This document shows, one piece after another, positions 1 to 64,000 of a stretch of 64,000 nt of DNA. The notes beneath the pieces were generated by a model. That model made no database searches and was not told the origin of the DNA. It saw only the letters and a program-made list of their open reading frames with translations. Position 1 is the first letter of the stretch. Each line of letters begins with the position of its first letter. Both the position numbers and the translations under genes were made by a program. The stretch covers positions 1 through 64,000 of the forward strand of contig JAJCZZ010000012.1 in the NCBI GenBank assembly GCA_029262115.1, read 5' to 3'. The DNA comes from Gemmatimonadota bacterium (GTDB lineage: Bacteria > Gemmatimonadota > Gemmatimonadetes > Longimicrobiales > Gaopeijiaceae).

Positions 1-29
1 CGAAAGTTCGCGAGCCACCGAGAGGGCCG

Positions 30-106
30 AGGCGCGACCCAGGTCCTGCGGACCCGGGTACCCCCCTGGTAGGCGCGACCCAAGTCCTGCGGACTCGGGT
101 ACCCCC
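30..106. repeat. Two tandem 36-bp repeats, each able to form a hairpin
   Basis: Two near-identical 36-bp units lie at 30-65 and 71-106, a 41-bp period. Each contains 10-bp arms around the loop TGC: ACCCAGGTCC/GGACCCGGGT in copy 1 and ACCCAAGTCC/GGACTCGGGT in copy 2, with one internal mismatch. The two differences between the copies lie at paired positions (G-C becomes A-T), so the stem is kept. This suggests selection on an RNA or DNA hairpin. The function is unknown. Confidence 0.6.
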
Positions 107-145
107 GAGGAATAGCACCGCTCTGGGGAACCCGCGCCGGAGGCG

Positions 146-167
146 TGGGTCGAGGAGCAACGACCCA
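146..167. other. Perfect 7-bp inverted repeat in a gene-free stretch
   Basis: TGGGTCG (146-152) and CGACCCA (161-167) are separated by 8 nt. The hairpin lies downstream of the minus-strand gene ending at 299 and follows the two tandem hairpins, so it may help terminate transcription, but it has no T-run. Nothing else was recognised in 1-298. Confidence 0.4.
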
Positions 168-298
168 GGGCCGGATGCGGGCACCGCGCGAAGCGTGGTC
201 CTCTCGAATGGCCGAGACACTTTCGTAACACCACACTAGCAGGACGAACCGCAATGTAATGTCGCCTACGGGCCGCTACCACCCGAGAAACGGGACGA

Positions 299-739
299 CT
301 ACACCTTCCCGTAGGCGACACAGCAGAGCTGGCACACGAGGTCCCGACCCACACGTACGAGACGTTCGGACGGCTCGTGTCGCGGACAGACCGGGTCCTC
401 GCCGGTGGCGAGGACATCCTTCACCTTCTTGCGCTCGGTCCGCGTTGCTTTGGGAATCAGCAGCCAGTATCGGAGCGACAACGCACTGCACTCCAAGAAC
501 AGGTTTGCGGAACCGTCCTCCCGGGCGCGCACCCCCAGCGGAATGAAGAATCCGCCGTTGGGCGATGGGATCTGCGACCCGCCGTAGAAATTCCTGAGCG
601 CCGCCTTGGGATTCTCAACGGGCAACGCTCCATCGACCAGAACCTTGACTCGCTCCGCCACCGAACTCTGCTGAGGCAGGCGCGCGCGATTGGGAGCGGG
701 TCCGGGCATCGGCTTGGTACGATCTTTCTTCTTTGACAC
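299..739 (-). CDS. Hypothetical protein with a C-terminal zinc-knuckle-like motif
   Basis: This 146-residue protein was not recognised. The first 25 residues are basic and proline-rich (starts MSKKKDRTKP), so it is probably cytoplasmic. The C-terminus carries CPRH near residues 117-120 and CQLC near 136-139, a spacing that could bind one zinc ion. The start codon is GTG at 739, with no convincing ribosome-binding site ahead of it. It is encoded alone; the nearest gene upstream on the same strand is separated by a terminator. The residue composition looks coding, but the function is unknown. Confidence 0.6.
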   Translation of the reverse strand: MSKKKDRTKPMPGPAPNRARLPQQSSVAERVKVLVDGALPVENPKAALRNFYGGSQIPSPNGGFFIPLGVRAREDGSANLFLECSALSLRYWLLIPKATRTERKKVKDVLATGEDPVCPRHEPSERLVRVGRDLVCQLCCVAYGKV

Positions 740-754
740 GGTCGAGATCTGAGG

Positions 755-862
755 TCAGAGGATTGGCGTGGCGTGTGGGCCGCTCCAGATCGCGGCGCCG
801 CCCCATTGACCCGCCTTGTTCACGGCGTAGCTGTTCACGGCGTAGGCGTTCACGTTGAAGCC
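755..862 (-). pseudogene. Tail fragment resembling an S8-type secreted peptidase
   Basis: The minus strand reads a short tail containing NAYAVNSYAVN and QWGGAAIWSG before a stop at 755. On the DNA this appears as 15-bp tandem repeats with GTTCACGGCGTAG at about 827-853. Repeated (N/S)YAVN and GGxAIW blocks are typical of the C-terminal extensions of some secreted subtilisin-like peptidases. No protease domain is present upstream: a terminator and another gene lie there instead. I infer a leftover C-terminus. It could also be a chance low-complexity ORF. Confidence 0.35.
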
Positions 863-968
863 CGGACTGGTTCCCCTGGTAGCAACCACCCGACCCCGGC
901 CCCCATGGACCAAGCGGCGGGAAGTATACGCGGCGCCCGGTCCGAGAGCCAGGGAGCCGGTAAACAAA

Positions 969-1000
969 AGAACGGGGAGCCTGCGAAGGCTCCCCGTTCT
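969..1000 (-). terminator. Strong intrinsic terminator of the 1030-1353 gene
   Basis: A perfect 13-bp stem, AGAACGGGGAGCC (969-981) and GGCTCCCCGTTCT (988-1000), encloses a 6-nt loop. Read on the minus strand it is followed by a T-rich tract (TTTTGTTTACC), the classic form of a rho-independent terminator. Confidence 0.85.
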
Positions 1001-1029
1001 GGACTTCCCAACGACCGGGTCGGTCGTCG

Positions 1030-1353
1030 TCAGGCTACCGTCGCGTCTTCGACCTCGAGTTCTACCGCCGGCACCTCGTCGGGAGTCGCGGACTCGACGC
1101 CCACTGCCACCGCGGCGTGACGGGTCGGGGCGTCCGTACCGTGCGGGATCGCCGGCTTACAGAAGCGCATGCCGATGTCGCGGAGCTGAGCGAGATCGAG
1201 GTCGGTCAGATCCGGGTACCGTTCGCCGATATAGTCGATCGTCTCGTCCATCCAATGGACCTGATCATCCGCTTCGGCCTGCAGAACGCCACACCGATTG
1301 ATGTGGCTGAAGAGCTCATCGCGAGCCCGATCCAGGAGTTTCTCTTTGCTCAA
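1030..1353 (-). CDS. Hypothetical acidic protein, 107 residues
   Basis: The family was not recognised. The protein is acidic and predicted soluble, with a helical N-terminal half (residues 1-65, MSKEKLLDRARDELFSHINR onward) and an alanine/valine/glutamate-rich tail. The start is TTG at 1353, supported by a GGAGG ribosome-binding site about six bases upstream. A strong intrinsic terminator follows at 969-1000, so this is a single-gene transcript. The good ribosome-binding site and terminator argue that it is real, although nothing shows its role. Confidence 0.65.
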   Translation of the reverse strand: MSKEKLLDRARDELFSHINRCGVLQAEADDQVHWMDETIDYIGERYPDLTDLDLAQLRDIGMRFCKPAIPHGTDAPTRHAAVAVGVESATPDEVPAVELEVEDATVA

Positions 1354-1458
1354 AGTCGCCTCCGTCTATGTTAAGTGCGCGCGCGGCGTGCGCTCTTCCA
1401 ACAACTGGGTTTCAGCCCGAGAAGTTAACGAGATCGAGACGTACGGGGAACGGGCTGA

Positions 1459-1483
1459 AGAGGACTGAATGACATACCGATGA
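1459..1483 (+). promoter_or_regulatory. Four-codon upstream ORF coupled to the hyuB-like start
   Basis: AGAGGA at 1459-1464 is spaced correctly for the ATG at 1469, not for the hyuB-like ATG at 1480. The upstream ORF reads ATG ACA TAC CGA TGA, and its stop overlaps the hyuB-like ATG. Translation of the large gene may therefore rely on reinitiation. Confidence 0.4.
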
Positions 1484-3072
1484 TTCAACCGACGACGGAT
1501 CCCGTGTCCCTGGAGATTTTCAGGCACCTCTTCACGGCCCTGGCCGAGGAAATGGGTGCGGCCCTGAGGCGCGCTTCGTTTTCCCCCAATGTGAAGGAAC
1601 GGCGGGACTACTCGTGCGCGCTGTTCTCACCCGAGGTCAAGGCCGTAGCGCTCGGCGATCACATGCCGGTCCACCTCGGCGCCATGCCCATGAGCGTGGA
1701 AGCGGCTCTAACCGAATGTCGAGTGCTGGAGCCCGGGGACGTCGTTTGCCTCAATGATCCCTTCAAGGGCGGGACGCACCTTCCCGATATCACGCTGATC
1801 CAAGGCGTACACGACGAAGGCGGCTCTCTGCTCGGGTACGTCGCCTCCCGCGCTCATCACTCGGACGTTGGGGGGATGACGCCCGGATCGATGCCCCTGG
1901 CCCGGGAGATCTTCCAGGAGGGGCTCCGGATCCCGCCCGTCCGCCTCTATCGCGGCGGCGTCCGAAATCACGACCTCTGGGAGTTGATGTTGGCGAATGT
2001 CCGCACGCCCATCGAGCGCGCCGGTGATCTTGAGGCGCAGTTGGCCGCGCTGCACACCGGCTCGGTTCGGCTGGCGGACATCGTCGCCCGGCGGGGTTCA
2101 GACGCCACACTACAGGCGATGGACGACCTGGTCCGCTACGCTGACCGGCTCATGGCAGCGGGTGTCGCACTCATCCCGGACGGGCGGTACGAAGCCGAGG
2201 ACGTCATGGAGTCCGACGGTTTCGGTACGGTCGACGTACCCATCCGGCTGGCTCTGATCGTCGATGGCGACCGGTTGACGCTCGACTTCACTGGCACATC
2301 GCCTCAGGTGACCGGCGGCATCAACGCGGTCGCCGCGATCACCTCGTCCGCGTGCCGGTACGTAGTGCGCTGTGTCGTGGAGGACCTGCTGGAGGAGTCG
2401 CTGCCCGCAGGAGGCGGATCCATGGAGCACATCGCCCTCGTCCTCCCGGAAGGCTCTCTGGTCAACGCGAAACTCCCCGCGTCCGTGGCGGCGGGTAACG
2501 TGGAGACGAGCCAGCGGATCACGGACGTCCTCTTCAGGGCGTTTGGGCATGCGCTCCCGGACAGGATCCCTGCTCTGTCCCAAGGGACCATGAACAACAT
2601 GACCGTCGGAGGCATCGATCCCCGAACCGGCGACCCGTTCGCCTACTACGAGACCGTAGGCGGAGGGATGGGCGCCGGGCCGGACCGGCATGGCCTGTCC
2701 GGTGTCCATGTGCACATGACGAACTCTTTGAACACGCCGATCGAGGCGCTGGAGCACGCCTATCCGTTCCGCGTCACCCGCTACTCGATCCGGCGGGGGA
2801 GCGGGGGCCAGGGGGCTCAGCGTGGAGGGGACGGGCTTCGTCGCGACGTGCAGCTCCTCGGGGCAGGCCAGATCGCGCTTCTGGCGGAGCGCCGCGCGGC
2901 CGGGCCCTCGGGAGCGCAGGGCGGCGAGCCAGGCGCCCCCGGAGAGAACGTCCTCATCCGTGAGGGGGTAGAGACGTCCCTTCCCGCGAAAACAACGTTC
3001 GACGCCCAAGCCGGCGACGTGCTCAGCATCCGCTCTCCTGGAGGCGGTGGCTGGGGCCGCCGGAACCCCTGA
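1480..3072 (+). CDS. Hydantoinase B / oxoprolinase family protein (HyuB-like)
   Basis: This 530-residue protein matches the HyuB family, the beta subunit of ATP-dependent hydantoinases and 5-oxoprolinases that hydrolyse cyclic amides. Family hallmarks are DPVSLEIFRHLF near residues 7-18, SFSPNVKERRDYSCALF (33-49), LNDPFKGGTHLPDI (91-104) and SRAHHSDVGGMTPGS (123-137). The C-terminal glycine-rich region includes GSGGQGAQRGGDG. The usual partner HyuA, which carries the ATP-binding part, is absent on both sides, so the substrate cannot be inferred. The start overlaps the stop of a four-codon upstream ORF (1469-1483) that has the better-placed ribosome-binding site. A DUF6941-like gene follows after 16 bp. 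Confidence 0.85.
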   Translation: MIQPTTDPVSLEIFRHLFTALAEEMGAALRRASFSPNVKERRDYSCALFSPEVKAVALGDHMPVHLGAMPMSVEAALTECRVLEPGDVVCLNDPFKGGTHLPDITLIQGVHDEGGSLLGYVASRAHHSDVGGMTPGSMPLAREIFQEGLRIPPVRLYRGGVRNHDLWELMLANVRTPIERAGDLEAQLAALHTGSVRLADIVARRGSDATLQAMDDLVRYADRLMAAGVALIPDGRYEAEDVMESDGFGTVDVPIRLALIVDGDRLTLDFTGTSPQVTGGINAVAAITSSACRYVVRCVVEDLLEESLPAGGGSMEHIALVLPEGSLVNAKLPASVAAGNVETSQRITDVLFRAFGHALPDRIPALSQGTMNNMTVGGIDPRTGDPFAYYETVGGGMGAGPDRHGLSGVHVHMTNSLNTPIEALEHAYPFRVTRYSIRRGSGGQGAQRGGDGLRRDVQLLGAGQIALLAERRAAGPSGAQGGEPGAPGENVLIREGVETSLPAKTTFDAQAGDVLSIRSPGGGGWGRRNP

Positions 3073-3088
3073 CCGGCTGGAATCTTCG

Positions 3089-3505
3089 ATGCAACTCCTG
3101 ATGGCCTCCCTGTGCGAAGACGCGGCACTGCGCCCCGATGGCAAGCTCGATGTCCACGGAGCGTTTTACGACCTCGCCGCCCCCGGTTTCCCCGCAAAGC
3201 AGGATCAGATGGTTCTGGCATTGGCCGTGGAGTGGGACCGGGGGGACGAGGGGCAGTATCAGTTCCGTGTCGAACTCCAGGGCGAAGGTGCGGACCGCCC
3301 GTCGTTCACGGTCGAAGGTCACACCGAGGTGTCCCGGCGGGACGCAGGCGACCGTCCAGCCCGCACCTATCTGATCATGCCCTTGACCGACATCATCTTC
3401 CCGAGGGCGGGCGCGTACCGGATGTCCGTGCGCTTGAAGGGGCAGGACACGCCAGGACCCACACTCCACCTGTGGGAAGTACCGGAGGGCGCCGCTTCGG
3501 CGTGA
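3089..3505 (+). CDS. DUF6941-like hypothetical protein
   Basis: The protein has 138 residues from the ATG at 3089 (MQLLMASLCEDAALRPDGKL). The opening 'MxLLxASLCEDA' followed by a predicted beta-sandwich resembles DUF6941, a small family of unknown function; this assignment is from memory of the family pattern. It has no signal peptide or membrane segment. In-frame sequence runs upstream to 3047 inside the hyuB-like gene, but the methionine at 3089 matches the family N-terminus. It sits 16 bp after the hyuB-like gene and 16 bp before the first GT9 gene. Confidence 0.6.
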   Translation: MQLLMASLCEDAALRPDGKLDVHGAFYDLAAPGFPAKQDQMVLALAVEWDRGDEGQYQFRVELQGEGADRPSFTVEGHTEVSRRDAGDRPARTYLIMPLTDIIFPRAGAYRMSVRLKGQDTPGPTLHLWEVPEGAASA

Positions 3506-3521
3506 GTGACGGGTTCCCAAG

Positions 3522-4598
3522 ATGCCGATCCGCCCGCGACCGATCGAGTTGGATACCCCTCCGCTCCTGCCGACCGAAGGAAGCGTAAACGTCTGCATGG
3601 TACTCCTTTCGGGCGTCGGTGATGTCGTGCATGGCCTGCCCCTGGCCCTCGACGTCAAACGTCGGAATCCCTCTGCATTTCTGACATGGGTGGCCGAACC
3701 CGCGCCCGCGGAAATCCTACGTCACCACGCCGCCGTTGATCGGGTGATCGTGTTCGACACCGGTTCGGGTTGGCGAGGCGTTCAACGACTCCATAGGGAG
3801 ATGGCGGGTCGCCGAGCCGACCTCACCCTCAACTTGCAGCGGTACTTCAAGAGCGTATGGCCGACCCTGTTCTCCCGGGCGCCGGTGCGGATCGGGCTCC
3901 CGCCGTGGATGACGCGCGACGGCGTTCGGTACGTGAACACGCACGCCATCCCCGGCGGGTCGTGGAAACACACCCAGGACGTTTTCCTGGACGTCCGCCC
4001 GGCTCTCGGCGTGGACCGAAACGCGCCCGTCGAGTGGAATATCTGCTTTTCCGACTCCGAGAGAGCCGACCAACGTGCCTTTTTCGACCACTTGGGCGAC
4101 CGCAGAGTCGTGACGTTGGTGGTCGCGTCCGCCAACCCGAAAAAGGACTGGCCGGCTCCGCGCTATGCCGAACTGGCGGATATCCTCGACTCGGAGTTCG
4201 GGGTCCAGGTGATCCTCGCGGGCGGCCCCTCCGAGCGTGAACGCGGTATCGCATCGCAGATCGCGTCCCGGACCGCCTCGACCCTGATCGACGCCCTCGG
4301 AGACTCCGTTCGGCGATTGATGTGGATGATCGACGGGTCCGACGTCGTCGTGGCCCCCGACACGGGTCCGCTCCACATCGCCCACGCGCTGAACGTTCCC
4401 GTGGTCGGGCTGTTCGGGCACACCAATCCCTGGCGGGTCGGGCCCTGGCGCCGCTTCCACCACCTCGTTCTCGATCAGTACACGGACTCCGACGACCTGC
4501 CTGATCCGGCGGCCTATGCCCCAAAAGATGGGCGGATGGGCGCGATCCACGTGGTCGACGTCGTCGAGCGGGTCTCGGCGGCCCTCCGCCTCGTATGA
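3522..4598 (+). CDS. Glycosyltransferase family 9 (heptosyltransferase-like)
   Basis: This 358-residue GT-B fold enzyme probably transfers a heptose-type sugar onto the LPS inner core on the cytoplasmic side. The N-terminal domain has the GT9 pattern VNVCMVLLSGVGDVVHGLPL (22-41). The C-terminal nucleotide-sugar domain has KKDWPAPRYAEL (208-219), ILAGGPSERE (231-240) and the signature APDTGPLHIAHAL (278-290) followed by VGLFGHTNP. It overlaps the next gene by 4 bp (ATGA). A second GT9 lies one gene further on, the usual arrangement for sequential core sugars. The exact donor and acceptor cannot be told from the sequence. Confidence 0.9.
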   Translation: MPIRPRPIELDTPPLLPTEGSVNVCMVLLSGVGDVVHGLPLALDVKRRNPSAFLTWVAEPAPAEILRHHAAVDRVIVFDTGSGWRGVQRLHREMAGRRADLTLNLQRYFKSVWPTLFSRAPVRIGLPPWMTRDGVRYVNTHAIPGGSWKHTQDVFLDVRPALGVDRNAPVEWNICFSDSERADQRAFFDHLGDRRVVTLVVASANPKKDWPAPRYAELADILDSEFGVQVILAGGPSERERGIASQIASRTASTLIDALGDSVRRLMWMIDGSDVVVAPDTGPLHIAHALNVPVVGLFGHTNPWRVGPWRRFHHLVLDQYTDSDDLPDPAAYAPKDGRMGAIHVVDVVERVSAALRLV

Positions 4599-5362
4599 AC
4601 GTGCCAGCTGGATACGTCGAACTGGCCGGACCGGGACACGGTGGCTTCGCTCTGCGCGACGACGCGGAATGGATCCGGAGCGTGCTGTCTGCGACAGAAA
4701 CCCTCCACGGCTGGGCCGCAAGGGTCCCGGGCGTCGAGACGTTGACCGGCCGAGAGTCTGTATACGCGTTCCCTGCTCCGAGCGGAAGCCCCGACCTGGA
4801 ATACGTGAGCCGACACTACCGGCGAGGCGGCGTGTTCGCTCCGGTGCTCCAAGATCGCTTCGTCCCGGTGGGGGCGCCCCGTCCGCTCGTCGAGCTCCAC
4901 GCCTCCGAGGCGGCCCGAGCGCGCGGGGTGCCCACGCCACGGGTCGTCGCCGGGTTGGTGTATCCGGGCCCGGGCTTCTATCGCGCGGACCTCGTAACGG
5001 AACGGGTGCGCGGCCGGAATCTCGCGTCGGTCCTGTCCGATGCGGACGGTGATGCCGACTTCGTCGAGCTTCTGACACGGGTCGGGCGCCTCGTGATCCA
5101 ACTCGAGGCGGCCGGCCTCCGCCACCCGGATCTGAACGTGAGGAACATCCTGGTCGAGCCCGGCCCGGACGGAGCGCTTCATGTTCTCGACCTCGACCGA
5201 GCCCGCGTCGGGGATCATCGCTCCGGAGGCGGTGCCATGCGAGCCCGTCTACGGCGCTCGCTGCGAAAGCTCGAGCGGCAGGGAGTGGCTCTGTCCGCCG
5301 CCTCGTGGCGGGCGTTGGACCGCGGGTTCAGGGACCGCGGCTTCAGGGGAGGTGCACCGTGA
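4595..5362 (+). CDS. kdkA: Kdo kinase-like LPS kinase (KdkA/WaaP family)
   Basis: This 255-residue protein has the atypical kinase fold of LPS core kinases. The catalytic-loop equivalent is RHPDLNVRNILV (176-187), where Asp179 is the predicted base. The metal-binding segment is VLDLDRARVG (197-206). KdkA phosphorylates the 4-position of Kdo in a mono-Kdo LPS core; related WaaP/InaA proteins phosphorylate heptose, so the symbol is provisional. It is translationally coupled to GT9 genes on both sides (4-bp overlaps at 4595-4598 and 5359-5362), which supports a role in inner-core assembly. It has no signal peptide and is probably membrane-associated in the cytoplasm. Confidence 0.8.
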   Translation: MNVPAGYVELAGPGHGGFALRDDAEWIRSVLSATETLHGWAARVPGVETLTGRESVYAFPAPSGSPDLEYVSRHYRRGGVFAPVLQDRFVPVGAPRPLVELHASEAARARGVPTPRVVAGLVYPGPGFYRADLVTERVRGRNLASVLSDADGDADFVELLTRVGRLVIQLEAAGLRHPDLNVRNILVEPGPDGALHVLDLDRARVGDHRSGGGAMRARLRRSLRKLERQGVALSAASWRALDRGFRDRGFRGGAP

Positions 5363-6411
5363 GCGGCTGGGAGGGTCGCCCCCCCGGGGAGATCTGCATC
5401 GTCATGCTGTCCGCCATCGGTGACGCCGTCCACGTCCTGCCGGTGGCGAACGCCCTGAAGCGGGCGTGGCCGGACACCCGCATCACGTGGGTGATCCAAC
5501 CGGTGCCCCACCTGTTGGTGCGCGACCATTCGGCGATCGACGACTTCATCGTCTTTCACAGGCATCGTGGTCCTCGGGGCCTTCGGAGCCTTCTCGACGC
5601 CCGGCGCGAGCTACGTGGGCGGTCCTTCGACCTGCTACTCGGTCTGCAGGTCTATGCGAAGGCGGGGATTCTCACCTCCATGGCCCGCTCCCCCGTCAAG
5701 CTCGGGTTCGACCGCGCTCGCGCGCGCGACCTTCAGTGGCTGGTGACGACCCATCGGATCCCCCGTCACCCTCCCCAGCACGTACAGGACCAGTACTTCG
5801 AGTTTCTCGAGTGGCTCGGCGTCCGTCCTTCTCCCGTGCGGTGGGACATCCGCTTTTCGGAGGTGGAACGCGCCGCACAGAGCGTGTTCTTCGACCGCTT
5901 CCCGGGGCCGGCGTGCGCGATCGTGGTCGGCACGAGCAAGCCGGAGAAGAACTGGCACCCCCACGGATACGCCCGCGTCCTCGAAGCCATCGAATCGGAG
6001 CACGGCCTCCATCCGGTCCTCGTGGGAGGGCCGTCCGCTGTCGAGCGGGACATCGCCAACAAAATCCTGTCGGAGACGTCCGCGAACGTGACGGATGCGC
6101 TGGGGGACGACCTGCGGCGCCTGACCTGGATCCTGGACGGTAGTGCCTTGACCATCAGCCCCGACACTGGCCCGCTTCATCTCAGCCGTGCGCTCGACAC
6201 TCCGGTCGTGGGGCTGTTCGGGTACACCAACCCCCGGAGGACCGGACCGTACGGGGCGTACCGGGATCTGGTCGTCGACGGGTACGCCGAGTACCCCGGC
6301 GAGGACTACCCCATCGACCACGCCTACCGAGATGGGATGGGTCGGGTGACCGTGGACGATGTGCTCGAGAAGGTGGCAGTGGCGGTGAACCGCTACGGAG
6401 TCGTGCCCTGA
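5359..6411 (+). CDS. Glycosyltransferase family 9 (heptosyltransferase-like), second copy
   Basis: This second GT9 enzyme is 350 residues from the GTG at 5359, which overlaps the kdkA-like stop as GTGA and has GGGGAGG just upstream. Motifs repeat those of the first copy: ICIVMLSAIGDAVHVLPV near the N-terminus, KPEKNWHPHGYARVLEAI in the linker, VLVGGPSAVERD, and SPDTGPLHLSRAL followed by VGLFGYTNP in the C-terminal domain. The sequence is clearly diverged from the first copy, so it probably adds a different core sugar. An in-frame ATG exists upstream at 5305, but it lies inside the kinase gene. Confidence 0.9.
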   Translation: MSGWEGRPPGEICIVMLSAIGDAVHVLPVANALKRAWPDTRITWVIQPVPHLLVRDHSAIDDFIVFHRHRGPRGLRSLLDARRELRGRSFDLLLGLQVYAKAGILTSMARSPVKLGFDRARARDLQWLVTTHRIPRHPPQHVQDQYFEFLEWLGVRPSPVRWDIRFSEVERAAQSVFFDRFPGPACAIVVGTSKPEKNWHPHGYARVLEAIESEHGLHPVLVGGPSAVERDIANKILSETSANVTDALGDDLRRLTWILDGSALTISPDTGPLHLSRALDTPVVGLFGYTNPRRTGPYGAYRDLVVDGYAEYPGEDYPIDHAYRDGMGRVTVDDVLEKVAVAVNRYGVVP

Positions 6412-7274
6412 TGTCGCCGGGAGAGTGGCGGCACATCCGCTCCACCCCACGGGAGACGTTGCAGGCTGCGCTGACCGAAATGCATCACGCGGTCCAGTTG
6501 GTGGCCGCGGCAGGAGAAGCCTTCGCGGAGCGGCACAGCGACGGGTCCCACCGAACGACACGGTGGTCGGCCGATCGACGAAGGTTGGTCGGCGCAGACT
6601 TCACGGGCGGATATCCCTTCCGCATGGCACTCGAGCCCGACGCGATGTGCCTGGTGCTTCTGGAGCGTAGTGGAGACGTGTTGGGGGGTATAGAGCTGCC
6701 GGGCCGCACGCTTGCCGAGGCGTACGATTGGATGGGTCGTGCGGCAACGACATACCTGGGCAGGCCGTACGACCCGGTATCGCCACCCGCCTTCCCGATC
6801 GCGGGCCACGGGCAGAGTCGACGCTTCGCCTCCCCGAGCGAGGGCGTCCGCCGAGCCGCCACCGCCCTGTTTGCGATGGCCGACCCGATTGTCGGATCGG
6901 TTTCGGAAGGCCAGCAGGGCGCGGGTCCGGTCCGCTGCTGGCCGCACGAGTTCGACCTGTCTGCCACCGTTCACTTCGCAGGCGTGACCGGTGGCGTGTC
7001 GGGACAATCGGTACGGTTCGGGTTGGCGCCGCACGGCGGGGGATACGACTCATGGTACTGGTTCGTCAGCCTGTGGCCCACGTTGGGCGACGGGGAAGCC
7101 ACAGCATTGGACGGTCCCGGACGGTTGCACCGGGGAGAGTGGTCCGGCGCGGTCCTGGCCGGCGAGACGATTCTCGGCGCGGGGGACGGGGGAGCAGCCC
7201 GTGTACGGACATTCCTTCAGGACCGAGTCCGATCGTTCCTCGAAGTTGTGGCGAACAGACGAGTCGGGTCATGA
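6411..7274 (+). CDS. Hypothetical protein with WPHEFDL motif
   Basis: The 287-residue protein starts with an ATG sharing one base with the previous stop (6411). It is predicted to be soluble. The C-terminal half contains CWPHEFDLSATVHF and GGGYDSWYWFVSLWP. This tryptophan/histidine pattern faintly recalls DUF5996-like proteins, whose function is unknown; the match is weak and not relied on. Coupling to the LPS-core genes may be operon economy rather than shared function. It is followed by a DinB-family gene 28 bp downstream. Confidence 0.65.
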   Translation: MSPGEWRHIRSTPRETLQAALTEMHHAVQLVAAAGEAFAERHSDGSHRTTRWSADRRRLVGADFTGGYPFRMALEPDAMCLVLLERSGDVLGGIELPGRTLAEAYDWMGRAATTYLGRPYDPVSPPAFPIAGHGQSRRFASPSEGVRRAATALFAMADPIVGSVSEGQQGAGPVRCWPHEFDLSATVHFAGVTGGVSGQSVRFGLAPHGGGYDSWYWFVSLWPTLGDGEATALDGPGRLHRGEWSGAVLAGETILGAGDGGAARVRTFLQDRVRSFLEVVANRRVGS

Positions 7275-7302
7275 TCACGGATACAGTCGAAGGGACGGGT
7301 CC

Positions 7303-7851
7303 ATGTCGATTCTGAGCAACAACGCAGACTCGGCCGCGGAGGCGGCCGGCCGGTACGTAGACGCGATTCTCTCGTTGGTGGGCGATCGCGATCCCATGGA
7401 GATCCTCCGTGCGACGCCCGACCGGTTGAGCGCGGCGGTGGCGGGGCTCGACGAGCAGGCACTGCGCCGTGAGGAACGGCCGGGCAAGTGGTCCGCGGCC
7501 CAGGTCGTTCAACACATGGCGGACTCGGAGCTCGTCTGGGCGTATCGTCTCCGTCGGGTGCTCGCAGAGGACAGACCCACGCTGACCGGCTTTGATCAGG
7601 ACGCGTGGGCCGAGGCGCTCCGGTATGCCGATTCGGATGTACCGGCCGCGCTCGTCGTCGTCCGTGCCGTGCGCGCGGCGAACCTCGCATTGCTGGCGTC
7701 GGCCTCTCCCGAAGACCTCGACCGGGTCGGCGTCCACGTCGAGCGCGGAGACGAGTCACTGCGGCAGATGATTCCGCTCTACGCCGGGCATGACCTGGCC
7801 CACCTCGGTCAGTTGGAGCGTATCCGTGGGGTCGTCGAAGCGGACGGCTGA
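7303..7851 (+). CDS. DinB-family four-helix metal-binding protein
   Basis: The protein is 182 residues from the ATG at 7303. DinB/DUF664 proteins are four-helix bundles with three histidines that bind a divalent metal; many act as thiol-dependent transferases, but the substrate varies. Here the ligands are the histidine in VVQHMADSE and the two in YAGHDLAHLGQ, the expected HxxxH spacing. The segment RPGKWSAAQVVQHM is a typical family opening. An in-frame ORF extends upstream to 6991, but that part overlaps the previous gene in another frame and is a shadow. The reaction is unknown. Confidence 0.85.
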   Translation: MSILSNNADSAAEAAGRYVDAILSLVGDRDPMEILRATPDRLSAAVAGLDEQALRREERPGKWSAAQVVQHMADSELVWAYRLRRVLAEDRPTLTGFDQDAWAEALRYADSDVPAALVVVRAVRAANLALLASASPEDLDRVGVHVERGDESLRQMIPLYAGHDLAHLGQLERIRGVVEADG

Positions 7852-7864
7852 ATCCGGCGGTCGT

Positions 7865-8998
7865 CTACACGGCTTCTCCGCCGTCCGAACGCTGATCGGT
7901 TTCGCGGTTCCGAGTGCCGAGAACGGCTCCGAACTCCTTCAACCCGTCGGCGCCGTCCACGAAGAGTTGGAGGTGCGGGAACGGGATCTCGATCCCGGCC
8001 TTACCCAGCGCCTTGCGGATCGCCTCCGTGTATTCGAAACGGGTCGCAACGGCTTTCGAAGCGTCCTTGAGGTGGAGGTGAAGCTCCATGTCCACGCTCG
8101 ATTCGTTCATCTTCGTGACGACGACCGCGGGCTCCGGCTCGGAGGCCAGCCGTTTATCGTCGCCAACCACGGCCAAAACGACCGCCCTCGTTTCGTCGAT
8201 ATCCTCCTTGTAGGCAACGGAGAAGGGGATGTCGATGCGGAGTCTTCCGACCGCAGATTGGTTCACCAACGGCTGCGTGACCATCTGGAGGTTCGGGATC
8301 ACCACCTCTTCACGGTTCAACGTCCGGAGGCGCGTGGAGCGCATCGTAACTTCGGTCACCTGTCCGTAGTGGTCCCCGACCTGTACCCAGTGGCCGACCC
8401 GGAAGGGACGATCGATGAGGATGGACAGCCCGGAGATGAAGTTCTCCAACGAGTCCTTCGCGGCGAAGCCGACCGCCAGACCGGCGATTCCGAGACCCGC
8501 CAGGAGCGCCGATACCTCCACCCCCAACTGGGAGAGGGCGGTGAGGGCGACGAAGGTCAGACCGATGAAGCGGATCGTCCGCAGCACCAGTGCCGTCGTG
8601 GCCGAGTCGACCCGCCCCCCCCTCCGGAGCACCCGTTGGATGGTGCCCATGACGACACGGTAGACGCCGTAGAGCACCAAACCGACGAAGATGGCGCTCA
8701 CGATCTGCGGCGCCAGCTCGGAGGCCAGGCCCTTCACCCCCCCCACCAATTGGTCGAGGAACGCATCGACGTCACCGTCCGCCAGCCTTCGACCCGCGTC
8801 GCTCACTTCGCGGCCGAGCGTCTCGATGGCGTCGCTGGTGTCGGCCGCCGCGGCCGCGAGAATACTGTCCGCTCGCCGCGTGCTGTCCGCCAGGAATGCG
8901 GAGTCGCGTACCACCACGGAGTCGCCGAGTGCGGCGGAGTCGGCCACCTGTCCGGCCGCCTCTTGAACCCACAGTTTCAGAGTGGTGCGGAGCGTCAC
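7865..8998 (-). CDS. mscS: Small-conductance mechanosensitive channel (MscS family)
   Basis: This 377-residue protein opens under membrane tension to release solutes during hypo-osmotic shock. Transmembrane segments fall near residues 96-118, 138-160 and 164-190. The third is the pore helix with the glycine/alanine-rich pattern LLAGLGIAGLAVGFAAKDSL. It is followed by the conserved beta-domain (GHWVQVGDHYGQVTEV, near 202-217, and VVIPNLQMV, near 232-240) and the alpha-beta vestibule. Residues 20-80 form an unusual aspartate/alanine-rich leader, which may be periplasmic. The start is GTG at 8998, with AGGAAG inside the end of the small gene upstream, which suggests coupling. Confidence 0.9.
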   Translation of the reverse strand: MTLRTTLKLWVQEAAGQVADSAALGDSVVVRDSAFLADSTRRADSILAAAAADTSDAIETLGREVSDAGRRLADGDVDAFLDQLVGGVKGLASELAPQIVSAIFVGLVLYGVYRVVMGTIQRVLRRGGRVDSATTALVLRTIRFIGLTFVALTALSQLGVEVSALLAGLGIAGLAVGFAAKDSLENFISGLSILIDRPFRVGHWVQVGDHYGQVTEVTMRSTRLRTLNREEVVIPNLQMVTQPLVNQSAVGRLRIDIPFSVAYKEDIDETRAVVLAVVGDDKRLASEPEPAVVVTKMNESSVDMELHLHLKDASKAVATRFEYTEAIRKALGKAGIEIPFPHLQLFVDGADGLKEFGAVLGTRNRETDQRSDGGEAV

Positions 8999-9002
8999 TC
9001 GG

Positions 9003-9161
9003 TCACTTCCTGAAGGTGCCGCGCATCGCGAGGGCGACGGCGAGAACGAAAATCGCCCCGAGCCCTGCCAACCATGGGAGGTCGAGGCCGATGCCGGCAA
9101 CGCCGGCCACCGCAACGATCACAGCGAAGGCCAACAGAAGTCCCGCGAGCTTGATGATCAA
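9003..9161 (-). CDS. Small two-helix membrane protein upstream of mscS
   Basis: The 52-residue reading frame runs from TTG at 9161 to TGA at 9003, four bases before the mscS start. It contains two hydrophobic stretches (LAGLLLAFAVIVAVAGVAGI and LAGLGAIFVLAVALAM) and a basic tail (RGTFRK), a small inner-membrane protein. GGAG lies seven bases before the TTG. Position, coupling and hydrophobic pattern argue that it is real, perhaps a partner of the channel. The family was not recognised. Confidence 0.55.
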   Translation of the reverse strand: MIIKLAGLLLAFAVIVAVAGVAGIGLDLPWLAGLGAIFVLAVALAMRGTFRK

Positions 9162-9211
9162 CGTCGGGCTCCGGCATCAGGCCGACTCACATCGCTGGTT
9201 CAGCTGGTTCA

Positions 9212-9280
9212 GGTGGACGCGCGCTGGCGCGGGGGATCGCGCGTGTCCACCGTGCAAAGCGTATGCCAGGCCCGTATAAT
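9212..9280 (+). promoter_or_regulatory. Inverted repeat and TATAAT promoter for the AI-2E-type permease
   Basis: A perfect -10 hexamer TATAAT lies at 9275-9280; the -35 (TGCAAA near 9253) is weak. Just upstream, GGTGGACGCGCG (9212-9223) faces CGCGCGTGTCCACC (9238-9251), an inverted repeat with a 2-nt bulge. CTGGTTCAG is also repeated directly at about 9195-9212. The layout suggests a regulated promoter. Confidence 0.5.
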
Positions 9281-9306
9281 GGCACCGTGCTTGCACTATC
9301 GGTAGG

Positions 9307-10509
9307 GTGGCGGGAGTACCGCCGCCCCCCAATTCGTTCGAACCATGGAGAATCCGAGACGTGAGAGTGGAGTCTGAGGCAGTCTCGCCTGCGAAGGCTC
9401 TAGAGCTGGACCCGGCTACTCCGCCGGAACCCGTGGAGATCCCGACGGAGCCCGTCGAGGTTCAATACACCCCGCAGTGGCCGATGATGGTACTAGCGGT
9501 GCTCGCCATTCTGACCGCCGTGCACGTCGGTCGCCCCGTCCTGTCTCCGGTACTTGGCGGTCTCGTCCTCGCGCTCCTTCTCGTGCCCGCGGTGAGCCAA
9601 CTCGAGCGACTGGGAATCAACGCGACGTTCGCCTCCGGGCTCGTGGTGCTGGCTTTGTTGGCTGTGACGGTGTTCACGGTCCAGCAGATGTCCGGTCCGG
9701 CGCTCAATTGGGTGGATCGGGCACCCGAGTACATGGACAACATCCGGGAACGCCTCCAGCCGGTGAGCAACCCGGTCGCTCAACTCTCCGAGGCCGCCGA
9801 GCAGGTCAGTCGGCTCGCACCGGGAGGTGGGGAGTCGAACGCCCAGCCGCCCGCGCCCGCCCCCTCGTCCGGGCCGTCTCTCTCGTCTCAGCTTCTCGAC
9901 CGCGCGTGGCGTGTCATCTCAGGGGGAGCCCTGACCGCGGTTCTCGTGTTCTTTCTGCTGAGTCATCGGAACGTGCTTGTGCGGAAGGCCCTCCATGTGC
10001 TGCCGGAGGGAGAGCAGCGCAGGAACGCGGCTCAGGCCGTGACCTCCGTTCGAGCGGAGCTCTCGATCCACCTCGTCACGATCTCGTTCATCAACACGGG
10101 GCTCGGAGTGGCGGTGGGAATGAGCATGTGGGCGCTCGGCATGCCTACGCCCGCGCTGTGGGGAGTTCTGGCCACATTGCTCAACTTCATCCCCTATCTG
10201 GGCGCGCTGGTCGGCGTGGGTATCGTCACCGTCGTGGGGCTCTCGAGCTTCGACACGATCTCCTCGGCCTTCGTCGTCAGCGGCGTCTACGCGCTCCTGA
10301 CGTCGATCGAGGGTTTCGTCGTGACGCCGGCCATCGCCGGGAAACGCCTGCGCATCAACCCGGTCGCCGTCCTGCTGGGTGTGCTCCTCGGAGGCTTCCT
10401 GTGGGGCATCCTGGGCGTCCTCCTGGCCGTTCCGACCCTGATCGTGACGCGCGCACTCGCCGAGCATCACCCGCGTGGAAAGAAGATCGCCGTCCTGCTG
10501 GGGATCTGA
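9307..10509 (+). CDS. AI-2E family transporter (PerM/TqsA-like permease)
   Basis: This polytopic inner-membrane protein has up to 400 residues. The AI-2E/PerM family includes E. coli TqsA (autoinducer-2 export) and proton-coupled sodium exporters, so the substrate is uncertain. Hydrophobic helices begin at QWPMMVLAVLAIL (about residue 58). A soluble, proline/serine-rich periplasmic-type segment covers about 160-200. The hallmark LLNFIPYLGALVGVGIVT falls near 289-306. The first 55 residues are proline/glutamate-rich. The GTG at 9307 lies about 20 bp after the TATAAT; a second GTG at 9361 preceded by GGAG is an equally possible start. Confidence 0.85.
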   Translation: MAGVPPPPNSFEPWRIRDVRVESEAVSPAKALELDPATPPEPVEIPTEPVEVQYTPQWPMMVLAVLAILTAVHVGRPVLSPVLGGLVLALLLVPAVSQLERLGINATFASGLVVLALLAVTVFTVQQMSGPALNWVDRAPEYMDNIRERLQPVSNPVAQLSEAAEQVSRLAPGGGESNAQPPAPAPSSGPSLSSQLLDRAWRVISGGALTAVLVFFLLSHRNVLVRKALHVLPEGEQRRNAAQAVTSVRAELSIHLVTISFINTGLGVAVGMSMWALGMPTPALWGVLATLLNFIPYLGALVGVGIVTVVGLSSFDTISSAFVVSGVYALLTSIEGFVVTPAIAGKRLRINPVAVLLGVLLGGFLWGILGVLLAVPTLIVTRALAEHHPRGKKIAVLLGI

Positions 10510-10558
10510 CCGACCCCGTCCTGGTCAGACCGCGAGGATCGAACGGGCCCAGAAGGAG

Positions 10559-11068
10559 TCAGACCAACAGGACCGACCGGGCCCAGAGGAACGCGAAGGC
10601 GGCCAGAACCCCCAGGGTGGCTTCCCACTCGCGATTTCGGAGGTACTGGCTCCACCTGAAGCCTTCTCCGGCCTCGGTCGGGGACCGGTACGGGGTCAGC
10701 CGCGGTACGAACGCCGGCACGCGCTCCAGGTAGTGCGTGAAACGGTCCTCGAAGAGCCCCCCGAGCAACTCTGTTTCGCCGCGCATGGTCCGGCTGTAGA
10801 CGCCGAGATAGAACGCGAGGAAGAGGGCGAGGAACAACGGGACGCCCCCGGCGAACGCGACCCCCGACCCGATCAGCAGGCTCCCCAGGTACAACGGGTG
10901 CCGAACGAACGCGTAGGGTCCCGTGGTCGTGAGCTCCCTCTCCTTATGGATCGTTCCGGCCGCCCAAGCTCGAATTGCGAGCCCTACCGACGTCACCACG
11001 GCCCCGATGAGAAGCGTGCGGGGCGTCGGTCGGGAGAACCACAGGAACGGGACGACGAGCAACCACAC
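10559..11068 (-). CDS. Isoprenylcysteine methyltransferase-like membrane protein
   Basis: This membrane protein has about 169 residues and belongs to the ICMT/phospholipid-methyltransferase-like superfamily. The segment TTGPYAFVRHPLYLG is the cofactor-proximal signature of the family, flanked by hydrophobic helices. These enzymes methylate carboxylates or lipids using S-adenosylmethionine; the substrate here is unknown. The GTG at 11068 is used, but the frame stays open to a CTG at 11097 that overlaps the upstream stop, which would add a basic amphipathic start. It is the last gene of the envelope block running from msbA. Confidence 0.7.
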   Translation of the reverse strand: MWLLVVPFLWFSRPTPRTLLIGAVVTSVGLAIRAWAAGTIHKERELTTTGPYAFVRHPLYLGSLLIGSGVAFAGGVPLFLALFLAFYLGVYSRTMRGETELLGGLFEDRFTHYLERVPAFVPRLTPYRSPTEAGEGFRWSQYLRNREWEATLGVLAAFAFLWARSVLLV

Positions 11069-11094
11069 CGCCTTGAGGCGGAGTCGCCGGAGGT

Positions 11095-11967
11095 TCAGTT
11101 GCCCCGGTCTCCGTCCGCCAGCGCGGTGGCGTGTCGAGCGCGCGCGCGCTCACGCGCAGCCGGGTTCAGGGGAAGACCTTCCTGAATGCTCTGGAGGTGC
11201 AGCGTGAGGGACCCCGGGAACTTCGGGATATCACTCTTGAGGTAGACGAGCAGGCGACGCTCGTCGTCCGTGAAGTGAAGCTCCGCCTTCCCACCCTGCG
11301 AAAACAGACCCTTCGTCTGGATGATCGGCTGCACAACAATCGTATTGAACACGCCCGCCTCCGTTTCGCGGCGATCCTTGCGCAGGACGCGGATCTCCAC
11401 CGGATTCCCGTCGTCTTTGAAGTACCGGTTGAGCGTGTACGTCTTGCCGACTTCGAGCGGAAGGCTCCGCACGAAGTAGACGAAGGAGATGTCGTCCAAC
11501 GGGAGCGACGATCCGAGCCGGCCCGACTCGTCGTTGTCCGCGCGCTCCCACTGACGGCGTCGTGGAAACATCTCGTAGTGGCGGTAGCTCTTGTAGTTGA
11601 CCTGGTGGATGTCCTGGATGAAGCGCCAACTCTGCAGCGTCGCCACGTCGATCCACGTGGAGTAGCTGTCCTTGACCTTGGCGAAGAGCACGCCGCCCGC
11701 GATCTCCATGGTCGCACGGTACACGCGGTTCCCACGCACGGTGTCGACTTGCGAGTCGATGGTCATGTGGCCTTCGCCCGCGTTGAACGCGCCGACCTTC
11801 ACCTTGTACACCAGATGTTCGCCGAGCCCCCACGGCGTCCGGGCGGCGAGCGGGTCGGCCGGGTCGGCCACGGCCGTGTCCGGCACCATCATCTGTCCGG
11901 ACGCGAGGCTGGGAGCGACGCCCAGCGCGAGGGCCAGCACCACCCGGCGCATCGAGCGCGCATTCAC
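11095..11967 (-). CDS. DUF3108 family exported protein
   Basis: The 290-residue protein has a signal peptide (MRRVVLALALGVAPSLASG near the N-terminus) and a predicted all-beta DUF3108 domain, recognised from GEHLVYKVKVGAFNAGEG and the following strands with YSTWIDVATLQSWRFIQDI. DUF3108 proteins are periplasmic or outer-membrane-associated and of unknown function, often near envelope genes. The GTG start at 11967 overlaps the upstream glycosyltransferase stop (GTGA) and is preceded by AGGAGG. An internal ATG at 11952 is an alternative start. Confidence 0.75.
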   Translation of the reverse strand: MNARSMRRVVLALALGVAPSLASGQMMVPDTAVADPADPLAARTPWGLGEHLVYKVKVGAFNAGEGHMTIDSQVDTVRGNRVYRATMEIAGGVLFAKVKDSYSTWIDVATLQSWRFIQDIHQVNYKSYRHYEMFPRRRQWERADNDESGRLGSSLPLDDISFVYFVRSLPLEVGKTYTLNRYFKDDGNPVEIRVLRKDRRETEAGVFNTIVVQPIIQTKGLFSQGGKAELHFTDDERRLLVYLKSDIPKFPGSLTLHLQSIQEGLPLNPAARERARARHATALADGDRGN

Positions 11968-12719
11968 GCGGCCTCCTGGCTCGGGAGATCGTCCCACCAA
12001 CGGGCCCGGCGGAGTTTGAGCAAGCCCATCAGGGTCGGAAGCCAACGTACCCGACTGGGCCGCGTCTGAAGCTCGTAGCGGGGCGTCCGCGGAGACTCCT
12101 CGATGCGCCGTGCGTGGGGCGCGAGAGCACCCAACAGCTCGACGTTCGAAGCCCATCCCTCGCTACGCAGAAAACGCGCATTCCCCTCAGTGTCACGGAG
12201 CGCTTTCTTCAGTACGATCATGCGGTACGCGCGAAAGCCGCTGACCGGGTCGGAGACCGGCGCATGGTTCCACGCACGGCCCATCACGGAGCGCCCGAAG
12301 CGGCGCGCGAGACGCACCGGCTTCGGCGAAGGGAATTCGACGGGCGCCGCACCGGCGACGATGTCCGCACCGCCCTCCAACACCTTCACCATCTGAACGA
12401 GATCATCCGGATGCTCGGTGAAGTCGGCCTGTAGAACGACGGCGCAGTCCCGCTTTGGGTAGGGGGCCTGCTCCACCGCCTCACACAGGAGCCGCACCAC
12501 GGCGCCCGCGTATCCGAGCCTCTTCTCCGATCGGATCACCGTCAACGGAAGCTTGTGCCGATACCGCTGGAGAACCTCGGCGCTGTTGTCCGTCGACGCG
12601 TCGTCGAGGACGAGGATCCGGTAATCGCGACCGAACTCACCCAGAACCTTGCTGACCTTCCACATGAGCACGCCGACCGTGGTCGCTTCATTGTGCGCAG
12701 GAATGCAGACGTAGATCAC
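11964..12719 (-). CDS. Family 2 glycosyltransferase (polyprenyl-phosphate sugar transferase-like)
   Basis: The protein has 251 residues from the GTG at 12719. The GT-A fold starts at once with VIYVCIPAHNEATTVGVLM, then LVLDDASTDNSAEVL and QADFTEHPDDL, the pattern of dolichyl/undecaprenyl-phosphate mannose synthases. These attach a sugar from a nucleotide donor to a lipid carrier. No C-terminal membrane helices are visible. No ribosome-binding site precedes the start; a TATAAC lies about 50 bp upstream on the same strand. The frame is open further upstream to 12878, but that part overlaps the LpxL-like gene and is arginine-rich shadow sequence. Confidence 0.8.
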   Translation of the reverse strand: MIYVCIPAHNEATTVGVLMWKVSKVLGEFGRDYRILVLDDASTDNSAEVLQRYRHKLPLTVIRSEKRLGYAGAVVRLLCEAVEQAPYPKRDCAVVLQADFTEHPDDLVQMVKVLEGGADIVAGAAPVEFPSPKPVRLARRFGRSVMGRAWNHAPVSDPVSGFRAYRMIVLKKALRDTEGNARFLRSEGWASNVELLGALAPHARRIEESPRTPRYELQTRPSRVRWLPTLMGLLKLRRARWWDDLPSQEAA

Positions 12720-12769
12720 GAAAAGCCGGGGAGAAATCGGGAGGGAGACCGGAATGTGGGCCGGCCGGG

Positions 12770-13693
12770 TTATACAGCCCCGTCCGAGGGCTGTTCCTCG
12801 GCAGGGCGGGTCTTCCATCGCTTGTGCTGCCAGAAGTACTGCTCGGGTGCCTCCCTCACCGCGGCCTCCAACGCACATGTGTGAAGCTCGGTCAGCCGTG
12901 CGACGTCCGCGTCGAGGTCTCCGGTCGGGTGGAAGTCCACCGGGACGAGGCGCATATCGTAGCGCTGGCGCCGCCCCCGGGCCCTCAGCGGGACACCGAC
13001 AAAGAGCGGTGCGCCCGCGCGGATGGCAAAGAACGCCGGGCCTTTCGGGGTGGCGGCCAGCGAGCCGAAGAAGGGAACGAAGACCCCGCCGCGGTGCATG
13101 TCCTGATCGGCCACCAGCGCCGCAACCCGGCCGGCGGCCAGGCTTCGAAGGATCCCCCCACGCGCTCGACTCATCTCGATGATGTTCATGCCCATGCGGG
13201 CGCGTGTGTTCATCAGGTCACGCTCGAAAAGGGCATTCGACATCCCCTTCGCGACCGCATCCAGCGGGATGCCCCGAGCCGCCAGCGACGCACCCCCGAC
13301 CTCCCAGTTGCCCAGATGACCGGATACCAGGACGACCCCACGCCCCTGCGCGACCGCCGTCTCGAAGGCGTCGAGCCCGGTAAAATGGCATCGCTCAAGG
13401 AGCTCCGCTGGCGTCACGTCCGCCAGACGAAACGTCGCGACGGCCTCCCTACCCAGATGAAACCAGGAGGCTCTCGCGGTCGCTCGGCGCCAACGCTCCG
13501 GCCGTTCCGGAAACGCCCGGCGGAGGTTTTCCATGACCACGGACGACCGGGCGCGGAGCAACGTGCCGACAAGCCGACCCAACCCACCCCCGAGCTGTAG
13601 GGCCAACCCCTCCGGAAGAGCACGCACCAGCCAGGACAGGGCTCTGAACGCCCGATACTCGAGGCGGAACCGACGGGCCTCGCTCCCACTCAC
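12770..13693 (-). CDS. lpxL: Lysophospholipid acyltransferase, LpxL/HtrB family
   Basis: This 307-residue enzyme adds a secondary acyl chain to a lipid A precursor at the inner membrane. The catalytic motif is SGHLGNWE (an HX4E/D motif). Other family features are VVMENLRRAFPE near residues 52-63, VALVADQDMHRGGVFVPFFG, and KGPAFFAIRAGAPLFVG. An uncleaved hydrophobic/basic N-terminus is present (LSWLVRALPEGLALQLGG). Its start overlaps the msbA-like stop by 4 bp (ATGA), linking acylation with flipping. The chain specificity cannot be predicted. Confidence 0.88.
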   Translation of the reverse strand: MSGSEARRFRLEYRAFRALSWLVRALPEGLALQLGGGLGRLVGTLLRARSSVVMENLRRAFPERPERWRRATARASWFHLGREAVATFRLADVTPAELLERCHFTGLDAFETAVAQGRGVVLVSGHLGNWEVGGASLAARGIPLDAVAKGMSNALFERDLMNTRARMGMNIIEMSRARGGILRSLAAGRVAALVADQDMHRGGVFVPFFGSLAATPKGPAFFAIRAGAPLFVGVPLRARGRRQRYDMRLVPVDFHPTGDLDADVARLTELHTCALEAAVREAPEQYFWQHKRWKTRPAEEQPSDGAV

Positions 13694-15525
13694 CGGGACG
13701 GGAGGGCAGTCGTAGCCCCATCTCCATACTGGAGATCGTGTAGACGCCGATACGGACCGCTCGCCGCCCGCAATTCGTCGTGCGTCCCGGACTCGACGAG
13801 TCGCCCCTCCTCCAGGACGAGGATCCGATCGGCCCGCTCGACGGTCGAAAGACGGTGCGCGATCACGAACACGGTGCGCCCTTCCAGAAGGCCGACCATC
13901 GCGTCCTGGATCAGGCGCTCCGACTCGGTATCCAGCGCACTGGTGGCCTCGTCGAAGATGAGGATCGGCGGGTCACGCAGCACCGCACGAGCGATCGCGA
14001 GCCGTTGACGCTGTCCACCCGAGAGTTCGACGCCCCGCTCTCCGATCACAGTGTCGTACCCGTCTCGCATCGACATCACGAAGTCGTGCGCGTGCGCCGC
14101 TCGAGCGGCGGCGACCACCTCGTCGTCCGTGGCATCGGGTCGGCCGTAGGCGATGTTGGCACGCACGGTGTCGTGAAACAGAACGGTATCCTGCGATACG
14201 ATGCCCAGACGTGACCGCAACTCGGCGACTTGAATATCCCGCACGTCCACGCCGTCCACGGCGATCCGCCCGCCCGACACTTCGAAGAACCGGCCGAGCA
14301 GATCCACCAGGGTGGTCTTGCCCGCGCCGGACGGGCCCACCAGCGCCACCGTCGACCCCGCCGGGACCGTAAAGGAAACCTCGTGAAGAACCAGCTCGCC
14401 CGGGCGATAGGCGAACGATACGTCTTCGAAGGCGATAGCATGATCCAGACCCGGCCAGCTCCGCGCATCGGGCCCGTCTCGGATCTCCACGGGAGCGTCG
14501 AGAAACTCGAAGACGCGTTCGGCGGCGACCAGGCCGGGCTGCGCCGTGGCCGGGAAGCGGGCAACGTTCTTCACGGGAGCGTACAGCTTGAGCGACAGCC
14601 CGAGGAAGCCGATGAACTCCGGGCCGCTGAGTTCGCCCGCAACCACCAGGCCGGACCCGTACCAGAGCAGGATGACCGTTCCGACGGCCGCCAGCATCTC
14701 CGTCATCGGGGCCGCGGCCGCACGTGCCAACTCCGCCCGCATGAACGTGCGGAAGTAGCCGGATGTCAGCGAATGGAAGCGCGCCCGCTCGCGCGACTCC
14801 GCGGACGAGGCCTTCACCAGGCGGATGCCCGACAGCGTCTCCTGCACGTGCGCGTTGACTTCTCCGCCGAGGTGGAGAACACGACGATCCCTGCGCCGAA
14901 GCACTGAAACCAGGGGCCCCCAGACGATCATCGTGCCGGGAATCACGACGAAGGCGGCCGCCGTCAGCTTCCACGAGATCAGCAGCATGGCCACGAGAGC
15001 CACGCCGAACTCGAGGCCGGCCGTCAGCAAGCGGGAGAGCTCGGCGGTAACGAGAACCCGGATCTGCTCGACCTCGGTCGTGAGTCGACTGACGATCTGA
15101 CCCATGCGCACGCGGCCGAAGAAGGCCAGGTCGAGATCCACCAGATGGTCGTAAACCTGGTTGCGGAGGTCCCGGTTCACCCCCTGCTCGACGCGGGCGG
15201 CCAGATACGTCCGCGCGAAGTGGACCGCGTTCTTCACGAGAAACAGACCAAGAATCAGCACGATGATGCGCTGAACCGCCTCCATGGGCGGTCCCTGGAG
15301 GTCGACCCACCGGTAGACCGTCGCGTCCAGCAGCCGGCTCATTCCCGTGGACGTCGAGGGCGAAGCCGCGCCGCCCTGCCCTGCGAACAGGGCCTCCAGA
15401 AAGGGGATCAACAACACGTACACGGCGGCGTCCAGAACCGCGAACACGAACGTGGCGACCACGGCCGCCGCGAGGAAGGGCGTGTGGGGTCGCAAGAACG
15501 AGAGCAAACGCGTGAAGTGTTCCAC
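13690..15525 (-). CDS. msbA: MsbA-like lipid A exporter (ABC transporter, fused permease-ATPase)
   Basis: This half-transporter of about 611 residues would flip lipid A-core across the inner membrane. The N-terminal part has six transmembrane segments (first at FLAAAVVATFVFAVLDAAVYVLL). The ATPase part has Walker A GPSGAGKTT near 396-404, the signature LSGGQRQRLAIARA near 500, Walker B ILIFDEATSALD near 520 and the H-loop histidine in VFVIAHRLST. The GTG start at 15525 is chosen because the sequence upstream is proline-rich and overlaps the divergent promoter region; there is no clear ribosome-binding site. Coupling with lpxL supports an LPS role. Confidence 0.88.
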   Translation of the reverse strand: MEHFTRLLSFLRPHTPFLAAAVVATFVFAVLDAAVYVLLIPFLEALFAGQGGAASPSTSTGMSRLLDATVYRWVDLQGPPMEAVQRIIVLILGLFLVKNAVHFARTYLAARVEQGVNRDLRNQVYDHLVDLDLAFFGRVRMGQIVSRLTTEVEQIRVLVTAELSRLLTAGLEFGVALVAMLLISWKLTAAAFVVIPGTMIVWGPLVSVLRRRDRRVLHLGGEVNAHVQETLSGIRLVKASSAESRERARFHSLTSGYFRTFMRAELARAAAAPMTEMLAAVGTVILLWYGSGLVVAGELSGPEFIGFLGLSLKLYAPVKNVARFPATAQPGLVAAERVFEFLDAPVEIRDGPDARSWPGLDHAIAFEDVSFAYRPGELVLHEVSFTVPAGSTVALVGPSGAGKTTLVDLLGRFFEVSGGRIAVDGVDVRDIQVAELRSRLGIVSQDTVLFHDTVRANIAYGRPDATDDEVVAAARAAHAHDFVMSMRDGYDTVIGERGVELSGGQRQRLAIARAVLRDPPILIFDEATSALDTESERLIQDAMVGLLEGRTVFVIAHRLSTVERADRILVLEEGRLVESGTHDELRAASGPYRRLHDLQYGDGATTALPSR

Positions 15526-15580
15526 GCCGAAAGGTAGAAGAACCGTTGCGGACTGCGGAGTCGGAGGGGCGGCCGACGCC

Positions 15581-15608
15581 GGAATCGTGGCACGATTCCC
15601 GCTATACG
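15581..15608 (+). promoter_or_regulatory. Inverted repeat and TATACG in the divergent msbA/penicillin-binding-protein region
   Basis: GGAATCG (15581-15587) and CGATTCC (15593-15599) form a perfect 7-bp inverted repeat. It is followed by TATACG at 15603-15608, a possible -10 for the gene starting at 15659. The repeat may be an operator shared by both divergent genes. Confidence 0.35.
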
Positions 15609-15658
15609 AAAAAGACGTTCGCACGCCTGGATTTTCGACATGCTGGAGACTCCCTCTC

Positions 15659-17773
15659 ATGGAATACCGCCCCAATAATCGACTTCCGAACCGGGTCGTT
15701 TTCGCGGGAGGTTCGGCAACAGTCGCGTTGGCGGGATTTCTGGCGCTTGGACGCCTCTTCTCCGTCGACTGTGGAGACGCTCCCGGCTGTTTGACCGTGG
15801 ACCAGTTGGCGGCCGGCCAGGCACTCCCCGAGGCCATCCACATCTACGACCGGCGTGGTGAGCTCCTGGCCGACGTCGCCGGCCCGCTGCGCCATTCGCT
15901 TTCCGTCGATGAAATTCCACCGGTCCTGGCGGAGGCGTTTGTGGCCGTGGAGGACAGGCGGTTCCGTGAACACGAGGGTGTGGACATCCAGGGGGTCGTC
16001 CGGGCGGCCATGAAGAACGTGACGTCCGCCGGAATCTCCGAGGGAGCCAGCACCATCCCGATGCAGCTCGTCCGCACGGTTTGGGCAGAACAGCTTCGGG
16101 ACGCCAACCCGTGGCGCCGGAAGCTCATCGAGGCGCGCTCGGCTCCGCGGCTGGTGGACGCCCTCGGCCGCGACGGTGTCCTGGCCCTCTACCTGAACGC
16201 GATCTACCTGGGCGATGGTGTCTACGGCGTCGAGCAGGCGGCACGGCACTACTTCGGGACCTCAGCGCGCGAGTTGAGTCATGCGCAGATCGCCACCCTG
16301 GTGGGCATCACCCGCGGGCCCGAATACTATCATCCCGTTCGTCGCCCGAAACGGGTGATCGAGCGGCGTAACGTGGTGCTCGGCGTCATGGCCGAACGCG
16401 GCGTCATCACACCCGCCGAGGCGGAGAAAGCGATGGGCCGGCCGCTCGGAGTGAAGCCGTCCTCGGGTCGCGCGGGCCGCACGTACATGACGGCGGCCGT
16501 GACCCGGGAGATCCGCGAGGTGGCCCCGGACATCGCGGGACGGCCGGGCCTCCGGGTCTACACGACCGTGGATCGTCGACTGCAGGCGTCCGGTGAGGGC
16601 GCCCTCGTCGCGCGCCTGGCGCGTATCGAGTCGGGTGCGGAAGGACGCTTCAGCGCGTCGCCCGATGCCCCCCTGCAGGGTGCGGCCGTCGCGCTCGACC
16701 CGGTCTCCGGTGCGGTGCGGGCGTGGGTCGGGGGGCGGGACTTCACCGGCTCCGAGTTCGATCGTGTGGCCCAGGCCCGCCGCCAGGTCGGCTCGCTCGT
16801 GAAGCCGTTCCTCGTGGCGATGGCTCATGAGCAGGGAATCCACGTGCTCGACATGGTGTCGACCGAGGCGGGCGGAATGGAGGTGAACGGAGTGACCTGG
16901 GACCCGGCCGACCATGTGGACGCCGGCAGCATGACGATTCGCGACGGGCTGATCCGATCGTCGAACCGCGCCGCCGTTCAGGTCGGTCGGGCTCTGGGAA
17001 CGGACGCCGCTCGCAGCATCGGAGCGAGGGTGGGCTTCACCGGACCGATCCCCGAGGTGCCGGCCACCTGGCTTGGAGCATTCGAGGCCTCGCTCCTGGA
17101 GGTCACCAGCGCGTACGCGGTGTTCGGCAACGGCGGACAGACGGTCGAACCGTATCTGATCGACCGGATCGTCGACGCGGACGGGGCCGTTCTCTGGACT
17201 CGCGGGGCGGCACCGTCCCGATCGACGGCGGCCCTATCGGAGGCGACCAGCTTCGTCGTCCTCGACGCGCTCCGTGACGTCGTGGACCGGGGCACCGGGT
17301 GGCAGGTCCGCCGGGAAGGCTTCCGCGGCCAGGTCGCCGGCAAGACGGGGACGACCAACGACGGGCGGGACGCCTGGTTCGTCGGGCTCACGCCCGAGGT
17401 GGTGGCTGGCGTCTGGATCGGCTTCGACGATCCTCGCCCGATCGTCCGGTCAGCCAGCGGAGGATCGCTGGCGGCGCCGACCTGGGGCGCCTGGATGCGG
17501 ACGGCTCAACGCGAGGGGGCGGTGGCCGCGTCGGAGTGGAGCGTTCCGCCGAGCGTACGGTCCGTGCGCTACGACCCGGAAACCGGCAAGGCGTACGACA
17601 GCGACTGTCGCACGGACGAATTCCAGCTCGCGATGGTTCCGCGCTCGACCACGCTGATCAACCCCTGCAGGAGCCAGTTCCACCGCTGGGTGGACTCCTT
17701 ATGGGGCATCATCGCACCTCGAAAGATCGCTCCCATCGAGCCCATCGGAGTGTCGCCGGCTGGAGAGTGGTAA
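15659..17773 (+). CDS. Bifunctional penicillin-binding protein (transglycosylase/transpeptidase, class A)
   Basis: This 704-residue protein polymerises and crosslinks peptidoglycan outside the inner membrane. It has one N-terminal transmembrane anchor (VVFAGGSATVALAGFLALG). The GT51 domain has VAVEDRRFREHEGVD with catalytic Glu98, and GASTIPMQLVR. The transpeptidase domain has the serine tetrad GSLVKP (Ser379), SSNRAAV and KTGTTND (Lys562). The Ser-x-x-Lys motif reads SLVK rather than the usual STFK/SxFK. A short C-terminal tail contains two cysteines. The ATG at 15659 is used; in-frame sequence upstream overlaps msbA. Confidence 0.9.
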   Translation: MEYRPNNRLPNRVVFAGGSATVALAGFLALGRLFSVDCGDAPGCLTVDQLAAGQALPEAIHIYDRRGELLADVAGPLRHSLSVDEIPPVLAEAFVAVEDRRFREHEGVDIQGVVRAAMKNVTSAGISEGASTIPMQLVRTVWAEQLRDANPWRRKLIEARSAPRLVDALGRDGVLALYLNAIYLGDGVYGVEQAARHYFGTSARELSHAQIATLVGITRGPEYYHPVRRPKRVIERRNVVLGVMAERGVITPAEAEKAMGRPLGVKPSSGRAGRTYMTAAVTREIREVAPDIAGRPGLRVYTTVDRRLQASGEGALVARLARIESGAEGRFSASPDAPLQGAAVALDPVSGAVRAWVGGRDFTGSEFDRVAQARRQVGSLVKPFLVAMAHEQGIHVLDMVSTEAGGMEVNGVTWDPADHVDAGSMTIRDGLIRSSNRAAVQVGRALGTDAARSIGARVGFTGPIPEVPATWLGAFEASLLEVTSAYAVFGNGGQTVEPYLIDRIVDADGAVLWTRGAAPSRSTAALSEATSFVVLDALRDVVDRGTGWQVRREGFRGQVAGKTGTTNDGRDAWFVGLTPEVVAGVWIGFDDPRPIVRSASGGSLAAPTWGAWMRTAQREGAVAASEWSVPPSVRSVRYDPETGKAYDSDCRTDEFQLAMVPRSTTLINPCRSQFHRWVDSLWGIIAPRKIAPIEPIGVSPAGEW

Positions 17774-17786
17774 GGAGGCCCCGACG

Positions 17787-19370
17787 TCAGTACGAGGCGC
17801 CGCGTGGGGTCAGACACGCCACCGGAACGATCATCTCTTCCGGGCTGATGCCCCCGTGAAGGAACGAGTTTCGGTACCGCGCCTGGTACTCCCTCAGCTT
17901 GGTCGGATACACGAAGAAGTGATCCTCCAGTGCGATGAGGTACGTGGTCCCCAGCTTCCCGGCCGGAAATCGGAGGTCCTTCTCGTCCTTGGTGAGCATG
18001 GCCGTGGACGCGTCCTCCGCCCGTAGGTCCTGGCCGAACTTGTACCGGAGGTTACTCGTCGCGTCACGCCGCGCGAAGACCGTCGTCGGCCTCTGACACA
18101 GGATCGACCCGTGGTCCGTGGTCAGCACCACCCGATGCCCCGCTCTCGCCGCTTCCTTGAGAACGCCGAAAGCGGTGGAGCGCTCGAACCAGGAACGGGT
18201 GAGATCGCGAAGGGCTGCCTCGTCCTTGGCGACCTCCATGAGGATCGGCGACTCGGAGCGACCGTGCGTCATCAGGTCCACGAAGTTGAAGACCATGGCC
18301 ACTACGGTTCCCGGAGTCTTGAGGGCCGAGTTCACTCGTGCCCGAACCTGATCTCCGTCCCGATCGGAGAAGATCTTCTCGTAGTGGACCGGGACATCAC
18401 GTCCCGTAAGGCGCTTGAGCTGGTCGATGAGGAGCCGATCTTCGAACGCGTTGAGACTGCCTTCGTCGTCGGAGCGATCCCACCATGACGGATTCCGCTC
18501 GGCGATCTGATCGGGGTACATCCCGCTGAAGATCGCATTGCGAGCGTAGGGCGTGGCCGTCGGCAGGATCGAGTAGTGGTAGCTCTCCTCGATCTCGAAC
18601 AGCGGAGCCAACAACGGCTTCATCGCGCGCCACTGATCGAGGCGCATGCAGTCGAGGATCACGAAGAAGACGGGGTCGTCTCCGAGCCAGGGCAGGACGA
18701 ATTCACGAACTAGATCCACCGACAGAAGCGGGCGATCCTCCCCCTCCTTCATCCAACGGGGATACTCCTTCAGGACCCACGTCCCGAAGTCGCGGCGGAG
18801 GTCGACCATCAGTGAGCGGACGGTGTCGAGCAGCCCCTCCTCGCCCGCCTTTTCGAGACGGATGTGCCAGTCCGAGAGCTCCGTGAAGACCTCGGCGAAT
18901 TCGTGTGGGGTGGACGCGTCCTGCGCCCCCACAGACAGGCGGGGGTACCGGGCGGCAAAGTCCTGGGCGGCCTGCTGCTGGCGGATCGACGAGCCCTCCA
19001 GAATCCGGGTCACGACCGATAGCACCTGCCGCGGGCTCGTCGGTTTGACGAGGTAGTCGTCGACCCGCCGCCCAATGGCCTCGTTCATGGTCCGATCTTC
19101 CTCGGACTTGGTGACCATGACGACGCGCGCGTGCGGGTCCTCCCGCCGCAGGATCTCCAGCACTTCCAGCCCACGACGTCCCGGCATCTGCTCATCCAGC
19201 AGGACCAGGTCGTACGGCCGCTCCCGCAGAAGCGCCAATGCGTCGTCACCGTTCGGTATGGCGTCGACATGGTATCCCCTGGCCTGCAGGAACATCAGAT
19301 GGGGACGCAGGAGATCGATCTCGTCGTCGACCCAGAGAATTCGCTTCGGCGGCATCGTGTTTTGCGACAT
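17787..19370 (-). CDS. porX: PorX-like response regulator with PglZ (alkaline-phosphatase-like) domain
   Basis: This 527-residue protein has an N-terminal CheY-like receiver with phospho-acceptor Asp59 (LVLLDEQMPG), Thr87 and Lys109. A helical linker covers about 130-220. The C-terminal PglZ/alkaline-phosphatase-superfamily domain has VILDCMRLDQW, SILPTATPYARNAIFSG and VVLTTDHGS, which hold the metal-binding and nucleophile positions. This architecture and length match PorX, which in Bacteroidota controls type IX secretion with the kinase PorY and sigma factor SigP. No porY, sigP or other type IX secretion gene is in the window. It diverges from an ADOP permease. The start is ATG at 19370; ATG at 19355 is also possible. 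Confidence 0.85.
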   Translation of the reverse strand: MSQNTMPPKRILWVDDEIDLLRPHLMFLQARGYHVDAIPNGDDALALLRERPYDLVLLDEQMPGRRGLEVLEILRREDPHARVVMVTKSEEDRTMNEAIGRRVDDYLVKPTSPRQVLSVVTRILEGSSIRQQQAAQDFAARYPRLSVGAQDASTPHEFAEVFTELSDWHIRLEKAGEEGLLDTVRSLMVDLRRDFGTWVLKEYPRWMKEGEDRPLLSVDLVREFVLPWLGDDPVFFVILDCMRLDQWRAMKPLLAPLFEIEESYHYSILPTATPYARNAIFSGMYPDQIAERNPSWWDRSDDEGSLNAFEDRLLIDQLKRLTGRDVPVHYEKIFSDRDGDQVRARVNSALKTPGTVVAMVFNFVDLMTHGRSESPILMEVAKDEAALRDLTRSWFERSTAFGVLKEAARAGHRVVLTTDHGSILCQRPTTVFARRDATSNLRYKFGQDLRAEDASTAMLTKDEKDLRFPAGKLGTTYLIALEDHFFVYPTKLREYQARYRNSFLHGGISPEEMIVPVACLTPRGASY

Positions 19371-19442
19371 ACACAAAGTTAATACGACGCTTCGGCGCCA
19401 TCCCGTCGTCGCGTGCAACGATTTCGATCCGAGTGCCATCAG

Positions 19443-19460
19443 AGGTAGGGCAGCCTACCT
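19443..19460. promoter_or_regulatory. Inverted repeat in the porX/ADOP divergent region
   Basis: AGGTAGG (19443-19449) and CCTACCT (19454-19460) form a perfect 7-bp repeat with a 4-nt spacer. It lies between the two divergent genes and about 30 bp before the ADOP start. It may be an operator; no regulator is adjacent on the plus strand. Confidence 0.35.
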
Positions 19461-19490
19461 AGGATTCTTGATAGGAGCGGGGGTGGGTAA

Positions 19491-22166
19491 ATGAACGACG
19501 CCCCGGGCCTGACGCTGATTGCCCTGGCCGCCCGGCTCGTCCCACGGAATCGTCGCCAGGGCTGGAGGCAGGAGTGGAGCGCGGAAGCGGCGTACGCCTG
19601 GGTCGTCGCTCAACGGACGGGACGCACCTCGATGGTGACCCGGACACGGCTCCGCGTTCGGGTCGTCACATGCTTTTTCGACGCTCTGCTGGAGCGAAAG
19701 GAGACGATATCGATGTCGGGATTCTTGAACGATCTGCGGTTGGCCGCGCGGAGCCTCATCAAGCGGCCCGGATTCACCGCCATTTCGATTCTGACGGTGG
19801 CGTTGGGGATCGGCGCAACGACCGCGGTCTTCACGCTGGTCGACGGCGTGCTTCTTCGCCCGCTCCCCTTCGAGGAGCCCGACGAACTGCTTTCGCTCCA
19901 GCACCTGGGGCGGGACGGACAGGACGAACTGCCCATTTCCTCGGGGCTGTACCTCCACTACCGAGACCACGCCCGCACCCTCGAATCCGTGGGGGTCTAC
20001 ACGCCGATGTCGGCGAACCTCGTCGCCGAGGGGCAGCCTGAGCGGGTGGTCGGCCAGATGGTCACCCCGTCCTACTTCGACGTCCTGGGCGTCCAGGCTG
20101 CGGTCGGTCGAACATTCACGGAGGACGAGGGGGCCGTTGATGCCGGCCCAGTCATCATCCTCAGCGACGGCCTGTGGCGCACTCGTTTCGGCGCCGACCC
20201 GGGCCTCGTCGGCCGGACCGTGGAGTTGAGCGGTACGAGCCGGACGGTCGTGGGCATCATGCCGGCGGAGTTCGGCCATCCGGATGCCGACGATCGCTTC
20301 TGGGTGCCGCTCGCGATCGACCCGACGAACGCGCCGATCGCATCGTTCTTCGGAGGGGGCATCGCTCGAATGGCCGAAGGCCAGAGCATCGAGGCGGTGG
20401 ATCGAGAGCTTCAGGGAATGATGGGTCGTCTCACGGAGTTGTTCCCCGGGGATGGCGGAGCCGCGTTCCTCATGGATGTGGGACTCCGCGCCCGCGTCAT
20501 CCCGCTGAAACAGTCCCTGGTCGGCGACGTGAGCAACACGTTGTGGATCCTCCTCGGCACGGTAGGCTTCGTCCTGCTGATCGCGTGCGCGAATGTCGCG
20601 AACCTCCTGCTGGTGCGTGCGGAGAGCCGGCAACGCGAGCTGGCGCTGCGCATGGCCGTGGGTGCCGGCAGAATGCAGGTGCTACGCGCGTTCATGGCGG
20701 AGAGCGTCGTCCTGGCAGGCGTGGGGGCCGCGCTCGGCATCGTCATCGCGTCGGCCGGCGTGCGGACCACCGCGCGCTTCCTGCCGTCGGATCTACCCCG
20801 CATGCACGAGATCGGGATCGATCCGCGGGTGCTCGGATTCACCGCCGTCGTCGCGGCTCTCTGCGCGCTCTTCTTCGGCCTGTTCCCCATGATCCGGCAC
20901 GGGACGGACAACCTCGCGAGTCAGCTTCGTGACGGCGGCGGTGCCCGCGGAGCCGCGGGAGGGAAGGAGCACCACCGCCTTCGCAACACGCTCGTTGTGA
21001 CCCAAGTGGCCCTGGCCCTCGTGCTCCTGGTCGGCTCCGGATTGATGTTCCGCAGCTTCCTCGCGCTCCGCGCGGTCGACGCCGGCTTCGATCGGGAGGG
21101 CGTCCTCACCGCGGAGGTGATCGTGCCGTCGGCCGAGGTCTCCGACTGGCGCGACGTAGCCGCGCTGTTCGCTCAGCTCCACGACCGCCTCTCGAGCCAG
21201 CCGGGGGTCACGGCGGTCGGATTGGGCTCGACGGTCCCACTCGGGGGCGGCCAGGCGTTCGGGAGTGTCGATGTGGAAGCCCACCCTCGGGGGCCGGACG
21301 AGCTTCCGATCTTCGCCGCCCAGTTCCAGGCGGGCCCTGGCTACTTCGAGACGCTCGGGATCGATGTACTCGTCGGGCGGGAGTTCGAGCGAGGCGACGG
21401 CGCCGATGGCGCACGCGCCGTCCTCGTCAGCCGGTCCTTCGCGAATCAGTGGTGGCCCGATAGCAGCCCGCTGGGAAGCGGTATCCGGTCGGGCGGACCG
21501 GACAACGACTGGTACCGGATCGTCGGGGTCGTCGACGACGTGAAGCAGCTGAATCTCGAGGATCCGGTCCAAGGTGCCGTGTACTACCCGCTCATCACGG
21601 GCCAGGGCGAGGAACTGTCCGCCGCGCGGGCACTCGACGTGGTCGTGCGCACCAACGGTGAGCCGCTCTCGATGGTGGACGTTCTTCGGCGCGAACTCAC
21701 CGCACTGAATCCGCGCATTCCACTCGCGAATCCCCGCACCATGGAGGCGGTGTTCGATCAGGCGACCGCGCGGACTTCCTTCACCATGGGCGTGCTCGGC
21801 ACGGCCTCGGCCATTGCGCTGTTGCTGGGCGTGGTGGGGATCTACGGCGTCATCTCGTACGTCGTCTCGCAGCGCACCCGTGAGATCGGCGTGCGGATGG
21901 CCCTGGGGGCCTCCGGGTCCACCGTGCGGCGGATGGTCGTTCGGCAGGGGCTCTTCCTGGCGTTCGGAGGTGTGGTCGTGGGGCTCCTGGCGGCGGCGGC
22001 GCTCAGTCGCCTGATGGCCAGCGTCCTCTTCGGCGTCGACACGCTCGATCCCGTGACGTACGCTTCAGTCGCGGCACTCCTGGTGGCGGTTGCCGTCACC
22101 GCGAGCTGGTTGCCGGCGCTCCGTGCCGCTGGTGTCGATCCGAGCACCGCGCTCCGCGCCGAGTGA
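19491..22166 (+). CDS. ADOP-type FtsX/MacB-like permease, first copy
   Basis: This 891-residue membrane protein belongs to the ADOP group (Acidobacterial duplicated orphan permease). It has a short N-terminal extension (residues 1-75), then two MacB periplasmic-core plus FtsX units. The first unit opens with GFTAISILTVALGIGATTAVF. FtsX helices follow near VGFVLLIACANVANLLLVRAE; the last FtsX unit starts at ALLLGVVGIYGVISYVVSQRTREIGVRMALG. The family lacks its own ATPase and its substrate is unknown. Unlike the other two copies, no PadR gene precedes this one; it diverges from the PorX-like gene. Confidence 0.88.
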   Translation: MNDAPGLTLIALAARLVPRNRRQGWRQEWSAEAAYAWVVAQRTGRTSMVTRTRLRVRVVTCFFDALLERKETISMSGFLNDLRLAARSLIKRPGFTAISILTVALGIGATTAVFTLVDGVLLRPLPFEEPDELLSLQHLGRDGQDELPISSGLYLHYRDHARTLESVGVYTPMSANLVAEGQPERVVGQMVTPSYFDVLGVQAAVGRTFTEDEGAVDAGPVIILSDGLWRTRFGADPGLVGRTVELSGTSRTVVGIMPAEFGHPDADDRFWVPLAIDPTNAPIASFFGGGIARMAEGQSIEAVDRELQGMMGRLTELFPGDGGAAFLMDVGLRARVIPLKQSLVGDVSNTLWILLGTVGFVLLIACANVANLLLVRAESRQRELALRMAVGAGRMQVLRAFMAESVVLAGVGAALGIVIASAGVRTTARFLPSDLPRMHEIGIDPRVLGFTAVVAALCALFFGLFPMIRHGTDNLASQLRDGGGARGAAGGKEHHRLRNTLVVTQVALALVLLVGSGLMFRSFLALRAVDAGFDREGVLTAEVIVPSAEVSDWRDVAALFAQLHDRLSSQPGVTAVGLGSTVPLGGGQAFGSVDVEAHPRGPDELPIFAAQFQAGPGYFETLGIDVLVGREFERGDGADGARAVLVSRSFANQWWPDSSPLGSGIRSGGPDNDWYRIVGVVDDVKQLNLEDPVQGAVYYPLITGQGEELSAARALDVVVRTNGEPLSMVDVLRRELTALNPRIPLANPRTMEAVFDQATARTSFTMGVLGTASAIALLLGVVGIYGVISYVVSQRTREIGVRMALGASGSTVRRMVVRQGLFLAFGGVVVGLLAAAALSRLMASVLFGVDTLDPVTYASVAALLVAVAVTASWLPALRAAGVDPSTALRAE

Positions 22167-22194
22167 AGCTACCTGTGACGTAGGAGCATCCAAC

Positions 22195-22401
22195 ATGACA
22201 GACGGCGACATCTGCATCGCCAACATCGGGCCCCGGCAACGGCGGTTGCGTCTTCAGATCGGTGTACTGGGACTCGCCGGCGGAGCCTTCGGCGCCGTGG
22301 CCATGATCGTTCTGGGTGTGCCCAGGCTCACGCGTTTCGCGTTGATGATCCCATTCACGGTCGGTCTCATCGGATTCCTGCAGTACAAGGAGAAGACGTG
22401 A
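22195..22401 (+). CDS. Small two-helix membrane protein
   Basis: The 68-residue protein starts at the ATG at 22195, 11 bases after AGGAG. It has a soluble N-terminus with a single cysteine (MTDGDICIANIGPRQRRLRL), then two hydrophobic helices with a short basic loop. The CxxxIGPRQRRLR opening resembles small conserved membrane proteins of unknown function, but I cannot name the family. It is 28 bp after the ADOP gene and probably co-transcribed with it. Confidence 0.65.
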   Translation: MTDGDICIANIGPRQRRLRLQIGVLGLAGGAFGAVAMIVLGVPRLTRFALMIPFTVGLIGFLQYKEKT

Positions 22402-22431
22402 ATCTCTCTGGCATCGCGCGGTCTGCGCGAC

Positions 22432-22560
22432 ATGGATAACGGGCCCGAAGCGCTCGACCGCGCCGAGGTGGAGGCCGTGCGGGCCCAGGCGCGTCGGGTG
22501 CGAATTCGCTCAATCGTCGGCGCGCTCATCCTGACGCTGTTGGCCGTCACGGCGCCGTGA
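22432..22560 (+). CDS. Possible single-helix small membrane protein, 42 residues
   Basis: ATG at 22432 opens a frame with an acidic, helical first half (MDNGPEALDRAEVEAVRAQA), a basic patch RRVRIR and one hydrophobic helix (SIVGALILTLLAVTA) ending at 22560. It follows the previous small membrane protein by 30 bp. There is no visible ribosome-binding site, so the call is tentative. The layout with a basic patch before the helix is typical of a single-pass protein. Confidence 0.4.
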   Translation: MDNGPEALDRAEVEAVRAQARRVRIRSIVGALILTLLAVTAP

Positions 22561-22604
22561 CGCGCTCCGCTGGCCGCGTCGGAGCCGTCCCCCAGGAAGT
22601 CCGG

Positions 22605-22982
22605 CTAGCCACCGTCTGGCACGGTGTCGGTAGCCGTGGGATGGATGATCGTGGCGCCCGGCGCCGCCGACTGGGCGCGTTCGAGGGCGGTAGTGGCAGC
22701 CTCCGTGTTTCCCCGACGGTGTTCCACCATGTAGATGCCGAACCAGCCCGCCGCGTGGTCGGGATCCAGCTCCGACGCCGCCCGGTACTGCGCGAGGGCC
22801 GCATCCATGTCCCCCGCACGGTACGCGTTTGACCCCGAATCCAGTGCGGCCACGAGCTCAGGAGCAAGCTGCGCGCGCGTGGCGCTCCCACGCGGATCGA
22901 GGGAGCCGGTATCCTGGTCGGCCGGCCGACATCCGGCAAGGAGGACGAGGGATGCGCAAGAGATCGCCAGAGCACGGATCAT
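22605..22982 (-). CDS. TPR-containing lipoprotein at the end of the cytochrome operon
   Basis: This 125-residue protein has a lipoprotein signal peptide (SCASLVLLAGC, lipidated Cys at residue 18). It contains one or two tetratricopeptide-like units (ALDSGSNAYRAGDMDAALAQYRAASELDPDHA onward). TPR lipoproteins usually act as assembly or scaffold factors. Its ATG at 22982 overlaps the stop of the 16-haem cytochrome (ATGA). It is the fifth and last gene of the operon, so it may help assemble or anchor the cytochromes. It contains no haem motif. Confidence 0.8.
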   Translation of the reverse strand: MIRALAISCASLVLLAGCRPADQDTGSLDPRGSATRAQLAPELVAALDSGSNAYRAGDMDAALAQYRAASELDPDHAAGWFGIYMVEHRRGNTEAATTALERAQSAAPGATIIHPTATDTVPDGG

Positions 22983-24460
22983 TGAATGTTCCCGAAAGGT
23001 GACCGGAGGTGGCAGGCCGCACAGATTCGGGGATTTCGATCCCAGGCACGCCTCGCGTCGAAGTTCGGCGCGTGAGGGCTGATCCGGAATGCTCCTCTTT
23101 GGCTATGGCACTGCAGACAGTCGTTCTGCCGATGACAGCTGGCGCAGGTCTCGAGGCCCTGACGGGCCGCCTGCCCATGCCGTAGGAGCCATGCCGGTTC
23201 CGCATCGTGGTAGTCCGAGCCGAGGCGCCCGGACGAGCCCAGGCCGGCCTGCGTATGGCAGTCCCTGCAAAACCGCTCCGCATCGTGACACGCCGAACAC
23301 TCTGAGGTCCCGCCGAAGGCGGCGCTGGCGTGGCGGAGCGCAAAGTTCTCTGGGTGGAAGACCGTGGGTCCTGCCGCGTCGTGGCAGGACACGCACGACG
23401 GCGGCTCGTGGCATGTGGCACACGAGCCGGGGGCGGCGGCGGCCAGAGTCGAGTGCCCGGTCATGAAGAACGGGCTGAGGTGGCTGTCTGGCGCAGCCCG
23501 TTGGAGGCCGACTCCCGGCGCGGTGACCGCCCCCCTCATGGGCATCGCCGCAAGAAATGTCGTCAACTCGACGTGGCAGCTCGCGCAGTCGTCCTGGGTG
23601 TGGCAGGTGGCGCACTCGGCTCGAGCGTCGGACTCGGCCAATCCGCGACCGTGCTCCCCAAGGAACGATCGATCGGCGTGGGCCGTCGGGACCGGATAGT
23701 GTGCCACGGCGTCGGGCACCGTCACACCGGGGAACGCGGTGGGAATGGCTCGAATGGCGGGACGCTCCGAGTCCACGTGACACGCTTCGCACCGTTGCTG
23801 GACGTGACACGTGGCGCACGCACCCGTTCCGACCCGGGCGGTCTCGGCGTGGTCGAGCCGGATAAACGATCCCGAGAGGTGGTCGGGTGGAATCGGGAGT
23901 GAGACGAGCGCTGCACCTGACAGGCGCGACGCAGCCGCGGTCACGTGGCAGGTTTCACACGCGGTTCCTCCCAGGTGGTCTTCCGGGGCTCCCTCGTGAC
24001 AGTCGAGGCAACGTCCCGCGTCAAGCGCCTCGACGTCCATCCGACGATCCGGATCACCCCCGTGGCAGGCACGGCACGAGGCTGCTTCCTCTCCGTCGTC
24101 GCGCAGGGCACCCGCATGATCCGGGTGATCGAAGCTGAGGAGAGACGGGTCGTCGCTCGGGGGGCTCCACTCGACCCGAGTGAGTTCGACACCGTCGTGG
24201 CAGCCGACGCAGGAGGCTAGCGTCGGGTACATGGCGCCCGTGCCGTCTCCGGCTGCGGCCTGGTGGCACCCCGCGCACAGCGGAAAGAGCCCTTCATGGT
24301 CGGCGTGAGGGAACGAGTCGGCGGCCACCTGAAGAGCCACCGTCGCCGTGCGGGTCGGCCCTTCGGCCGGCCAGGAGCCGACCAGGATCGAGAACAGCCC
24401 GAGCGAAAGGACGAGCTTGATGACCAGCGAGTCGGAGATCCCCATAACACCGGTCCTCAT
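22979..24460 (-). CDS. Exported multihaem c-type cytochrome, 16 CxxCH motifs
   Basis: The 493-residue protein starts with a signal sequence (VIKLVLSLGLFSILVGSW, near 13-30). I count 16 CxxCH haem-binding motifs, from CAGCH after residue 60 to CAACH near the C-terminus, spread along the whole chain with many extra histidines for bis-His ligation. It should carry electrons in the periplasm or inside an outer-membrane barrel. Starts at 24460 or 24445 are both possible; 24460 overlaps the barrel gene by 4 bp. The order barrel then soluble cytochrome resembles porin-cytochrome conduits, but the cytochrome family itself was not recognised. Confidence 0.88.
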   Translation of the reverse strand: MRTGVMGISDSLVIKLVLSLGLFSILVGSWPAEGPTRTATVALQVAADSFPHADHEGLFPLCAGCHQAAAGDGTGAMYPTLASCVGCHDGVELTRVEWSPPSDDPSLLSFDHPDHAGALRDDGEEAASCRACHGGDPDRRMDVEALDAGRCLDCHEGAPEDHLGGTACETCHVTAAASRLSGAALVSLPIPPDHLSGSFIRLDHAETARVGTGACATCHVQQRCEACHVDSERPAIRAIPTAFPGVTVPDAVAHYPVPTAHADRSFLGEHGRGLAESDARAECATCHTQDDCASCHVELTTFLAAMPMRGAVTAPGVGLQRAAPDSHLSPFFMTGHSTLAAAAPGSCATCHEPPSCVSCHDAAGPTVFHPENFALRHASAAFGGTSECSACHDAERFCRDCHTQAGLGSSGRLGSDYHDAEPAWLLRHGQAARQGLETCASCHRQNDCLQCHSQRGAFRISPHAPNFDARRAWDRNPRICAACHLRSPFGNIQ

Positions 24461-25953
24461 GGCACTCGCCCCCCCAGGACCCGACCGCGAAGGCCCGGGT
24501 CACGGCCGAGGGCGACACGAAGCGAGAGCCAACCCCGATCCTGACTCCACGCATCGATGCTGGGGCCTCCTGCCGGATCTGCATCCCAGAGACGGTAGCG
24601 AAGCACTCCTCCGCTCACGCCCACCCTCTCCGTAACCTGCGCCACGCCGGACAAGCCTCCGCCGATGGCGCGGCCGTCGCCGAGCCGGAACTCCTCGAAC
24701 CGTTGGAAGGTGACTCCGGTGACGTCGAGTCGCACGTCCGGCGACGCGCTCCAGGACACTCGAGCGTTCGCGCCCGAGAGGAACGCTCCAGGAAGCCAAT
24801 CGATCTCGTAGGTCGACGACACCGAGACGTCTCGGCTGGCACCCCAGGTCGCACCCACCTCCCCCCGCCATCCCCGGTCCTCCAGGGCGGACAGGAAGAC
24901 CGGGCTGTCGGAGGCACCGTACCGTCGGGCCGCCCCGCTCGCCCAGACCCCGAGAGCCGGACGGGGGGACGCGCTGACCCGAAGGCCCACCTCATGGTAC
25001 GGAACCGGGTCGAAGAAGCCCCAGATCGTCGATAGTTCGAAGTACGGCACGTACCGTCGGGCGCTCAACTCCGCCAGGACAGTGGACGAAGGCGCCCACG
25101 AGGCCGTCACGTGGGCCTTCCCCACCCTACCGAACGCGAAGTCCCAGTCGGCGGAGCCGGTCACCCGGACGGGGGCCAAAGCGAGGGAGCGGATATCCAG
25201 CGACGCACGCTCGGACACGAGGCCCGACCGGTCGCTCCAGATCTCACGCTGGTAGCGCAGGCCCACGGACGTGCTTCCGGCGAGGCGCCCCGAGAACGCC
25301 CCGCCCACGAGCCAGGCATTCCGATCCGGCACGAAGCTCTCAAAACCGCGCAGCGCCTCGTGCCGTGGCTCGGAGAGCCCGCGTGCCAGGCTTCGCCCGC
25401 CGAACGCCTCGATGCGAGCCCCCGCGCCCAGGCTATGGAGCGCCACCCCCACGCTCGCCCCGTCGTATGCGGTGAAGCCGAGTCCGGAAGCGTTCTCCTG
25501 GCGGCCCAGTCGAACACGCCATCCCGCTCGCTCGAGCTGTGCGAACAGGAGCATCACATCGAGGCGGTCATCCGCGCGTGGCCACCCGATCTCGTCACCC
25601 GAATCGACACGACCGCGCAGGAGGCTCGTGAAGCTCAGACCACGCATTCCCAGGCCCCACGCGGTCAGTGAGAGGTCCTGCAAACCGGACCAAGCCCGAC
25701 CGGGCGATGTCGGCGCAAGGCGGGCCGAGGAGGCGGGAGAAAGGATGGGTAGCTCCACGAACCGCCCGGTGGTCGTTGCCCAACCGCGGACGCCCTGGGC
25801 CTCAACTGATCCGACTGCGAGCGAGACGACCGCGCCGCATGTGAGAATCAAACGGCCAAGGACCCCAGCAACGCCCGACGATCGGCCGGCGCGGGTGAAA
25901 ACCACCCGCGATGACACCGCCCGCATGTTTGCCTCTGCGCGCCGACGGGTCAT
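24457..25953 (-). CDS. Predicted outer-membrane beta-barrel of the cytochrome operon
   Basis: The protein has 498 residues from the ATG at 25953, which overlaps the previous stop and follows GGAGG. After a signal peptide ending near AVGSVEAQG, the rest is rich in alternating hydrophobic/polar strands with aromatic girdles (for example RVRLGRQENASGLGFTAYDG, VGLRYQREIWSD, YFELSTIWGFFDPVPYHEVG). Tight turns recur about every 10-20 residues and cysteines are almost absent from the mature part, as expected of a porin. By position between multihaem cytochromes it is the likely sheath of a porin-cytochrome complex, analogous to MtrB or OmbB. No sequence family was recognised. Confidence 0.75.
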   Translation of the reverse strand: MTRRRAEANMRAVSSRVVFTRAGRSSGVAGVLGRLILTCGAVVSLAVGSVEAQGVRGWATTTGRFVELPILSPASSARLAPTSPGRAWSGLQDLSLTAWGLGMRGLSFTSLLRGRVDSGDEIGWPRADDRLDVMLLFAQLERAGWRVRLGRQENASGLGFTAYDGASVGVALHSLGAGARIEAFGGRSLARGLSEPRHEALRGFESFVPDRNAWLVGGAFSGRLAGSTSVGLRYQREIWSDRSGLVSERASLDIRSLALAPVRVTGSADWDFAFGRVGKAHVTASWAPSSTVLAELSARRYVPYFELSTIWGFFDPVPYHEVGLRVSASPRPALGVWASGAARRYGASDSPVFLSALEDRGWRGEVGATWGASRDVSVSSTYEIDWLPGAFLSGANARVSWSASPDVRLDVTGVTFQRFEEFRLGDGRAIGGGLSGVAQVTERVGVSGGVLRYRLWDADPAGGPSIDAWSQDRGWLSLRVALGRDPGLRGRVLGGRVP

Positions 25954-27488
25954 CGCCGGCCTCCCGTGGGCTCCGGCAGGGCATGGCACTCGATGCAGTT
26001 CTCTTCCGGCCTGTGGTCCTCCATGTCCTGGTGGCAGGACACGCAGAAGTCTCGTGTCCGTGGGATCGCCGCCACCCGGGGCGGCGCCTCCACATGGCAC
26101 GTCACGCAGTCCACGTGCGCATCGACCGTATGCGCGTCGTCCGGAGGATCAAGGTGGCACGACGCGCACCTCACGTCTGGCTCATGATGCTCCTCGTGGC
26201 AGCCCACACAGCTGACGTCCTCCGCCGACAGGATGGTGCCTTCCGTATGGCAGGACGCGCAGTTCACCGCCGCGTGGGAGGGATGGTCGAAGTCCATCGA
26301 GCGCGTGCCCGCGTCGCCGATGGAGGGAGTGAAGGGCCGTACGACCGGCAGGACCGCCTCGGGGGTTTCGCCGGCGGAATGGCAGCTCGTGCAATCCCCG
26401 ACGACTGGCTCCGTGTGGTGGCACGAGAGGCAGTCCTGGGGTGACGACAACGTCACCTGACCATGGCTTTCGACGGTCTCATGACACGAGGCACAGTCCA
26501 CGTCGGTGTGCTGTGAGTGGTCGAAGTCGCGCGTGACTCCAGGCGCGCTCGCCTGTGTGTCCTGGTGACAGGCGGCGCATTCACTGCCGTCCACCGTGAA
26601 CACATGCGCGGTGTGGCAAACGCTGCAGTCGGCGACGGTCTCATCGGAGAGGCCGACGTGATGGGGAGTCAAGCCCACCGGGTCGGCGTGGCACTGGGCG
26701 GTCGCGCAGGTCTGGACCGCTTCCGCGGGCGCGCTCTGCGCGTGCGGGTTGTGGCAGGCTCCGCACGACTGCTCGTGCGGCTCGTCGTCGGGCATGTCCA
26801 CCAGGAGCTGCATTTCGTGGCACGCCAGGCATTCGTTCTGCTGCGGGCGCATGGCCGTAGCCAACTCGCCCGAGCCGACGTCCGCATTGAAGCCGTGACA
26901 CGAGGCGCAATGGATGGTCAGGTCGCTCATGCGACCCAACTGGATGTCCACGTCCGTATGGCACCCCGACTGCGCGCACGTCTTGTCCGTGGCCGCGAAT
27001 TCGTGCACCGACGTCGAATGACAGCGCACACACGCCAGGTCCTGCAATTCCGAGTCGTCGGACTCGAAGTGGACGCGGTGCCCCGCCGTGTTGGCGATGT
27101 CCTCCCATTCCTCGGACCCCGCGTTCACGTGGCACCCTTCGCACTTGGCGTTTTCCACCTCCGCATGCACCCCGAGGCTATCCGGGTTCTCCAGGATCTG
27201 GGTGAGCCCCATCTGCGAGCGGGCCAGCAGCGTGGGCTTGTGGCACTCCTTGCACCCCAGGTCGGCGTGCGCGCTCGCCGCGAAACGCTCGTACGGGTCC
27301 TGCATCAGGTGGCACGACAGGCAGAACTCGTTGTCGTGTTCGATCCAATCGTAGGTGCGGTAGCCCAGGGCCGCGGAACCGGCTACGAGCGCGAGCCCCG
27401 CAACCACGAGGCCCGCCATCGCGGGCCCCGAGAGTGCCGAAAGGCGGCGCCTCACCCGAGACGCCGCCCCCCGCGTCCTACCGGACAC
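25950..27488 (-). CDS. Membrane-anchored multihaem cytochrome with NapC/NirT-like start, 20 haem motifs
   Basis: The 512-residue protein has one N-terminal transmembrane helix (AMAGLVVAGLALVAGSAALGY, about 23-43) followed at once by a NapC/NirT/NrfH-like section (FCLSCHLMQDPYERF, GCKECHKPTLLARSQMGL). NapC-type proteins oxidise quinols in the inner membrane. The chain continues far beyond the usual four haems: I count 18 CxxCH motifs plus two CX4CH motifs (CAQSGCH and CATAQCH), 20 in all. It could carry electrons from the quinone pool across the periplasm. It lies 24 bp after the lipoprotein cytochrome and overlaps the barrel gene by 4 bp. Confidence 0.88.
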   Translation of the reverse strand: MSGRTRGAASRVRRRLSALSGPAMAGLVVAGLALVAGSAALGYRTYDWIEHDNEFCLSCHLMQDPYERFAASAHADLGCKECHKPTLLARSQMGLTQILENPDSLGVHAEVENAKCEGCHVNAGSEEWEDIANTAGHRVHFESDDSELQDLACVRCHSTSVHEFAATDKTCAQSGCHTDVDIQLGRMSDLTIHCASCHGFNADVGSGELATAMRPQQNECLACHEMQLLVDMPDDEPHEQSCGACHNPHAQSAPAEAVQTCATAQCHADPVGLTPHHVGLSDETVADCSVCHTAHVFTVDGSECAACHQDTQASAPGVTRDFDHSQHTDVDCASCHETVESHGQVTLSSPQDCLSCHHTEPVVGDCTSCHSAGETPEAVLPVVRPFTPSIGDAGTRSMDFDHPSHAAVNCASCHTEGTILSAEDVSCVGCHEEHHEPDVRCASCHLDPPDDAHTVDAHVDCVTCHVEAPPRVAAIPRTRDFCVSCHQDMEDHRPEENCIECHALPEPTGGRR

Positions 27489-27512
27489 GATCAGTCCCGA
27501 GCCCCGGAGGGC

Positions 27513-28949
27513 TCAATCCTGCCCCGCCGTGCTCCCACCCAGGATCCGCTGCATGTTCAGGTGGGTGGAGCTGGTGAGGCCGTACTCCTCCTTCACTTCG
27601 CGGATCGAGGCAATCAGAAGTGCCTCCGTGAGAACCGGGTTGTGCACGGCAGACCCACCGATGCGCGCCAGATCGGCGTTGAACTTCGATCCTTCGCCGA
27701 CGGTGTAACGGCTATCATCGGTGCTGAACTCGCTCTCCGGCACCTGCGCCAGGAGCGCTTCAAGTTCGTCCGCGAGGCTGTTCAGGCGTGACTGCGCGTT
27801 CGCCAGCAGCGCTCGCGCCGTATTCTCCGTGCCGTGACAGCCTGCGGTCGTGCACGTCTGGAACGTCTTCTCGGACTCCTCGCACGCCCCACCCGCGACC
27901 GGCTTCCCGGTCGGGTCCAGGCACGGTACGGCCTCGAATACATGCCCCGTGGCCTGGAACGTGAAGTCACCTGTGGCCGCATCGGTCACGGTGAAGGAGT
28001 TCACGTGGCAGCCCGCGCACAGACGTGGGTTCCGCTCCGACCCGTGCGTCGCCACGATGGGCCCGTTGAACTCCAGCGACGGCGGCCACCACCCCGCCGT
28101 ACCGACCAGGAGCGGTCCTTGCGGTGAATGCGGACCACGGAACGAGGTCGGGTCCGGCGTGCCACGCTTGTGGTGGCAGCGCATACAAAGGTTCTGCTCC
28201 TCGTTCGCCACGTCGATCGGGAAGCGGAGCTGAGCCGTGTTCTCCGAGCCGTGCGGGTCGTGACAGACCGCGCAGGTGATGGCCATGTGCTCACCGGGCT
28301 GTTCCAACGACGCCTTCTCGATGTAATCGGCGTCGACGCCCCACGTCTTCAGCGCGCCCTCACCCGTATGGCAGGATTCGCACTCCGCGCGGCCGGCGGG
28401 GAATGCATTCACGCTCCCGTGCGCCGACTGTGACCACTCCTCGACGAACGGATGGTGCGTGCCTTGGTGGCACTCCGCGCACCCCTGCGTCAGATCCTGT
28501 CCAACCGCCATCGAGGCAAACGGCTGCGTCGCCTCCGGATCCGTAACGTGGTCGAGTCCCGGCCCATGGCAACTTTCGCACGACACGTCATGATAGCGAT
28601 CCTCGCCCGTGGCCTCGAAGCCGGCCACGCCCTCGATGAGGTTGCCGTTCTCCCCCACCGTGTGGCACCCGTTGCAGAACTCCTGCTGCCCCCCGCTGTT
28701 GACGAGTGTGGCCCAGGCGTCCGAGTGCTGTGAGCCTTCCCACTGCGACTGCGTACCGACGTGGCAGTTGCCGCACGTGGTTGTCTTGTTCGCCTGGTCG
28801 CTGTATCCGAGAAAGCCCATCGCCTGCGTCAGCGGCTCCTCGAAGAGCTCTCGATCCTGAAACACGATCTTCTCGTCGACGCACGCCGCTGCGAAAAGCG
28901 CAGCGAGTGCCGGTAGGACAAGCGCGAATCTTTTGGCTCGCGTGATCAT
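27513..28949 (-). CDS. Lipoprotein multihaem cytochrome, 9 haem motifs, first gene of the operon
   Basis: The 478-residue protein has a lipoprotein signal peptide (VLPALAALFAAACVDEK, lipidated Cys23). Eight CxxCH motifs (from CGNCH to CAGCH) and one CX4CH motif (CTTAGCH) follow. The last ~100 residues lack haem sites and look helical. Motifs such as CESCHGPG and CAVCHDPHG occur in cytochrome c554-like and extracellular decahaem proteins. As a lipoprotein paired with a porin it is the best candidate for the outer-surface end of the conduit, though the side of the membrane is inference. AGAGGACC precedes the ATG, and a sigma70-like promoter lies about 65-90 bp upstream. Confidence 0.88.
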   Translation of the reverse strand: MITRAKRFALVLPALAALFAAACVDEKIVFQDRELFEEPLTQAMGFLGYSDQANKTTTCGNCHVGTQSQWEGSQHSDAWATLVNSGGQQEFCNGCHTVGENGNLIEGVAGFEATGEDRYHDVSCESCHGPGLDHVTDPEATQPFASMAVGQDLTQGCAECHQGTHHPFVEEWSQSAHGSVNAFPAGRAECESCHTGEGALKTWGVDADYIEKASLEQPGEHMAITCAVCHDPHGSENTAQLRFPIDVANEEQNLCMRCHHKRGTPDPTSFRGPHSPQGPLLVGTAGWWPPSLEFNGPIVATHGSERNPRLCAGCHVNSFTVTDAATGDFTFQATGHVFEAVPCLDPTGKPVAGGACEESEKTFQTCTTAGCHGTENTARALLANAQSRLNSLADELEALLAQVPESEFSTDDSRYTVGEGSKFNADLARIGGSAVHNPVLTEALLIASIREVKEEYGLTSSTHLNMQRILGGSTAGQD

Positions 28950-29012
28950 GGTCCTCTGCCATCTCCCTTGTCCGGTTGCGCCGGACGTCCGTTCCCCATC
29001 CGTAGACTTACG

Positions 29013-29040
29013 TATATAAGGGTAGGGATCGCGCGGGCAA
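29013..29040 (-). promoter_or_regulatory. Promoter of the cytochrome operon
   Basis: On the minus strand TTGCCC (29040-29035) and TATATA (29018-29013) are 16 bp apart, a sigma70-like promoter. The predicted transcript start is near 29006, giving a leader of about 57 nt before the ATG at 28949. The region is locally AT-rich (ACTTACGTATATAAGG), unlike the surroundings. Confidence 0.55.
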
Positions 29041-29059
29041 GACGCTGTGGGGAGATCCC

Positions 29060-29578
29060 CTATTTCGTATCCTGCCGAGACGGAACGGCGAGATGACCGC
29101 CTGCGATCGCCCGGAGGACGTCCATGGTCGTGACGATACCGACCAGTCTCTGGCCATCGAGGACCACCGCCCGATGGATACGGCCTCGCGAGAGAAACTC
29201 CGCCAACTCCTTCACGGACGTGGACGGACTCACGCCGAAGCTCACATCGGTCATGATATCGGCGACCGTCATCACGTCCCGTGTGGAGGCGTCGACACGC
29301 GACCAGTCGAGAACCATCAAGTCGGGTTCGTCGGGCAGGTGGTAGGAGTGCTCCACGTCGGGCAAGCCGCTATGCTCTACCAGGTCCAGGGTGGAGTCGT
29401 CGGCCGCCTTGCGAATGATGTCGGTTGCGGACACCACTCCAACGAGGGCACCATCTTCGGTGACAACCGGAGCCCCCGATATGTCCCGATCGGACAGGAA
29501 GCGAGTCAACTCGCGGAGGGTGGCGTCGGGGCGAACCGACGCGACGTTACGCTGCATGATGTCGGAAACGGTTCTCAT
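29060..29578 (-). CDS. CBS-domain pair protein
   Basis: The 172-residue protein is made of two CBS modules (VSDIMQRNVASVRPDATLRE near 4-23 and VADIMTDVSFGVSPSTSVKE near 106-125), each ending in a GVVSATDI / GIVTTMDV-type strand. CBS pairs bind adenosyl ligands such as AMP, ATP or NADH and sense energy state. No effector domain is attached. It lies upstream of the cytochrome operon on the same strand with a 110-bp gap that holds that operon's own promoter, so co-regulation is possible but unproven. The ATG at 29578 is used; upstream in-frame sequence is not CBS-like. Confidence 0.88.
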   Translation of the reverse strand: MRTVSDIMQRNVASVRPDATLRELTRFLSDRDISGAPVVTEDGALVGVVSATDIIRKAADDSTLDLVEHSGLPDVEHSYHLPDEPDLMVLDWSRVDASTRDVMTVADIMTDVSFGVSPSTSVKELAEFLSRGRIHRAVVLDGQRLVGIVTTMDVLRAIAGGHLAVPSRQDTK

Positions 29579-29698
29579 CCGGGTAGACTCCAGTGGAGAG
29601 GTGAGCAGGACCGGCACGACGTGTGGCCACACAACCCAAGTTAGGTCGCTGACCCGACTTCCTCCGTGGGGAAATCCACTCACTCGACGTAGGGAGCC

Positions 29699-30718
29699 AT
29701 GAGCCACTACCGAAATATCTTCGAGGCCTCGCCCGACGGCGTGCTGATCGTTGATTCGGGCGGCGTCATCCTGGAGGTCAACCGGAAGACGACGGACCTC
29801 TTCGGCTGGACCGAGGCTGAGCTGGTGGGCTCCGCCGTGGAGAAGCTCATTCCAGAAGCCATTCGGGAACGACATCGTGCGCACCGGGACGCCTACGTGC
29901 AGCGTCCACATCCGAGGGATATGGGCATCGGAGTCCTCCTTCAGGCGGTCCGCAAGGACGGCTCGACCTTCCCGGTCGAAATTGCACTGTCCCCCCTGCC
30001 GGATTCGTCCACCGAATCCGTTCGTGTCGTGGCAACCATTCGCGACGTCACGGAGAGGATTCGACTGCGCGACTTCGGAGCGGCGGCACTTCGCGCGACC
30101 GAAGACGAACGGAAGAGGGTCGCTCAGGAGTTGCACGACGACACGAGCCAACATCTCGCCGCCATCCTAATTCGCCTTCGGCTCGCTGAGCGGAATGCGG
30201 GTGACGACACCCGCGCGCTACTCGAAGAGGTCCGCCACGATCTCATGGAGACGTCCGAGGGGATCCGACGGATCGCCCGAGGTCTTCGACCCCCGGAACT
30301 CGAAGAGGCGGGCCTGGAAGCCGCCGTGCGTGGACGCGTACGCGAGTTCCGCAGGTCGAGCGGTATCCCCGTCCTGGTGGAGATCGAGGACGCCGGGGAC
30401 CTGGATCCCGTCTCGCAACTCGTCCTCTATCGCGTCGTCCAGGAGGCACTCCACAACACGGCACGACACTCGCGAGCCACACACGCGCATGTTCACATCG
30501 GAAGAACGGGTGACCACGTGTTCGTCGAAGTGGGTGACGACGGCGTAGGCTTCGACCTGGCGGACCACGACCACGGGACCCTGGGGATGGGACTCATGGG
30601 CATGCGGGAGCGCGTGGCTTCAGTCTCAGGCCGCATCACGATCGAGAGCGCTCCCCTCGAGGGAACCACGGTCAAGGCGCGACTTCCCTGCCGCACGCCG
30701 AGGATTGCCCGTGTCTAA
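29699..30718 (+). CDS. PAS-domain sensor histidine kinase, NarX/DegS class
   Basis: The 339-residue protein is soluble, with no membrane segment. The PAS domain covers about 1-120 ([19 protein letters not shown]). The HisKA_3 dimerisation helix has phospho-acceptor His146 in [14 protein letters not shown]. The HATPase domain has [13 protein letters not shown] (N box) and GDDGVGFD / [14 protein letters not shown] (G boxes). The stop overlaps the start of the downstream NarL-type regulator, so the two form a two-component system. No haem-binding or FAD-binding residue can be assigned in the PAS domain by eye. The signal could be redox-related, given the adjacent cytochrome operon, but that is only proximity. 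Confidence 0.9.
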
Positions 30719-31358
30719 GGTTCGCGTCCTCCTGGTTGACGACCACCGTGTGTGCCGAACCGGCGTTCGGGCGCTCATCGAGACCGAGGCGCATGCCGAG
30801 GTCGTCGGGGAAGCGGACGACGGCGAGCAAGCCGTGGAGATGGCGCTCGCGCTGAAGCCCGACGTGATCGTCATGGATCTGTCGATGCCGGAGATGAACG
30901 GCCTGGAGGCTACCCGCAGGATCAACGCCCTCGGGCTCGGCTCCCGGGTGCTGATCCTGACCGTTCACGGGGAGGAGGAGTACCTCATTCCGGTCATCGA
31001 CGCCGGCGCGTGTGGATATGTCACGAAGATCGCGGCACACCGTGACCTGGGCCGGGCGCTCGACATCGTAGCGCGGGGCGAGGTGTACCTCCCACCCAAC
31101 GCGACCAAGATGATCCTCAACGAGTATCGCTCCTCGGACGACGAGAGTTCACGCCTTCGGTCGCTGTCACCCCGCGAGCGCGAGGTCCTCGCGCTCACCG
31201 CCGAGGGGTACAGTTCGCGCGAGGTCGGAGAGCGGCTGTTCATCTCTCCGAAGACCGTGGAGACCCACCGGTCTCGGATCATGTCCAAGATCGGCCTCAG
31301 CCACCGCGCCGAACTCGTCCGTTTCGCGCTGAAGGTCGGACTCCTCAAGCAGCCGTAG
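30711..31358 (+). CDS. NarL/FixJ-family response regulator
   Basis: The protein has 215 residues from the GTG at 30711, seven bases after GAGG and overlapping the kinase gene by 8 bp. The receiver domain has VLLVDDHR, phospho-acceptor Asp56 ([13 protein letters not shown]), Thr84 and Lys106. The LuxR-type HTH at the C-terminus reads [40 protein letters not shown] in two stretches. It should be phosphorylated by the coupled PAS kinase and activate sigma70 promoters. Targets cannot be seen; the cytochrome operon 2 kb away is a candidate. Confidence 0.92.
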
Positions 31359-31379
31359 GACGACCGAACACCCATCGCC

Positions 31380-31408
31380 TTGACATGCAACTATATGGTT
31401 GCATATTG
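31380..31408 (+). promoter_or_regulatory. Promoter with palindromic operator for the ArsR-like gene; probably leaderless
   Basis: TTGACA at 31380-31385 precedes a poor -10 (CATATT near 31402). ATGCAAC (31385-31391) and GTTGCAT (31398-31404) form a perfect inverted repeat with a 6-nt spacer lying between the two hexamers, the expected place for autorepression. The predicted transcript start coincides with the ATG at 31413, so the mRNA may be leaderless. Confidence 0.6.
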
Positions 31409-31412
31409 CAGC

Positions 31413-31745
31413 ATGAGCGATGTCTTCTCGGCACTGGCCGACCCCACCCGACGTTCGATTCTCGACCGGCTACGTGCCGATCCCGAGCTGACCGTGAACG
31501 AACTGGCCGAGCCGCTCAAGATGTCCCGTCAGGCCGTCACGAAGCACCTCGACCAGCTCGAGCGAGCCGGCCTGGTTGCAAGCGAGCGACGGGGACGGGA
31601 GCGGCGGCACCGGCTGATCGTGGATCCCCTCAGGGACGTGGACGACTGGCTCGCGCCGTACGCCGCCGAATGGGATCGCCGCCTCGCTCGCCTCAAGGCC
31701 CATGTGGATGGAGCCGAACCCCCCGCAACGGAGGACGGAAGATGA
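31413..31745 (+). CDS. ArsR-family winged-helix repressor
   Basis: The 110-residue protein starts MSDVFSALADPTRRSILDRL and contains the winged-helix pattern VNELAEPLKMSRQAVTKHLDQLERAGLV. This subgroup has no metal-binding cysteines and is normally paired with an AHSA1/SRPBCC gene, as here: the stop overlaps the start of the next gene as ATGA. It very likely binds the palindrome in its own promoter. The inducer is unknown. An in-frame ATG at 31398 or earlier would place the start inside the operator and is unlikely. Confidence 0.9.
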   Translation: MSDVFSALADPTRRSILDRLRADPELTVNELAEPLKMSRQAVTKHLDQLERAGLVASERRGRERRHRLIVDPLRDVDDWLAPYAAEWDRRLARLKAHVDGAEPPATEDGR

Positions 31746-32479
31746 CCGAACGTGTGATCGAAAAGCAGGTGGAGTTCACGGCGCCCCTCGCACGAGTGTG
31801 GCGCGCACTGACGGACTCCGGCGAGATCGGGTCCTGGTTCTCCGACTCGGCGGACTTCGAGCCCGTGGAAGGGTACGACGGGAGCGTCACCTGGCACGAC
31901 CATGGCACCTTCGCGCTTCGTGTCGAGATCGTGGACCCGCCGAAGAAGCTCGCTTGGCGGTGGTCGCACGAGTCCGGTGTGCCGATCGATGCCGACGTGG
32001 CGACCCTTGTGGAGTGGACCCTGACCGAGCGGGAGGACGGCGGCACGCTCCTGTCGGTGCGCGAGTCTGGATTCGCCACGGATGAGCGTCGCGAGGAGAA
32101 TGAAGGGGGATGGACGCAGGAACTCGGGCACCTCCTTTCATTCGTCGAGCCGAGTCGAGGGCCAAGCCTGCTCGGAAACAACGACGTGGCCATCCACGTC
32201 GACGATCTGGACGCGGCCGAGGCGTTCTATGTGCGTGGGCTGGGACTCCCGCTCGTGGCACGCACGGACGGGTATCTGGAGATCGACGCGGGCGCGTTCC
32301 GCCTCTGGGTCAACCAGTCGGATGGCCCGCCCGGCTTCATACCTTCGTTCGACGTAGCCGACCGCGACGCGGCACTGGCCCGCTTGCGGGGGGCGGGGGC
32401 ATCCGTGTCCCAGCACGGACGGAACAGCTACGCCGCTGACCCCTTCGGAAACCCGATCGACGTGGTCCAGACCGGTTGA
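31742..32479 (+). CDS. AHSA1/SRPBCC domain fused to a glyoxalase (VOC) domain
   Basis: The 245-residue protein joins two domains. Residues 1-135 form an AHSA1-type START-like fold (EKQVEFTAPLARVWRALTDSGEIGSWF), which binds small hydrophobic ligands. Residues 147-245 form a VOC/glyoxalase fold (NDVAIHVDDLDAAEAFYVRGLGL, then DPFGNPIDVVQ at the end). The DxFGNxI ending is typical of bleomycin-resistance/glyoxalase-like proteins. The two domains are usually separate genes next to ArsR regulators, so this is a natural fusion. The substrate is unknown. It is coupled to the ArsR-like gene by a 4-bp overlap. Confidence 0.88.
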   Translation: MTERVIEKQVEFTAPLARVWRALTDSGEIGSWFSDSADFEPVEGYDGSVTWHDHGTFALRVEIVDPPKKLAWRWSHESGVPIDADVATLVEWTLTEREDGGTLLSVRESGFATDERREENEGGWTQELGHLLSFVEPSRGPSLLGNNDVAIHVDDLDAAEAFYVRGLGLPLVARTDGYLEIDAGAFRLWVNQSDGPPGFIPSFDVADRDAALARLRGAGASVSQHGRNSYAADPFGNPIDVVQTG

Positions 32480-32507
32480 AGCTGCCGGAGGGCCTCCCGG
32501 TCGGGAC

Positions 32508-32575
32508 GTTCCGCGGAACCGGCACCGTCGGTGCGCGTTACTACATCATGCTTCATCGGGCGTTCGCCGATGAAG
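32508..32575 (+). other. Cluster of inverted repeats between the fusion gene and the protease gene
   Basis: GTTCCGCGGAAC at 32508-32519 is a perfect 12-bp palindrome. CTTCATCGG (32551-32559) and CCGATGAAG (32567-32575) form a perfect 9-bp hairpin with a 7-nt loop. There is no T-run, so it is a weak terminator candidate or a leader structure for the gene at 32624. Confidence 0.4.
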
Positions 32576-32623
32576 TCTCGGGAGGTCCGGGCAGGCCGAC
32601 GCAGTTCAGTGGGGAGATGAAGG

Positions 32624-34120
32624 ATGACGGGATCGAAGAGCGTTGCGTGGTCGCTGATGGTGCCGGTGCTACTCGCGTCGTGCGGCGGCGACGACCCGGT
32701 GACGCCAGGGCCGGTAGGCGTCGTGAATCAGGCGCCCACGGCGTCGTTCACGGCGGACGTCGCCGGCGGTCCGGCACCGCTCACCGTCCGCTTCGACGGC
32801 ACGGGCTCGGCGGATCCCGACGGAACGATCGCGTCGTACGCGTGGAGCTTCGGAGACGGCGCGACCGGGACGGGCGCTACGGTGGTGCATGTCTACACGG
32901 AGCCGGGGGCCTTTACACCCACCCTTACCGTAACCGACCAACGCGGAGCCACGGCGAACACAACGGGGGACCGGATCACGGTCAGCAGCCCGGCCGGGAC
33001 GGGCTCGAACTCCATCAGCGGTATCGTCTGGCACGACGCGGATGCCGACGCCACCCGGGACGCCGACGAGGACGTGGTTCCGGACATGGTGGTCTTCCTC
33101 GATCTGAACGAGAATGCGGTCCGCGACTCGGGCGAGCCTTCTGCGGTAACGGACGACAACGGCGCGTATCTGTTCGAGGGGCTGGACAGTGGTCGGACCT
33201 ATCGTGTGACCCAGGAATTGACGATCGGATGGACGAACACGGTCGCAGGTATCGGCGCCGCGGGTGTGGGCGCCGTGACAACTCACGTCCAGGCGACGGC
33301 GGCGGGGCCGGTGCTGGCAGCGGCGGGGCCGGGCATGGCAGCGTCCAAGCCGGCGCGGATCATCGGCGGGCAGCAGGCCGCCGCGGGGGAGTTCCCGTTC
33401 CAGGTCGCCCTGCTCACCAACACCGACTTTCAGACGTGCGGAGGCACGTGGATCGCCGCCCGCTGGGTGCTCACGGCATCGCACTGCGTAGACGGCGGCC
33501 TGGCCCCCTCGAGCCGAGTCGTGCTGGCGGGCACCGCAGACCTCCGCACGGGTGGCGAGCGCCTGGCCATCGAGCGCTTCATCCTCCACCCGAACTACTC
33601 GGCCACCGCGTTCGTCGAGAACGACATCGCGCTGATCGAACTGACCGAGGACTACATGTATCCTCGTGTCGAACTGCTCACTCCGGACCGGGCGACGCGG
33701 GCTGCCCCGGGGGTCATGGCCACCGTGATTGGCTGGGGCCGGACCGGCATCAGCGCGGGAACCGGCTCGAGCGTCCTGAAGAAACTCACGGCGGCGATCA
33801 TCTCCAACGATACCTGTACCACCACGCTCGGCCAGAACATCCTTCCCGTCACGATCTGCGCGGGCATGTCGGGCTCCAACGAGAGCGTGTGCAACGGCGA
33901 CTCGGGTGGCCCCCTCCTCGTCCCCTTCCGAGACCGGTGGCTCCAGACGGGTATCGTGAGCTTCGGGTCGAACATCTGCTTCCAGCCGACCGCGTTCGCG
34001 CGAGTGTCCGCGCTGATCGACTTCGTCCGCCAACACGTCGCCCCCGAGGCGTCGAAGTTCGCCGAGGTGGACTGGACGACGGGAACCGATGTCCGTGTCG
34101 ATTTTGGGGATTTTCGGTAG
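32624..34120 (+). CDS. Secreted trypsin-like serine protease lipoprotein with PKD and SdrD-B-like domains
   Basis: The 498-residue protein has a lipoprotein signal peptide (lipidated Cys20 in VLLASCGG). A PKD domain covers about 36-122 (NQAPTASFTADV, YAWSFGDGATGTG). An SdrD-B/Cna-like domain covers about 129-205 (SGIVWHDADADATRDADED, DDNGAYLFEGL). A chymotrypsin-fold S1 protease domain starts at the activation-type site Arg245-Ile246 (IIGGQ). The catalytic triad is His287 (LTASHC), Asp334 (ENDIALIEL) and Ser427 (GDSGGP), with paired cysteines for disulfides. Such S1A proteases are mostly animal-like and less common in bacteria. GGGGAGATGAAGG precedes the start. Confidence 0.9.
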   Translation: MTGSKSVAWSLMVPVLLASCGGDDPVTPGPVGVVNQAPTASFTADVAGGPAPLTVRFDGTGSADPDGTIASYAWSFGDGATGTGATVVHVYTEPGAFTPTLTVTDQRGATANTTGDRITVSSPAGTGSNSISGIVWHDADADATRDADEDVVPDMVVFLDLNENAVRDSGEPSAVTDDNGAYLFEGLDSGRTYRVTQELTIGWTNTVAGIGAAGVGAVTTHVQATAAGPVLAAAGPGMAASKPARIIGGQQAAAGEFPFQVALLTNTDFQTCGGTWIAARWVLTASHCVDGGLAPSSRVVLAGTADLRTGGERLAIERFILHPNYSATAFVENDIALIELTEDYMYPRVELLTPDRATRAAPGVMATVIGWGRTGISAGTGSSVLKKLTAAIISNDTCTTTLGQNILPVTICAGMSGSNESVCNGDSGGPLLVPFRDRWLQTGIVSFGSNICFQPTAFARVSALIDFVRQHVAPEASKFAEVDWTTGTDVRVDFGDFR

Positions 34121-34148
34121 GGGCCAGTCCGGTCAGGACTCCGCCCGC

Positions 34149-34607
34149 CTACGCCCCGAACTGCCGGAGATGGTGATCGACGTGGCGGTATCCCCACCGT
34201 CCCCATTCGGCCGCCGTGAGGTCGCCGAGCGCGATGTGGGGCGCCAGACCGCGTCCGCCCGTTTCTCGAAACCGCCGCATCTGTTCGCGTAGGGCGCTCA
34301 CGTCCTCACCGAAGTCGCCCGGGGGCGTACCGGCCCTCTCCTGATCGGCCTCGGGCGCGGTCGGAACTCCCTTGGGCCACGGGAGGGGGAGCGTCAGCGC
34401 GAAGACCCGCCCAACCGTCCGGTTGAAGAGCGTATCCGCCCGCGCCGCCGTCTTCCGTTCGCCAAGTATGATCTTGAAGGCATCGGTGAGGTGCAGAACG
34501 GCTTGGTGCGGCGTCATTCGGCCGAAGCGAGGAGAGGCGTCGGGGCGCAGTCGTTCGAGGCGGCGCTCCAATGCGGCGAATTCCGCGTCGCGGAAGATGG
34601 TCTTCAT
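34149..34607 (-). CDS. DinB-like protein (DUF1569 type)
   Basis: The 152-residue protein is predicted to be a helical bundle. It has metal-ligand histidines in MTPHQAVLHLTDAF (positions 34 and 39) and a C-terminal YRHVDHHLRQFG, the HxxxH pair of DinB/DUF1569 proteins. The family is probably a metal-dependent transferase or hydrolase; the reaction is unknown. The gene converges with the protease gene and diverges from PadR. It is unrelated in sequence to the DinB protein at 7303. Confidence 0.8.
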   Translation of the reverse strand: MKTIFRDAEFAALERRLERLRPDASPRFGRMTPHQAVLHLTDAFKIILGERKTAARADTLFNRTVGRVFALTLPLPWPKGVPTAPEADQERAGTPPGDFGEDVSALREQMRRFRETGGRGLAPHIALGDLTAAEWGRWGYRHVDHHLRQFGA

Positions 34608-34669
34608 GGCCCCGATCTACCGGTTTTCCGGACGCGTATCAAGATCGTCCGGGCCGACGAAACTCTTTC

Positions 34670-34702
34670 TTGATAGTATCGTATGATAGTATCAGATACG
34701 AT
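34670..34702 (+). promoter_or_regulatory. Nested repeats upstream of PadR: probable operator
   Basis: TGATAGTATC occurs twice (34671-34680 and 34684-34693), and ATCGTAT (34678-34684) faces ATACGAT (34696-34702) as a perfect inverted repeat. TTGATA at 34670-34675 could be a -35. PadR proteins commonly bind palindromes in their own promoter. The tract is strikingly AT-rich compared with its surroundings. Confidence 0.6.
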
Positions 34703-34723
34703 TACCATTGGTCGGAGTCGCGC

Positions 34724-35047
34724 GTGAAGCAGAACCTCTTCTTCATTCTCCTGTCCATGGCGAACGGCCCCAACTACGGGTCGGCCGTCCAGGATGACGT
34801 TCGTCGACTCAGCGCAGGCCGCGTACGACTGTGGCCTGCGACGCTCTACGGGTCGCTCGAAGAGCTGGTGTCAAAAGGGTGGCTGAGTCACCGGCCCGAC
34901 CACGAACCTCCCGAAGGGTCGGCCGGGAGAGAGCGGTTCTACGAGCTGACGTCCGAGGGACGGACGGCTCTGGAAGACGAGACGAGTCGGATGGAGGGTC
35001 TCGCCCGGGCGGCACGCCATCGCCTGGCGGGAGCCGGCGACGCGTGA
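34724..35047 (+). CDS. PadR-family transcriptional regulator, first copy
   Basis: The protein has 107 residues from the GTG at 34724 (VKQNLFFILLSMANGPNYGSAV). The winged helix is followed by ATLYGSLEELVSKGWL and ERFYELTSEGRTALEDE, standard PadR features. These regulators usually repress the permease gene next to them and respond to an unknown ligand. The stop overlaps the GTG of the ADOP permease gene (GTGA), the characteristic PadR-ADOP arrangement. Repeats just upstream are the probable operator. Confidence 0.88.
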   Translation: MKQNLFFILLSMANGPNYGSAVQDDVRRLSAGRVRLWPATLYGSLEELVSKGWLSHRPDHEPPEGSAGRERFYELTSEGRTALEDETSRMEGLARAARHRLAGAGDA

Positions 35048-37731
35048 GGCTGGCTCCGTACGTCTTCAATCTTCTGGTGCGCTCCGCGGTCGCGACACTT
35101 CCGGACGCTCTCCGGAAGCGGGCGGGCGGAGAGATCACGGCGCTGACGAGGGAGCAGGTTCGTCGGGCACGTCGACAACGCGGGATCCTGATCGCGGTAG
35201 CCGTCGCGACGCGATGCCTGGCCGACACGGTCACTCGAGGTCTCTACGAGCGGCTTCGAGCCCGACTTGCCGCCTCGGTCACACCACCATCCAATCCCGA
35301 GCCCATGCAGACTCTATTGAGCGACATCCGCCACGCCGTCCGCTCCCTCGCGAAGACGCCCCGGTTCACCGCGGCCGTGATCCTGATTCTCTCGCTGGGG
35401 ATCGGGGCGAACACGGCCATCTTCAGTGTGGTCCGGGGTGTGATGCTTCGCCCGCTACCCTTCCCCGACGCCGAGCGGTTCGTCCATATCGCGGCGGACT
35501 ATGGAGGCGGGCCCCAGATCTCGATGCCGTACTACCGAATCGACCACTTGCGACGGAGCACCCGATCGTTCTCGGCCCTCGCCAGCTATCGGGGCCACTC
35601 CGGACGAGTCGAGGCAGAGGGGCGCTTCGAAGGGGTCACGGGACTGAGGGCAGATCCGGGGTTCCTCGACGCCGTGGGATCGCCGCTCGCGCTGGGCCGT
35701 TGGTTCACGCCGGACGAGTCAGCCCCCGACGGTCCGGCCGCGGTGGTGCTGGCCCACGACACGTGGCAACTGAGGTTCGCGGGACGACGCGATGTCCTCG
35801 GCTCGACCTTCGATGTCAGCGATCGGAGCTACACGGTGGTGGGCGTCCTGCCGGCTTCCTTCAGCTTCCCACAGGTCAGCTCGGACATCGACTACATCGT
35901 CGCTCTGGCACTCCGACCCGATCCCGGGGACGAGGGCCGGAACTACCCTGCCATCGGGCGCCTTGCCGACGGCGCGACGGAAGAGGCCGCCCGCGCGGAC
36001 CTCGCACGGGCGTGGAGCGCGTTTGTCGCCGAACACGCGGACCTGGTGTCGGACCCGGAGAGGGGCTTCACGCTTTCCACGTTCAAGGAGATGCACGTAC
36101 AGGGTCTCGGCCGGATTCTGTGGATCATGATGGGCGCCGTTGCCACGGTCCTTCTCATCGCCTGCGCGAACGTCGCCAGCCTCCTCATGGCGAGGGCCAA
36201 TCGGAGGCAGCGCGAAGTGGCGCTCCGAGCCGCTCTCGGAGCTACACGAGGGCGGATCGTCCAGTACGTCATGACCGAGAGCGTTCTCCTCGCCATCGTC
36301 TCGGCCGCCGCCGGCCTCCTGGTCGCACGGTGGGGCGTCCAGGGTCTCCTGGGCATGGCGCCCGTCGCCCTTCCTCGGGCCGAATCGATCGGCGTCGACG
36401 GCGCCGTACTCGCGTTCACCGCCGGATGGGCTCTCCTCACGGGCGTCCTCTTCGGGTCGACGGCCGCCCTGCCGGTACTCCGGGGAAGACTCGAGGGCAT
36501 GTTGCGGGAAGGCACCCGCGGGAGCGGCGGCGGTACACGGTTCCGGCAGTCGCTCATCCTGGTGCAGAGCGCACTTTCCGTGGTGCTGTTGGTCGGCGCA
36601 GGTCTCCTTCTCGGTACGCTGTGGAACCTCCGCGGTGTCGACTCCGGCTTCGATCCACGAAACGTTGTCGCGGCAACGGTGCCGGTCCTTCCGCCCGGGT
36701 ACACCGATCCAGCCGCCGCGACGGAGTTGGCAGCCCGCGTGACGGACGGTCTGGTGGCGCGTCCGGAGGTTCAAGGAGTGGCGGCGGTGTCGAACCTCCC
36801 GCTGGAGCGAGGGCTGAACATTCCCCTGACGATCTCGGGAAGGCCCGATGCCTGGGAGGGTGCGGTCGAGTGGCGGGCGGTCACACCCGGATACTTCGAG
36901 ATGCTCGAAATTGGCGTTCTCCAGGGTCGCACCTTCGGCGCCGCGGATGTGGCGGGTGGTGCCCATGTCGTGGTCGTAAACGAGTCGTTCGCGGCCCACT
37001 ACTTTCCAGACGGAAGCCCCCTCGGCCAGGGTGTCGAGGTCGGCAAGTGGAAGGGCGAATACCTCGCCCCCAGCCTGGCGGTCGGCCCGCTGAGGATCGT
37101 GGGGGTCGTAGCCGACGTACGCGACCGGACGCTGCGGGAAGAGGCCCGCCGGACGGTATATGTGCCCCTCGAGCAGGTCCCTGCCGCGCTGGCTGGCTTC
37201 CCCCGGTTCCTGGCCAAGGGTCGACGCTCCGCTGAGACGGGCCAGGCACTTCGGGACGAACTCCAGAACGCCGATCCCCGGATCGCGGCGCTGGATATCC
37301 GGCCGCTCGACGATGTGGTGGCCGCCTCCCTCGGGGTGGAACGGTTCAACGCCACGCTGCTGGCGGCCTTTGCCGCCCTCGCCCTGGTCCTCACGGCGTT
37401 CGGCATCTACGGCGTGATCGCATACGCTGTGAGCCAGCGCACCCGGGAGATCGGGATACGGCTCGCGCTCGGAGCTGCACGGGGTCGGGTGATCCGCGGG
37501 GTCGTGCTCGACGGCATGCGACCGGTCCTGTTGGGGCTCATCGGAGGCACCCTGGCCTCGATGTGGCTGTCTCGTCTGGTCCAGGACCTGGTGTGGGGCG
37601 TTGCCCCCAACGATCCTCGGACTCTACTCCTCGTCTCGGCCGTGCTCGTATCCGTTTCGATTCTGGCGACGTGGCTACCGGCTCGCGCGGTCACGAGAGT
37701 CGATCCCGTGTCGGCACTTTCGGCGGAGTAG
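35044..37731 (+). CDS. ADOP-type FtsX/MacB-like permease, second copy
   Basis: The 895-residue protein begins at the GTG at 35044, overlapping padR. The N-terminal extension (about 85 residues) is arginine-rich and helical with a short hydrophobic stretch. Two MacB-core/FtsX units follow: the first opens with FTAAVILILSLGIGANTAIF, its helices continue with VATVLLIACANVASLLMARAN, and the last unit has LTAFGIYGVIAYAVSQRTREIGIRLALG. There is no ATPase in the gene or beside it. ADOP substrates are not known. The sequence is clearly diverged from the copies at 19491 and 47007, so they are not recent duplicates. Confidence 0.88.
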   Translation: MRLAPYVFNLLVRSAVATLPDALRKRAGGEITALTREQVRRARRQRGILIAVAVATRCLADTVTRGLYERLRARLAASVTPPSNPEPMQTLLSDIRHAVRSLAKTPRFTAAVILILSLGIGANTAIFSVVRGVMLRPLPFPDAERFVHIAADYGGGPQISMPYYRIDHLRRSTRSFSALASYRGHSGRVEAEGRFEGVTGLRADPGFLDAVGSPLALGRWFTPDESAPDGPAAVVLAHDTWQLRFAGRRDVLGSTFDVSDRSYTVVGVLPASFSFPQVSSDIDYIVALALRPDPGDEGRNYPAIGRLADGATEEAARADLARAWSAFVAEHADLVSDPERGFTLSTFKEMHVQGLGRILWIMMGAVATVLLIACANVASLLMARANRRQREVALRAALGATRGRIVQYVMTESVLLAIVSAAAGLLVARWGVQGLLGMAPVALPRAESIGVDGAVLAFTAGWALLTGVLFGSTAALPVLRGRLEGMLREGTRGSGGGTRFRQSLILVQSALSVVLLVGAGLLLGTLWNLRGVDSGFDPRNVVAATVPVLPPGYTDPAAATELAARVTDGLVARPEVQGVAAVSNLPLERGLNIPLTISGRPDAWEGAVEWRAVTPGYFEMLEIGVLQGRTFGAADVAGGAHVVVVNESFAAHYFPDGSPLGQGVEVGKWKGEYLAPSLAVGPLRIVGVVADVRDRTLREEARRTVYVPLEQVPAALAGFPRFLAKGRRSAETGQALRDELQNADPRIAALDIRPLDDVVAASLGVERFNATLLAAFAALALVLTAFGIYGVIAYAVSQRTREIGIRLALGAARGRVIRGVVLDGMRPVLLGLIGGTLASMWLSRLVQDLVWGVAPNDPRTLLLVSAVLVSVSILATWLPARAVTRVDPVSALSAE

Positions 37732-37776
37732 GGCGTAGGCGGTCCAGACGCGCACGGCCCTCGAACGACTCGACTC

Positions 37777-38967
37777 ATGGACTTCTTCGACAGCCTGGCG
37801 AAGCTCGCCCGAACAACGGCCAGTGAGGTCGAGCGTCGGGTGGACGAGGTCAAAGAGAGCCTCGTCCCCCGCGACCAGAGCGACTTCCACCTGCAGGCGT
37901 ACCGCGGCTACGGCACCGATCGCGGGTTCTACGTAGCGGGCAGGGCGCTCTGGGGCCGTGCGATCGACCCGGCGAGGCACCGGCAGTCGATTCTCGACAA
38001 CGTGTTCGATGCCTTTCGTCGATTCGAGAGCGACGAGATCGCCGACGCCGAGGTGACGCTCCGCTTCGGCACTGCGGAAGCGCGCGTGCGGACGGACGAG
38101 GAGGGGCACTTCAGTCACTTCCTGGAGGTGCATCCGGATCAGGTGAGCGAGGCGCGCTGGCAGAGCGTCGAGTGCACGCTCCAGCCGCCCGAAGGCGGAG
38201 AGCGCCGGTTCCAGGCGGCGGCTGAGATTCTGCTCCCGGGGCCCACGGCCCGGTACGGCGTCATCAGCGATGTCGACGACACGGTCATGATCACCGGAGC
38301 GGCCAACCTTCTGTCCATCTTCAAGCTCACGGTGTTGAACAACGCCCGTACCCGTGCCCCCTTCACTGGCGTGGATGGGCTCTACAGGGCACTCGCGGGC
38401 GGGTCGGACGACCACGAGACGAATCCCGTGTTCTACGTCTCGAGTTCGCCGCACAACCTGTATGACATGCTGGACGACTTTTTCCAGCATCAGGGGCTGC
38501 CGAAAGGTCCGATCCTTCTCCGCGACATCGGACTCACACCCGAACAGTGGTTCAAAGCCGGCCACGGGGAGCACAAGAGGGCCAAGATCGACCGGATCCT
38601 CCGGACCTACCCTCACCTCGACTTCGTGCTGATCGGGGACAGCGGGCAGGAAGACCCGGAAATCTACGCCACGGTGGCCGCCGCGTATCCCGGCCGCATC
38701 CGTGTGATCTACATCCGCGACGTCAGCGACGGCGCCCGCGCCGCCAAGGTGGCGGAGGTCGCCGAGCGGACCACGGTCAACGGGACGCCCATGATCCTGG
38801 CTGCCGACTCCCGGGTTGCCGCGCGCGATGCCGTCGAACACGGTCTCATCGATCAAGACGGTCTGCAGGCCGTCGCGCAGGCCTTCGAGCGTGACATGGA
38901 CCGCCCCACGACCACCGAAGCGACCGCCGACGTCCTCACTCCCGACCTCGGAGGTGGTCAGAGGTGA
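37777..38967 (+). CDS. App1-like phosphatidate phosphatase domain protein (DUF2183)
   Basis: The 396-residue soluble protein has the DxDxT phosphatase motif in YGVISDVDDTVMIT (Asp165, Asp167, Thr169). The partner segments are FYVSSSPHNLYDML, HKRAKIDRIL and FVLIGDSGQEDPEIY, which together match the App1/DUF2183 catalytic domain. Yeast App1 is a Mg-dependent phosphatidate phosphatase; bacterial members are uncharacterised. The first 150 residues are a beta-rich domain typical of bacterial members. It starts 45 bp after the ADOP gene and may be read from the same transcript. Confidence 0.85.
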   Translation: MDFFDSLAKLARTTASEVERRVDEVKESLVPRDQSDFHLQAYRGYGTDRGFYVAGRALWGRAIDPARHRQSILDNVFDAFRRFESDEIADAEVTLRFGTAEARVRTDEEGHFSHFLEVHPDQVSEARWQSVECTLQPPEGGERRFQAAAEILLPGPTARYGVISDVDDTVMITGAANLLSIFKLTVLNNARTRAPFTGVDGLYRALAGGSDDHETNPVFYVSSSPHNLYDMLDDFFQHQGLPKGPILLRDIGLTPEQWFKAGHGEHKRAKIDRILRTYPHLDFVLIGDSGQEDPEIYATVAAAYPGRIRVIYIRDVSDGARAAKVAEVAERTTVNGTPMILAADSRVAARDAVEHGLIDQDGLQAVAQAFERDMDRPTTTEATADVLTPDLGGGQR

Positions 38968-39015
38968 CACACACCAGCCTGTCCGCTGGCACCGATCCTG
39001 CGTAACGTCTGCTAT

Positions 39016-40614
39016 ATGCGACGCCATGACGAAGTACGCGGCCCACGGTCTCGGAAGACGCTGGCATTGGGGCTCCTGGCAGCCACTATGTCGGCGGCCG
39101 CATGTGAGGACCCCCGCCTCCCGCTGGAGTACATGCGGCGCGCGGCTGCTGTCGGGGGGCCGGCGGGCATGGGCATCTTTCCGAACACTCTGGACGACGA
39201 ACTGTCGCGGAGCCTCGTCGACGAGCTCCCGCGCCCCGTCGCGGTCGATTGGGACTCGATCGTCGCTCGCGACACACTTCGGGTCGTCCTGACGTTCAAC
39301 TCGACCGGGTACTTCATCTACCGGGGCGAGCCGATGGGCTTCGAGTACGATCTTCTCGACGCCTTCGCGGATGCGCACGACCTGACGCTGCAGACGCAGG
39401 TCGTCACCGATCGTCGGGACCTTCTTCGGGCGCTCAACCTGGGCCAGGGCGACGTCGTCGCCGCACGCCTGGTTGCGGTCGAGGAGTACCGTGAGGAAGT
39501 CCTGACGAGCAAACCGCTCTACCAGACCCGACCGGTCGTGGTTCAGCGAGAGCCGGGCGCCCCACTTCCGGCGGGCGACAGCATCGATATTCGCATGCCG
39601 TTGCCGGACGGGCCCCCTGAACAGATCGCGCTGAACGCGCGGCTCCTCCGCAGGCCCTCTGATCTTGGCGGAGAAGAGGTGTTCGTCCCGGCCGGGTCGG
39701 ACTACTACGAGCACATCGTGGAATTGGCCGACTCTCTCGGGAATCCCATCGAACTGGTCGAAGTCGAAGGCGCCGAGGAGATGGAGCCGCTGATCGAGGC
39801 TGTAGCCCGCGGTCAGATCCGGTTGACGGTGTCGCAGGAGAATCTCGCCCAGTTGAGCACGGCCCGGTTTGCCAATCTCGTCGCCACACCGGTACTGGGC
39901 GTGGAGCAGGACGTGTCCTGGGCGGTACGGAAAACCTCTCCGGTCCTGCTCGCCGAGTTGAACAGCTGGCTCGAGAGCAATGAGGGACAGCGCCTTCTCT
40001 CGATCCTGTACACCAAGTACTTCGTCGACCGGAAGGGGTACCAGAGGCGGCTGGAAGACGAATACCTCGTCGCTTCCGCCGACGGTCGAATTTCGGCCTA
40101 TGACAGCCTCTTGATTCGCTACGCGGACGATGTGGGCTGGGACTGGCGTCTCCTCGCAGCTCAGGTAGCTCAAGAGTCTCGCTTCGACCCGGTCGCCCGG
40201 TCGTGGGCAGGGGCCCAGGGCCTCCTCCAGTTGATGCCCCGGACCGCCCGTGAGATGGGGGTCACCAACCCTCGCGACCCTGAGGACAACGTGCGCGGAG
40301 GGGTGAAATACCTCACGTGGCTCACGGGCCTCTGGGAGAACGAGATCATCGACGAAAACGAGCGCCTCAAGTTCATCCTGGCGTCCTACAACGCCGGGCG
40401 CGGCCACGTGCTGGATGCCCAGCGCCTGACTGAAAAGAACGGCGGGGATCCGCAGAACTGGGACGACGTCGCCTACTGGCTCCTTCAGAAGTCCAAGCGA
40501 TCGGTCTATCGTGATCCCGTCGTGAGGCACGGCTACGTGCGCGGCCTGGAGCCGGTACAGTATGTGAGCAAGATCCTCAAGCGGTATGATCGGTACCGCA
40601 ACATCGACCAGTAG
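39016..40614 (+). CDS. mltF: MltF-like lytic transglycosylase lipoprotein
   Basis: The 532-residue protein has a lipoprotein signal peptide (lipidated Cys30 in MSAAACED). Residues about 90-350 form a family 3 solute-binding-like domain (DTLRVVLTFNSTGYFIYRGE, GFEYDLLDAFADAH). The C-terminal lysozyme-like SLT domain carries the catalytic Glu387 in AAQVAQESRFDP, then GAQGLLQLMP and ASYNAGRGHVLDAQ. This is the MltF architecture: a regulated enzyme that cleaves peptidoglycan glycan strands in the periplasm, probably from the outer membrane. It has its own spacing (49 bp) from the previous gene. Confidence 0.9.
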   Translation: MRRHDEVRGPRSRKTLALGLLAATMSAAACEDPRLPLEYMRRAAAVGGPAGMGIFPNTLDDELSRSLVDELPRPVAVDWDSIVARDTLRVVLTFNSTGYFIYRGEPMGFEYDLLDAFADAHDLTLQTQVVTDRRDLLRALNLGQGDVVAARLVAVEEYREEVLTSKPLYQTRPVVVQREPGAPLPAGDSIDIRMPLPDGPPEQIALNARLLRRPSDLGGEEVFVPAGSDYYEHIVELADSLGNPIELVEVEGAEEMEPLIEAVARGQIRLTVSQENLAQLSTARFANLVATPVLGVEQDVSWAVRKTSPVLLAELNSWLESNEGQRLLSILYTKYFVDRKGYQRRLEDEYLVASADGRISAYDSLLIRYADDVGWDWRLLAAQVAQESRFDPVARSWAGAQGLLQLMPRTAREMGVTNPRDPEDNVRGGVKYLTWLTGLWENEIIDENERLKFILASYNAGRGHVLDAQRLTEKNGGDPQNWDDVAYWLLQKSKRSVYRDPVVRHGYVRGLEPVQYVSKILKRYDRYRNIDQ

Positions 40615-40662
40615 GGCAGGGCGGCACCCCCGCCGCCTCTCAACTCAGGAGACACACCGGAC

Positions 40663-41079
40663 ATGGCCGACAAGCAGGAGAAAGAGAAGAAGTATGGGAT
40701 GAACGCCGAGGTTTCGGCGCCCATGGACATGATGGAGCCGCACGTTTCGATCCGGAATGTGGGTCGTTTGTTCAAGATGCTGGCGTTCGTCATCTTCGCC
40801 CTGCTCGTCACGGAGATCGCGCTGGGCGTCTCCCAGGACGGGATCCAAGCGCTCCCGCTTCTCCTCCTCGAAGTGGCGCAGCTCCTGGTGATCGCTGGCC
40901 TGCTGTGGGGTGGCGGCGACCTCACCCAACTAGTCGTGGAGACGAACAAGGACGTCCGAGCGAGCCGCGTCCTTCTCTGGCAGATCAGCCAGTTGATGCA
41001 GATGCAGCTGGGCACTCAGGGCGTCACGGTCTGGGCCGTCGATCCAGAGACGCCGATCGAGGCTGACGTGGACGACTAA
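40663..41079 (+). CDS. Hypothetical two-helix membrane protein
   Basis: The 138-residue protein starts at ATG 40663, with AGGAG about 14 bases upstream. A charged, lysine-rich start is followed by two hydrophobic helices (MLAFVIFALLVTEIALGV and ALPLLLLEVAQLLVIAGLLWGG) and a soluble C-terminus with methionine/glutamine-rich LMQMQLGTQ. No family was recognised. It converges with the next gene: its TAA overlaps that gene's stop by about 3 bp. Confidence 0.65.
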   Translation: MADKQEKEKKYGMNAEVSAPMDMMEPHVSIRNVGRLFKMLAFVIFALLVTEIALGVSQDGIQALPLLLLEVAQLLVIAGLLWGGGDLTQLVVETNKDVRASRVLLWQISQLMQMQLGTQGVTVWAVDPETPIEADVDD

Positions 41080-42689
41080 CGGCCAGGAGGCCGGGCAGCG
41101 TCACCCCGGCCCAACAGCCCCAGAATCAGTGAGGTAAAGTCCAACTGGGTCAGATCGGATGGGATCTCCACCTCACCGTCCGACCCGCCCACCCGCTGAA
41201 CCACGAGTCCGATCCGGCTGTCGGACGGGTCCGGGCTCCCGTGCCAGCTACGGTACGGGTGGGAGAAGTAGTACCGGGCGTCCTCCGGTACCCACGCCCC
41301 GCTCCGCGCCATCAGGACGATATCGCCGGCGCGGTGGCCTTGCGGACCATCCAGGAGCCAACGCAGCCGCTCTTCCAGTCGAAACGACATTCCCTCGTCG
41401 GGGAGACTCAGCGCCTCGATCGAGCGTGGTCCGGCGTCGGTCCACACGTCGATCCCCTCGAACTGACCCGCATTGTCACGGCGGGGGATGAAGGCCATCT
41501 CGAGTCGGCGGGCGCCGGCGTTCTGTCCCGACAGGCGGCTGTGCAGCTCTGCGGTCACCCGCTCGACCTCGCTCGAAGGGGCCCTTCGGCTCCAGTCGCA
41601 CGCGGTCCCCTCTTCCGGGCAGACGGACCGGTCCGTGAGATACACGTAGGCAAAGGCCCCCTGGTACGCGACCACGGCCTGGAAGTCGTCAACGTCCGTG
41701 CTGAGTTCTGGCGGGCGTGGACGCCACCCCAGTGTGTCCAGCAGCGAAGCGATGTCCGACCGCGCGGACAGCGCATGCTCTTCGTCTCCGGGCACAGGGG
41801 TATGCCCATGGTCGGAGACGACCACCACCCAGGTCCCCTCCCAGACGGCGGCCGCCCTGTACGCTTCGATGAGGGTCTCCACCGTCGGATCGAGCACCTC
41901 TGCGATGTAGCGTTGCTGCGCCTCCAGGGGATCCGAAACGGCATGGGTATACAGATCGATTCCCGGGAAGTACACGATCTGGAGGTCGGGTACGCCGTGC
42001 TCCTGAATCGCGTTGACGGCCTCCTCCACCGAAGCCTGGTCGATCTCCTGGAAGGCTTCCCGCTCTATGATCTCGTCACGCGCCACACCCTCGACGAAGC
42101 CTGCGAGCAAATCGGCCAGGTCCTCCGCATCCGGTATGGTGAGAACATCGGCACCACGGTGGGCCGGAAGGATACTCACATGGGCGCGAACGTCCGCACG
42201 TTCGAACAGAGTAGGAGTTCGGCTCCATTCGCCGATCGCACCGTCGGTAACGACGGAGAGCGCGTCCGAACTACCCTTGACCGACACCGGTGCGGGAGCT
42301 CGAAACGCCCGGGTATCTCGCTCGAACCACTCGTTACCGGGGATCCCAGTGACCCCCGGAGGGCTCCCGGTGAAAAGCGATGTCCACGCCGCCAGTGTGA
42401 TCGACGGTAGCACGGTGACCATCGGGTGAACCTCCGGAAGAGAACCCGCCGCCCGCCCCATCCCCGACGACAACCGAGAAAACCGACCTTCGTCGAAGGC
42501 CCGGACGAGCGCGTCGTATCCTACTCCGTCGAGAGCGAGGATGAGCACGCGGGGTCCGCCTACGATCTCCCTCAACGGATCACGGAGCTCGAACATCCCT
42601 CCCGACGCTACCAACTCGGCGACTTCCCCGGCGGTCTCGAGCGACTCGCACCCGGCAGCCAGGACGGCGAGGGAGGCCAAGGAGAGCAT
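41076..42689 (-). CDS. Alkaline-phosphatase-superfamily phosphodiesterase lipoprotein
   Basis: The protein has 537 residues from the ATG at 42689 (MLSLASLAVLAAGC, lipidated Cys14). The fold belongs to type I phosphodiesterases/nucleotide pyrophosphatases. Metal-binding Asp lies in LILALDGVGYDAL, the nucleophile Thr in LPSITLAAWTSLFTG, and further ligands in YFPGIDLYTHA and VVVVSDHGHTPV. It probably hydrolyses phosphodiester or phosphate groups in the periplasm or at the cell surface; the substrate is unknown. A start at 42737 would overlap the upstream DUF4112 gene by 34 bp, so the downstream methionine with a proper lipobox is preferred. Confidence 0.85.
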   Translation of the reverse strand: MLSLASLAVLAAGCESLETAGEVAELVASGGMFELRDPLREIVGGPRVLILALDGVGYDALVRAFDEGRFSRLSSGMGRAAGSLPEVHPMVTVLPSITLAAWTSLFTGSPPGVTGIPGNEWFERDTRAFRAPAPVSVKGSSDALSVVTDGAIGEWSRTPTLFERADVRAHVSILPAHRGADVLTIPDAEDLADLLAGFVEGVARDEIIEREAFQEIDQASVEEAVNAIQEHGVPDLQIVYFPGIDLYTHAVSDPLEAQQRYIAEVLDPTVETLIEAYRAAAVWEGTWVVVVSDHGHTPVPGDEEHALSARSDIASLLDTLGWRPRPPELSTDVDDFQAVVAYQGAFAYVYLTDRSVCPEEGTACDWSRRAPSSEVERVTAELHSRLSGQNAGARRLEMAFIPRRDNAGQFEGIDVWTDAGPRSIEALSLPDEGMSFRLEERLRWLLDGPQGHRAGDIVLMARSGAWVPEDARYYFSHPYRSWHGSPDPSDSRIGLVVQRVGGSDGEVEIPSDLTQLDFTSLILGLLGRGDAARPPGR

Positions 42690-42703
42690 CCGGGCTGCAG
42701 CCC

Positions 42704-43222
42704 TCAAATCGAGCCTACCAGTGCGATGATGATCCAAAGAACCCCCAGAACGGTGAGCAAAAGCACGAGAAGGAGGCCACCGACGAACAGCCGCCCGACC
42801 TGGGTTGGCGATCGCCCCTCTCGCGCGCGCGAGGCGAGCTCAGCCTCGAGCAGGTCGACGTTGCGGGCGTTGGCCTTCCACCCGACATCGAAAAGATCGC
42901 CGAGAATGGGTGCCGCACCGACCAACACCTCCACCACGATGTTTCCCAACATCCGCACCAGGGTGCGGTGAGACGCGCCAAGGCGCGCGGACTCCACGAG
43001 TACGAAGCCCGAGGCAAGCCCTCCTGCCACATCCCCGACCCCTGGGATGAGGCCGAGGAGTGCGTCCAGCCCGAAGCGGATGTCCGTCCCGGGAATCTTG
43101 GCGGCCGAGTCGAGTACGGTCGCGACGCCCCTCAGCCGTCGGACACCCGGCGTGGGTGCCCGCGGAACGCCCGCTTCCGGATTCCCCGCCTCCGCCAGCT
43201 TGGTATCGCCCTTCTCAACCAC
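42704..43222 (-). CDS. DUF4112 membrane protein
   Basis: The protein has about 172 residues from the GTG at 43222, which overlaps the upstream stop by 8 bp. The N-terminal part contains LDSAAKIPGTDIRFGLDALLGLIPGVGDVAGG, the conserved core of DUF4112, followed by PILGDLFDVGWKANARN. One C-terminal hydrophobic helix (LFVGGLLLVLLLTVLGVLWIIIALV) anchors it. The function of the family is unknown. The frame is open upstream to 43264, but this would lie inside the L,D-transpeptidase gene. Confidence 0.8.
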   Translation of the reverse strand: MVEKGDTKLAEAGNPEAGVPRAPTPGVRRLRGVATVLDSAAKIPGTDIRFGLDALLGLIPGVGDVAGGLASGFVLVESARLGASHRTLVRMLGNIVVEVLVGAAPILGDLFDVGWKANARNVDLLEAELASRAREGRSPTQVGRLFVGGLLLVLLLTVLGVLWIIIALVGSI

Positions 43223-44423
43223 CCGCGGCGCTGTCGATGAAGTCCACTGGAACGCCAGAAGCAACGTGGCGAGAGAGGGTGCGCGCGTCCCAGTTCGTCA
43301 GGCGCACGCAGCCATGCGACGTGGCGTATCCGATGGTCTCGGGAGCGCTGGTGCCATGGATGCCGTAGTGAGGCTTGGACAGCTGCATCCAGACGACCCC
43401 GACCGCGTTGTTCGGCCCGGCCGGGATCATGGCGGCGGGCTCACCGTCCGGAACCCCCGTGAGGAGGTCCGGCTGGTAGTGCCACATGGGATCGGGATGA
43501 ACGGATTCGATCTGGTACCCACCCGAGGGGGACGGGGCGTACTTCGATCCGAGGGTCGACGGAAAGTGGTAAAGAATTCGTCCCGAGGCATCTTCCGCAT
43601 GCACGAAGCTCCCCCCGCCTGACACCACGATGCGTGCGATCTGGCCCGGGGTGTCTCGATCTTCGGTGACGGTGGGAACCAACAGGCGGTCACCCGCCCG
43701 TACGGCAAGGAGATCTACCCCCGGGTTGAGGCGTTCGAGAAGCTCGGGAGTGGTATGCGCGATCTCGGCCAGCTTCTCAAGCACCGATTCGTAACACATG
43801 CAGTCGAGCTTGGCCTTTTCATAGATGTCGGAGGGAATATCCGTGAACGGACCCTCCACATCGGAGGTCGTGAGAACTCGCTGAGCGACGAGTTGGCTAG
43901 CGGGCGACGCGCCTCGGAGCCGCTCGAGCGTCACCGCGTCCACCCGCCCAGTCGCGGGCAGGCCGTTCTCTCGCTGGAACCAAACGACGGCCTTCTCGGT
44001 GTTCTTTCCCCATCGCCCGTCCATCACCCCAGGCGAAAAACGGGCCCGGTCGAGCAGCACCTGAACGGCCAGAACGGACGGACCCTCCATGCCATCGCCG
44101 ACAGGGAGATCGTACCGACCCCCGTTCACCCTCTCCGGCGTGATGTCGTCCACCGTCTCGGAGGCCTCGCCGCCCACCTCCGACCCCACGGTGTCCAGTT
44201 GAACGTAGCGCTTCCAACCGGGATCGTTGCGACCACCCTCGAGGGAGGCAAGGTCCAACTCCGAGCCGGGATCGCCGGTGAGGTCGGCCACGCCGTCATG
44301 ACGGTGCGCCTCGTCCCTATCTGTCGCGCCTGGGTCAGGGGTCTCGTCGGAGTCGCCACACGCCGCAACGGACAGGGACGCAAGGAGGAGAAAGGGTACG
44401 AGCGAGCGAGGGCGGCGGAGCAT
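43215..44423 (-). CDS. L,D-transpeptidase lipoprotein with peptidoglycan-binding domain
   Basis: The protein has 402 residues from the ATG at 44423 (MLRRPRSLVPFLLLASLSVAAC, lipidated Cys22). A PG_binding_1 domain lies near 115-175 (SVLAVQVLLDRARFSPGVMDG). A LysM-like stretch follows (HTTPELLERLNPGVDLLAVRAGDRLLVP). The C-terminal YkuD domain carries the catalytic motif HGTSAPETIGYATSHGCVRL with the active cysteine. L,D-transpeptidases crosslink peptidoglycan stems or attach proteins to them, independent of penicillin-binding proteins. The lipid anchor, probably to the outer membrane, fits a wall-anchoring role. Confidence 0.9.
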   Translation of the reverse strand: MLRRPRSLVPFLLLASLSVAACGDSDETPDPGATDRDEAHRHDGVADLTGDPGSELDLASLEGGRNDPGWKRYVQLDTVGSEVGGEASETVDDITPERVNGGRYDLPVGDGMEGPSVLAVQVLLDRARFSPGVMDGRWGKNTEKAVVWFQRENGLPATGRVDAVTLERLRGASPASQLVAQRVLTTSDVEGPFTDIPSDIYEKAKLDCMCYESVLEKLAEIAHTTPELLERLNPGVDLLAVRAGDRLLVPTVTEDRDTPGQIARIVVSGGGSFVHAEDASGRILYHFPSTLGSKYAPSPSGGYQIESVHPDPMWHYQPDLLTGVPDGEPAAMIPAGPNNAVGVVWMQLSKPHYGIHGTSAPETIGYATSHGCVRLTNWDARTLSRHVASGVPVDFIDSAAGG

Positions 44424-44494
44424 GCGGATCCTTGATGTGGGTACGAATCTGTCTGGAGGCTGCAAGAGGCATACCGGAACCCCTCGCACACGAC

Positions 44495-44526
44495 GGTGCC
44501 CCGCCACTCCGAGGAGACGGGGCACC
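44495..44526 (-). terminator. GC-rich hairpin downstream of the 44607-44831 gene
   Basis: GGTGCCCCG (44495-44503) and CGGGGCACC (44518-44526) form a perfect 9-bp stem with a 14-nt loop. It lies between the small minus-strand gene and the L,D-transpeptidase start. There is no T-run, so it may be a weak terminator or leader structure. Confidence 0.4.
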
Positions 44527-44606
44527 ACATCCTTGCTGCGGTCGGCTCCCGGTGCCGTGGATCGGCTCAACTGCGACCGACCCCCCGGGAGCTCATCATA
44601 CGTTCA

Positions 44607-44831
44607 CTACTCGCGCGATCCCCACCGCAAGGTTCTCAGGGCGAGGGGCACCACCACCGCGGTGGCGGTCGCGGCCGCCAAGGTGCGTCTGCGCGGAGCG
44701 GCTCTTCTGGCCACGCGGTACGCGAGAAGCGCCGCGGCTCCTTTCGGAGGGTGCTTCAAGAGGAATGTGGCTTTGGGAGCACGCGCGTATCCGACAGCGC
44801 TCAGCACTCTATTCGCTACCTGCCTCTTCAT
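44607..44831 (-). CDS. Small basic hypothetical protein with one hydrophobic stretch
   Basis: The 74-residue protein starts at ATG 44831, seven bases after AGGA. It is very basic (MKRQVANRVLSAVGYARAPK, then RVARRAAPRRR) with one hydrophobic stretch (TLAAATATAVVVPLAL). It could be a small inner-membrane protein. The ribosome-binding site favours it being real; no family was recognised and the arginine/alanine bias leaves room for a chance ORF. Confidence 0.45.
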   Translation of the reverse strand: MKRQVANRVLSAVGYARAPKATFLLKHPPKGAAALLAYRVARRAAPRRRTLAAATATAVVVPLALRTLRWGSRE

Positions 44832-44996
44832 GGTTCGATCCTTCGTTCGAATGATCGTTTTCCACCAGAACTACATCGCCTTCATGGAGCCAGAACCGTG
44901 CCAGTTTTCGCGCGCGGTATGGCCGTGGAGGCGGGGGCCTGCGTAAACTATCCGGATGTCTGAGTCCGACTCGAAACGTCCTTCCCTGGAGACCGC

Positions 44997-46112
44997 ATGC
45001 CCACCGTCAGATTGCTCGTCGGCACCGCCAAGGGCGGCTTCATTTTTCGCTCGAACGAGTCGCGATCGAAGTGGCGAAGAGAGGGACCGATGTTCGGCGG
45101 CTGGGAGATGATGCACGCCAAGGGGTCACCCGTGGATCCCCAGCGGATCTATGCGTCGACGTGGACCGACTGGCACGGTCAGGTCATGCATCGCTCCGAC
45201 GACGGCGGGGCATCCTGGGAGACCGTCAGCAATGAGTTCGCCTACGTGGGCGACGTGGGCACCCACCAGTGGTACGATGGGACGCCACACCCCTGGGAGT
45301 TCAAGCGCGTATGGCACCTCGAGCCGTCGCCCACCGAGCGGGACACGGTCTATGCGGGGGTGGAGGACGCGGCCCTGTTCGTCTCGCACGACGCCGGAGA
45401 GAGCTGGAAAGAGTTGGACGGCCTGCGCACACATTCGACAGGCCGCGACTGGGCGCCGGGCGCCGGCGGAATGTGCCTTCACACGATCCTGATCGACCCC
45501 GGCAACCCCGACCGCATGTACGTCGCGATCTCGGCAGCCGGGGCCTTCAGGACCGACGACCGTGGGGCGACATGGCAGGTGGCGACCGGCGGACTCCGCT
45601 CGGAGTACCTGCCTGATCCGGAGGCCACCGTCGGGCACTGCGTCCACAATCTCGCCATGCACCCGTCCCGGCCCGACACCGTCTTCATGCAGAAGCACTG
45701 GGATGTCTGTCGGTCCGACGACGCCGGAGACACGTGGAGGGAGGTCAGCGACGACCTGCCCACCGACTTCGGGTTTCCCGTGGCCGTCCATGCACACGAG
45801 CCGGAGACCATCTACGTGGTCCCGATCAAGAGCGACAGCGAGCACTACCCCCCCGACGGCGCGCTTCGTGTCTTCCGCAGTCGGACCGGGGGCGGGAACT
45901 GGGAGGCGCTGACTCAGGGTCTCCCCCAGGAGGGGTGCTACCAGAACGTCCTACGCGACGCGATGTCGGTCGACTCCCTGGATCGATGCGGTCTGTACTT
46001 CGGTACGACGGGAGGCTCGGTCTTCGCGTCGTCGGATGAGGGCGATAGCTGGTCGCCGGTGGCCGAGCATCTCCCTCGGGTCCTGTCGGTGGAGGTGCAG
46101 GTCCTTCCGTGA
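44997..46112 (+). CDS. BNR-repeat beta-propeller protein (sortilin/VPS10-like)
   Basis: The 371-residue protein has no signal peptide. Asp-box/BNR repeats recur: [47 protein letters not shown], each about 45-70 residues apart, which predicts a six- to seven-bladed propeller. Such proteins are annotated as exo-alpha-sialidase-like or VPS10-like, but the catalytic residues of sialidases are not evident. A MoaD/ThiS-like gene follows after 58 bp, an association also seen in other bacteria as far as I recall. The biochemical role is unknown. Confidence 0.85.
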
Positions 46113-46170
46113 TTGTCGCCTCGGTAACTCGGCGCGCCTCGACTCGACGCGGCGTGACCCGACAGGCCTC

Positions 46171-46476
46171 ATGACGACCATTCGTGTCGTGCTCCCCCCG
46201 CATGTGAAGATGCTCGCCGACGTTCACGGCGAGATCGAGGTCGACGTGCCCGGCAAGGGGCCGAGCATCAACGACGTCCTCGACGTGCTGGAGGATCGGT
46301 ATCCGCCCGTGCGCGGCACCATCCGACATCATCGGCGCGGCGAGCGCCGCCCGCTCATGCGGTTCTTCGCCTGTGGGGAGGATCTGTCCTACGAGTCACT
46401 CGACACGGTTCTCCCGAACCGGGTTCTGGAGGGCAGCGAGGCACTGTTGATTGTCGGAGCCATCGCGGGCGGGTAG
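46171..46476 (+). CDS. MoaD/ThiS-like ubiquitin-fold protein
   Basis: The protein has 101 residues from the ATG at 46171 (MTTIRVVLPPHVKMLADVHG). It has the beta-grasp fold pattern with INDVLDVLEDRYPPVRG and a C-terminal Gly-Gly after LLIVGAIAG, the feature that lets MoaD/ThiS proteins be adenylated and carry sulfur. It has a basic insertion (HHRRGERR, around residues 53-60) not typical of canonical MoaD. No MoaE, ThiG or E1-like gene is nearby, so a role in molybdopterin synthesis is unlikely. Coupling with the BNR protein suggests a dedicated, unknown pathway. Confidence 0.75.
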   Translation: MTTIRVVLPPHVKMLADVHGEIEVDVPGKGPSINDVLDVLEDRYPPVRGTIRHHRRGERRPLMRFFACGEDLSYESLDTVLPNRVLEGSEALLIVGAIAGG

Positions 46477-46570
46477 AAGGGGAGGCGGGGACCCCCGGTG
46501 CGTCCTTTTTGGCCGCCTGCTCGCCGCCTCACGGGGCGCTGCCTCGCTGGCGCCATCAGAGCTCTCTCGT

Positions 46571-46615
46571 TTGACTACCCGGACCGTTCCGATCTATTCT
46601 AGCATTGCTAGAATA
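46571..46615 (+). promoter_or_regulatory. Promoter with 21-bp palindromic PadR operator
   Basis: TATTCTAGCA (46595-46604) and TGCTAGAATA (46606-46615) flank a single T, a perfect palindrome with 10-bp arms. TTGACT at 46571-46576 is a plausible -35, and the palindrome overlaps the -10 position (TATTCT, 18 bp away). This is the expected layout for autorepression by the PadR gene at 46681. Confidence 0.7.
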
Positions 46616-46680
46616 CGGTGGTTTCGCGGCGCGCTTCTCTTCGCGCCTTGGACCCGCACGTTCCCGCCCACGGAGCCGTC

Positions 46681-47010
46681 ATGTCACGCGACACCCTCGG
46701 AGAGTTCGAGCAACTCGTCCTTCTGGCATGCCTTCGTCTCGGAGTGGGTGCCTACACCCTCGCTGTCGCGGACGAAATATCGCGCCGAACCGGACGGGAG
46801 GCCTCCCACGCGGCCGTCTACGTGGCACTCCGCCGGATGGAGGGCAAGGGGTTGGTAGCCTCGTCGTTGGGGGATACCAGTTCCGCTCGCGGCGGGCGCC
46901 CCCGCCGATTCTTCCAGGTGCTTCCCGAGGCGAAGGAACGACTGCGTGAGGCCCGAGACGCGCTCCTGACCATGTGGGACGGGGTCGACGGCTGGGAGGG
47001 CGTGACGTGA
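46681..47010 (+). CDS. PadR-family transcriptional regulator, second copy
   Basis: The 109-residue protein starts at ATG 46681 (MSRDTLGEFEQLVLLACLRLG). The winged helix reads TLAVADEISRRTGREASHAAVYVALRRMEGKGLV, followed by RPRRFFQVLPEAKERLREAR, the PadR C-terminal helix. The 21-bp palindrome overlapping its promoter is the likely binding site. The gene overlaps the downstream ADOP gene by 4 bp (GTGA), so both are co-regulated. It is only distantly similar to the PadR at 34724. Confidence 0.9.
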   Translation: MSRDTLGEFEQLVLLACLRLGVGAYTLAVADEISRRTGREASHAAVYVALRRMEGKGLVASSLGDTSSARGGRPRRFFQVLPEAKERLREARDALLTMWDGVDGWEGVT

Positions 47011-49721
47011 GCAGTCACCGTCCACCGCGTTGGGCCCGGGCGCTCGCGCATCGATTCCTTCCCGACGATGTGGTCGGGGACCTGCAGGAGGGTTGGGCCG
47101 CTCGCCTCGACGCCCTCGGCGCCCGAGCGGCGAGCCGCTGGTACGTCACCCAGACGCTCCGGCACCTGGGCGCGTTGCGGTCCCGAACGTCCGACTCGGA
47201 ACACACCCACCCGGTATCAACCCGCGGAGCATCGCCTGTCGTGAAGGGAGGGTCGCTCGTCGATCGGACCCGCCAAGACGTTCGGTACGCGCTCCGCGGC
47301 ATCCTGCGCCACCCCGTGTTCGCCGGGGCCATCATCGTGACACTCGCCCTCGCGATCGGGGTCACGACCACGGCATTCAGCGTCTGGGAAGCGCTTTTTC
47401 TGCGCTCCCTCCCGGTCGAAGCGCCGCATGAGCTGGTGGGGCTGTACGCCACCTCTCCAGACGAGGGGGCGCTGAACAACTTCCGCGGCTACATGCCAAT
47501 CTCGCACCCTACGATGGACGACGTGAGGGACCGGGCCGAGACCCTGTCCGGGGTTTTCGCCTTCGGCCAGTACTCGGTGACCGTGACGACCGACGGCACA
47601 GCTGAACGGTTGGACGTCCAGTTCGTATCCGACGACTACTTCCAGGTCCTCGGCGTGCCCATCGGCCGAGGTCGCGCGTTCAGTCCGTCGGAGGGGGTGG
47701 TCGGCTCCCCTGCCGGGGTCGCAGTGGTGTCTCATGCGTTCTGGCGTGACCACTTCGACGCAGCGGAGGATGTCCTTTCGCGGAGCCTGGTGGTGAACGG
47801 TCGCTCCATCGAGATCGTCGGCGTCGCGCCCGCCGGCTTCCACGGCACCGAGGCGAACAACGTGCCCGCCATGTGGCTGCCCGCGCCGCTCTTCGCTGAC
47901 CACCCCTCCTGGGGAGGGTTTCTCGACAATCGCAGCGCCCAGTTCTTCTTCTCCGTGGCTCGGTTGGCGCCCGGTCGCACGCTCGATCAAGCGAGCCAGG
48001 AAGTCGACCGAATCGCTTCGGACCTGGCCGTGGAGCATCCGGACATCTATGGCAACCAGGGCCTCCAGCTCGTCCCGACAGCAGCGGCCACAGTGGCCCC
48101 CAGCCTGCGCGGCACGCTCTTCGGTTCGACCACAGCGGTCCTCGGCCTGGCAGTCGTGGTGCTGCTCATCGCATGCCTCAACGTGGCGGGCCTCCTGATT
48201 GTGCGAGCCCTGTCCCGAACGCAGGAGATCGCCATCCGCAGCTCGGTGGGCGCGGACCGTGGAAGGCTGGCAGTCCAACTTTTGACCGAGACAACCGTCC
48301 TGTTCGGACTCGGCGGCCTCGGCGCCGTTTTCGTCAGTGTGTGGGCTCAAGACGCGATCAGCGGAATCCCTACCCCCCTCCTCGGTGGGAACCCCCTGAA
48401 CGTCGAACCGAACCTCGCGGTCGTAGCCTTTGCGCTCGCCCTCACGATGCTTGCGGCGCTCGGCTTCGGCCTGGCCCCCGCCCTGCGCGCCTCCCGCGCC
48501 GACGTGTCGCTCACCCTCCGGGGCGGGACACGCAGTCTGGGCGGCAGACGTTCCGCCGTCGTTCGCAACGGATTGGTGGTCGCGCAGTTGACCCTTTCGA
48601 TCGTCGCGCTGGTGGGTGCTGGCCTCTTTCTTCGGGGGCTCGATCGGGCCGGGACGCTTTCGGTGGGTTTCGAAGCCGAGGGAATGGGCATGGTCTCGGT
48701 CGAACTCGTGGCCGCAGGGTACACCCCGGAGAGCGGTCGCGTCTACTACCGCGAGGTGCTCGACGCCGTGCGCGCCGTCCCCGGCGTACAGAGTGCCGCA
48801 GTCGGCCAGTGGCGACCGCTCTCGTTCAGCGCACTCCTTCCCGTGGCGAAGACCGCGGAGGGCTTCGCGGACCCGACTGTGCGGTCGTTCGTTCGAGCGG
48901 ATGCGGTCACGCCCGACTACCTGGAGACGGTCGGGCTCGAACTGGACGCGGGGCGGTGGTTCAGGGAGAGCGATGGAGAGGAGTCGCCCGGCGTGGTGGT
49001 GGTGAACCGCAGGCTGTCCGAATCTCTCTTCGGGTCGGAGTCCCCGATCGGCCGGACGCTGGTCTACGGGCCGGCCGCTGCCGAGGCAACCGTGATCGGC
49101 CTCGTCCCGACCGGGCGGTACGTCACGCTCGACGAGGATCCCCAGCCAGCGCTGTACGCACCTCTGTCTCAGATGTACGTAGCGGAAGCCACCGTATTCG
49201 CCCGAGCGCGGTCCGGTGAGCTTCCACTCGAGGCCGTGCGCCAGGCCGTGCAGAGCGTGAACCGCTCGGTGCCGGTCTACGAGGCCGTACCCGCGCGCGA
49301 CCAGATCGCTGGTGCGCTTTGGAACACTCGAGCGCTCGCCGCTCTCATGACCGGCCTCGGGGTCGCGGCCCTCCTCCTCGTCTCGCTGGGCGTGTACGGG
49401 CTGGTGTCCCAGTCGGTGCGGGCTCGCCGCAGGGAGATGGGACTGCGGCTAGCTCTGGGTGCCGAGCCGACCCAGGTCCTGATCGCAACTGTCCGGGGCG
49501 TCCTGGGTCTCGTTGCGGTGGGGGCCACCGCCGGTGTCGGACTGGCGGCGGTCCTCAGCCGCCCGATCGCGCCGCAACTCTACGGCGTTTCCGCCACGGA
49601 CCCGCTTACGTACGTGACGGTGGTGATGACTCTTGCGGTGGTCGCGCTGCTCAGCGCATGGATACCGGCCCGCCGGGCCGCCGCCGTCGACCCCGTGGAT
49701 ACGTTGCGAGCGGACGGGTAG
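47007..49721 (+). CDS. ADOP-type FtsX/MacB-like permease, third copy
   Basis: The 904-residue protein starts at GTG 47007. The N-terminal extension (about 95 residues) has FLPDDVVGDLQEGW, typical of the ADOP N-terminal domain. Two MacB-core/FtsX units follow: GAIIVTLALAIGVTTTAF, then LGLAVVVLLIACLNVAGLLIVRAL, and later VAALLLVSLGVYGLVSQSVRARRREMGLRLALG. As with other members there is no ATPase nearby. The function is unknown; a role in export or envelope remodelling is suggested only by MacB/FtsX homology. Confidence 0.88.
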   Translation: MSSHRPPRWARALAHRFLPDDVVGDLQEGWAARLDALGARAASRWYVTQTLRHLGALRSRTSDSEHTHPVSTRGASPVVKGGSLVDRTRQDVRYALRGILRHPVFAGAIIVTLALAIGVTTTAFSVWEALFLRSLPVEAPHELVGLYATSPDEGALNNFRGYMPISHPTMDDVRDRAETLSGVFAFGQYSVTVTTDGTAERLDVQFVSDDYFQVLGVPIGRGRAFSPSEGVVGSPAGVAVVSHAFWRDHFDAAEDVLSRSLVVNGRSIEIVGVAPAGFHGTEANNVPAMWLPAPLFADHPSWGGFLDNRSAQFFFSVARLAPGRTLDQASQEVDRIASDLAVEHPDIYGNQGLQLVPTAAATVAPSLRGTLFGSTTAVLGLAVVVLLIACLNVAGLLIVRALSRTQEIAIRSSVGADRGRLAVQLLTETTVLFGLGGLGAVFVSVWAQDAISGIPTPLLGGNPLNVEPNLAVVAFALALTMLAALGFGLAPALRASRADVSLTLRGGTRSLGGRRSAVVRNGLVVAQLTLSIVALVGAGLFLRGLDRAGTLSVGFEAEGMGMVSVELVAAGYTPESGRVYYREVLDAVRAVPGVQSAAVGQWRPLSFSALLPVAKTAEGFADPTVRSFVRADAVTPDYLETVGLELDAGRWFRESDGEESPGVVVVNRRLSESLFGSESPIGRTLVYGPAAAEATVIGLVPTGRYVTLDEDPQPALYAPLSQMYVAEATVFARARSGELPLEAVRQAVQSVNRSVPVYEAVPARDQIAGALWNTRALAALMTGLGVAALLLVSLGVYGLVSQSVRARRREMGLRLALGAEPTQVLIATVRGVLGLVAVGATAGVGLAAVLSRPIAPQLYGVSATDPLTYVTVVMTLAVVALLSAWIPARRAAAVDPVDTLRADG

Positions 49722-49820
49722 CCGACCCACGCAGGCCCAGCGGGCGCGCGCCCGTTTCGGGCCCAACGTTTGCAGCAGGTTCGCCACGGAGACATCCCGG
49801 AACCCCTGCACGGAACGCAC

Positions 49821-50699
49821 GTGAGCGACAGACCATCCCTGTCCCTGCGCGACCAGATCCGCTCGATTGCGGATGAAGCTGGCGCGGAGGCCGTCGGTGT
49901 GGCGTTCTATGACTATGCTCACGGAACCAGTTGGAGCTACGAGCCGGATCGCTGGTTCCACGCCGCCAGTACCATCAAGGTGCCGATCCTGCTCGGTGTC
50001 TACGACGCCATCGAACAGGGTCGCCTGCGCTCACACGAACTCGTGCATGTGCGGAATCGTTTTGTCGGCGCCGCGGACGGCGTCCCCTACAGCATCGACT
50101 CCGGGCGTGACGCCAATTCGGCGGTGCACCGTGAAGTAGGCCGGGTCATGCGTGTCTTCGATCTCGCCCGTCACATGATCGTGACGAGCAGCAATCTCGC
50201 CACGAACATCCTCATCGGTCTCGTCGGTGTCGAGGCCATCCAGGCAACGCTCGAGCGTCACGATCTAGGCGGTCTGGAGGTCGTGCGTGGGGTGGAGGAC
50301 CACGCCGCCTGGGAGGCCGGCATCAACAATCGTGTCACAGCACGGGGGCTCCTCGAGGCCTTTCGCACGCTCGTCGAGGGCGACCACTTCGAGGAGGAGC
50401 GGCGCATCGAGATCATCGGGATCCTCGACGATCAGAAATTCCGTGCCGGTATCCCCGCAGGCCTTCCCGACACCGCCCGCGTGGCGAACAAGACCGGGGA
50501 GATCAGCACCATCGCCCACGACGCCGGCATCGTGTACCTCCCCAACCGTGAGCCCTACGTGGTCGTGATCCTCACCGAATGGGCGCGGGATCGAACGAGG
50601 CGGCGCTCGAAGACCATCGCGAGTATCTCACGGGCGATTTTCGAGCAGTTGACGAGCGAGGACGCTGCGAGCGAAGCCGTCGAGGCAGTTGACGCATGA
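49821..50699 (+). CDS. Class A beta-lactamase-like serine hydrolase without a signal peptide
   Basis: The protein has 292 residues from the GTG at 49821. It has the three motifs of penicillin-interacting serine enzymes: Ser50-Thr-Ile-Lys53 (HAASTIKVPIL), Ser123-Ser124-Asn125 (VTSSNLATN) and Lys224-Thr-Gly (ANKTGEIST). A possible omega-loop glutamate is in AAWEAGINN. Such proteins include class A beta-lactamases, but no signal peptide or lipobox is visible, so it may be cytoplasmic or use another route. It is coupled to an M15-like peptidase gene (ATGA overlap), so its target may be a cell-wall peptide or another amide rather than an antibiotic. An alternative TTG start lies at 49770. Confidence 0.8.
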   Translation: MSDRPSLSLRDQIRSIADEAGAEAVGVAFYDYAHGTSWSYEPDRWFHAASTIKVPILLGVYDAIEQGRLRSHELVHVRNRFVGAADGVPYSIDSGRDANSAVHREVGRVMRVFDLARHMIVTSSNLATNILIGLVGVEAIQATLERHDLGGLEVVRGVEDHAAWEAGINNRVTARGLLEAFRTLVEGDHFEEERRIEIIGILDDQKFRAGIPAGLPDTARVANKTGEISTIAHDAGIVYLPNREPYVVVILTEWARDRTRRRSKTIASISRAIFEQLTSEDAASEAVEAVDA

Positions 50700-52192
50700 G
50701 CAGCCGGGCGACGACGACCGACTCGTCCAAGGTCGAAGGGGACACCTCCGGAGTGGAGGACCGGCTGGGGCTGACGATCGTGGACGGACTCGGGTTGGAC
50801 GGCGAGGTATGCGAGCTGCTTCGACCAGGTAAAGTGGTAGATGACGGCGTCACCGGAGAGTGCGCCCTGCCCCGCTGGTTCTACGAGGTACCGTCCTGGG
50901 ACACCGCAAAGAACGCAGCGCTCACACCGCACTTCACTCTGCACGAGTTCATGATGGTGGACCTGCGAGAGGATGCCCGAGTGCGGCGCTGGCCCCGCTA
51001 CGTGCCCCTCGGAATCACGCTTCTGGCCGCACATCTCGAACTTCTCCGACTGGAGGTGGGCACGCTCGTCTGGGTGTCCGCGAATGGTGGGTATCGCAGC
51101 CCCGCGCACAGCCGGAACCGATCGGTCGGGGCACACAGTTGGGGCACGGCGGCGGATATCTACCGGATCGGGGACGAGTTCCTGGACACACCCGAACGCA
51201 TTGCGCGTGCTGCCGATCGACTTGGAGGCCTCTGTCCTGCGCTGCGGATGCGCCCCTGGGGACACGGGCCGGGACAAACGGACGACGGAGTGTTGCGGTC
51301 GATTGCCAAGAAAGACGTTACGGATTCCGAGGAAGTCGGGATCTCGATTCTGTCGATGCCGGGGGTCGGCCTGGAAGCGGAGCTCGAGTTGGTGGTGGAT
51401 GAGGCTCCCGCCCGCCCGGAGGCGATTTTCGGCGATCCTCGCGCCTTCCTTCGTGCTCCCTACCTGCATCGGACGGGCACGTCCTATCAACTCGCGACCG
51501 GCGGGGCCGTCTATTTCGACACCGGAGTCGTCGAGGTCGCCACGCCGATCATCGAAATCGAGCCGGGCTGCGCGGCGCGTGTGGGTCGCTCTCTGTGGGA
51601 GACGATCTTGCTGGTTCGGGAGTCCCTGGACGCCTGGGAAGAGCGCGAGGGAAGACCCACCCGGCTCGTAGGCTTCAGCATGCACTACAACGTGTCATTC
51701 GAGCGGCAGGGCGACCGCGCGAGCCGTGCCCCCGACCGTTCGGTGGAGGCGCTCGCCCGGATGTTGTCGTACCTCCTCCCGCCTCCGATCATGCTTCTGG
51801 CGGCGAACCGACGGTCCACCGGCGTAGGCGTCCGTCCACGGAGAAGCCGGATCGAGGTCACGGTCGACTTCACCCCCAGTCCCGCACTCGTCATCGCGAC
51901 CGCGGCCGTGGTGACGGGCATCGTCTGGGCAGCCATGAAGTGGCCGACCTACCGATTGCGGGAGGCGGAACGGCGGGGCCTTCCGATCATGGCCGACTAT
52001 GAACCTGTAGCGCACACCTCGCGTCAGGGCTGGTTGGCGAACGCCGGATCCTATCCTCACGACCCCTTCTCCGAGACACCCGCCGGGCGGCGGTGGAAGA
52101 CGACGGACGGGCGCTCGAGGACGCTACGAGAGATCGCCTGGGAAACGGCGCGCTACTTCGACGGGATATCGAGCGGGTCGGGGACCCCTTGA
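50696..52192 (+). CDS. M15-like peptidase domain protein with C-terminal membrane segment
   Basis: The protein has 498 residues. The N-terminal part (about 75-200) resembles M15-type D-Ala-D-Ala peptidases: ANGGYRSPAHS, then VGAHSWGTAADIY with the zinc-ligand pattern HxxGxAxD (His147, Asp154) and a later histidine (WGHGPG, His190). The middle part (about 225-350) is of unknown fold. Hydrophobic residues near 395-412 (ALVIATAAVVTGIVWAAMKW) form a possible transmembrane helix. It lies between the serine hydrolase and a small unknown protein, coupled by overlaps on both sides. A peptidase role in wall metabolism is inferred; the family boundaries are uncertain. Confidence 0.7.
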   Translation: MSSRATTTDSSKVEGDTSGVEDRLGLTIVDGLGLDGEVCELLRPGKVVDDGVTGECALPRWFYEVPSWDTAKNAALTPHFTLHEFMMVDLREDARVRRWPRYVPLGITLLAAHLELLRLEVGTLVWVSANGGYRSPAHSRNRSVGAHSWGTAADIYRIGDEFLDTPERIARAADRLGGLCPALRMRPWGHGPGQTDDGVLRSIAKKDVTDSEEVGISILSMPGVGLEAELELVVDEAPARPEAIFGDPRAFLRAPYLHRTGTSYQLATGGAVYFDTGVVEVATPIIEIEPGCAARVGRSLWETILLVRESLDAWEEREGRPTRLVGFSMHYNVSFERQGDRASRAPDRSVEALARMLSYLLPPPIMLLAANRRSTGVGVRPRRSRIEVTVDFTPSPALVIATAAVVTGIVWAAMKWPTYRLREAERRGLPIMADYEPVAHTSRQGWLANAGSYPHDPFSETPAGRRWKTTDGRSRTLREIAWETARYFDGISSGSGTP

Positions 52193-52515
52193 CGCTTCAA
52201 CTCATCCGGAGGGTGCTCCAGGGGCGCGCCCCCTCCCTTCTCGATCTGCCGGACCGCCCCGCTGCATACAACGACGTCGGGCGACTGTGTCGATGGGGCA
52301 ATCTGTTTCCCACCTCGAAACTCGGCCGCTCGCGCTACGAACGGGTCGTCACGCGCGCCATCGGCGGCAAGCGATTGTTTCTGGACGGTCGCTGGTTCGT
52401 GCCGGTGGGAATGCACGGGTGGTCCCACGTCATCTTTCGTGGGGAGCGAGGCGGGACGACCCGGACCTACAGCATGGACTACCTGGTCCGCCACCTGGAC
52501 GCCTGGGAGCGCTGA
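52189..52515 (+). CDS. Hypothetical protein coupled to the M15-like gene
   Basis: The 108-residue reading frame starts at TTG 52189, overlapping the previous stop (TTGA). It is basic and looks soluble, with tryptophan/glycine-rich segments (VGRLCRWGNLFPTSKLG, FVPVGMHGWSHVIFRGE). The frame is open upstream to 52093, but that would overlap the peptidase gene. No family was recognised. Tight coupling suggests it works with the peptidase and hydrolase. Confidence 0.6.
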   Translation: MTLQLIRRVLQGRAPSLLDLPDRPAAYNDVGRLCRWGNLFPTSKLGRSRYERVVTRAIGGKRLFLDGRWFVPVGMHGWSHVIFRGERGGTTRTYSMDYLVRHLDAWER

Positions 52516-52593
52516 GGCACCGGAGGGTGCGCTCAGAGGTGAATTTCCTCGCCGCCAGCCGAATCCCCTGTGCGGCGGCGCCCCTACGAACCA

Positions 52594-52629
52594 CAATCGC
52601 CATCACCCCATGAGGGGTGACGGCGATTG
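52594..52629. terminator. Long hairpin between convergent genes
   Basis: CAATCGCCATCACCCC (52594-52609) and GGGGTGACGGCGATTG (52614-52629) pair with one mismatch around a 4-nt loop. It lies between the gene ending at 52515 and the opposing csbD-like gene ending at 52674, so it probably terminates both. There is no strong T-run. Confidence 0.6.
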
Positions 52630-52673
52630 CACGATTACGGGGCGGTAGGGCCCCGAGCGCGACCGTGGGTCGA

Positions 52674-52877
52674 TCAGACGTTCTTGCGAACAGCCTCACC
52701 GACGTTCTTCTGCACCTTACCAGCGACTTCCTTCGCCTTCCCGGAGGCTTCCTTCGACAGGTCGTCGGTGGCATCGCCGATGTTCTTCTCGATCTTGCCC
52801 TCGAGCTCCCGCTTCGCGCCCTTCACTTCATGCTCGGCGCCCTTCCGGCGCAACTTGTCGTCGAGATCCTCAGACAT
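52674..52877 (-). CDS. CsbD-family stress protein
   Basis: The 67-residue, highly charged protein is made of CsbD-like repeats (AEHEVKGAKRELEGKI, then SGKAKEVAGKVQKNVGEAVRK). CsbD proteins are small, soluble and often induced by general stress through alternative sigma factors; the molecular function is unknown. GAGAGAGGA precedes the ATG. It marks the left edge of the accessory island. Confidence 0.88.
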   Translation of the reverse strand: MSEDLDDKLRRKGAEHEVKGAKRELEGKIEKNIGDATDDLSKEASGKAKEVAGKVQKNVGEAVRKNV

Positions 52878-53002
52878 GATGTCCTCTCTCTAGTTGGAGT
52901 CGGGCCGTTGATGGGCGCCCACTGGAGGGCGCCGACGGCCACGAGCAACTATTGCAGGAATCGGGCCGGAATTTCGTAGGGATACGCGTGCGCCTAACGC
53001 GA

Positions 53003-53239
53003 TCAGACCTGCGGCACGAACCGAGCGAGCAGCAGGTCGCGAAACGCCGTGACCGAACCTTGGCATTGGTCCAGCTCTTCGGGACCGATCAGCAATTCGA
53101 AGGCGCCGTCCTGTTCGCCTACCACGCACGGTGTCAGACCATCCGTGATCTCGGCCAAGGCATGGATCTCGTCGCCCGCCGCGGGCGTGGTGCGCCTACG
53201 TTCGTGGGCATGAGCCCTGTTGACAACGAACGCGGGCAT
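53003..53239 (-). CDS. Possible small acidic protein divergent from hipB
   Basis: A 78-residue minus-strand frame from ATG 53239 (MPAFVVNRAHAHERRRTTPA, then an acidic, leucine-rich second half ending DLLLARFVPQV). The start codon lies at the edge of the hipB-side inverted repeat. The composition is protein-like, but a competing plus-strand frame covers the same DNA and no family was recognised. It could be a divergent gene sharing the operator, or chance. Confidence 0.3.
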   Translation of the reverse strand: MPAFVVNRAHAHERRRTTPAAGDEIHALAEITDGLTPCVVGEQDGAFELLIGPEELDQCQGSVTAFRDLLLARFVPQV

Positions 53240-53266
53240 CGAACACATTGACACCGTTCGTTGTCA
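53221..53266. promoter_or_regulatory. Long inverted repeat upstream of hipB: probable HipB operator
   Basis: TGACAACGAACG (53221-53232) and CGTTCGTTGTCA (53255-53266) are perfect 12-bp arms separated by 22 bp, so their centres are 34 bp apart, close to three helical turns. HipB-type XRE proteins repress their own operon by binding inverted repeats upstream. TTGACA occurs at 53220-53225 and 53248-53253. Confidence 0.65.
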
Positions 53267-53288
53267 CTCTCGAGGGATGGTCCTGCCT

Positions 53289-53648
53289 ATGATTCTACGC
53301 CGCCCGCACGACCTGGCGAACCTATTCCGAAACGGACGCGCCCGACTGGGATGGTCGCAGTCTGTGCTCGCCAACAAGCTAGGGGTCACGCGCCAGTGGA
53401 TATCGCTGGTCGAGAACGGGAAGACGACCGTGGAGTTCGACCTGGTTCTGGCTACGCTTCAGACACTCGGCTACACCCTCCACATGACGTCGGGTGATGC
53501 GCCTCCCACTCCAGCGGTAGAGGATCCGACCCTGCTGCCAGCATCGGACCCCCGACGATCCGACCGGACCTCGCTCACGCGCGACGGAGCAGCCCTGGAT
53601 ACGCAGCGAGCGAAGCGGGTTCGAAAATCCTCGGGCGCGTCAGACTGA
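53289..53648 (+). CDS. hipB: HipB-like XRE-family antitoxin/repressor
   Basis: The protein has 119 residues from the ATG at 53289 (MILRRPHDLANLFRNGRARL); an ATG at 53277 directly follows GAGGG and is possible. The helix-turn-helix is LGWSQSVLANKLGVTRQWISLVENGKTTVEFDLVLATLQTLG, in the usual HipB position. HipB neutralises and binds HipA and represses the operon. A long, disordered C-terminal tail of about 50 residues rich in Pro, Arg and Ser follows; in E. coli the C-terminal tail of HipB is the protease degron. HipA starts one base after the stop. Confidence 0.88.
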   Translation: MILRRPHDLANLFRNGRARLGWSQSVLANKLGVTRQWISLVENGKTTVEFDLVLATLQTLGYTLHMTSGDAPPTPAVEDPTLLPASDPRRSDRTSLTRDGAALDTQRAKRVRKSSGASD

Positions 53649-53649
53649 G

Positions 53650-54939
53650 ATGCGTGTACTTGGCGCCTTCTTGAACGGAGAACTCGTCGCCGAGGTCAGG
53701 CAGGGGGACGGCGGCAAGGTGTCCCTCGTCTACGACGGCACTTGGCTGGCTCGAAGCGACTCGTACGCCCTCTCCCTGTCGATGCCCCTCGCTCGCAGAG
53801 AGCACGGCGACGAGGTTGTGAGACCGTTCATGGAGGGGCTGCTCCCCGACAACGCGGCCGTCCTCGAGCGGTGGGCGAGGGAGTTTCAGGTATCGCCTCG
53901 AAACCCATTTGCCCTACTCGAGCACGTCGGACAGGACTGTGCCGGTGCTGTCCAGTTCTTGGGCCCCGAGCGATACGGGCAAGCCTCCCCCGCTCCTGAG
54001 GATGAGGTAGCGTGGTTGACCGAGGAGGACGTTGGGGCCCGCCTACGTGATCTCGTGGAGCGGCGAGGAACTGGCAGGTTGGCGGGTGACAAGGGACAGT
54101 TCAGTCTCGCGGGAGCCCAGCCAAAGACCGCGCTCGTCTTCGACGGACAGCGTTGGGGTGTCCCGTCCGGCTCGACTCCGACCACATATATCCTCAAGCC
54201 CCCGGCGCAGAGGGACTTCGACGGCTTCGACGTCAACGAGCACCTGTGCCTCAGGCTCGCCGAAGAACTCGGCCTGTCCGTACCAAGGTCGAGGCTGAGG
54301 CGTTTCGACGGCCAGGAGGCCCTCGTCCTGGAGCGGTACGACCGGCGGAGGATGCCCGGAGGCCGTTTCGTTCGGGTCCATCAAGAAGACGCGTGTCAGG
54401 CCCTGGGGATCTCACCTCTACGCAAGTATGAGAACGAAGGCGGGCCTGGAGCGCCGGAGATCGTTCAACTGCTCGTTCGAGAGTCGGATGATCCCACTGC
54501 CGACGTGGGGGCGTTCGTCGACGCGCTCACGCTGAACTGGGTAATCGGCGGCACCGACGCCCATGCGAAGAACTATTCGCTGATCATCTCGGCCGGGACG
54601 GTCCGGCTCGCGCCCTTCTACGACCTGATCAGCGTGCTACCCTATCCGGATCAGGTAGCCTATCGGCGGGCACGGCTCGCCATGCGGGTCGATCGCGAAT
54701 ACCACCTTCACAAAATCGGCCGCCGACACTGGGAGGGCCTCGCGATGCGGTCCGACCTCGACGTCGCTCCCGTCGTCGAGCGGGTGGCCGAGTTGGTGGC
54801 GGCGGTGCCGGGAGCGCTCGACCGGGCGGTGACAACCGTTCGTCGGGAGGGGATCGAGCACAACGTCATCGACCGGCTGGTCGTCGCGGTCCGAGAGCAC
54901 AGCGAACGGTGCTTGCGGTTGCTGGAGGGTGGGGAGTAG
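53650..54939 (+). CDS. hipA: HipA-like serine/threonine kinase toxin
   Basis: The 429-residue protein has the HipA fold. The Gly-rich/autophosphorylation loop is QFSLAGAQPKTAL (Ser152 region). The catalytic loop is NWVIGGTDAHAKNYSL with Asp303 and Asn308. The metal-binding aspartate is Asp325 in APFYDLIS. The N-terminal HipA_N domain covers about 1-105 (PFMEGLLPDNAAVLERWARE). HipA of E. coli phosphorylates glutamyl-tRNA synthetase and causes persistence; the target here is not known. It is full length, unlike the HipA remnant at 59975, so this module may be active. Confidence 0.92.
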   Translation: MRVLGAFLNGELVAEVRQGDGGKVSLVYDGTWLARSDSYALSLSMPLARREHGDEVVRPFMEGLLPDNAAVLERWAREFQVSPRNPFALLEHVGQDCAGAVQFLGPERYGQASPAPEDEVAWLTEEDVGARLRDLVERRGTGRLAGDKGQFSLAGAQPKTALVFDGQRWGVPSGSTPTTYILKPPAQRDFDGFDVNEHLCLRLAEELGLSVPRSRLRRFDGQEALVLERYDRRRMPGGRFVRVHQEDACQALGISPLRKYENEGGPGAPEIVQLLVRESDDPTADVGAFVDALTLNWVIGGTDAHAKNYSLIISAGTVRLAPFYDLISVLPYPDQVAYRRARLAMRVDREYHLHKIGRRHWEGLAMRSDLDVAPVVERVAELVAAVPGALDRAVTTVRREGIEHNVIDRLVVAVREHSERCLRLLEGGE

Positions 54940-54966
54940 GGGGGAGGGCGAGGGGGGGCCGCACCG

Positions 54967-56214
54967 TCACGGGCCGAGCGTTCCGATCGGGATGACGGCG
55001 ATCCCATCTGGACGCATGTAGGCCAGACCTGTGCCAACGATGACCGCCATGAGCCCGGGAGGGCCGCATTTCTGGGTGTCGACGCGGCTGAGGAACTTCA
55101 GCAAGCTATGGGCTCCGTCGTCGACGGCCCCCACGCCCAACTTGATTTCAAACGCCGCCCACCTCCCGTCGAAGGCCTCAACAACCGCGTCCACCTCCAA
55201 CTCCGTGTTGTCACGGTAGTGGAGAACCCGGGCGTCAGACGCTTGGGCATACACCCGGAGATCGCGTATGACCAGCGACTCGAAGAGAAATCCCAGCAAA
55301 TTCAGGTCACCCAGCAGCCGTTCCGGAGTGGCCTGGAGTGCGGCGACCGCCAACGAAGGATCCACGAAATGGCGCCGGGGCGTCGTCCGGATGCGAGATC
55401 GTGACCTCAAGTGGGGCGCCCATGCGGGTTGATCTTCTACGACCATGAGGCGGGTAAGCGCATCGTGATAGGCGCTGACCGTGTTCTTCGCCAGGGCACC
55501 TTCGGAGCCCCCGGCATCCTTTGCCAGCGTCGACAAGCTCACCATCGTCGAGACGTTTCGAGCCAAGGAACGCATGAGCCTCAGCACCTTCTCAGGGTCG
55601 GAGGCCACGCCGTCAATCCGCTGGATGTCCGTGCGGCAGATCTCGTCCAGGTAGGCGCGAACAGCCCTTTGGGCGTTCGGGACCGGCTGGTCAAGGAGGC
55701 CCGGCCATCCGCCGACCGCGATCCGTTCGACGAGATCCGACACCGTGAGACCGGGGTCCGAGGCGCGTGGAGGTGTCCCGTCGAGGAGGGCGGCGAGGGA
55801 GACCTGTCCGTAGGATTGGCCGCTCTCGTAAAGGGACATGGGGCGCAATCGGAGCCGGGCTACGCGGCCCGCCCCTGTGTGACGTGTCACGTCGTCGAGG
55901 GGAACGGCTGAGCCGGTGAGAATGAACTGCCCGGAGGCTCTTCGATCATCGACGGCGCGGCGCACATGATTCCAGAGCAACGGAGCGATCTGCCATTCAT
56001 CAATCAGCCTGGGCGTTGACCCCTCAAGCAGGAGAGAAGGGTCGATAGCAACCGCCCGCCGCGCGTTCTGGTCGACATCGAGGCGGACCTCGCTGGCGGC
56101 GAGTTGCCGGGCGGTCTCCGTCTTGCCGCACGCCTTCGGGCCCTCGATCACCACCGCCCCGACCGAGGATAACAACTCGATCAGCTCTCGGTCGACAACA
56201 CGCGGTCGATACAT
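54967..56214 (-). CDS. AAA ATPase with DUF4143 domain
   Basis: The protein has 415 residues from the ATG at 56214 (MYRPRVVDRELIELLSSVGA). Walker A is GPKACGKT (25-32) and Walker B-like LIDEWQ lies near 70. The C-terminal DUF4143 region contains LLGFLFESLVIRDLRVYA and VDAVVEAFDGRWAAFEIKLG, a restriction-endonuclease-like pattern. These ATPases are common, often horizontally moved, and of unknown function; some are suspected toxin-antitoxin or defence components. The reading frame is open to 56337, but that part runs through the triplicate repeats and is not family-like. Confidence 0.88.
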   Translation of the reverse strand: MYRPRVVDRELIELLSSVGAVVIEGPKACGKTETARQLAASEVRLDVDQNARRAVAIDPSLLLEGSTPRLIDEWQIAPLLWNHVRRAVDDRRASGQFILTGSAVPLDDVTRHTGAGRVARLRLRPMSLYESGQSYGQVSLAALLDGTPPRASDPGLTVSDLVERIAVGGWPGLLDQPVPNAQRAVRAYLDEICRTDIQRIDGVASDPEKVLRLMRSLARNVSTMVSLSTLAKDAGGSEGALAKNTVSAYHDALTRLMVVEDQPAWAPHLRSRSRIRTTPRRHFVDPSLAVAALQATPERLLGDLNLLGFLFESLVIRDLRVYAQASDARVLHYRDNTELEVDAVVEAFDGRWAAFEIKLGVGAVDDGAHSLLKFLSRVDTQKCGPPGLMAVIVGTGLAYMRPDGIAVIPIGTLGP

Positions 56215-56272
56215 CGTGGCCCGGAATCCAGGGAGTGAAGCACTTTGTTCGGTACCCCAATCTACCGATTTA

Positions 56273-56341
56273 TTGACCCATGTGCAACGATACTGTTGAA
56301 CCGTTTGCAATGATATTGCTGACCCGTTCGCAAGCAACGTG
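56273..56341. repeat. Three tandem 23-bp repeats upstream of the DUF4143 ATPase
   Basis: Units lie at 56273-56295, 56296-56318 and 56319-56341, exactly head to tail. The shared core is TTGAACCGTTTGCAATGATA in the middle unit. Units 1 and 2 differ at 5 of 23 positions. Unit 3 matches well over its first 15 bp only. They lie in the 157-bp gap between the ATPase start and the primase-helicase stop. They look like iterated protein-binding sites rather than coding sequence. Confidence 0.65.
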
Positions 56342-56371
56342 TCGCGTCACATGCAGGCGGGCGCCCCACGA

Positions 56372-58843
56372 TCACGTCACCTCTTCGTCGTACTCGATCG
56401 TCAGGTCACGCACGTCGCTCCCCGGCGCCTCCGCCATCTCATACCCCATGGCACGGTATCCCTTGAGCCGCTTCTTGAACATGCGCGCCAGCATGGGCAC
56501 GTCCCGATCCACATAGTCGTAGATCCTTACGGCTGTCTTGCCCTGGCACGTCCGGTGTAGCCGACCCGCGTATTGGACCAACGTCCCCTTCCACGCCACG
56601 GGCATGGTCAGGAACAGCGCGTCGAGACGGGCGTCGTCGAAGCCTTCGCCGATGAATCGACCCGTGGCGAGTACGAGGCGCTCCTCGGTGCCGGAAACGG
56701 CCGAGAGCTTGTCCATTTCCGCCTGGCGCCGCTTCTCACCCAGCCCGCCACGCAGGACGACGAGATTCCGCGCCGCCCGCCCGAGTCGCTCCGCCAGGAA
56801 GTCGAGATGGTCTCGCCGCTCCGTCAGGACGATCGGAGACCGCCCGTCCTCCAGCGCGCGGATCACATCGTCCAGAATGAGCGTATTGCGCGCCTCGTCT
56901 GATGCGAGCCGTCCATAGATCTCCTGGATGCCCGGCGCGCCATCCGGGTCGTCGAGGCGGAAGCTCGTCTCCCTGACCGTGAGGAGGTGCTCGAAGGGGT
57001 GGCGCGCAGCCTGTCTCCTGGGATCCACAGCGTGCCGAATGGGACCGAGCTGAAATGTCAGAATGGGGTGGTGTCCGTCACGCCGTTGGGGCGTGGCGGT
57101 CAGTCCCGTGACGTAGCGGGCGCGCACCTCCCGCATCACCCGCTCGAACGACACGGCCGGCACATGGTGACACTCATCCACGATGACGTGCCCGTATGTC
57201 GCCACCACATCGTCTACCTTTCCGCGTCGCGTCAGGCTCTGGATCATGGCCACATCGAGTGCGCCCGTGACCTTTCGCCGGCCGCCACCGATCCGTCCGA
57301 TAGCAGCTGGTTTCAGATCGAGGAAGAGCCCGAGTTGCGCACGCCACTGGTCGACGAGTTGCGTGCGGTGGACGATGACCAGGGTGTTGCGCGCCCTGCG
57401 AGCCACGAGATGGGCGCCTACGACCGTCTTGCCCGTGCCAGGAGGCGCTGACAACACGCCTGTCTCGTGAGCGGCCAACGCCTCAGCGGCTCGTTCCTGA
57501 AGGGGCGTGAGCTGGCCGTGGAATCGCACGTCCAGGGGCTTTCCGTCGAGCCGTAGGTCATCCAGCACCAGATTCACGCCGCACCTTTCGAGCAAGTCGC
57601 GCACGTCGTCCAGACAGCCACGAGGCAGTCCGATGTGCTCGGGGAGATTCTCCGCGCAGTCGATGACCCGCGGCGTGAGCGCGGTCGAGAGCCGCATCGC
57701 TTGCTTCTCGTAGAACTGTGGGTTCTGGAAGGCCGCAAGCCGCTTCATCTGAGCGATCAGGCCCGGAGGCAGGCTCGCCTTTTCGATGAAGATCTGTTGA
57801 GCGAAGACCGCCTTCACGAGGTCCGGCAGCGGCCCGTCAACGATCGGGTCAGGTTCCCCTCCCGAGGGTAACCTCAACCAAGGAGCCTCGATCACCTCGT
57901 CTACAGAGTGCGCCCGACGCACGCCGAGTTCTCTGTCTCCCACAGCTGCCTCACGGGCGAGCTCGCTCACCGTTCCCGGATCGATCCGCGGCAAGGCAGC
58001 CAGATAGGTCCATTGGTCCGCGATCGGCTGCCAATCAGGATCGACGAACACCGTGTTTCCGGCCTGCCTGGCCTCGTATTGGAGCGGTAGAGCAATGAGG
58101 TTCCCGAACCCGCCTCGCGGCATAGTGTCCTGGTTCGGAAAGAGACGGTCGTAGGAACTCATGGGGAGTTCCGGGCGAGACGCCATCGCCTCCGTGAGTA
58201 GGTAGGAAGCCATCTTCCGAGCATCGGCGGCCGGGACCGGCGCAGCAAAGAAGAACCACACGTGCGCCCCATTCCCCGAGCGCGAGCGTTCGACCGCGGG
58301 CGTGAGACCGAAGCGGCGGACCATGGTCACGTAGGCCGCGACGTCTTCCTGCCAGTGCGCCTTGTCGAAGTCGACGGCCAAGAACCAGCAGCGCTCGTCC
58401 TCGAGAAGCGGGTAGACGCCGATGACGTGCCGGCCCTGGAGGTGGTCGAGGATGACCCGGTCCGTTACGTCGAAGAACGCCTGGTTGGGACACGCGCCAC
58501 ATTTGACCCTGGGCTTCTCACAAACCCCATTGATCCACTCGTTGGCGCACGCCGGGGCGTACCCCTGCTTCTTGGTTCGACGGTTACGCCACAGCTTGGG
58601 GAAGACATCGCCGCGTCCGGCGAAGAGCGACCGGAAGAGCGCGACCTTCTCCTGCTTCGATCGAGGCGGCCCGGGCGGCTGCAGAACCGGAGGCGACCCG
58701 CTCGTACGCTCGGCCTCGTTCAACGCACCCTGCAACTCCGCCCGCCGCTTCTCGACGGCTGCGCGCTCGGTCTCGAGTGCGTTCAGCCGAACTTGTTGGT
58801 CCGCGATTTCTTTGCGAAGGCGGTCCAGGCGGGACTCGGACAT
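56372..58843 (-). CDS. TOTE-type primase-helicase (AEP primase fused to SF2 helicase)
   Basis: The protein has 823 residues from the ATG at 58843. A coiled coil covers about 5-45. A zinc cluster (Cys99, Cys108, Cys115, Cys118) precedes an archaeo-eukaryotic primase core with WFLAVDFDKAHW (Asp158, Asp160) and SGNGAHVWFFF (His194). The C-terminal SF2 helicase has Walker A APPGTGKTVVGAHL near 467-480, DECHH near 555, GLTATPQRRDGH and QYAGRLHR. This is the architecture of the TOTE conflict systems described by Aravind and colleagues, thought to act in NTP-dependent defence. No accessory nuclease is fused. It sits amid toxin-antitoxin genes. Confidence 0.88.
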   Translation of the reverse strand: MSESRLDRLRKEIADQQVRLNALETERAAVEKRRAELQGALNEAERTSGSPPVLQPPGPPRSKQEKVALFRSLFAGRGDVFPKLWRNRRTKKQGYAPACANEWINGVCEKPRVKCGACPNQAFFDVTDRVILDHLQGRHVIGVYPLLEDERCWFLAVDFDKAHWQEDVAAYVTMVRRFGLTPAVERSRSGNGAHVWFFFAAPVPAADARKMASYLLTEAMASRPELPMSSYDRLFPNQDTMPRGGFGNLIALPLQYEARQAGNTVFVDPDWQPIADQWTYLAALPRIDPGTVSELAREAAVGDRELGVRRAHSVDEVIEAPWLRLPSGGEPDPIVDGPLPDLVKAVFAQQIFIEKASLPPGLIAQMKRLAAFQNPQFYEKQAMRLSTALTPRVIDCAENLPEHIGLPRGCLDDVRDLLERCGVNLVLDDLRLDGKPLDVRFHGQLTPLQERAAEALAAHETGVLSAPPGTGKTVVGAHLVARRARNTLVIVHRTQLVDQWRAQLGLFLDLKPAAIGRIGGGRRKVTGALDVAMIQSLTRRGKVDDVVATYGHVIVDECHHVPAVSFERVMREVRARYVTGLTATPQRRDGHHPILTFQLGPIRHAVDPRRQAARHPFEHLLTVRETSFRLDDPDGAPGIQEIYGRLASDEARNTLILDDVIRALEDGRSPIVLTERRDHLDFLAERLGRAARNLVVLRGGLGEKRRQAEMDKLSAVSGTEERLVLATGRFIGEGFDDARLDALFLTMPVAWKGTLVQYAGRLHRTCQGKTAVRIYDYVDRDVPMLARMFKKRLKGYRAMGYEMAEAPGSDVRDLTIEYDEEVT

Positions 58844-58945
58844 GGCGTGCCGACACACGGGGCTCGGTGGTATGTCGCCGTCAGGAGCGAGCCTGTCGTC
58901 GACCGGGGAGACCCGTACAACGTGCGGCCCGGGACCTGATATGGG

Positions 58946-58959
58946 AACCAGAACTGGTT
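58946..58959. promoter_or_regulatory. Short palindrome upstream of the primase-helicase gene
   Basis: AACCAG and CTGGTT face each other across two bases in the 146-bp gap before the primase-helicase. It may be an operator. No clear -10/-35 pair could be fixed. Confidence 0.3.
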
Positions 58960-58989
58960 ATTGGGGACGGGTTCGTGTGCACGCTCCAC

Positions 58990-59376
58990 TCACCAAACGC
59001 AGCCCGGGTAATTCTGATGCAGGGTGCCATCCTTGGTTACGAGCGGTGCGTCGTGCAGAGCCGCATGGGCCACGATCAGCCGGTCGAAGGGGTCCCGCGT
59101 CCACGTGAGATCCTCAGCCAGATGGGCCACCGCCACGAACGACGCGTCGCAGACCGTGAGCCCCAACGCCGTGCGCAACTCATCCATCACCTTCGTGGCA
59201 GGAGTGGCTACGCGTCCGACTTCGAAGAGGTATTGCAACTCCAGGCGAACCATGGGTGAAACCCGGAGGTCATCGGAGTCACGCAGAGACGAGCGGGCCG
59301 GCGGCGACATCCGTTCGTCGGCACCTGCGTATAGCCACGCGGCGACGTGGGTGTCGAGGTAGATCAAGGCTTCCAC
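58990..59376 (-). CDS. PIN-domain toxin (VapC-like)
   Basis: The protein has 128 residues from the GTG at 59376. Acidic residues of the PIN nuclease site are in place: Asp8 (YLDTHVAAWLY), Glu46 (MVRLELQYL), Asp95 and Asp98 (TWTRDPFDRLIVAHA) and Asp116 (VTKDG). PIN toxins cleave RNA with Mg2+, often tRNA or rRNA. The gene overlaps the antitoxin by 13 bp, the usual order antitoxin then toxin. Full length with an intact active site, so probably functional. Confidence 0.92.
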   Translation of the reverse strand: MEALIYLDTHVAAWLYAGADERMSPPARSSLRDSDDLRVSPMVRLELQYLFEVGRVATPATKVMDELRTALGLTVCDASFVAVAHLAEDLTWTRDPFDRLIVAHAALHDAPLVTKDGTLHQNYPGCVW

Positions 59377-59600
59377 TCGTCCGACCAGTCCATGTGCACC
59401 AGAGACTCGGGATCGCCGCGGAGATAATCTGGATGGGGCCTTAGCGCGGCGAGGCGCCCCGCTGCCTGGACCGGAACGATGCGGAGCCGGCGACCGTTGC
59501 GTTCGATCTCGACGGGCACGCCCGTTTCGAGAACCTGGTCGATTACCCGGTAAAGATTGGCTCGCAGCCGAGAAACGGAGTAGGGCTTGGTCTTGGTCAT
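59364..59600 (-). CDS. Phd/YefM-type antitoxin
   Basis: The protein has 78 residues from the ATG at 59600; a GTG at 59609 would add three. The N-terminal DNA-binding part reads TKTKPYSVSRLRANLYRVID, followed by VLETGVPVEIERNGRRLRIVP, the Phd/YefM pattern. The C-terminus (YLRGDPESLVHMDWSDEW) is the likely toxin-binding segment. Two near-identical palindromes lie just upstream of the start and are the probable autoregulatory operator. It is co-transcribed with the PIN toxin. Confidence 0.88.
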   Translation of the reverse strand: MTKTKPYSVSRLRANLYRVIDQVLETGVPVEIERNGRRLRIVPVQAAGRLAALRPHPDYLRGDPESLVHMDWSDEWKP

Positions 59601-59615
59601 GTGGAACACTCAGAT

Positions 59616-59647
59616 CGTACGGTACGTTGTTGAACGTTGTACGGTAC
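59616..59647. promoter_or_regulatory. Double palindrome operator of the Phd-PIN module
   Basis: GTACGGTAC occurs at 59617-59625 and again at 59639-59647; the first copy extends to CGTACGGTACG. Each is a palindrome around a central G, and their centres are 22 bp apart, two helical turns. This suits cooperative binding of two antitoxin dimers and conditional cooperativity by the toxin. Confidence 0.7.
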
Positions 59648-59974
59648 GACTACCATCACCACAAGACAAGTGTCGTCACCGACTACCTGGACTTCCTGAA
59701 CACTGGGAAAGGAAGGGTTGAGTTCGAAGCGTGTCTCGATAGCATCCGCTCGGGCCGTTTGGGTTCATCGCTCCGTCCTGTTGACAGTACCCTTGCGTTC
59801 CCGTTCTTCCCGATTCAGCGGTTAACGCCGCGGTCCCGGAAGAGCGAGATACGGATTCAACGAGGACCGTCCCCCGGTGGCTTCCGACCAGTTGGGCCCC
59901 AGCGCGCTCGAAGGAGCCGTGTATTCTCCAGCCAGGTGGTCGAACCAGGCGAGCTCGAAATCGGAGAGCGGTGA
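59648..59974. other. Gene-free decayed stretch between toxin modules
   Basis: No convincing gene is visible. A frame on each strand is open but unlike any family recognised, and neither has a ribosome-binding site. The stretch leads directly into a HipA remnant, so it is probably the decayed N-terminal part of that gene plus inserted sequence. Confidence 0.4.
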
Positions 59975-60300
59975 CTCCGCCAGCACGATGAAGCCGTCGA
60001 TCTCCGAGAACTCGCGCGTCAGGTTGAACGCATAGTGAAGGGCAGCGCCGAGGAGCTTCTACCGACACTTCGGATTGCAGGAGGATCGCCAGAAGGGGCG
60101 CGCCCCAAGATAGACGGGCCATTGCCGGAACCTCAGATGTGCCAGACGGATTCCGGCACTATCTCGTGAAGTTTCCAGCGGGGGAGGATCTTCGGGAGAT
60201 CAGTGCGGTTGAGGCCGCATACGCCATGATGGCACGAGAGGCCGGCGTGGACCTCCCGCCTAACGTCGACGGAAGTCGCGGTTCAGGTTGCCCTATGTAG
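59975..60300 (+). pseudogene. HipA-family remnant, truncated and frameshifted
   Basis: Plus-strand sequence from about 59975 reads a HipA middle region: VDLRELARQVERIV, then LLPTLRIAGGSPEGARPKI, where GGSPxGARPK is the nucleotide/phosphorylation-loop signature of HipA proteins. The frame then shifts between about 60111 and 60130, and the adjacent frame continues with GFRHYLVKFPAGEDLREI and VEAAYAMMAREAGVDLP, the next HipA block. The sequence ends at a stop at 60298. An in-frame TGA (59972) precedes the fragment, and the N-terminus and catalytic C-terminal lobe are missing. It cannot make an active kinase. It belongs to a different HipA subtype from the intact gene at 53650. Confidence 0.8.
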
Positions 60301-60326
60301 TGGGTAGCGACCCAAGCCGGAGTCGG

Positions 60327-60542
60327 TCAATCCGTCCACGGGACGAGGTGCGCCCGGATCCAGTCAGCAAGCTTCTCCTCAGAAGCTGATCCGTCGGCAG
60401 TAGCGAGGAAAATTGCTACGGCTTCCTCCTCTGGTGCCACAATGTCGAAGCCGTTGAGGCCGAGAAAAGTGTAGGCGGAGACGAGGGCCGCACGCTTGTT
60501 CCCGTCGAACGCGGCCGCTCCGGGAAGTTGATTTGATGGGGT
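60327..60542 (-). pseudogene. Doc (Fic-fold toxin) C-terminal remnant
   Basis: The minus strand reads AFDGNKRAALVSAYTFLGLN, the Fic/Doc active-site motif (normally HPFxDGNKR), followed by a helical C-terminus (ASEEKLADWIRAHL) ending in a stop at 60327. The first ~60 residues of Doc are missing: the frame upstream reaches a stop at 60543, and the catalytic histidine position is not preserved (PGAAAFDGNKR). Doc AMPylates or phosphorylates EF-Tu; this remnant lacks the catalytic histidine and the flap. No Phd partner is adjacent. Confidence 0.75.
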
Positions 60543-60552
60543 TTATGGGGTT

Positions 60553-60603
60553 TGTCGCGGACACCGTGTTGGCCTGTTGGCGGCATAATGGGTGTCGGCG
60601 ACA
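60553..60603. repeat. Left pair of TGTCGSCGACA palindromes
   Basis: TGTCGCGGACA (60553-60563) and TGTCGGCGACA (60593-60603) are near-identical palindromes 40 bp apart. The second continues as TGTCGGCGACAGGG, which recurs in inverted orientation at 62160-62173. They may be the left end of a mobile or recombinase-recognised unit. Confidence 0.5.
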
Positions 60604-60604
60604 G

Positions 60605-60633
60605 GGGTTTGCCACAAAAGTTGTCACAAACCC
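60605..60633. other. Hairpin next to the left palindromes
   Basis: GGGTTTG (60605-60611) and CAAACCC (60627-60633) flank an inner ACAA/TTGT pair, a 29-nt near-perfect hairpin. It adjoins the palindrome at 60593. It could be a recombinase site or a transcription stop for the 60706-60903 gene. It lacks a T-run. Confidence 0.4.
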
Positions 60634-60705
60634 GAACCCCCCGAGGTCAAGAACGACGGCGCGAGGATACCCGATTCGGGCGGCCAACGGAAACAACCGC
60701 CCAGT

Positions 60706-60903
60706 TCACCTCTCCGTGAGCAACCGGTGGAAGGTCGTCACCGCCACCACCGCGTCGGCGATCAACACTGTGCGATCGAGGTCCGGATGGTCGACCGTCA
60801 TCTGCTCGGCGTACGCCTGGGGTCCGTAGTGATGGACCACGCGCACGAGTGCCGTCTCGGCAGCGACCCGGGCAGCGCGGCTCCTCGGAGCCTCATCCGA
60901 CAT
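60706..60903 (-). CDS. Short hypothetical protein downstream of the AbiEi-like gene
   Basis: The 65-residue frame from ATG 60903 overlaps the end of the AbiEi-like gene by 11 bp. It begins MSDEAPRSRAARVAAETALV and continues with RVVHHYG and a helical tail. In AbiEi-AbiEii type modules the second gene is a nucleotidyltransferase of over 250 residues, and the RVVHxYG opening is the only resemblance to it. This may be its truncated beginning. A stand-alone small protein cannot be excluded. Confidence 0.45.
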   Translation of the reverse strand: MSDEAPRSRAARVAAETALVRVVHHYGPQAYAEQMTVDHPDLDRTVLIADAVVAVTTFHRLLTER

Positions 60904-61886
60904 GCATCACCTCCAGCAGATGTTCCGCCGCCTCCTCACCCCGGACGCCGATCAGGCGAAGGTCCGCGTACACTCGCAGCCACGGGGCGACATTGAGCCC
61001 GTGCCGCCGCGCGCTCAGCGTGCGGGACGCGACGGTCGGAAAGGGACGCAGACTCAGGCGACCGCCTTCGATGGGTTCGAGACCTGCTTCTGATGCCGCT
61101 GCCTCCAGTCCCGCGATTGTGTCGGCGTCTACGTAGACATCGGCGCTGCCGACAGAGGTCAGGTGGGGCGCCAGCACCGAGGCTGCGACCGCGCCAGTGC
61201 ACGCCCAAGCCCGTCCTCGGGTATCCCAATGCTCCGCGGTCGTCGCCAGGCCGGCTACGGGGTCCCGCCACGTGACGCCCACCTGAACGACCCGCGGAGG
61301 ATCTGCGGCGGCGACGGCGGACACGTAGGAGCGAAGGAGGCGGCTGAAGTCCGCAATCCTCCGGCCAGAGTCCCGACCTTGCTGAGCAGCGGCGGTCAGC
61401 AAGTCCCGCTCCGTCAGGAAGCGCAGCGCATTCGTGCAGCTCCCGCTGGACAGTCCCGTCGCCTGCTGGGTGGCGGCGACCGTCGGCTTCTCTCCGCACA
61501 GGATCGCTTCCGTGACGGCGAGAGCCGCCGGCGTCAGTCGGTGATCCTCTGGTCTCGTTCGACCGGACGACCGCTCTTCGACACGATGATCGAGCCGATG
61601 GCGATCTCCGCCGCCCCCGCCTCGTCGATCCAGCCGATGTTCGCGTCGGCCAAAGCTCGTCGGGCGCCGGGGACATACTGACGGCGACGACGATGTCCGG
61701 CCGCTCATCGCTTTCCAGAACCGTCCGAACATCGGCCAGCCAGCCGTCGCCGATCCACTCGACGCGGAGCGGCTGACCGTTCACGAGGACCCTGTCTCCA
61801 CTCGGCTGCACGTCCACGGTCGGTGGCAGAACCTGCGCAACTGCTTCACGCGCCTTGCGTTTCACGGTTCGATCTGGGGCTGGCAC
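60893..61886 (-). pseudogene. AbiEi-like antitoxin gene with two frameshifts
   Basis: The gene starts at GTG 61886, six bases after GAGG, in one frame (VKRKAREAVAQVLPPTVDVQ, then RPDIVVAVSMSP). Near 61665-61675 the coherent reading moves to a second frame (ALADANIGWIDEAGAAEIAI). Near 61545-61560 it moves to a third (LTPAALAVTEAILCGEKPTV), which is open to the stop at 60893. The order of an N-terminal domain, a central winged helix (TVAATQQATGLSSGSCTNAL) and a C-terminal domain suggests an AbiEi-type transcriptional antitoxin; the family call is moderate. Either the gene is broken or the sequence has two indel errors. A good sigma70-like promoter precedes it. Confidence 0.7.
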
Positions 61887-61927
61887 ACAATACCTCAGTC
61901 AAATGCCATACATCAGTTGCAGAGTGC

Positions 61928-61957
61928 GGTATAGGTTATTGGTGCTGATTTTGTCAA
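61928..61957 (-). promoter_or_regulatory. Sigma70-like promoter of the AbiEi-like gene
   Basis: On the minus strand TTGACA (61957-61952) and TATACC (61933-61928) are separated by 18 bp. The transcript would begin about 35 bp before the GTG at 61886, which also has a ribosome-binding site. An intact promoter in front of a frameshifted gene suggests recent decay. Confidence 0.7.
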
Positions 61958-62109
61958 GCGTGTCTCTTCACCGCTGTTGAAGGGGGAGCGGCGTTCGCGA
62001 AGCTCCGCCTTCGTTGGCTTCCGACGACCACCCTCGGGAGCGCGGCGGTCCTGCACTTGTTGTTCAACGATCCCTTCCGAAGGCCGGGCTGAGGGGACTC
62101 GGAAATAGC

Positions 62110-62196
62110 GACACCGGCCGCAGATGCGAGGCTCGAGATGATGTCGCCGACACTGCGGACCCTGTCGCCGACAGGAGACACCGGCACAAGATGCGA
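62110..62196. repeat. Right repeat cluster: palindromes and 20-bp direct repeats
   Basis: TGTCGCCGACA occurs at 62142-62152 and 62163-62173 (21 bp apart). GACACCGGC...AGATGCGA occurs at 62110-62129 and 62177-62196 (17 of 20 identical). CCCTGTCGCCGACA at 62160-62173 is the exact inverse of TGTCGGCGACAGGG at 60593-60606. Apart from this cluster, no gene could be supported in 61958-62257; a minus-strand frame of 81 codons across it looks like chance. Confidence 0.55.
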
Positions 62197-62257
62197 CAAG
62201 GCGCGGGGTTGTGAGACCAGAACCTCTTGTCGCAGATGGGCTCAGGCTCTGGTTCCC

Positions 62258-62926
62258 CTACATGCTGATCTGATACGGAAACCAGCTCGCAACCGCCTCA
62301 CCCGCCCGCATGGCCGGTCGGAACACCCACTCGGCCGCCTCTCGAATCAGCCGCTGGTTGAAGCCGCGGTCCTTCGTCGGCGGGTCCAGCCGCGTGGAAT
62401 CCGCGACGACCCGGCCGGCGGCATCGACGAACACCCACACCTCGACGGTCGTGCCCTTCAGATTCTTGTTCGACGGGGGAATGATCATGCCGCGAGGAGA
62501 GGGCGGCCGTAGCCGGTTCAGGCCCTCCTCGGCGTCGCCGCCGTCGCCCGCGCCGGTTCCGTTCTCCACGCCGGGGCCCTCGGCTATGGACGGGGCGTCG
62601 CCGAGCACCTGGGACGGGTCGAACGCGGGCTCCGGCTCGAACTCGACCGGCTCGATCTCCACGGTCACCTCGAGCGGAACAGGGGGCGGTACGATGGCGC
62701 GCGTCGGGGGGTTCGGGATGTTGACCGACTGCATGGATCCGCCGGCCGCACGCGTATCCCCGGACTTGGGACCCGCGGCGGCGAACGGCGAGATGGGAAT
62801 CACCGTTCCGCGCCACCCGACGAACAACACCAGATGGAACAGCAGCGACACGAGCAGCGCGGTCCGCCAGATCCGGCGTTCGCGCTCTCGACGCTCCTGA
62901 TTCGAAAGGTGATGGGTTGTCGACAT
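62258..62926 (-). CDS. TonB-family energy-transducing protein
   Basis: The 222-residue protein has a short cytoplasmic start and one transmembrane helix (WRTALLVSLLFHLVLFVGW, about 20-38). A proline-rich periplasmic linker follows (VPPPVPLEVTVEIEPVEFEP and onward). The C-terminal TonB-like domain is TTVEVWVFVDAAGRVVADS, then FNQRLIREAAEWVFRPAMRAG, the WxFxPA pattern of TonB_C. TonB proteins transmit proton-motive energy to outer-membrane receptors. ExbB/ExbD are not in the window. Confidence 0.88.
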   Translation of the reverse strand: MSTTHHLSNQERRERERRIWRTALLVSLLFHLVLFVGWRGTVIPISPFAAAGPKSGDTRAAGGSMQSVNIPNPPTRAIVPPPVPLEVTVEIEPVEFEPEPAFDPSQVLGDAPSIAEGPGVENGTGAGDGGDAEEGLNRLRPPSPRGMIIPPSNKNLKGTTVEVWVFVDAAGRVVADSTRLDPPTKDRGFNQRLIREAAEWVFRPAMRAGEAVASWFPYQISM

Positions 62927-63057
62927 CGTCGTGGTCCGCGGGTGGTCGTATTACATGAGACGCCCCGCTTCATAGTACGAGCACAGCCACCCGGAAGTTC
63001 GCCGGGCCGCAGAACGACGGCCGCGTCGACCCGCTGGACCACGCCCCTCCCCTCCCG

Positions 63058-64000
63058 TCAGCGCCTCCGCTTCACCTCCTCGACCCGACCGTCCGGACCC
63101 ACCCGATAGATCGGGCCCCGATACACGTCGTCCCGCATGAACACCCGCGTCCGCGCCCCCTGGGACATCGAAACCGCCACAGGTGCGGGAACCGCGTACG
63201 CGTCTGCGGCCCCCATGTTCACGCCATACCCCATGTCCCCCAGCGAACCGATCGTGATGGCGCTCAGTGGACTGCCCGGGCCTCCTATCGAGGGGGTCAT
63301 CAGCTCGTTTCCGAGAATCGTCTCCTCCCAGTGGCCGCAGACCGATCCATCCTCCGGGTCGGGTCCCTTGTGCACCGGCACTTTGGAGCGCGGAGCGGCC
63401 GGCCCGCCCGCGGCGTCGTACGCCGACGTGGCCGCGGCCCCGGTGAAGAACGGGTCGATCGTGCAGTCTCCGCTCAGGAGGCCCAGCTCCACCCAGAGCG
63501 TGCCGATGCCGAGCACGTGCCCCATCTCATGGAGGATCACCTCCGTGAGAATCCCGCCGTCGGCCATGTTCTGGAGGTCTGCCTCGTCGAAGTTCATCTG
63601 CCCGGTAATCGGCAGCGTCGATGCCGTCCGGATGTAGCAAGGACCGGCGGAGCCGAGCACGCCACCCGGCCCGTCCGCATCTTCGGCACTGAGGAAGTCG
63701 ACGAAGATCGTCAGGTCGTCGACGGGGGTCGTGACCGCGGGATTGCCACACGCCGCATCGAGAGTGCCCAGGTTGTCAGGGAGATCCGTCGTGAGAATCC
63801 CTTCCCAGCGTGACCTGGCGGACTCGAACGCCGCCAGGATCGATCCGGTGAAGGTCGTTTTGTAGACCAGATCGATCTGGAAACCGGCTTGGGGCGCAGC
63901 GTTGACCGTCAGGCTGAGCGCCTTGGTCCCCTCCTGGCCGGCGCTGGACGCCTTGGCTGTGAACGCGAAGTCGCCCGAAGTCGTGGGCGTGCCGGAGATC
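63058..64000 (-). CDS. Leishmanolysin-like (M8) secreted metalloprotease, 5' end beyond window
   Basis: The frame is open to the window edge, so the N-terminus is missing. The visible part starts in an Ig-like domain (SGTPTTSGDFAFTAKASSAG). A protease domain follows with the zinc-binding HExxH in VILHEMGHVLGIGTLW and a later met-turn-type segment NELMTPSIGGPG. Cysteines around the active site suggest disulfides and export. M8-like enzymes with Ig repeats are common as secreted proteases in Gemmatimonadota-like genomes. The C-terminus is short and basic (VEEVKRRR). Confidence 0.85.
   Translation of the reverse strand, partial: ISGTPTTSGDFAFTAKASSAGQEGTKALSLTVNAAPQAGFQIDLVYKTTFTGSILAAFESARSRWEGILTTDLPDNLGTLDAACGNPAVTTPVDDLTIFVDFLSAEDADGPGGVLGSAGPCYIRTASTLPITGQMNFDEADLQNMADGGILTEVILHEMGHVLGIGTLWVELGLLSGDCTIDPFFTGAAATSAYDAAGGPAAPRSKVPVHKGPDPEDGSVCGHWEETILGNELMTPSIGGPGSPLSAITIGSLGDMGYGVNMGAADAYAVPAPVAVSMSQGARTRVFMRDDVYRGPIYRVGPDGRVEEVKRRR

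Follow-up and report, generated by a model that had tools for sequence, protein, structure and literature searches.

A five-gene operon of Gemmatimonadota that probably encodes a porin-cytochrome electron conduit with 45 haem-binding motifs

Main finding

In a window of 64,000 nucleotides from the 5.45-Mb draft genome of a Gemmatimonadota bacterium, five genes (22605-28949, all on the minus strand) form an operon that probably, with a likelihood of roughly 70%, encodes an electron conduit that is complete in itself and crosses the Gram-negative envelope, leading from quinol through a 20-motif cytochrome (C20) to a 16-motif cytochrome (C16) held by an outer-membrane barrel and on to a nine-motif cytochrome (C9) at the cell surface. 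The gene system is real, widespread and conserved. Conduits of the porin-cytochrome type are known as such, and this one most likely represents a new sequence family among them, in which a quinol-dehydrogenase wire of 20 motifs is combined with a surface end resembling OcwA. Homology, prediction and gene coupling underlie the place given to each part; the contacts, the topology, the direction of flow and the acceptor are inferred. According to the proposed mechanism C20, held by one N-terminal helix, would oxidise quinol at an NrfH-type first haem, from which electrons would run along its other 19 haems through the periplasm to C16; this protein, inserted in or docked beneath the plugless barrel, would take them across the outer membrane to C9. 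The latter, a lipoprotein with nine haems and a likeness to OcwA, would pass them to acceptors outside the cell such as minerals or shuttles, while a TPR lipoprotein perhaps helps in assembly.

Operon layout and surroundings

The order of transcription is C9, C20, barrel, C16 and TPR lipoprotein. A gap of 24 bp separates C9 from C20, and a 4-bp ATGA overlap is found at each of the three junctions C20/barrel, barrel/C16 and C16/TPR, which bears out the joining of the last four genes claimed in a sequence-only reading of the window. The barrel gene starts at ATG 25953 (498 aa), and the 547-aa GTG frame given for this locus in the list of open reading frames extends back into C20. The three cytochromes carry 45 haem-binding motifs, 42 CX2CH and three CX4CH; "45 haems" is thus a motif count from sequence that includes the CX4CH motifs. 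Shuffling the residues of each cytochrome 500 times gave a mean of 0.03 to 0.25 CX2CH motifs and a maximum of two, so that the observed 9, 20 and 16 lie far above the shuffled counts, and the earlier description of three cytochromes with these motif numbers and a TPR lipoprotein is upheld. The last-named protein (22605..22982) is small, has the lipobox LLAGC and scores above the Pfam cut-off for TPR_14 and TPR_19.

No promoter-like site was found for the operon. On the same strand, 110 bp upstream, lies a CBS-domain gene, followed on the other strand by a divergent pair of a PAS histidine kinase and a LuxR-type response regulator (together 29060-31358); these genes may bear on control of the operon, and among the other loci scanned for neighbours none gave a CBS match. 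Downstream, a MacB/FtsX-type permease is encoded on the opposite strand. Elsewhere in the genome we observed a cytochrome of eight motifs with TPR-like repeats behind it (L060, G000:C29) and a five-motif c7-type protein (L059, G000:C80), the latter resembling the way in which ActA of alternative complex III begins.

The barrel and its C16 partner

The AlphaFold2 model of the barrel protein (24457..25953), built with 120 sequences, has 22 strands between residues 54 and 483, preceded by a helix and without a plug (pLDDT 84.9, pTM 0.79), and it matches barrel folds (Foldseek, VIA), MtrB and siderophore receptors among them; the 498-residue protein is thus predicted to be the outer-membrane beta-barrel for which it had been taken. 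At the level of sequence no Pfam or NCBIfam model matched at E 0.1 and the family profile matched no PDB chain, so that MtrB is reached by fold only. Furthermore, MtrB_PioB (PF11854) gave no match at E 0.1 in the window barrel or in 32 family members, and none in the whole genome in a search run without a positive control, no control genome passing the cut-off. The suggestion that the barrel belongs to none of the known conduit families therefore holds for those tested, the OmbB and Ext porins lying outside the comparison. Most relatives of the barrel have a loop with two conserved cysteines ahead of the second strand (alignment A2, columns 133 and 141), which is absent from the window barrel and two close relatives (P0002, P0004).

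C16 (22979..24460, 493 aa) has 16 CX2CH motifs, no CX4CH and a hydrophobic N-terminus, and is likely to be the wire in or under the barrel. Beginning with the sixth, the motifs are paired at a spacing of 9 or 10 residues, except that the last stands alone. Exactly 16 further histidines are conserved at 97-100% in 121 sequences, as would be expected of a bis-His haem wire judging by the residue count. The model of C16 is weak (mean pLDDT 73, with about residues 30-90 and 350-460 mostly below 60) and matched no solved fold, and the decahaem MtrA/DmsE family TIGR03508 gave no match in this protein. In other lineages C16-family proteins carry 9 (L050), 10 (L049), 11 (L056) or 18 motifs (L054, L058), an internal stretch being missing in L049 and L056 and repeated in L054 and L058; L048 and L051, with 13 and 11 motifs, may have broken C16 frames and were excluded from the module argument. 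A small tetrahaem protein is encoded beside the short C16 of L049, L050 and L056, in the first two together with a four-motif protein resembling four class I domains, and these neighbours look as if separate carriers had replaced missing modules.

Gene order in relatives

A C16-family gene adjoins the barrel as the next listed gene in 34 of 35 distinct loci (L022-L058, with L039-L041 left out as copies of L025, L026 and L028, and L037, whose barrel and C9 frames are split and occupy two rows, counted once), and in the 35th the contig ends at the barrel. The order C9-C20-barrel-C16 is found in 19 of the 35, including the loci with a split C9 (L037), a 9-motif C20 frame (L042) and an 18-motif C16 (L054), and 12 of these 19 have the TPR gene as well; the arrangement read from the window is thus shared by relatives. 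In three loci (L044, L048, L050) the 4.2 kb upstream contain no C9 and no C20, and other clusters are without one of the two. Since barrel and C16 are kept together where C9 and C20 vary, the constant core is barrel plus C16, the input and output parts being variable. One genome has a second, paralogous cluster (L024:14362-19479, minus strand) of a 10-motif cytochrome, a barrel, a 16-motif C16 relative and a 9-motif protein with a hydrophobic end; in L026 and L027 proteins of the 10-motif and of the hydrophobic-ended kind are also encoded, downstream of the main cluster.

The putative quinol dehydrogenase C20

C20 (25950..27488, 512 aa) carries 18 CX2CH and two CX4CH motifs, the first being CX2CH, and no CX2C without a following histidine. 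It combines one N-terminal TM-like segment with the NapC/NirT domain PF03264 (25.9 bits, Pfam cut-off 24.1), that is, with the domain and the membrane anchor by which a NapC/NirT quinol dehydrogenase is recognised, and it matches NrfH (2j7a_C, E 5.3e-7). In 22 sequences, pre-selected for 19 to 21 motifs, 19 free histidines are invariant, three further ones are conserved at 82-86%, and a methionine follows the first motif in 91%, which is the NrfH pattern for haem 1; the tally is therefore 19 invariant histidines and an NrfH-type methionine for 20 motifs. C20 scores 36.1 against the NrfH equivalog of NCBIfam, below its cut-off of 134.2. The NapC/NrfH-like start holds in relatives, in support of the earlier notion of a quinol-dehydrogenase-like protein, with the exception of L022 and L036, and C20 is likely to act as quinol dehydrogenase and periplasmic wire in one. 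C20 relatives of deeper lineages (L054, L046, L057, L055, L038) have two TM-like segments ahead of the first haem motif.

The direction of flow is not fixed by sequence, and in other systems wires of the porin-cytochrome type take part in the oxidation of Fe(II) (PMC5566968, accessible text), so one might propose that the wire runs inward, from outside donors such as Fe(II) to the quinone pool. We find this very unlikely, however, given the likeness of C20 to quinol dehydrogenases of the NrfH group and of C9 to a terminal reductase.

C9 as the likely surface end

C9 (27513..28949, 478 aa) has eight CX2CH motifs and one CX4CH. Among the best 120 of 2844 family members, query included, the ninth motif is present in all 120 as CX2CH or CX4CH, the column of the lipobox Cys23 is cysteine in 116, nine free histidines are kept in all and a tenth in 105, and a cysteine pair (343, 356) is found in every member. 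The lipoprotein signal proposed earlier is hence retained in relatives. What is added to that reading is the likeness to OcwA, which in Thermincola acts as reductase at the surface: profile positions 85-448 align with residues 303-669 of 6qvm_A at E 7.4e-15. Judging by its sequence features, C9 is the likely surface end of the conduit and terminal reductase. Its histidine count does not fix its haem states, since in OcwA, whose histidines would suffice for nine bis-His haems, at least one haem is nevertheless ligated by Met and two are active-site haems.

The same comparisons give rise to the main rival explanation, an NrfHA-like periplasmic reductase in which C20 is the quinol dehydrogenase and C9, in the periplasm, reduces a soluble acceptor, for example nitrite or hydroxylamine, with the barrel admitting substrate as a porin and C16 storing electrons. 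The C9 profile matches, besides OcwA, which itself reduces nitrite, the octahaem nitrite reductase 8rv0_Y (E 2.1e-6) and cytochrome c554 (1bvb_A, E 2.3e-4), C9 passes the Pfam cut-off for the cytochrome c554 domain, and the start of C20 is NrfH-like. The catalytic motif of NrfA, CX2CK, is however missing from C9, which has no CX2C without a following histidine, and no NrfA, Otr or HAO family reaches its NCBIfam cut-off. In addition, the barrel-C16 pair persists where C9 or C20 is missing, and we therefore regard such an enzyme as unlikely. Of the two findings that would have spoken against the sequence-only reading neither came about: the 498-residue protein is predicted as a barrel, and at the NCBIfam cut-offs no gene counts as a nitrite or tetrathionate reductase, the c554 domain passed by C9 being a general Pfam one. 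The interpretation given there is supported.

It could furthermore be argued that C9 rather than C16 fills the barrel, with C16 serving as periplasmic relay between C20 and C9, since residues 90-264 of C9 are similar to MtrA (6r2q_A, E 2.4e-4), the cytochrome that sits within MtrB, and C9 scores 50.0 bits against the MtrA/DmsE family TIGR03508 (cut-off 192.2). We hold this topology to be very unlikely as well: it is C16 and not C9 that constantly adjoins the barrel, the lipobox of C9 is conserved as described, and OcwA is the closer and longer match. Several points run against the conduit reading itself: the weak C16 model, the clusters without C9 or C20, the two C20 relatives without an NrfH-type start, the haem ligation of OcwA and the lack of a promoter-like site. 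A further one is conservation, since in Geobacter conduits no part is replaced as often as the surface lipoprotein (PMC6148476, accessible sections), whereas C9 is the best conserved part of the present system, with 54-65% identity beyond its five closest relatives (best 120 of 2844), against mostly 44-52% for the barrel (best 120 of 617, query included) and 45-53% for C16 (best 120 of 833).

Distribution and significance

The barrel family comprises 617 proteins at E 0.001 out of 7995 scored candidates and is present in 116 of 395 genomes of the phylum (84 of the 286 most complete); these figures refer to the barrel family, the full operon being counted at inspected loci only. Its presence in 28 of the 98 nearest relatives makes the distribution patchy. 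All 17 barrel-family loci from named genomes belong to Gemmatimonadota, in a scan with two peptide patterns that confirmed 17 of 37 stretches.

No description of the operon was found in the literature on Gemmatimonad extracellular electron transfer and on multihaem and porin-cytochrome conduits, supplements lying outside the search. MHCscan (PMC11475568) or PMC13264449, each available to us in part, may hold members of the operon type; the accessible portion of the latter describes porin-cytochrome clusters in 36 cave MAGs, of which 26 are assigned to named groups outside Gemmatimonadota, and the type could occur among the remaining 10. Extracellular electron transfer has been suggested for the phylum before, through other genes, namely one MtrCAB in Gemmatimonadetes (PMC8805035) and two ImcH and one CbcL homologue (PMC6295460), as given in the available parts of these papers. 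If the conduit reading is true, extracellular respiration would be a common Gemmatimonadota trait, considering the spread of the barrel family and the multihaem cytochrome adjoining it in 34 of 35 loci, and would extend beyond the single MtrCAB-bearing member in the accessible text of PMC8805035. The operon, which joins an OcwA-type reductase with an outer-membrane barrel, would also be a test case for unrelated conduits arriving at one plan. We tentatively entertain, as a possibility with less than even odds, a one-operon quinol-to-surface wire in which C20, as an NrfH-type rod of 20 haems reaching across the periplasm, plugs directly into the modular 16-haem C16 inside the 22-strand barrel under an OcwA-like cap, without a diffusing carrier, the conduit having been invented separately from Mtr and Omb/Ext, being native to Gemmatimonadota, and changing in wire length, between 9 and 18 motifs, as paired-haem modules are gained or lost.

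Comparison with known systems

By sequence and prediction the operon offers each part that PMC6148476, as far as its accessible sections go, names in defining such a conduit: C16, with its 16 motifs, 16 conserved free histidines and hydrophobic N-terminus, is the candidate periplasmic cytochrome, the barrel is by prediction the outer-membrane protein with transmembrane beta strands, and C9, with the lipobox (116 of the best 120 of 2844) and nine motifs, is the candidate outer-membrane redox lipoprotein. With MtrCAB of Shewanella it shares the plan of barrel, multihaem wire and surface lipoprotein cytochrome, and MtrB is among the fold matches of the barrel. It differs in that the barrel has no MtrB_PioB match and 22 predicted strands as opposed to 26 in MtrB (PMC7198977, accessible text), in that the wire has 16 motifs instead of 10 haems, in that C9 is OcwA-like and a quinol dehydrogenase is encoded within the operon, and in that TIGR03508 is not reached by C9 or by C20 (30.0 bits), C16 being without a match. 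OmbB-OmaB-OmcB and Ext of Geobacter likewise combine a periplasmic multihaem cytochrome, an outer-membrane protein and an outer-membrane redox lipoprotein, the Ext outer-membrane proteins having 18 to 21 predicted transmembrane segments (both from the available sections of PMC6148476), but the 20-motif quinol-dehydrogenase-like gene inside the operon sets the present system apart in a comparison made by description only. PCC3 and PCC4 resemble it in a porin with large multihaem cytochromes; their five-helix inner-membrane protein (PMC5566968, in the portion available) is not among the five genes, of which C20, with one TM-like segment, is the sole predicted inner-membrane one.

Among single proteins, OcwA of Thermincola potens is similar to C9 in its nine haems, which correspond to nine motifs, and in the profile alignment over C9 85-448, but C9 is a lipoprotein of smaller size (478 versus 681 residues) whose operon includes a barrel, whereas Thermincola is Gram-positive. 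C20 resembles NrfH and CymA of the NapC/NirT family in its N-terminal TM-like segment, its NapC/NirT domain and the methionine after the first motif, and departs from them in having 20 motifs against four and in scoring below the NrfH equivalog cut-off; NrfHA is further distinguished by the CX2CK-type motif, found in neither C9 nor C20. Finally, ImcH is marked by an atypical CX3CH next to its three TM segments (PMC6295460, accessible part), whereas C20 has a single TM-like segment and a first motif of the CX2CH type.
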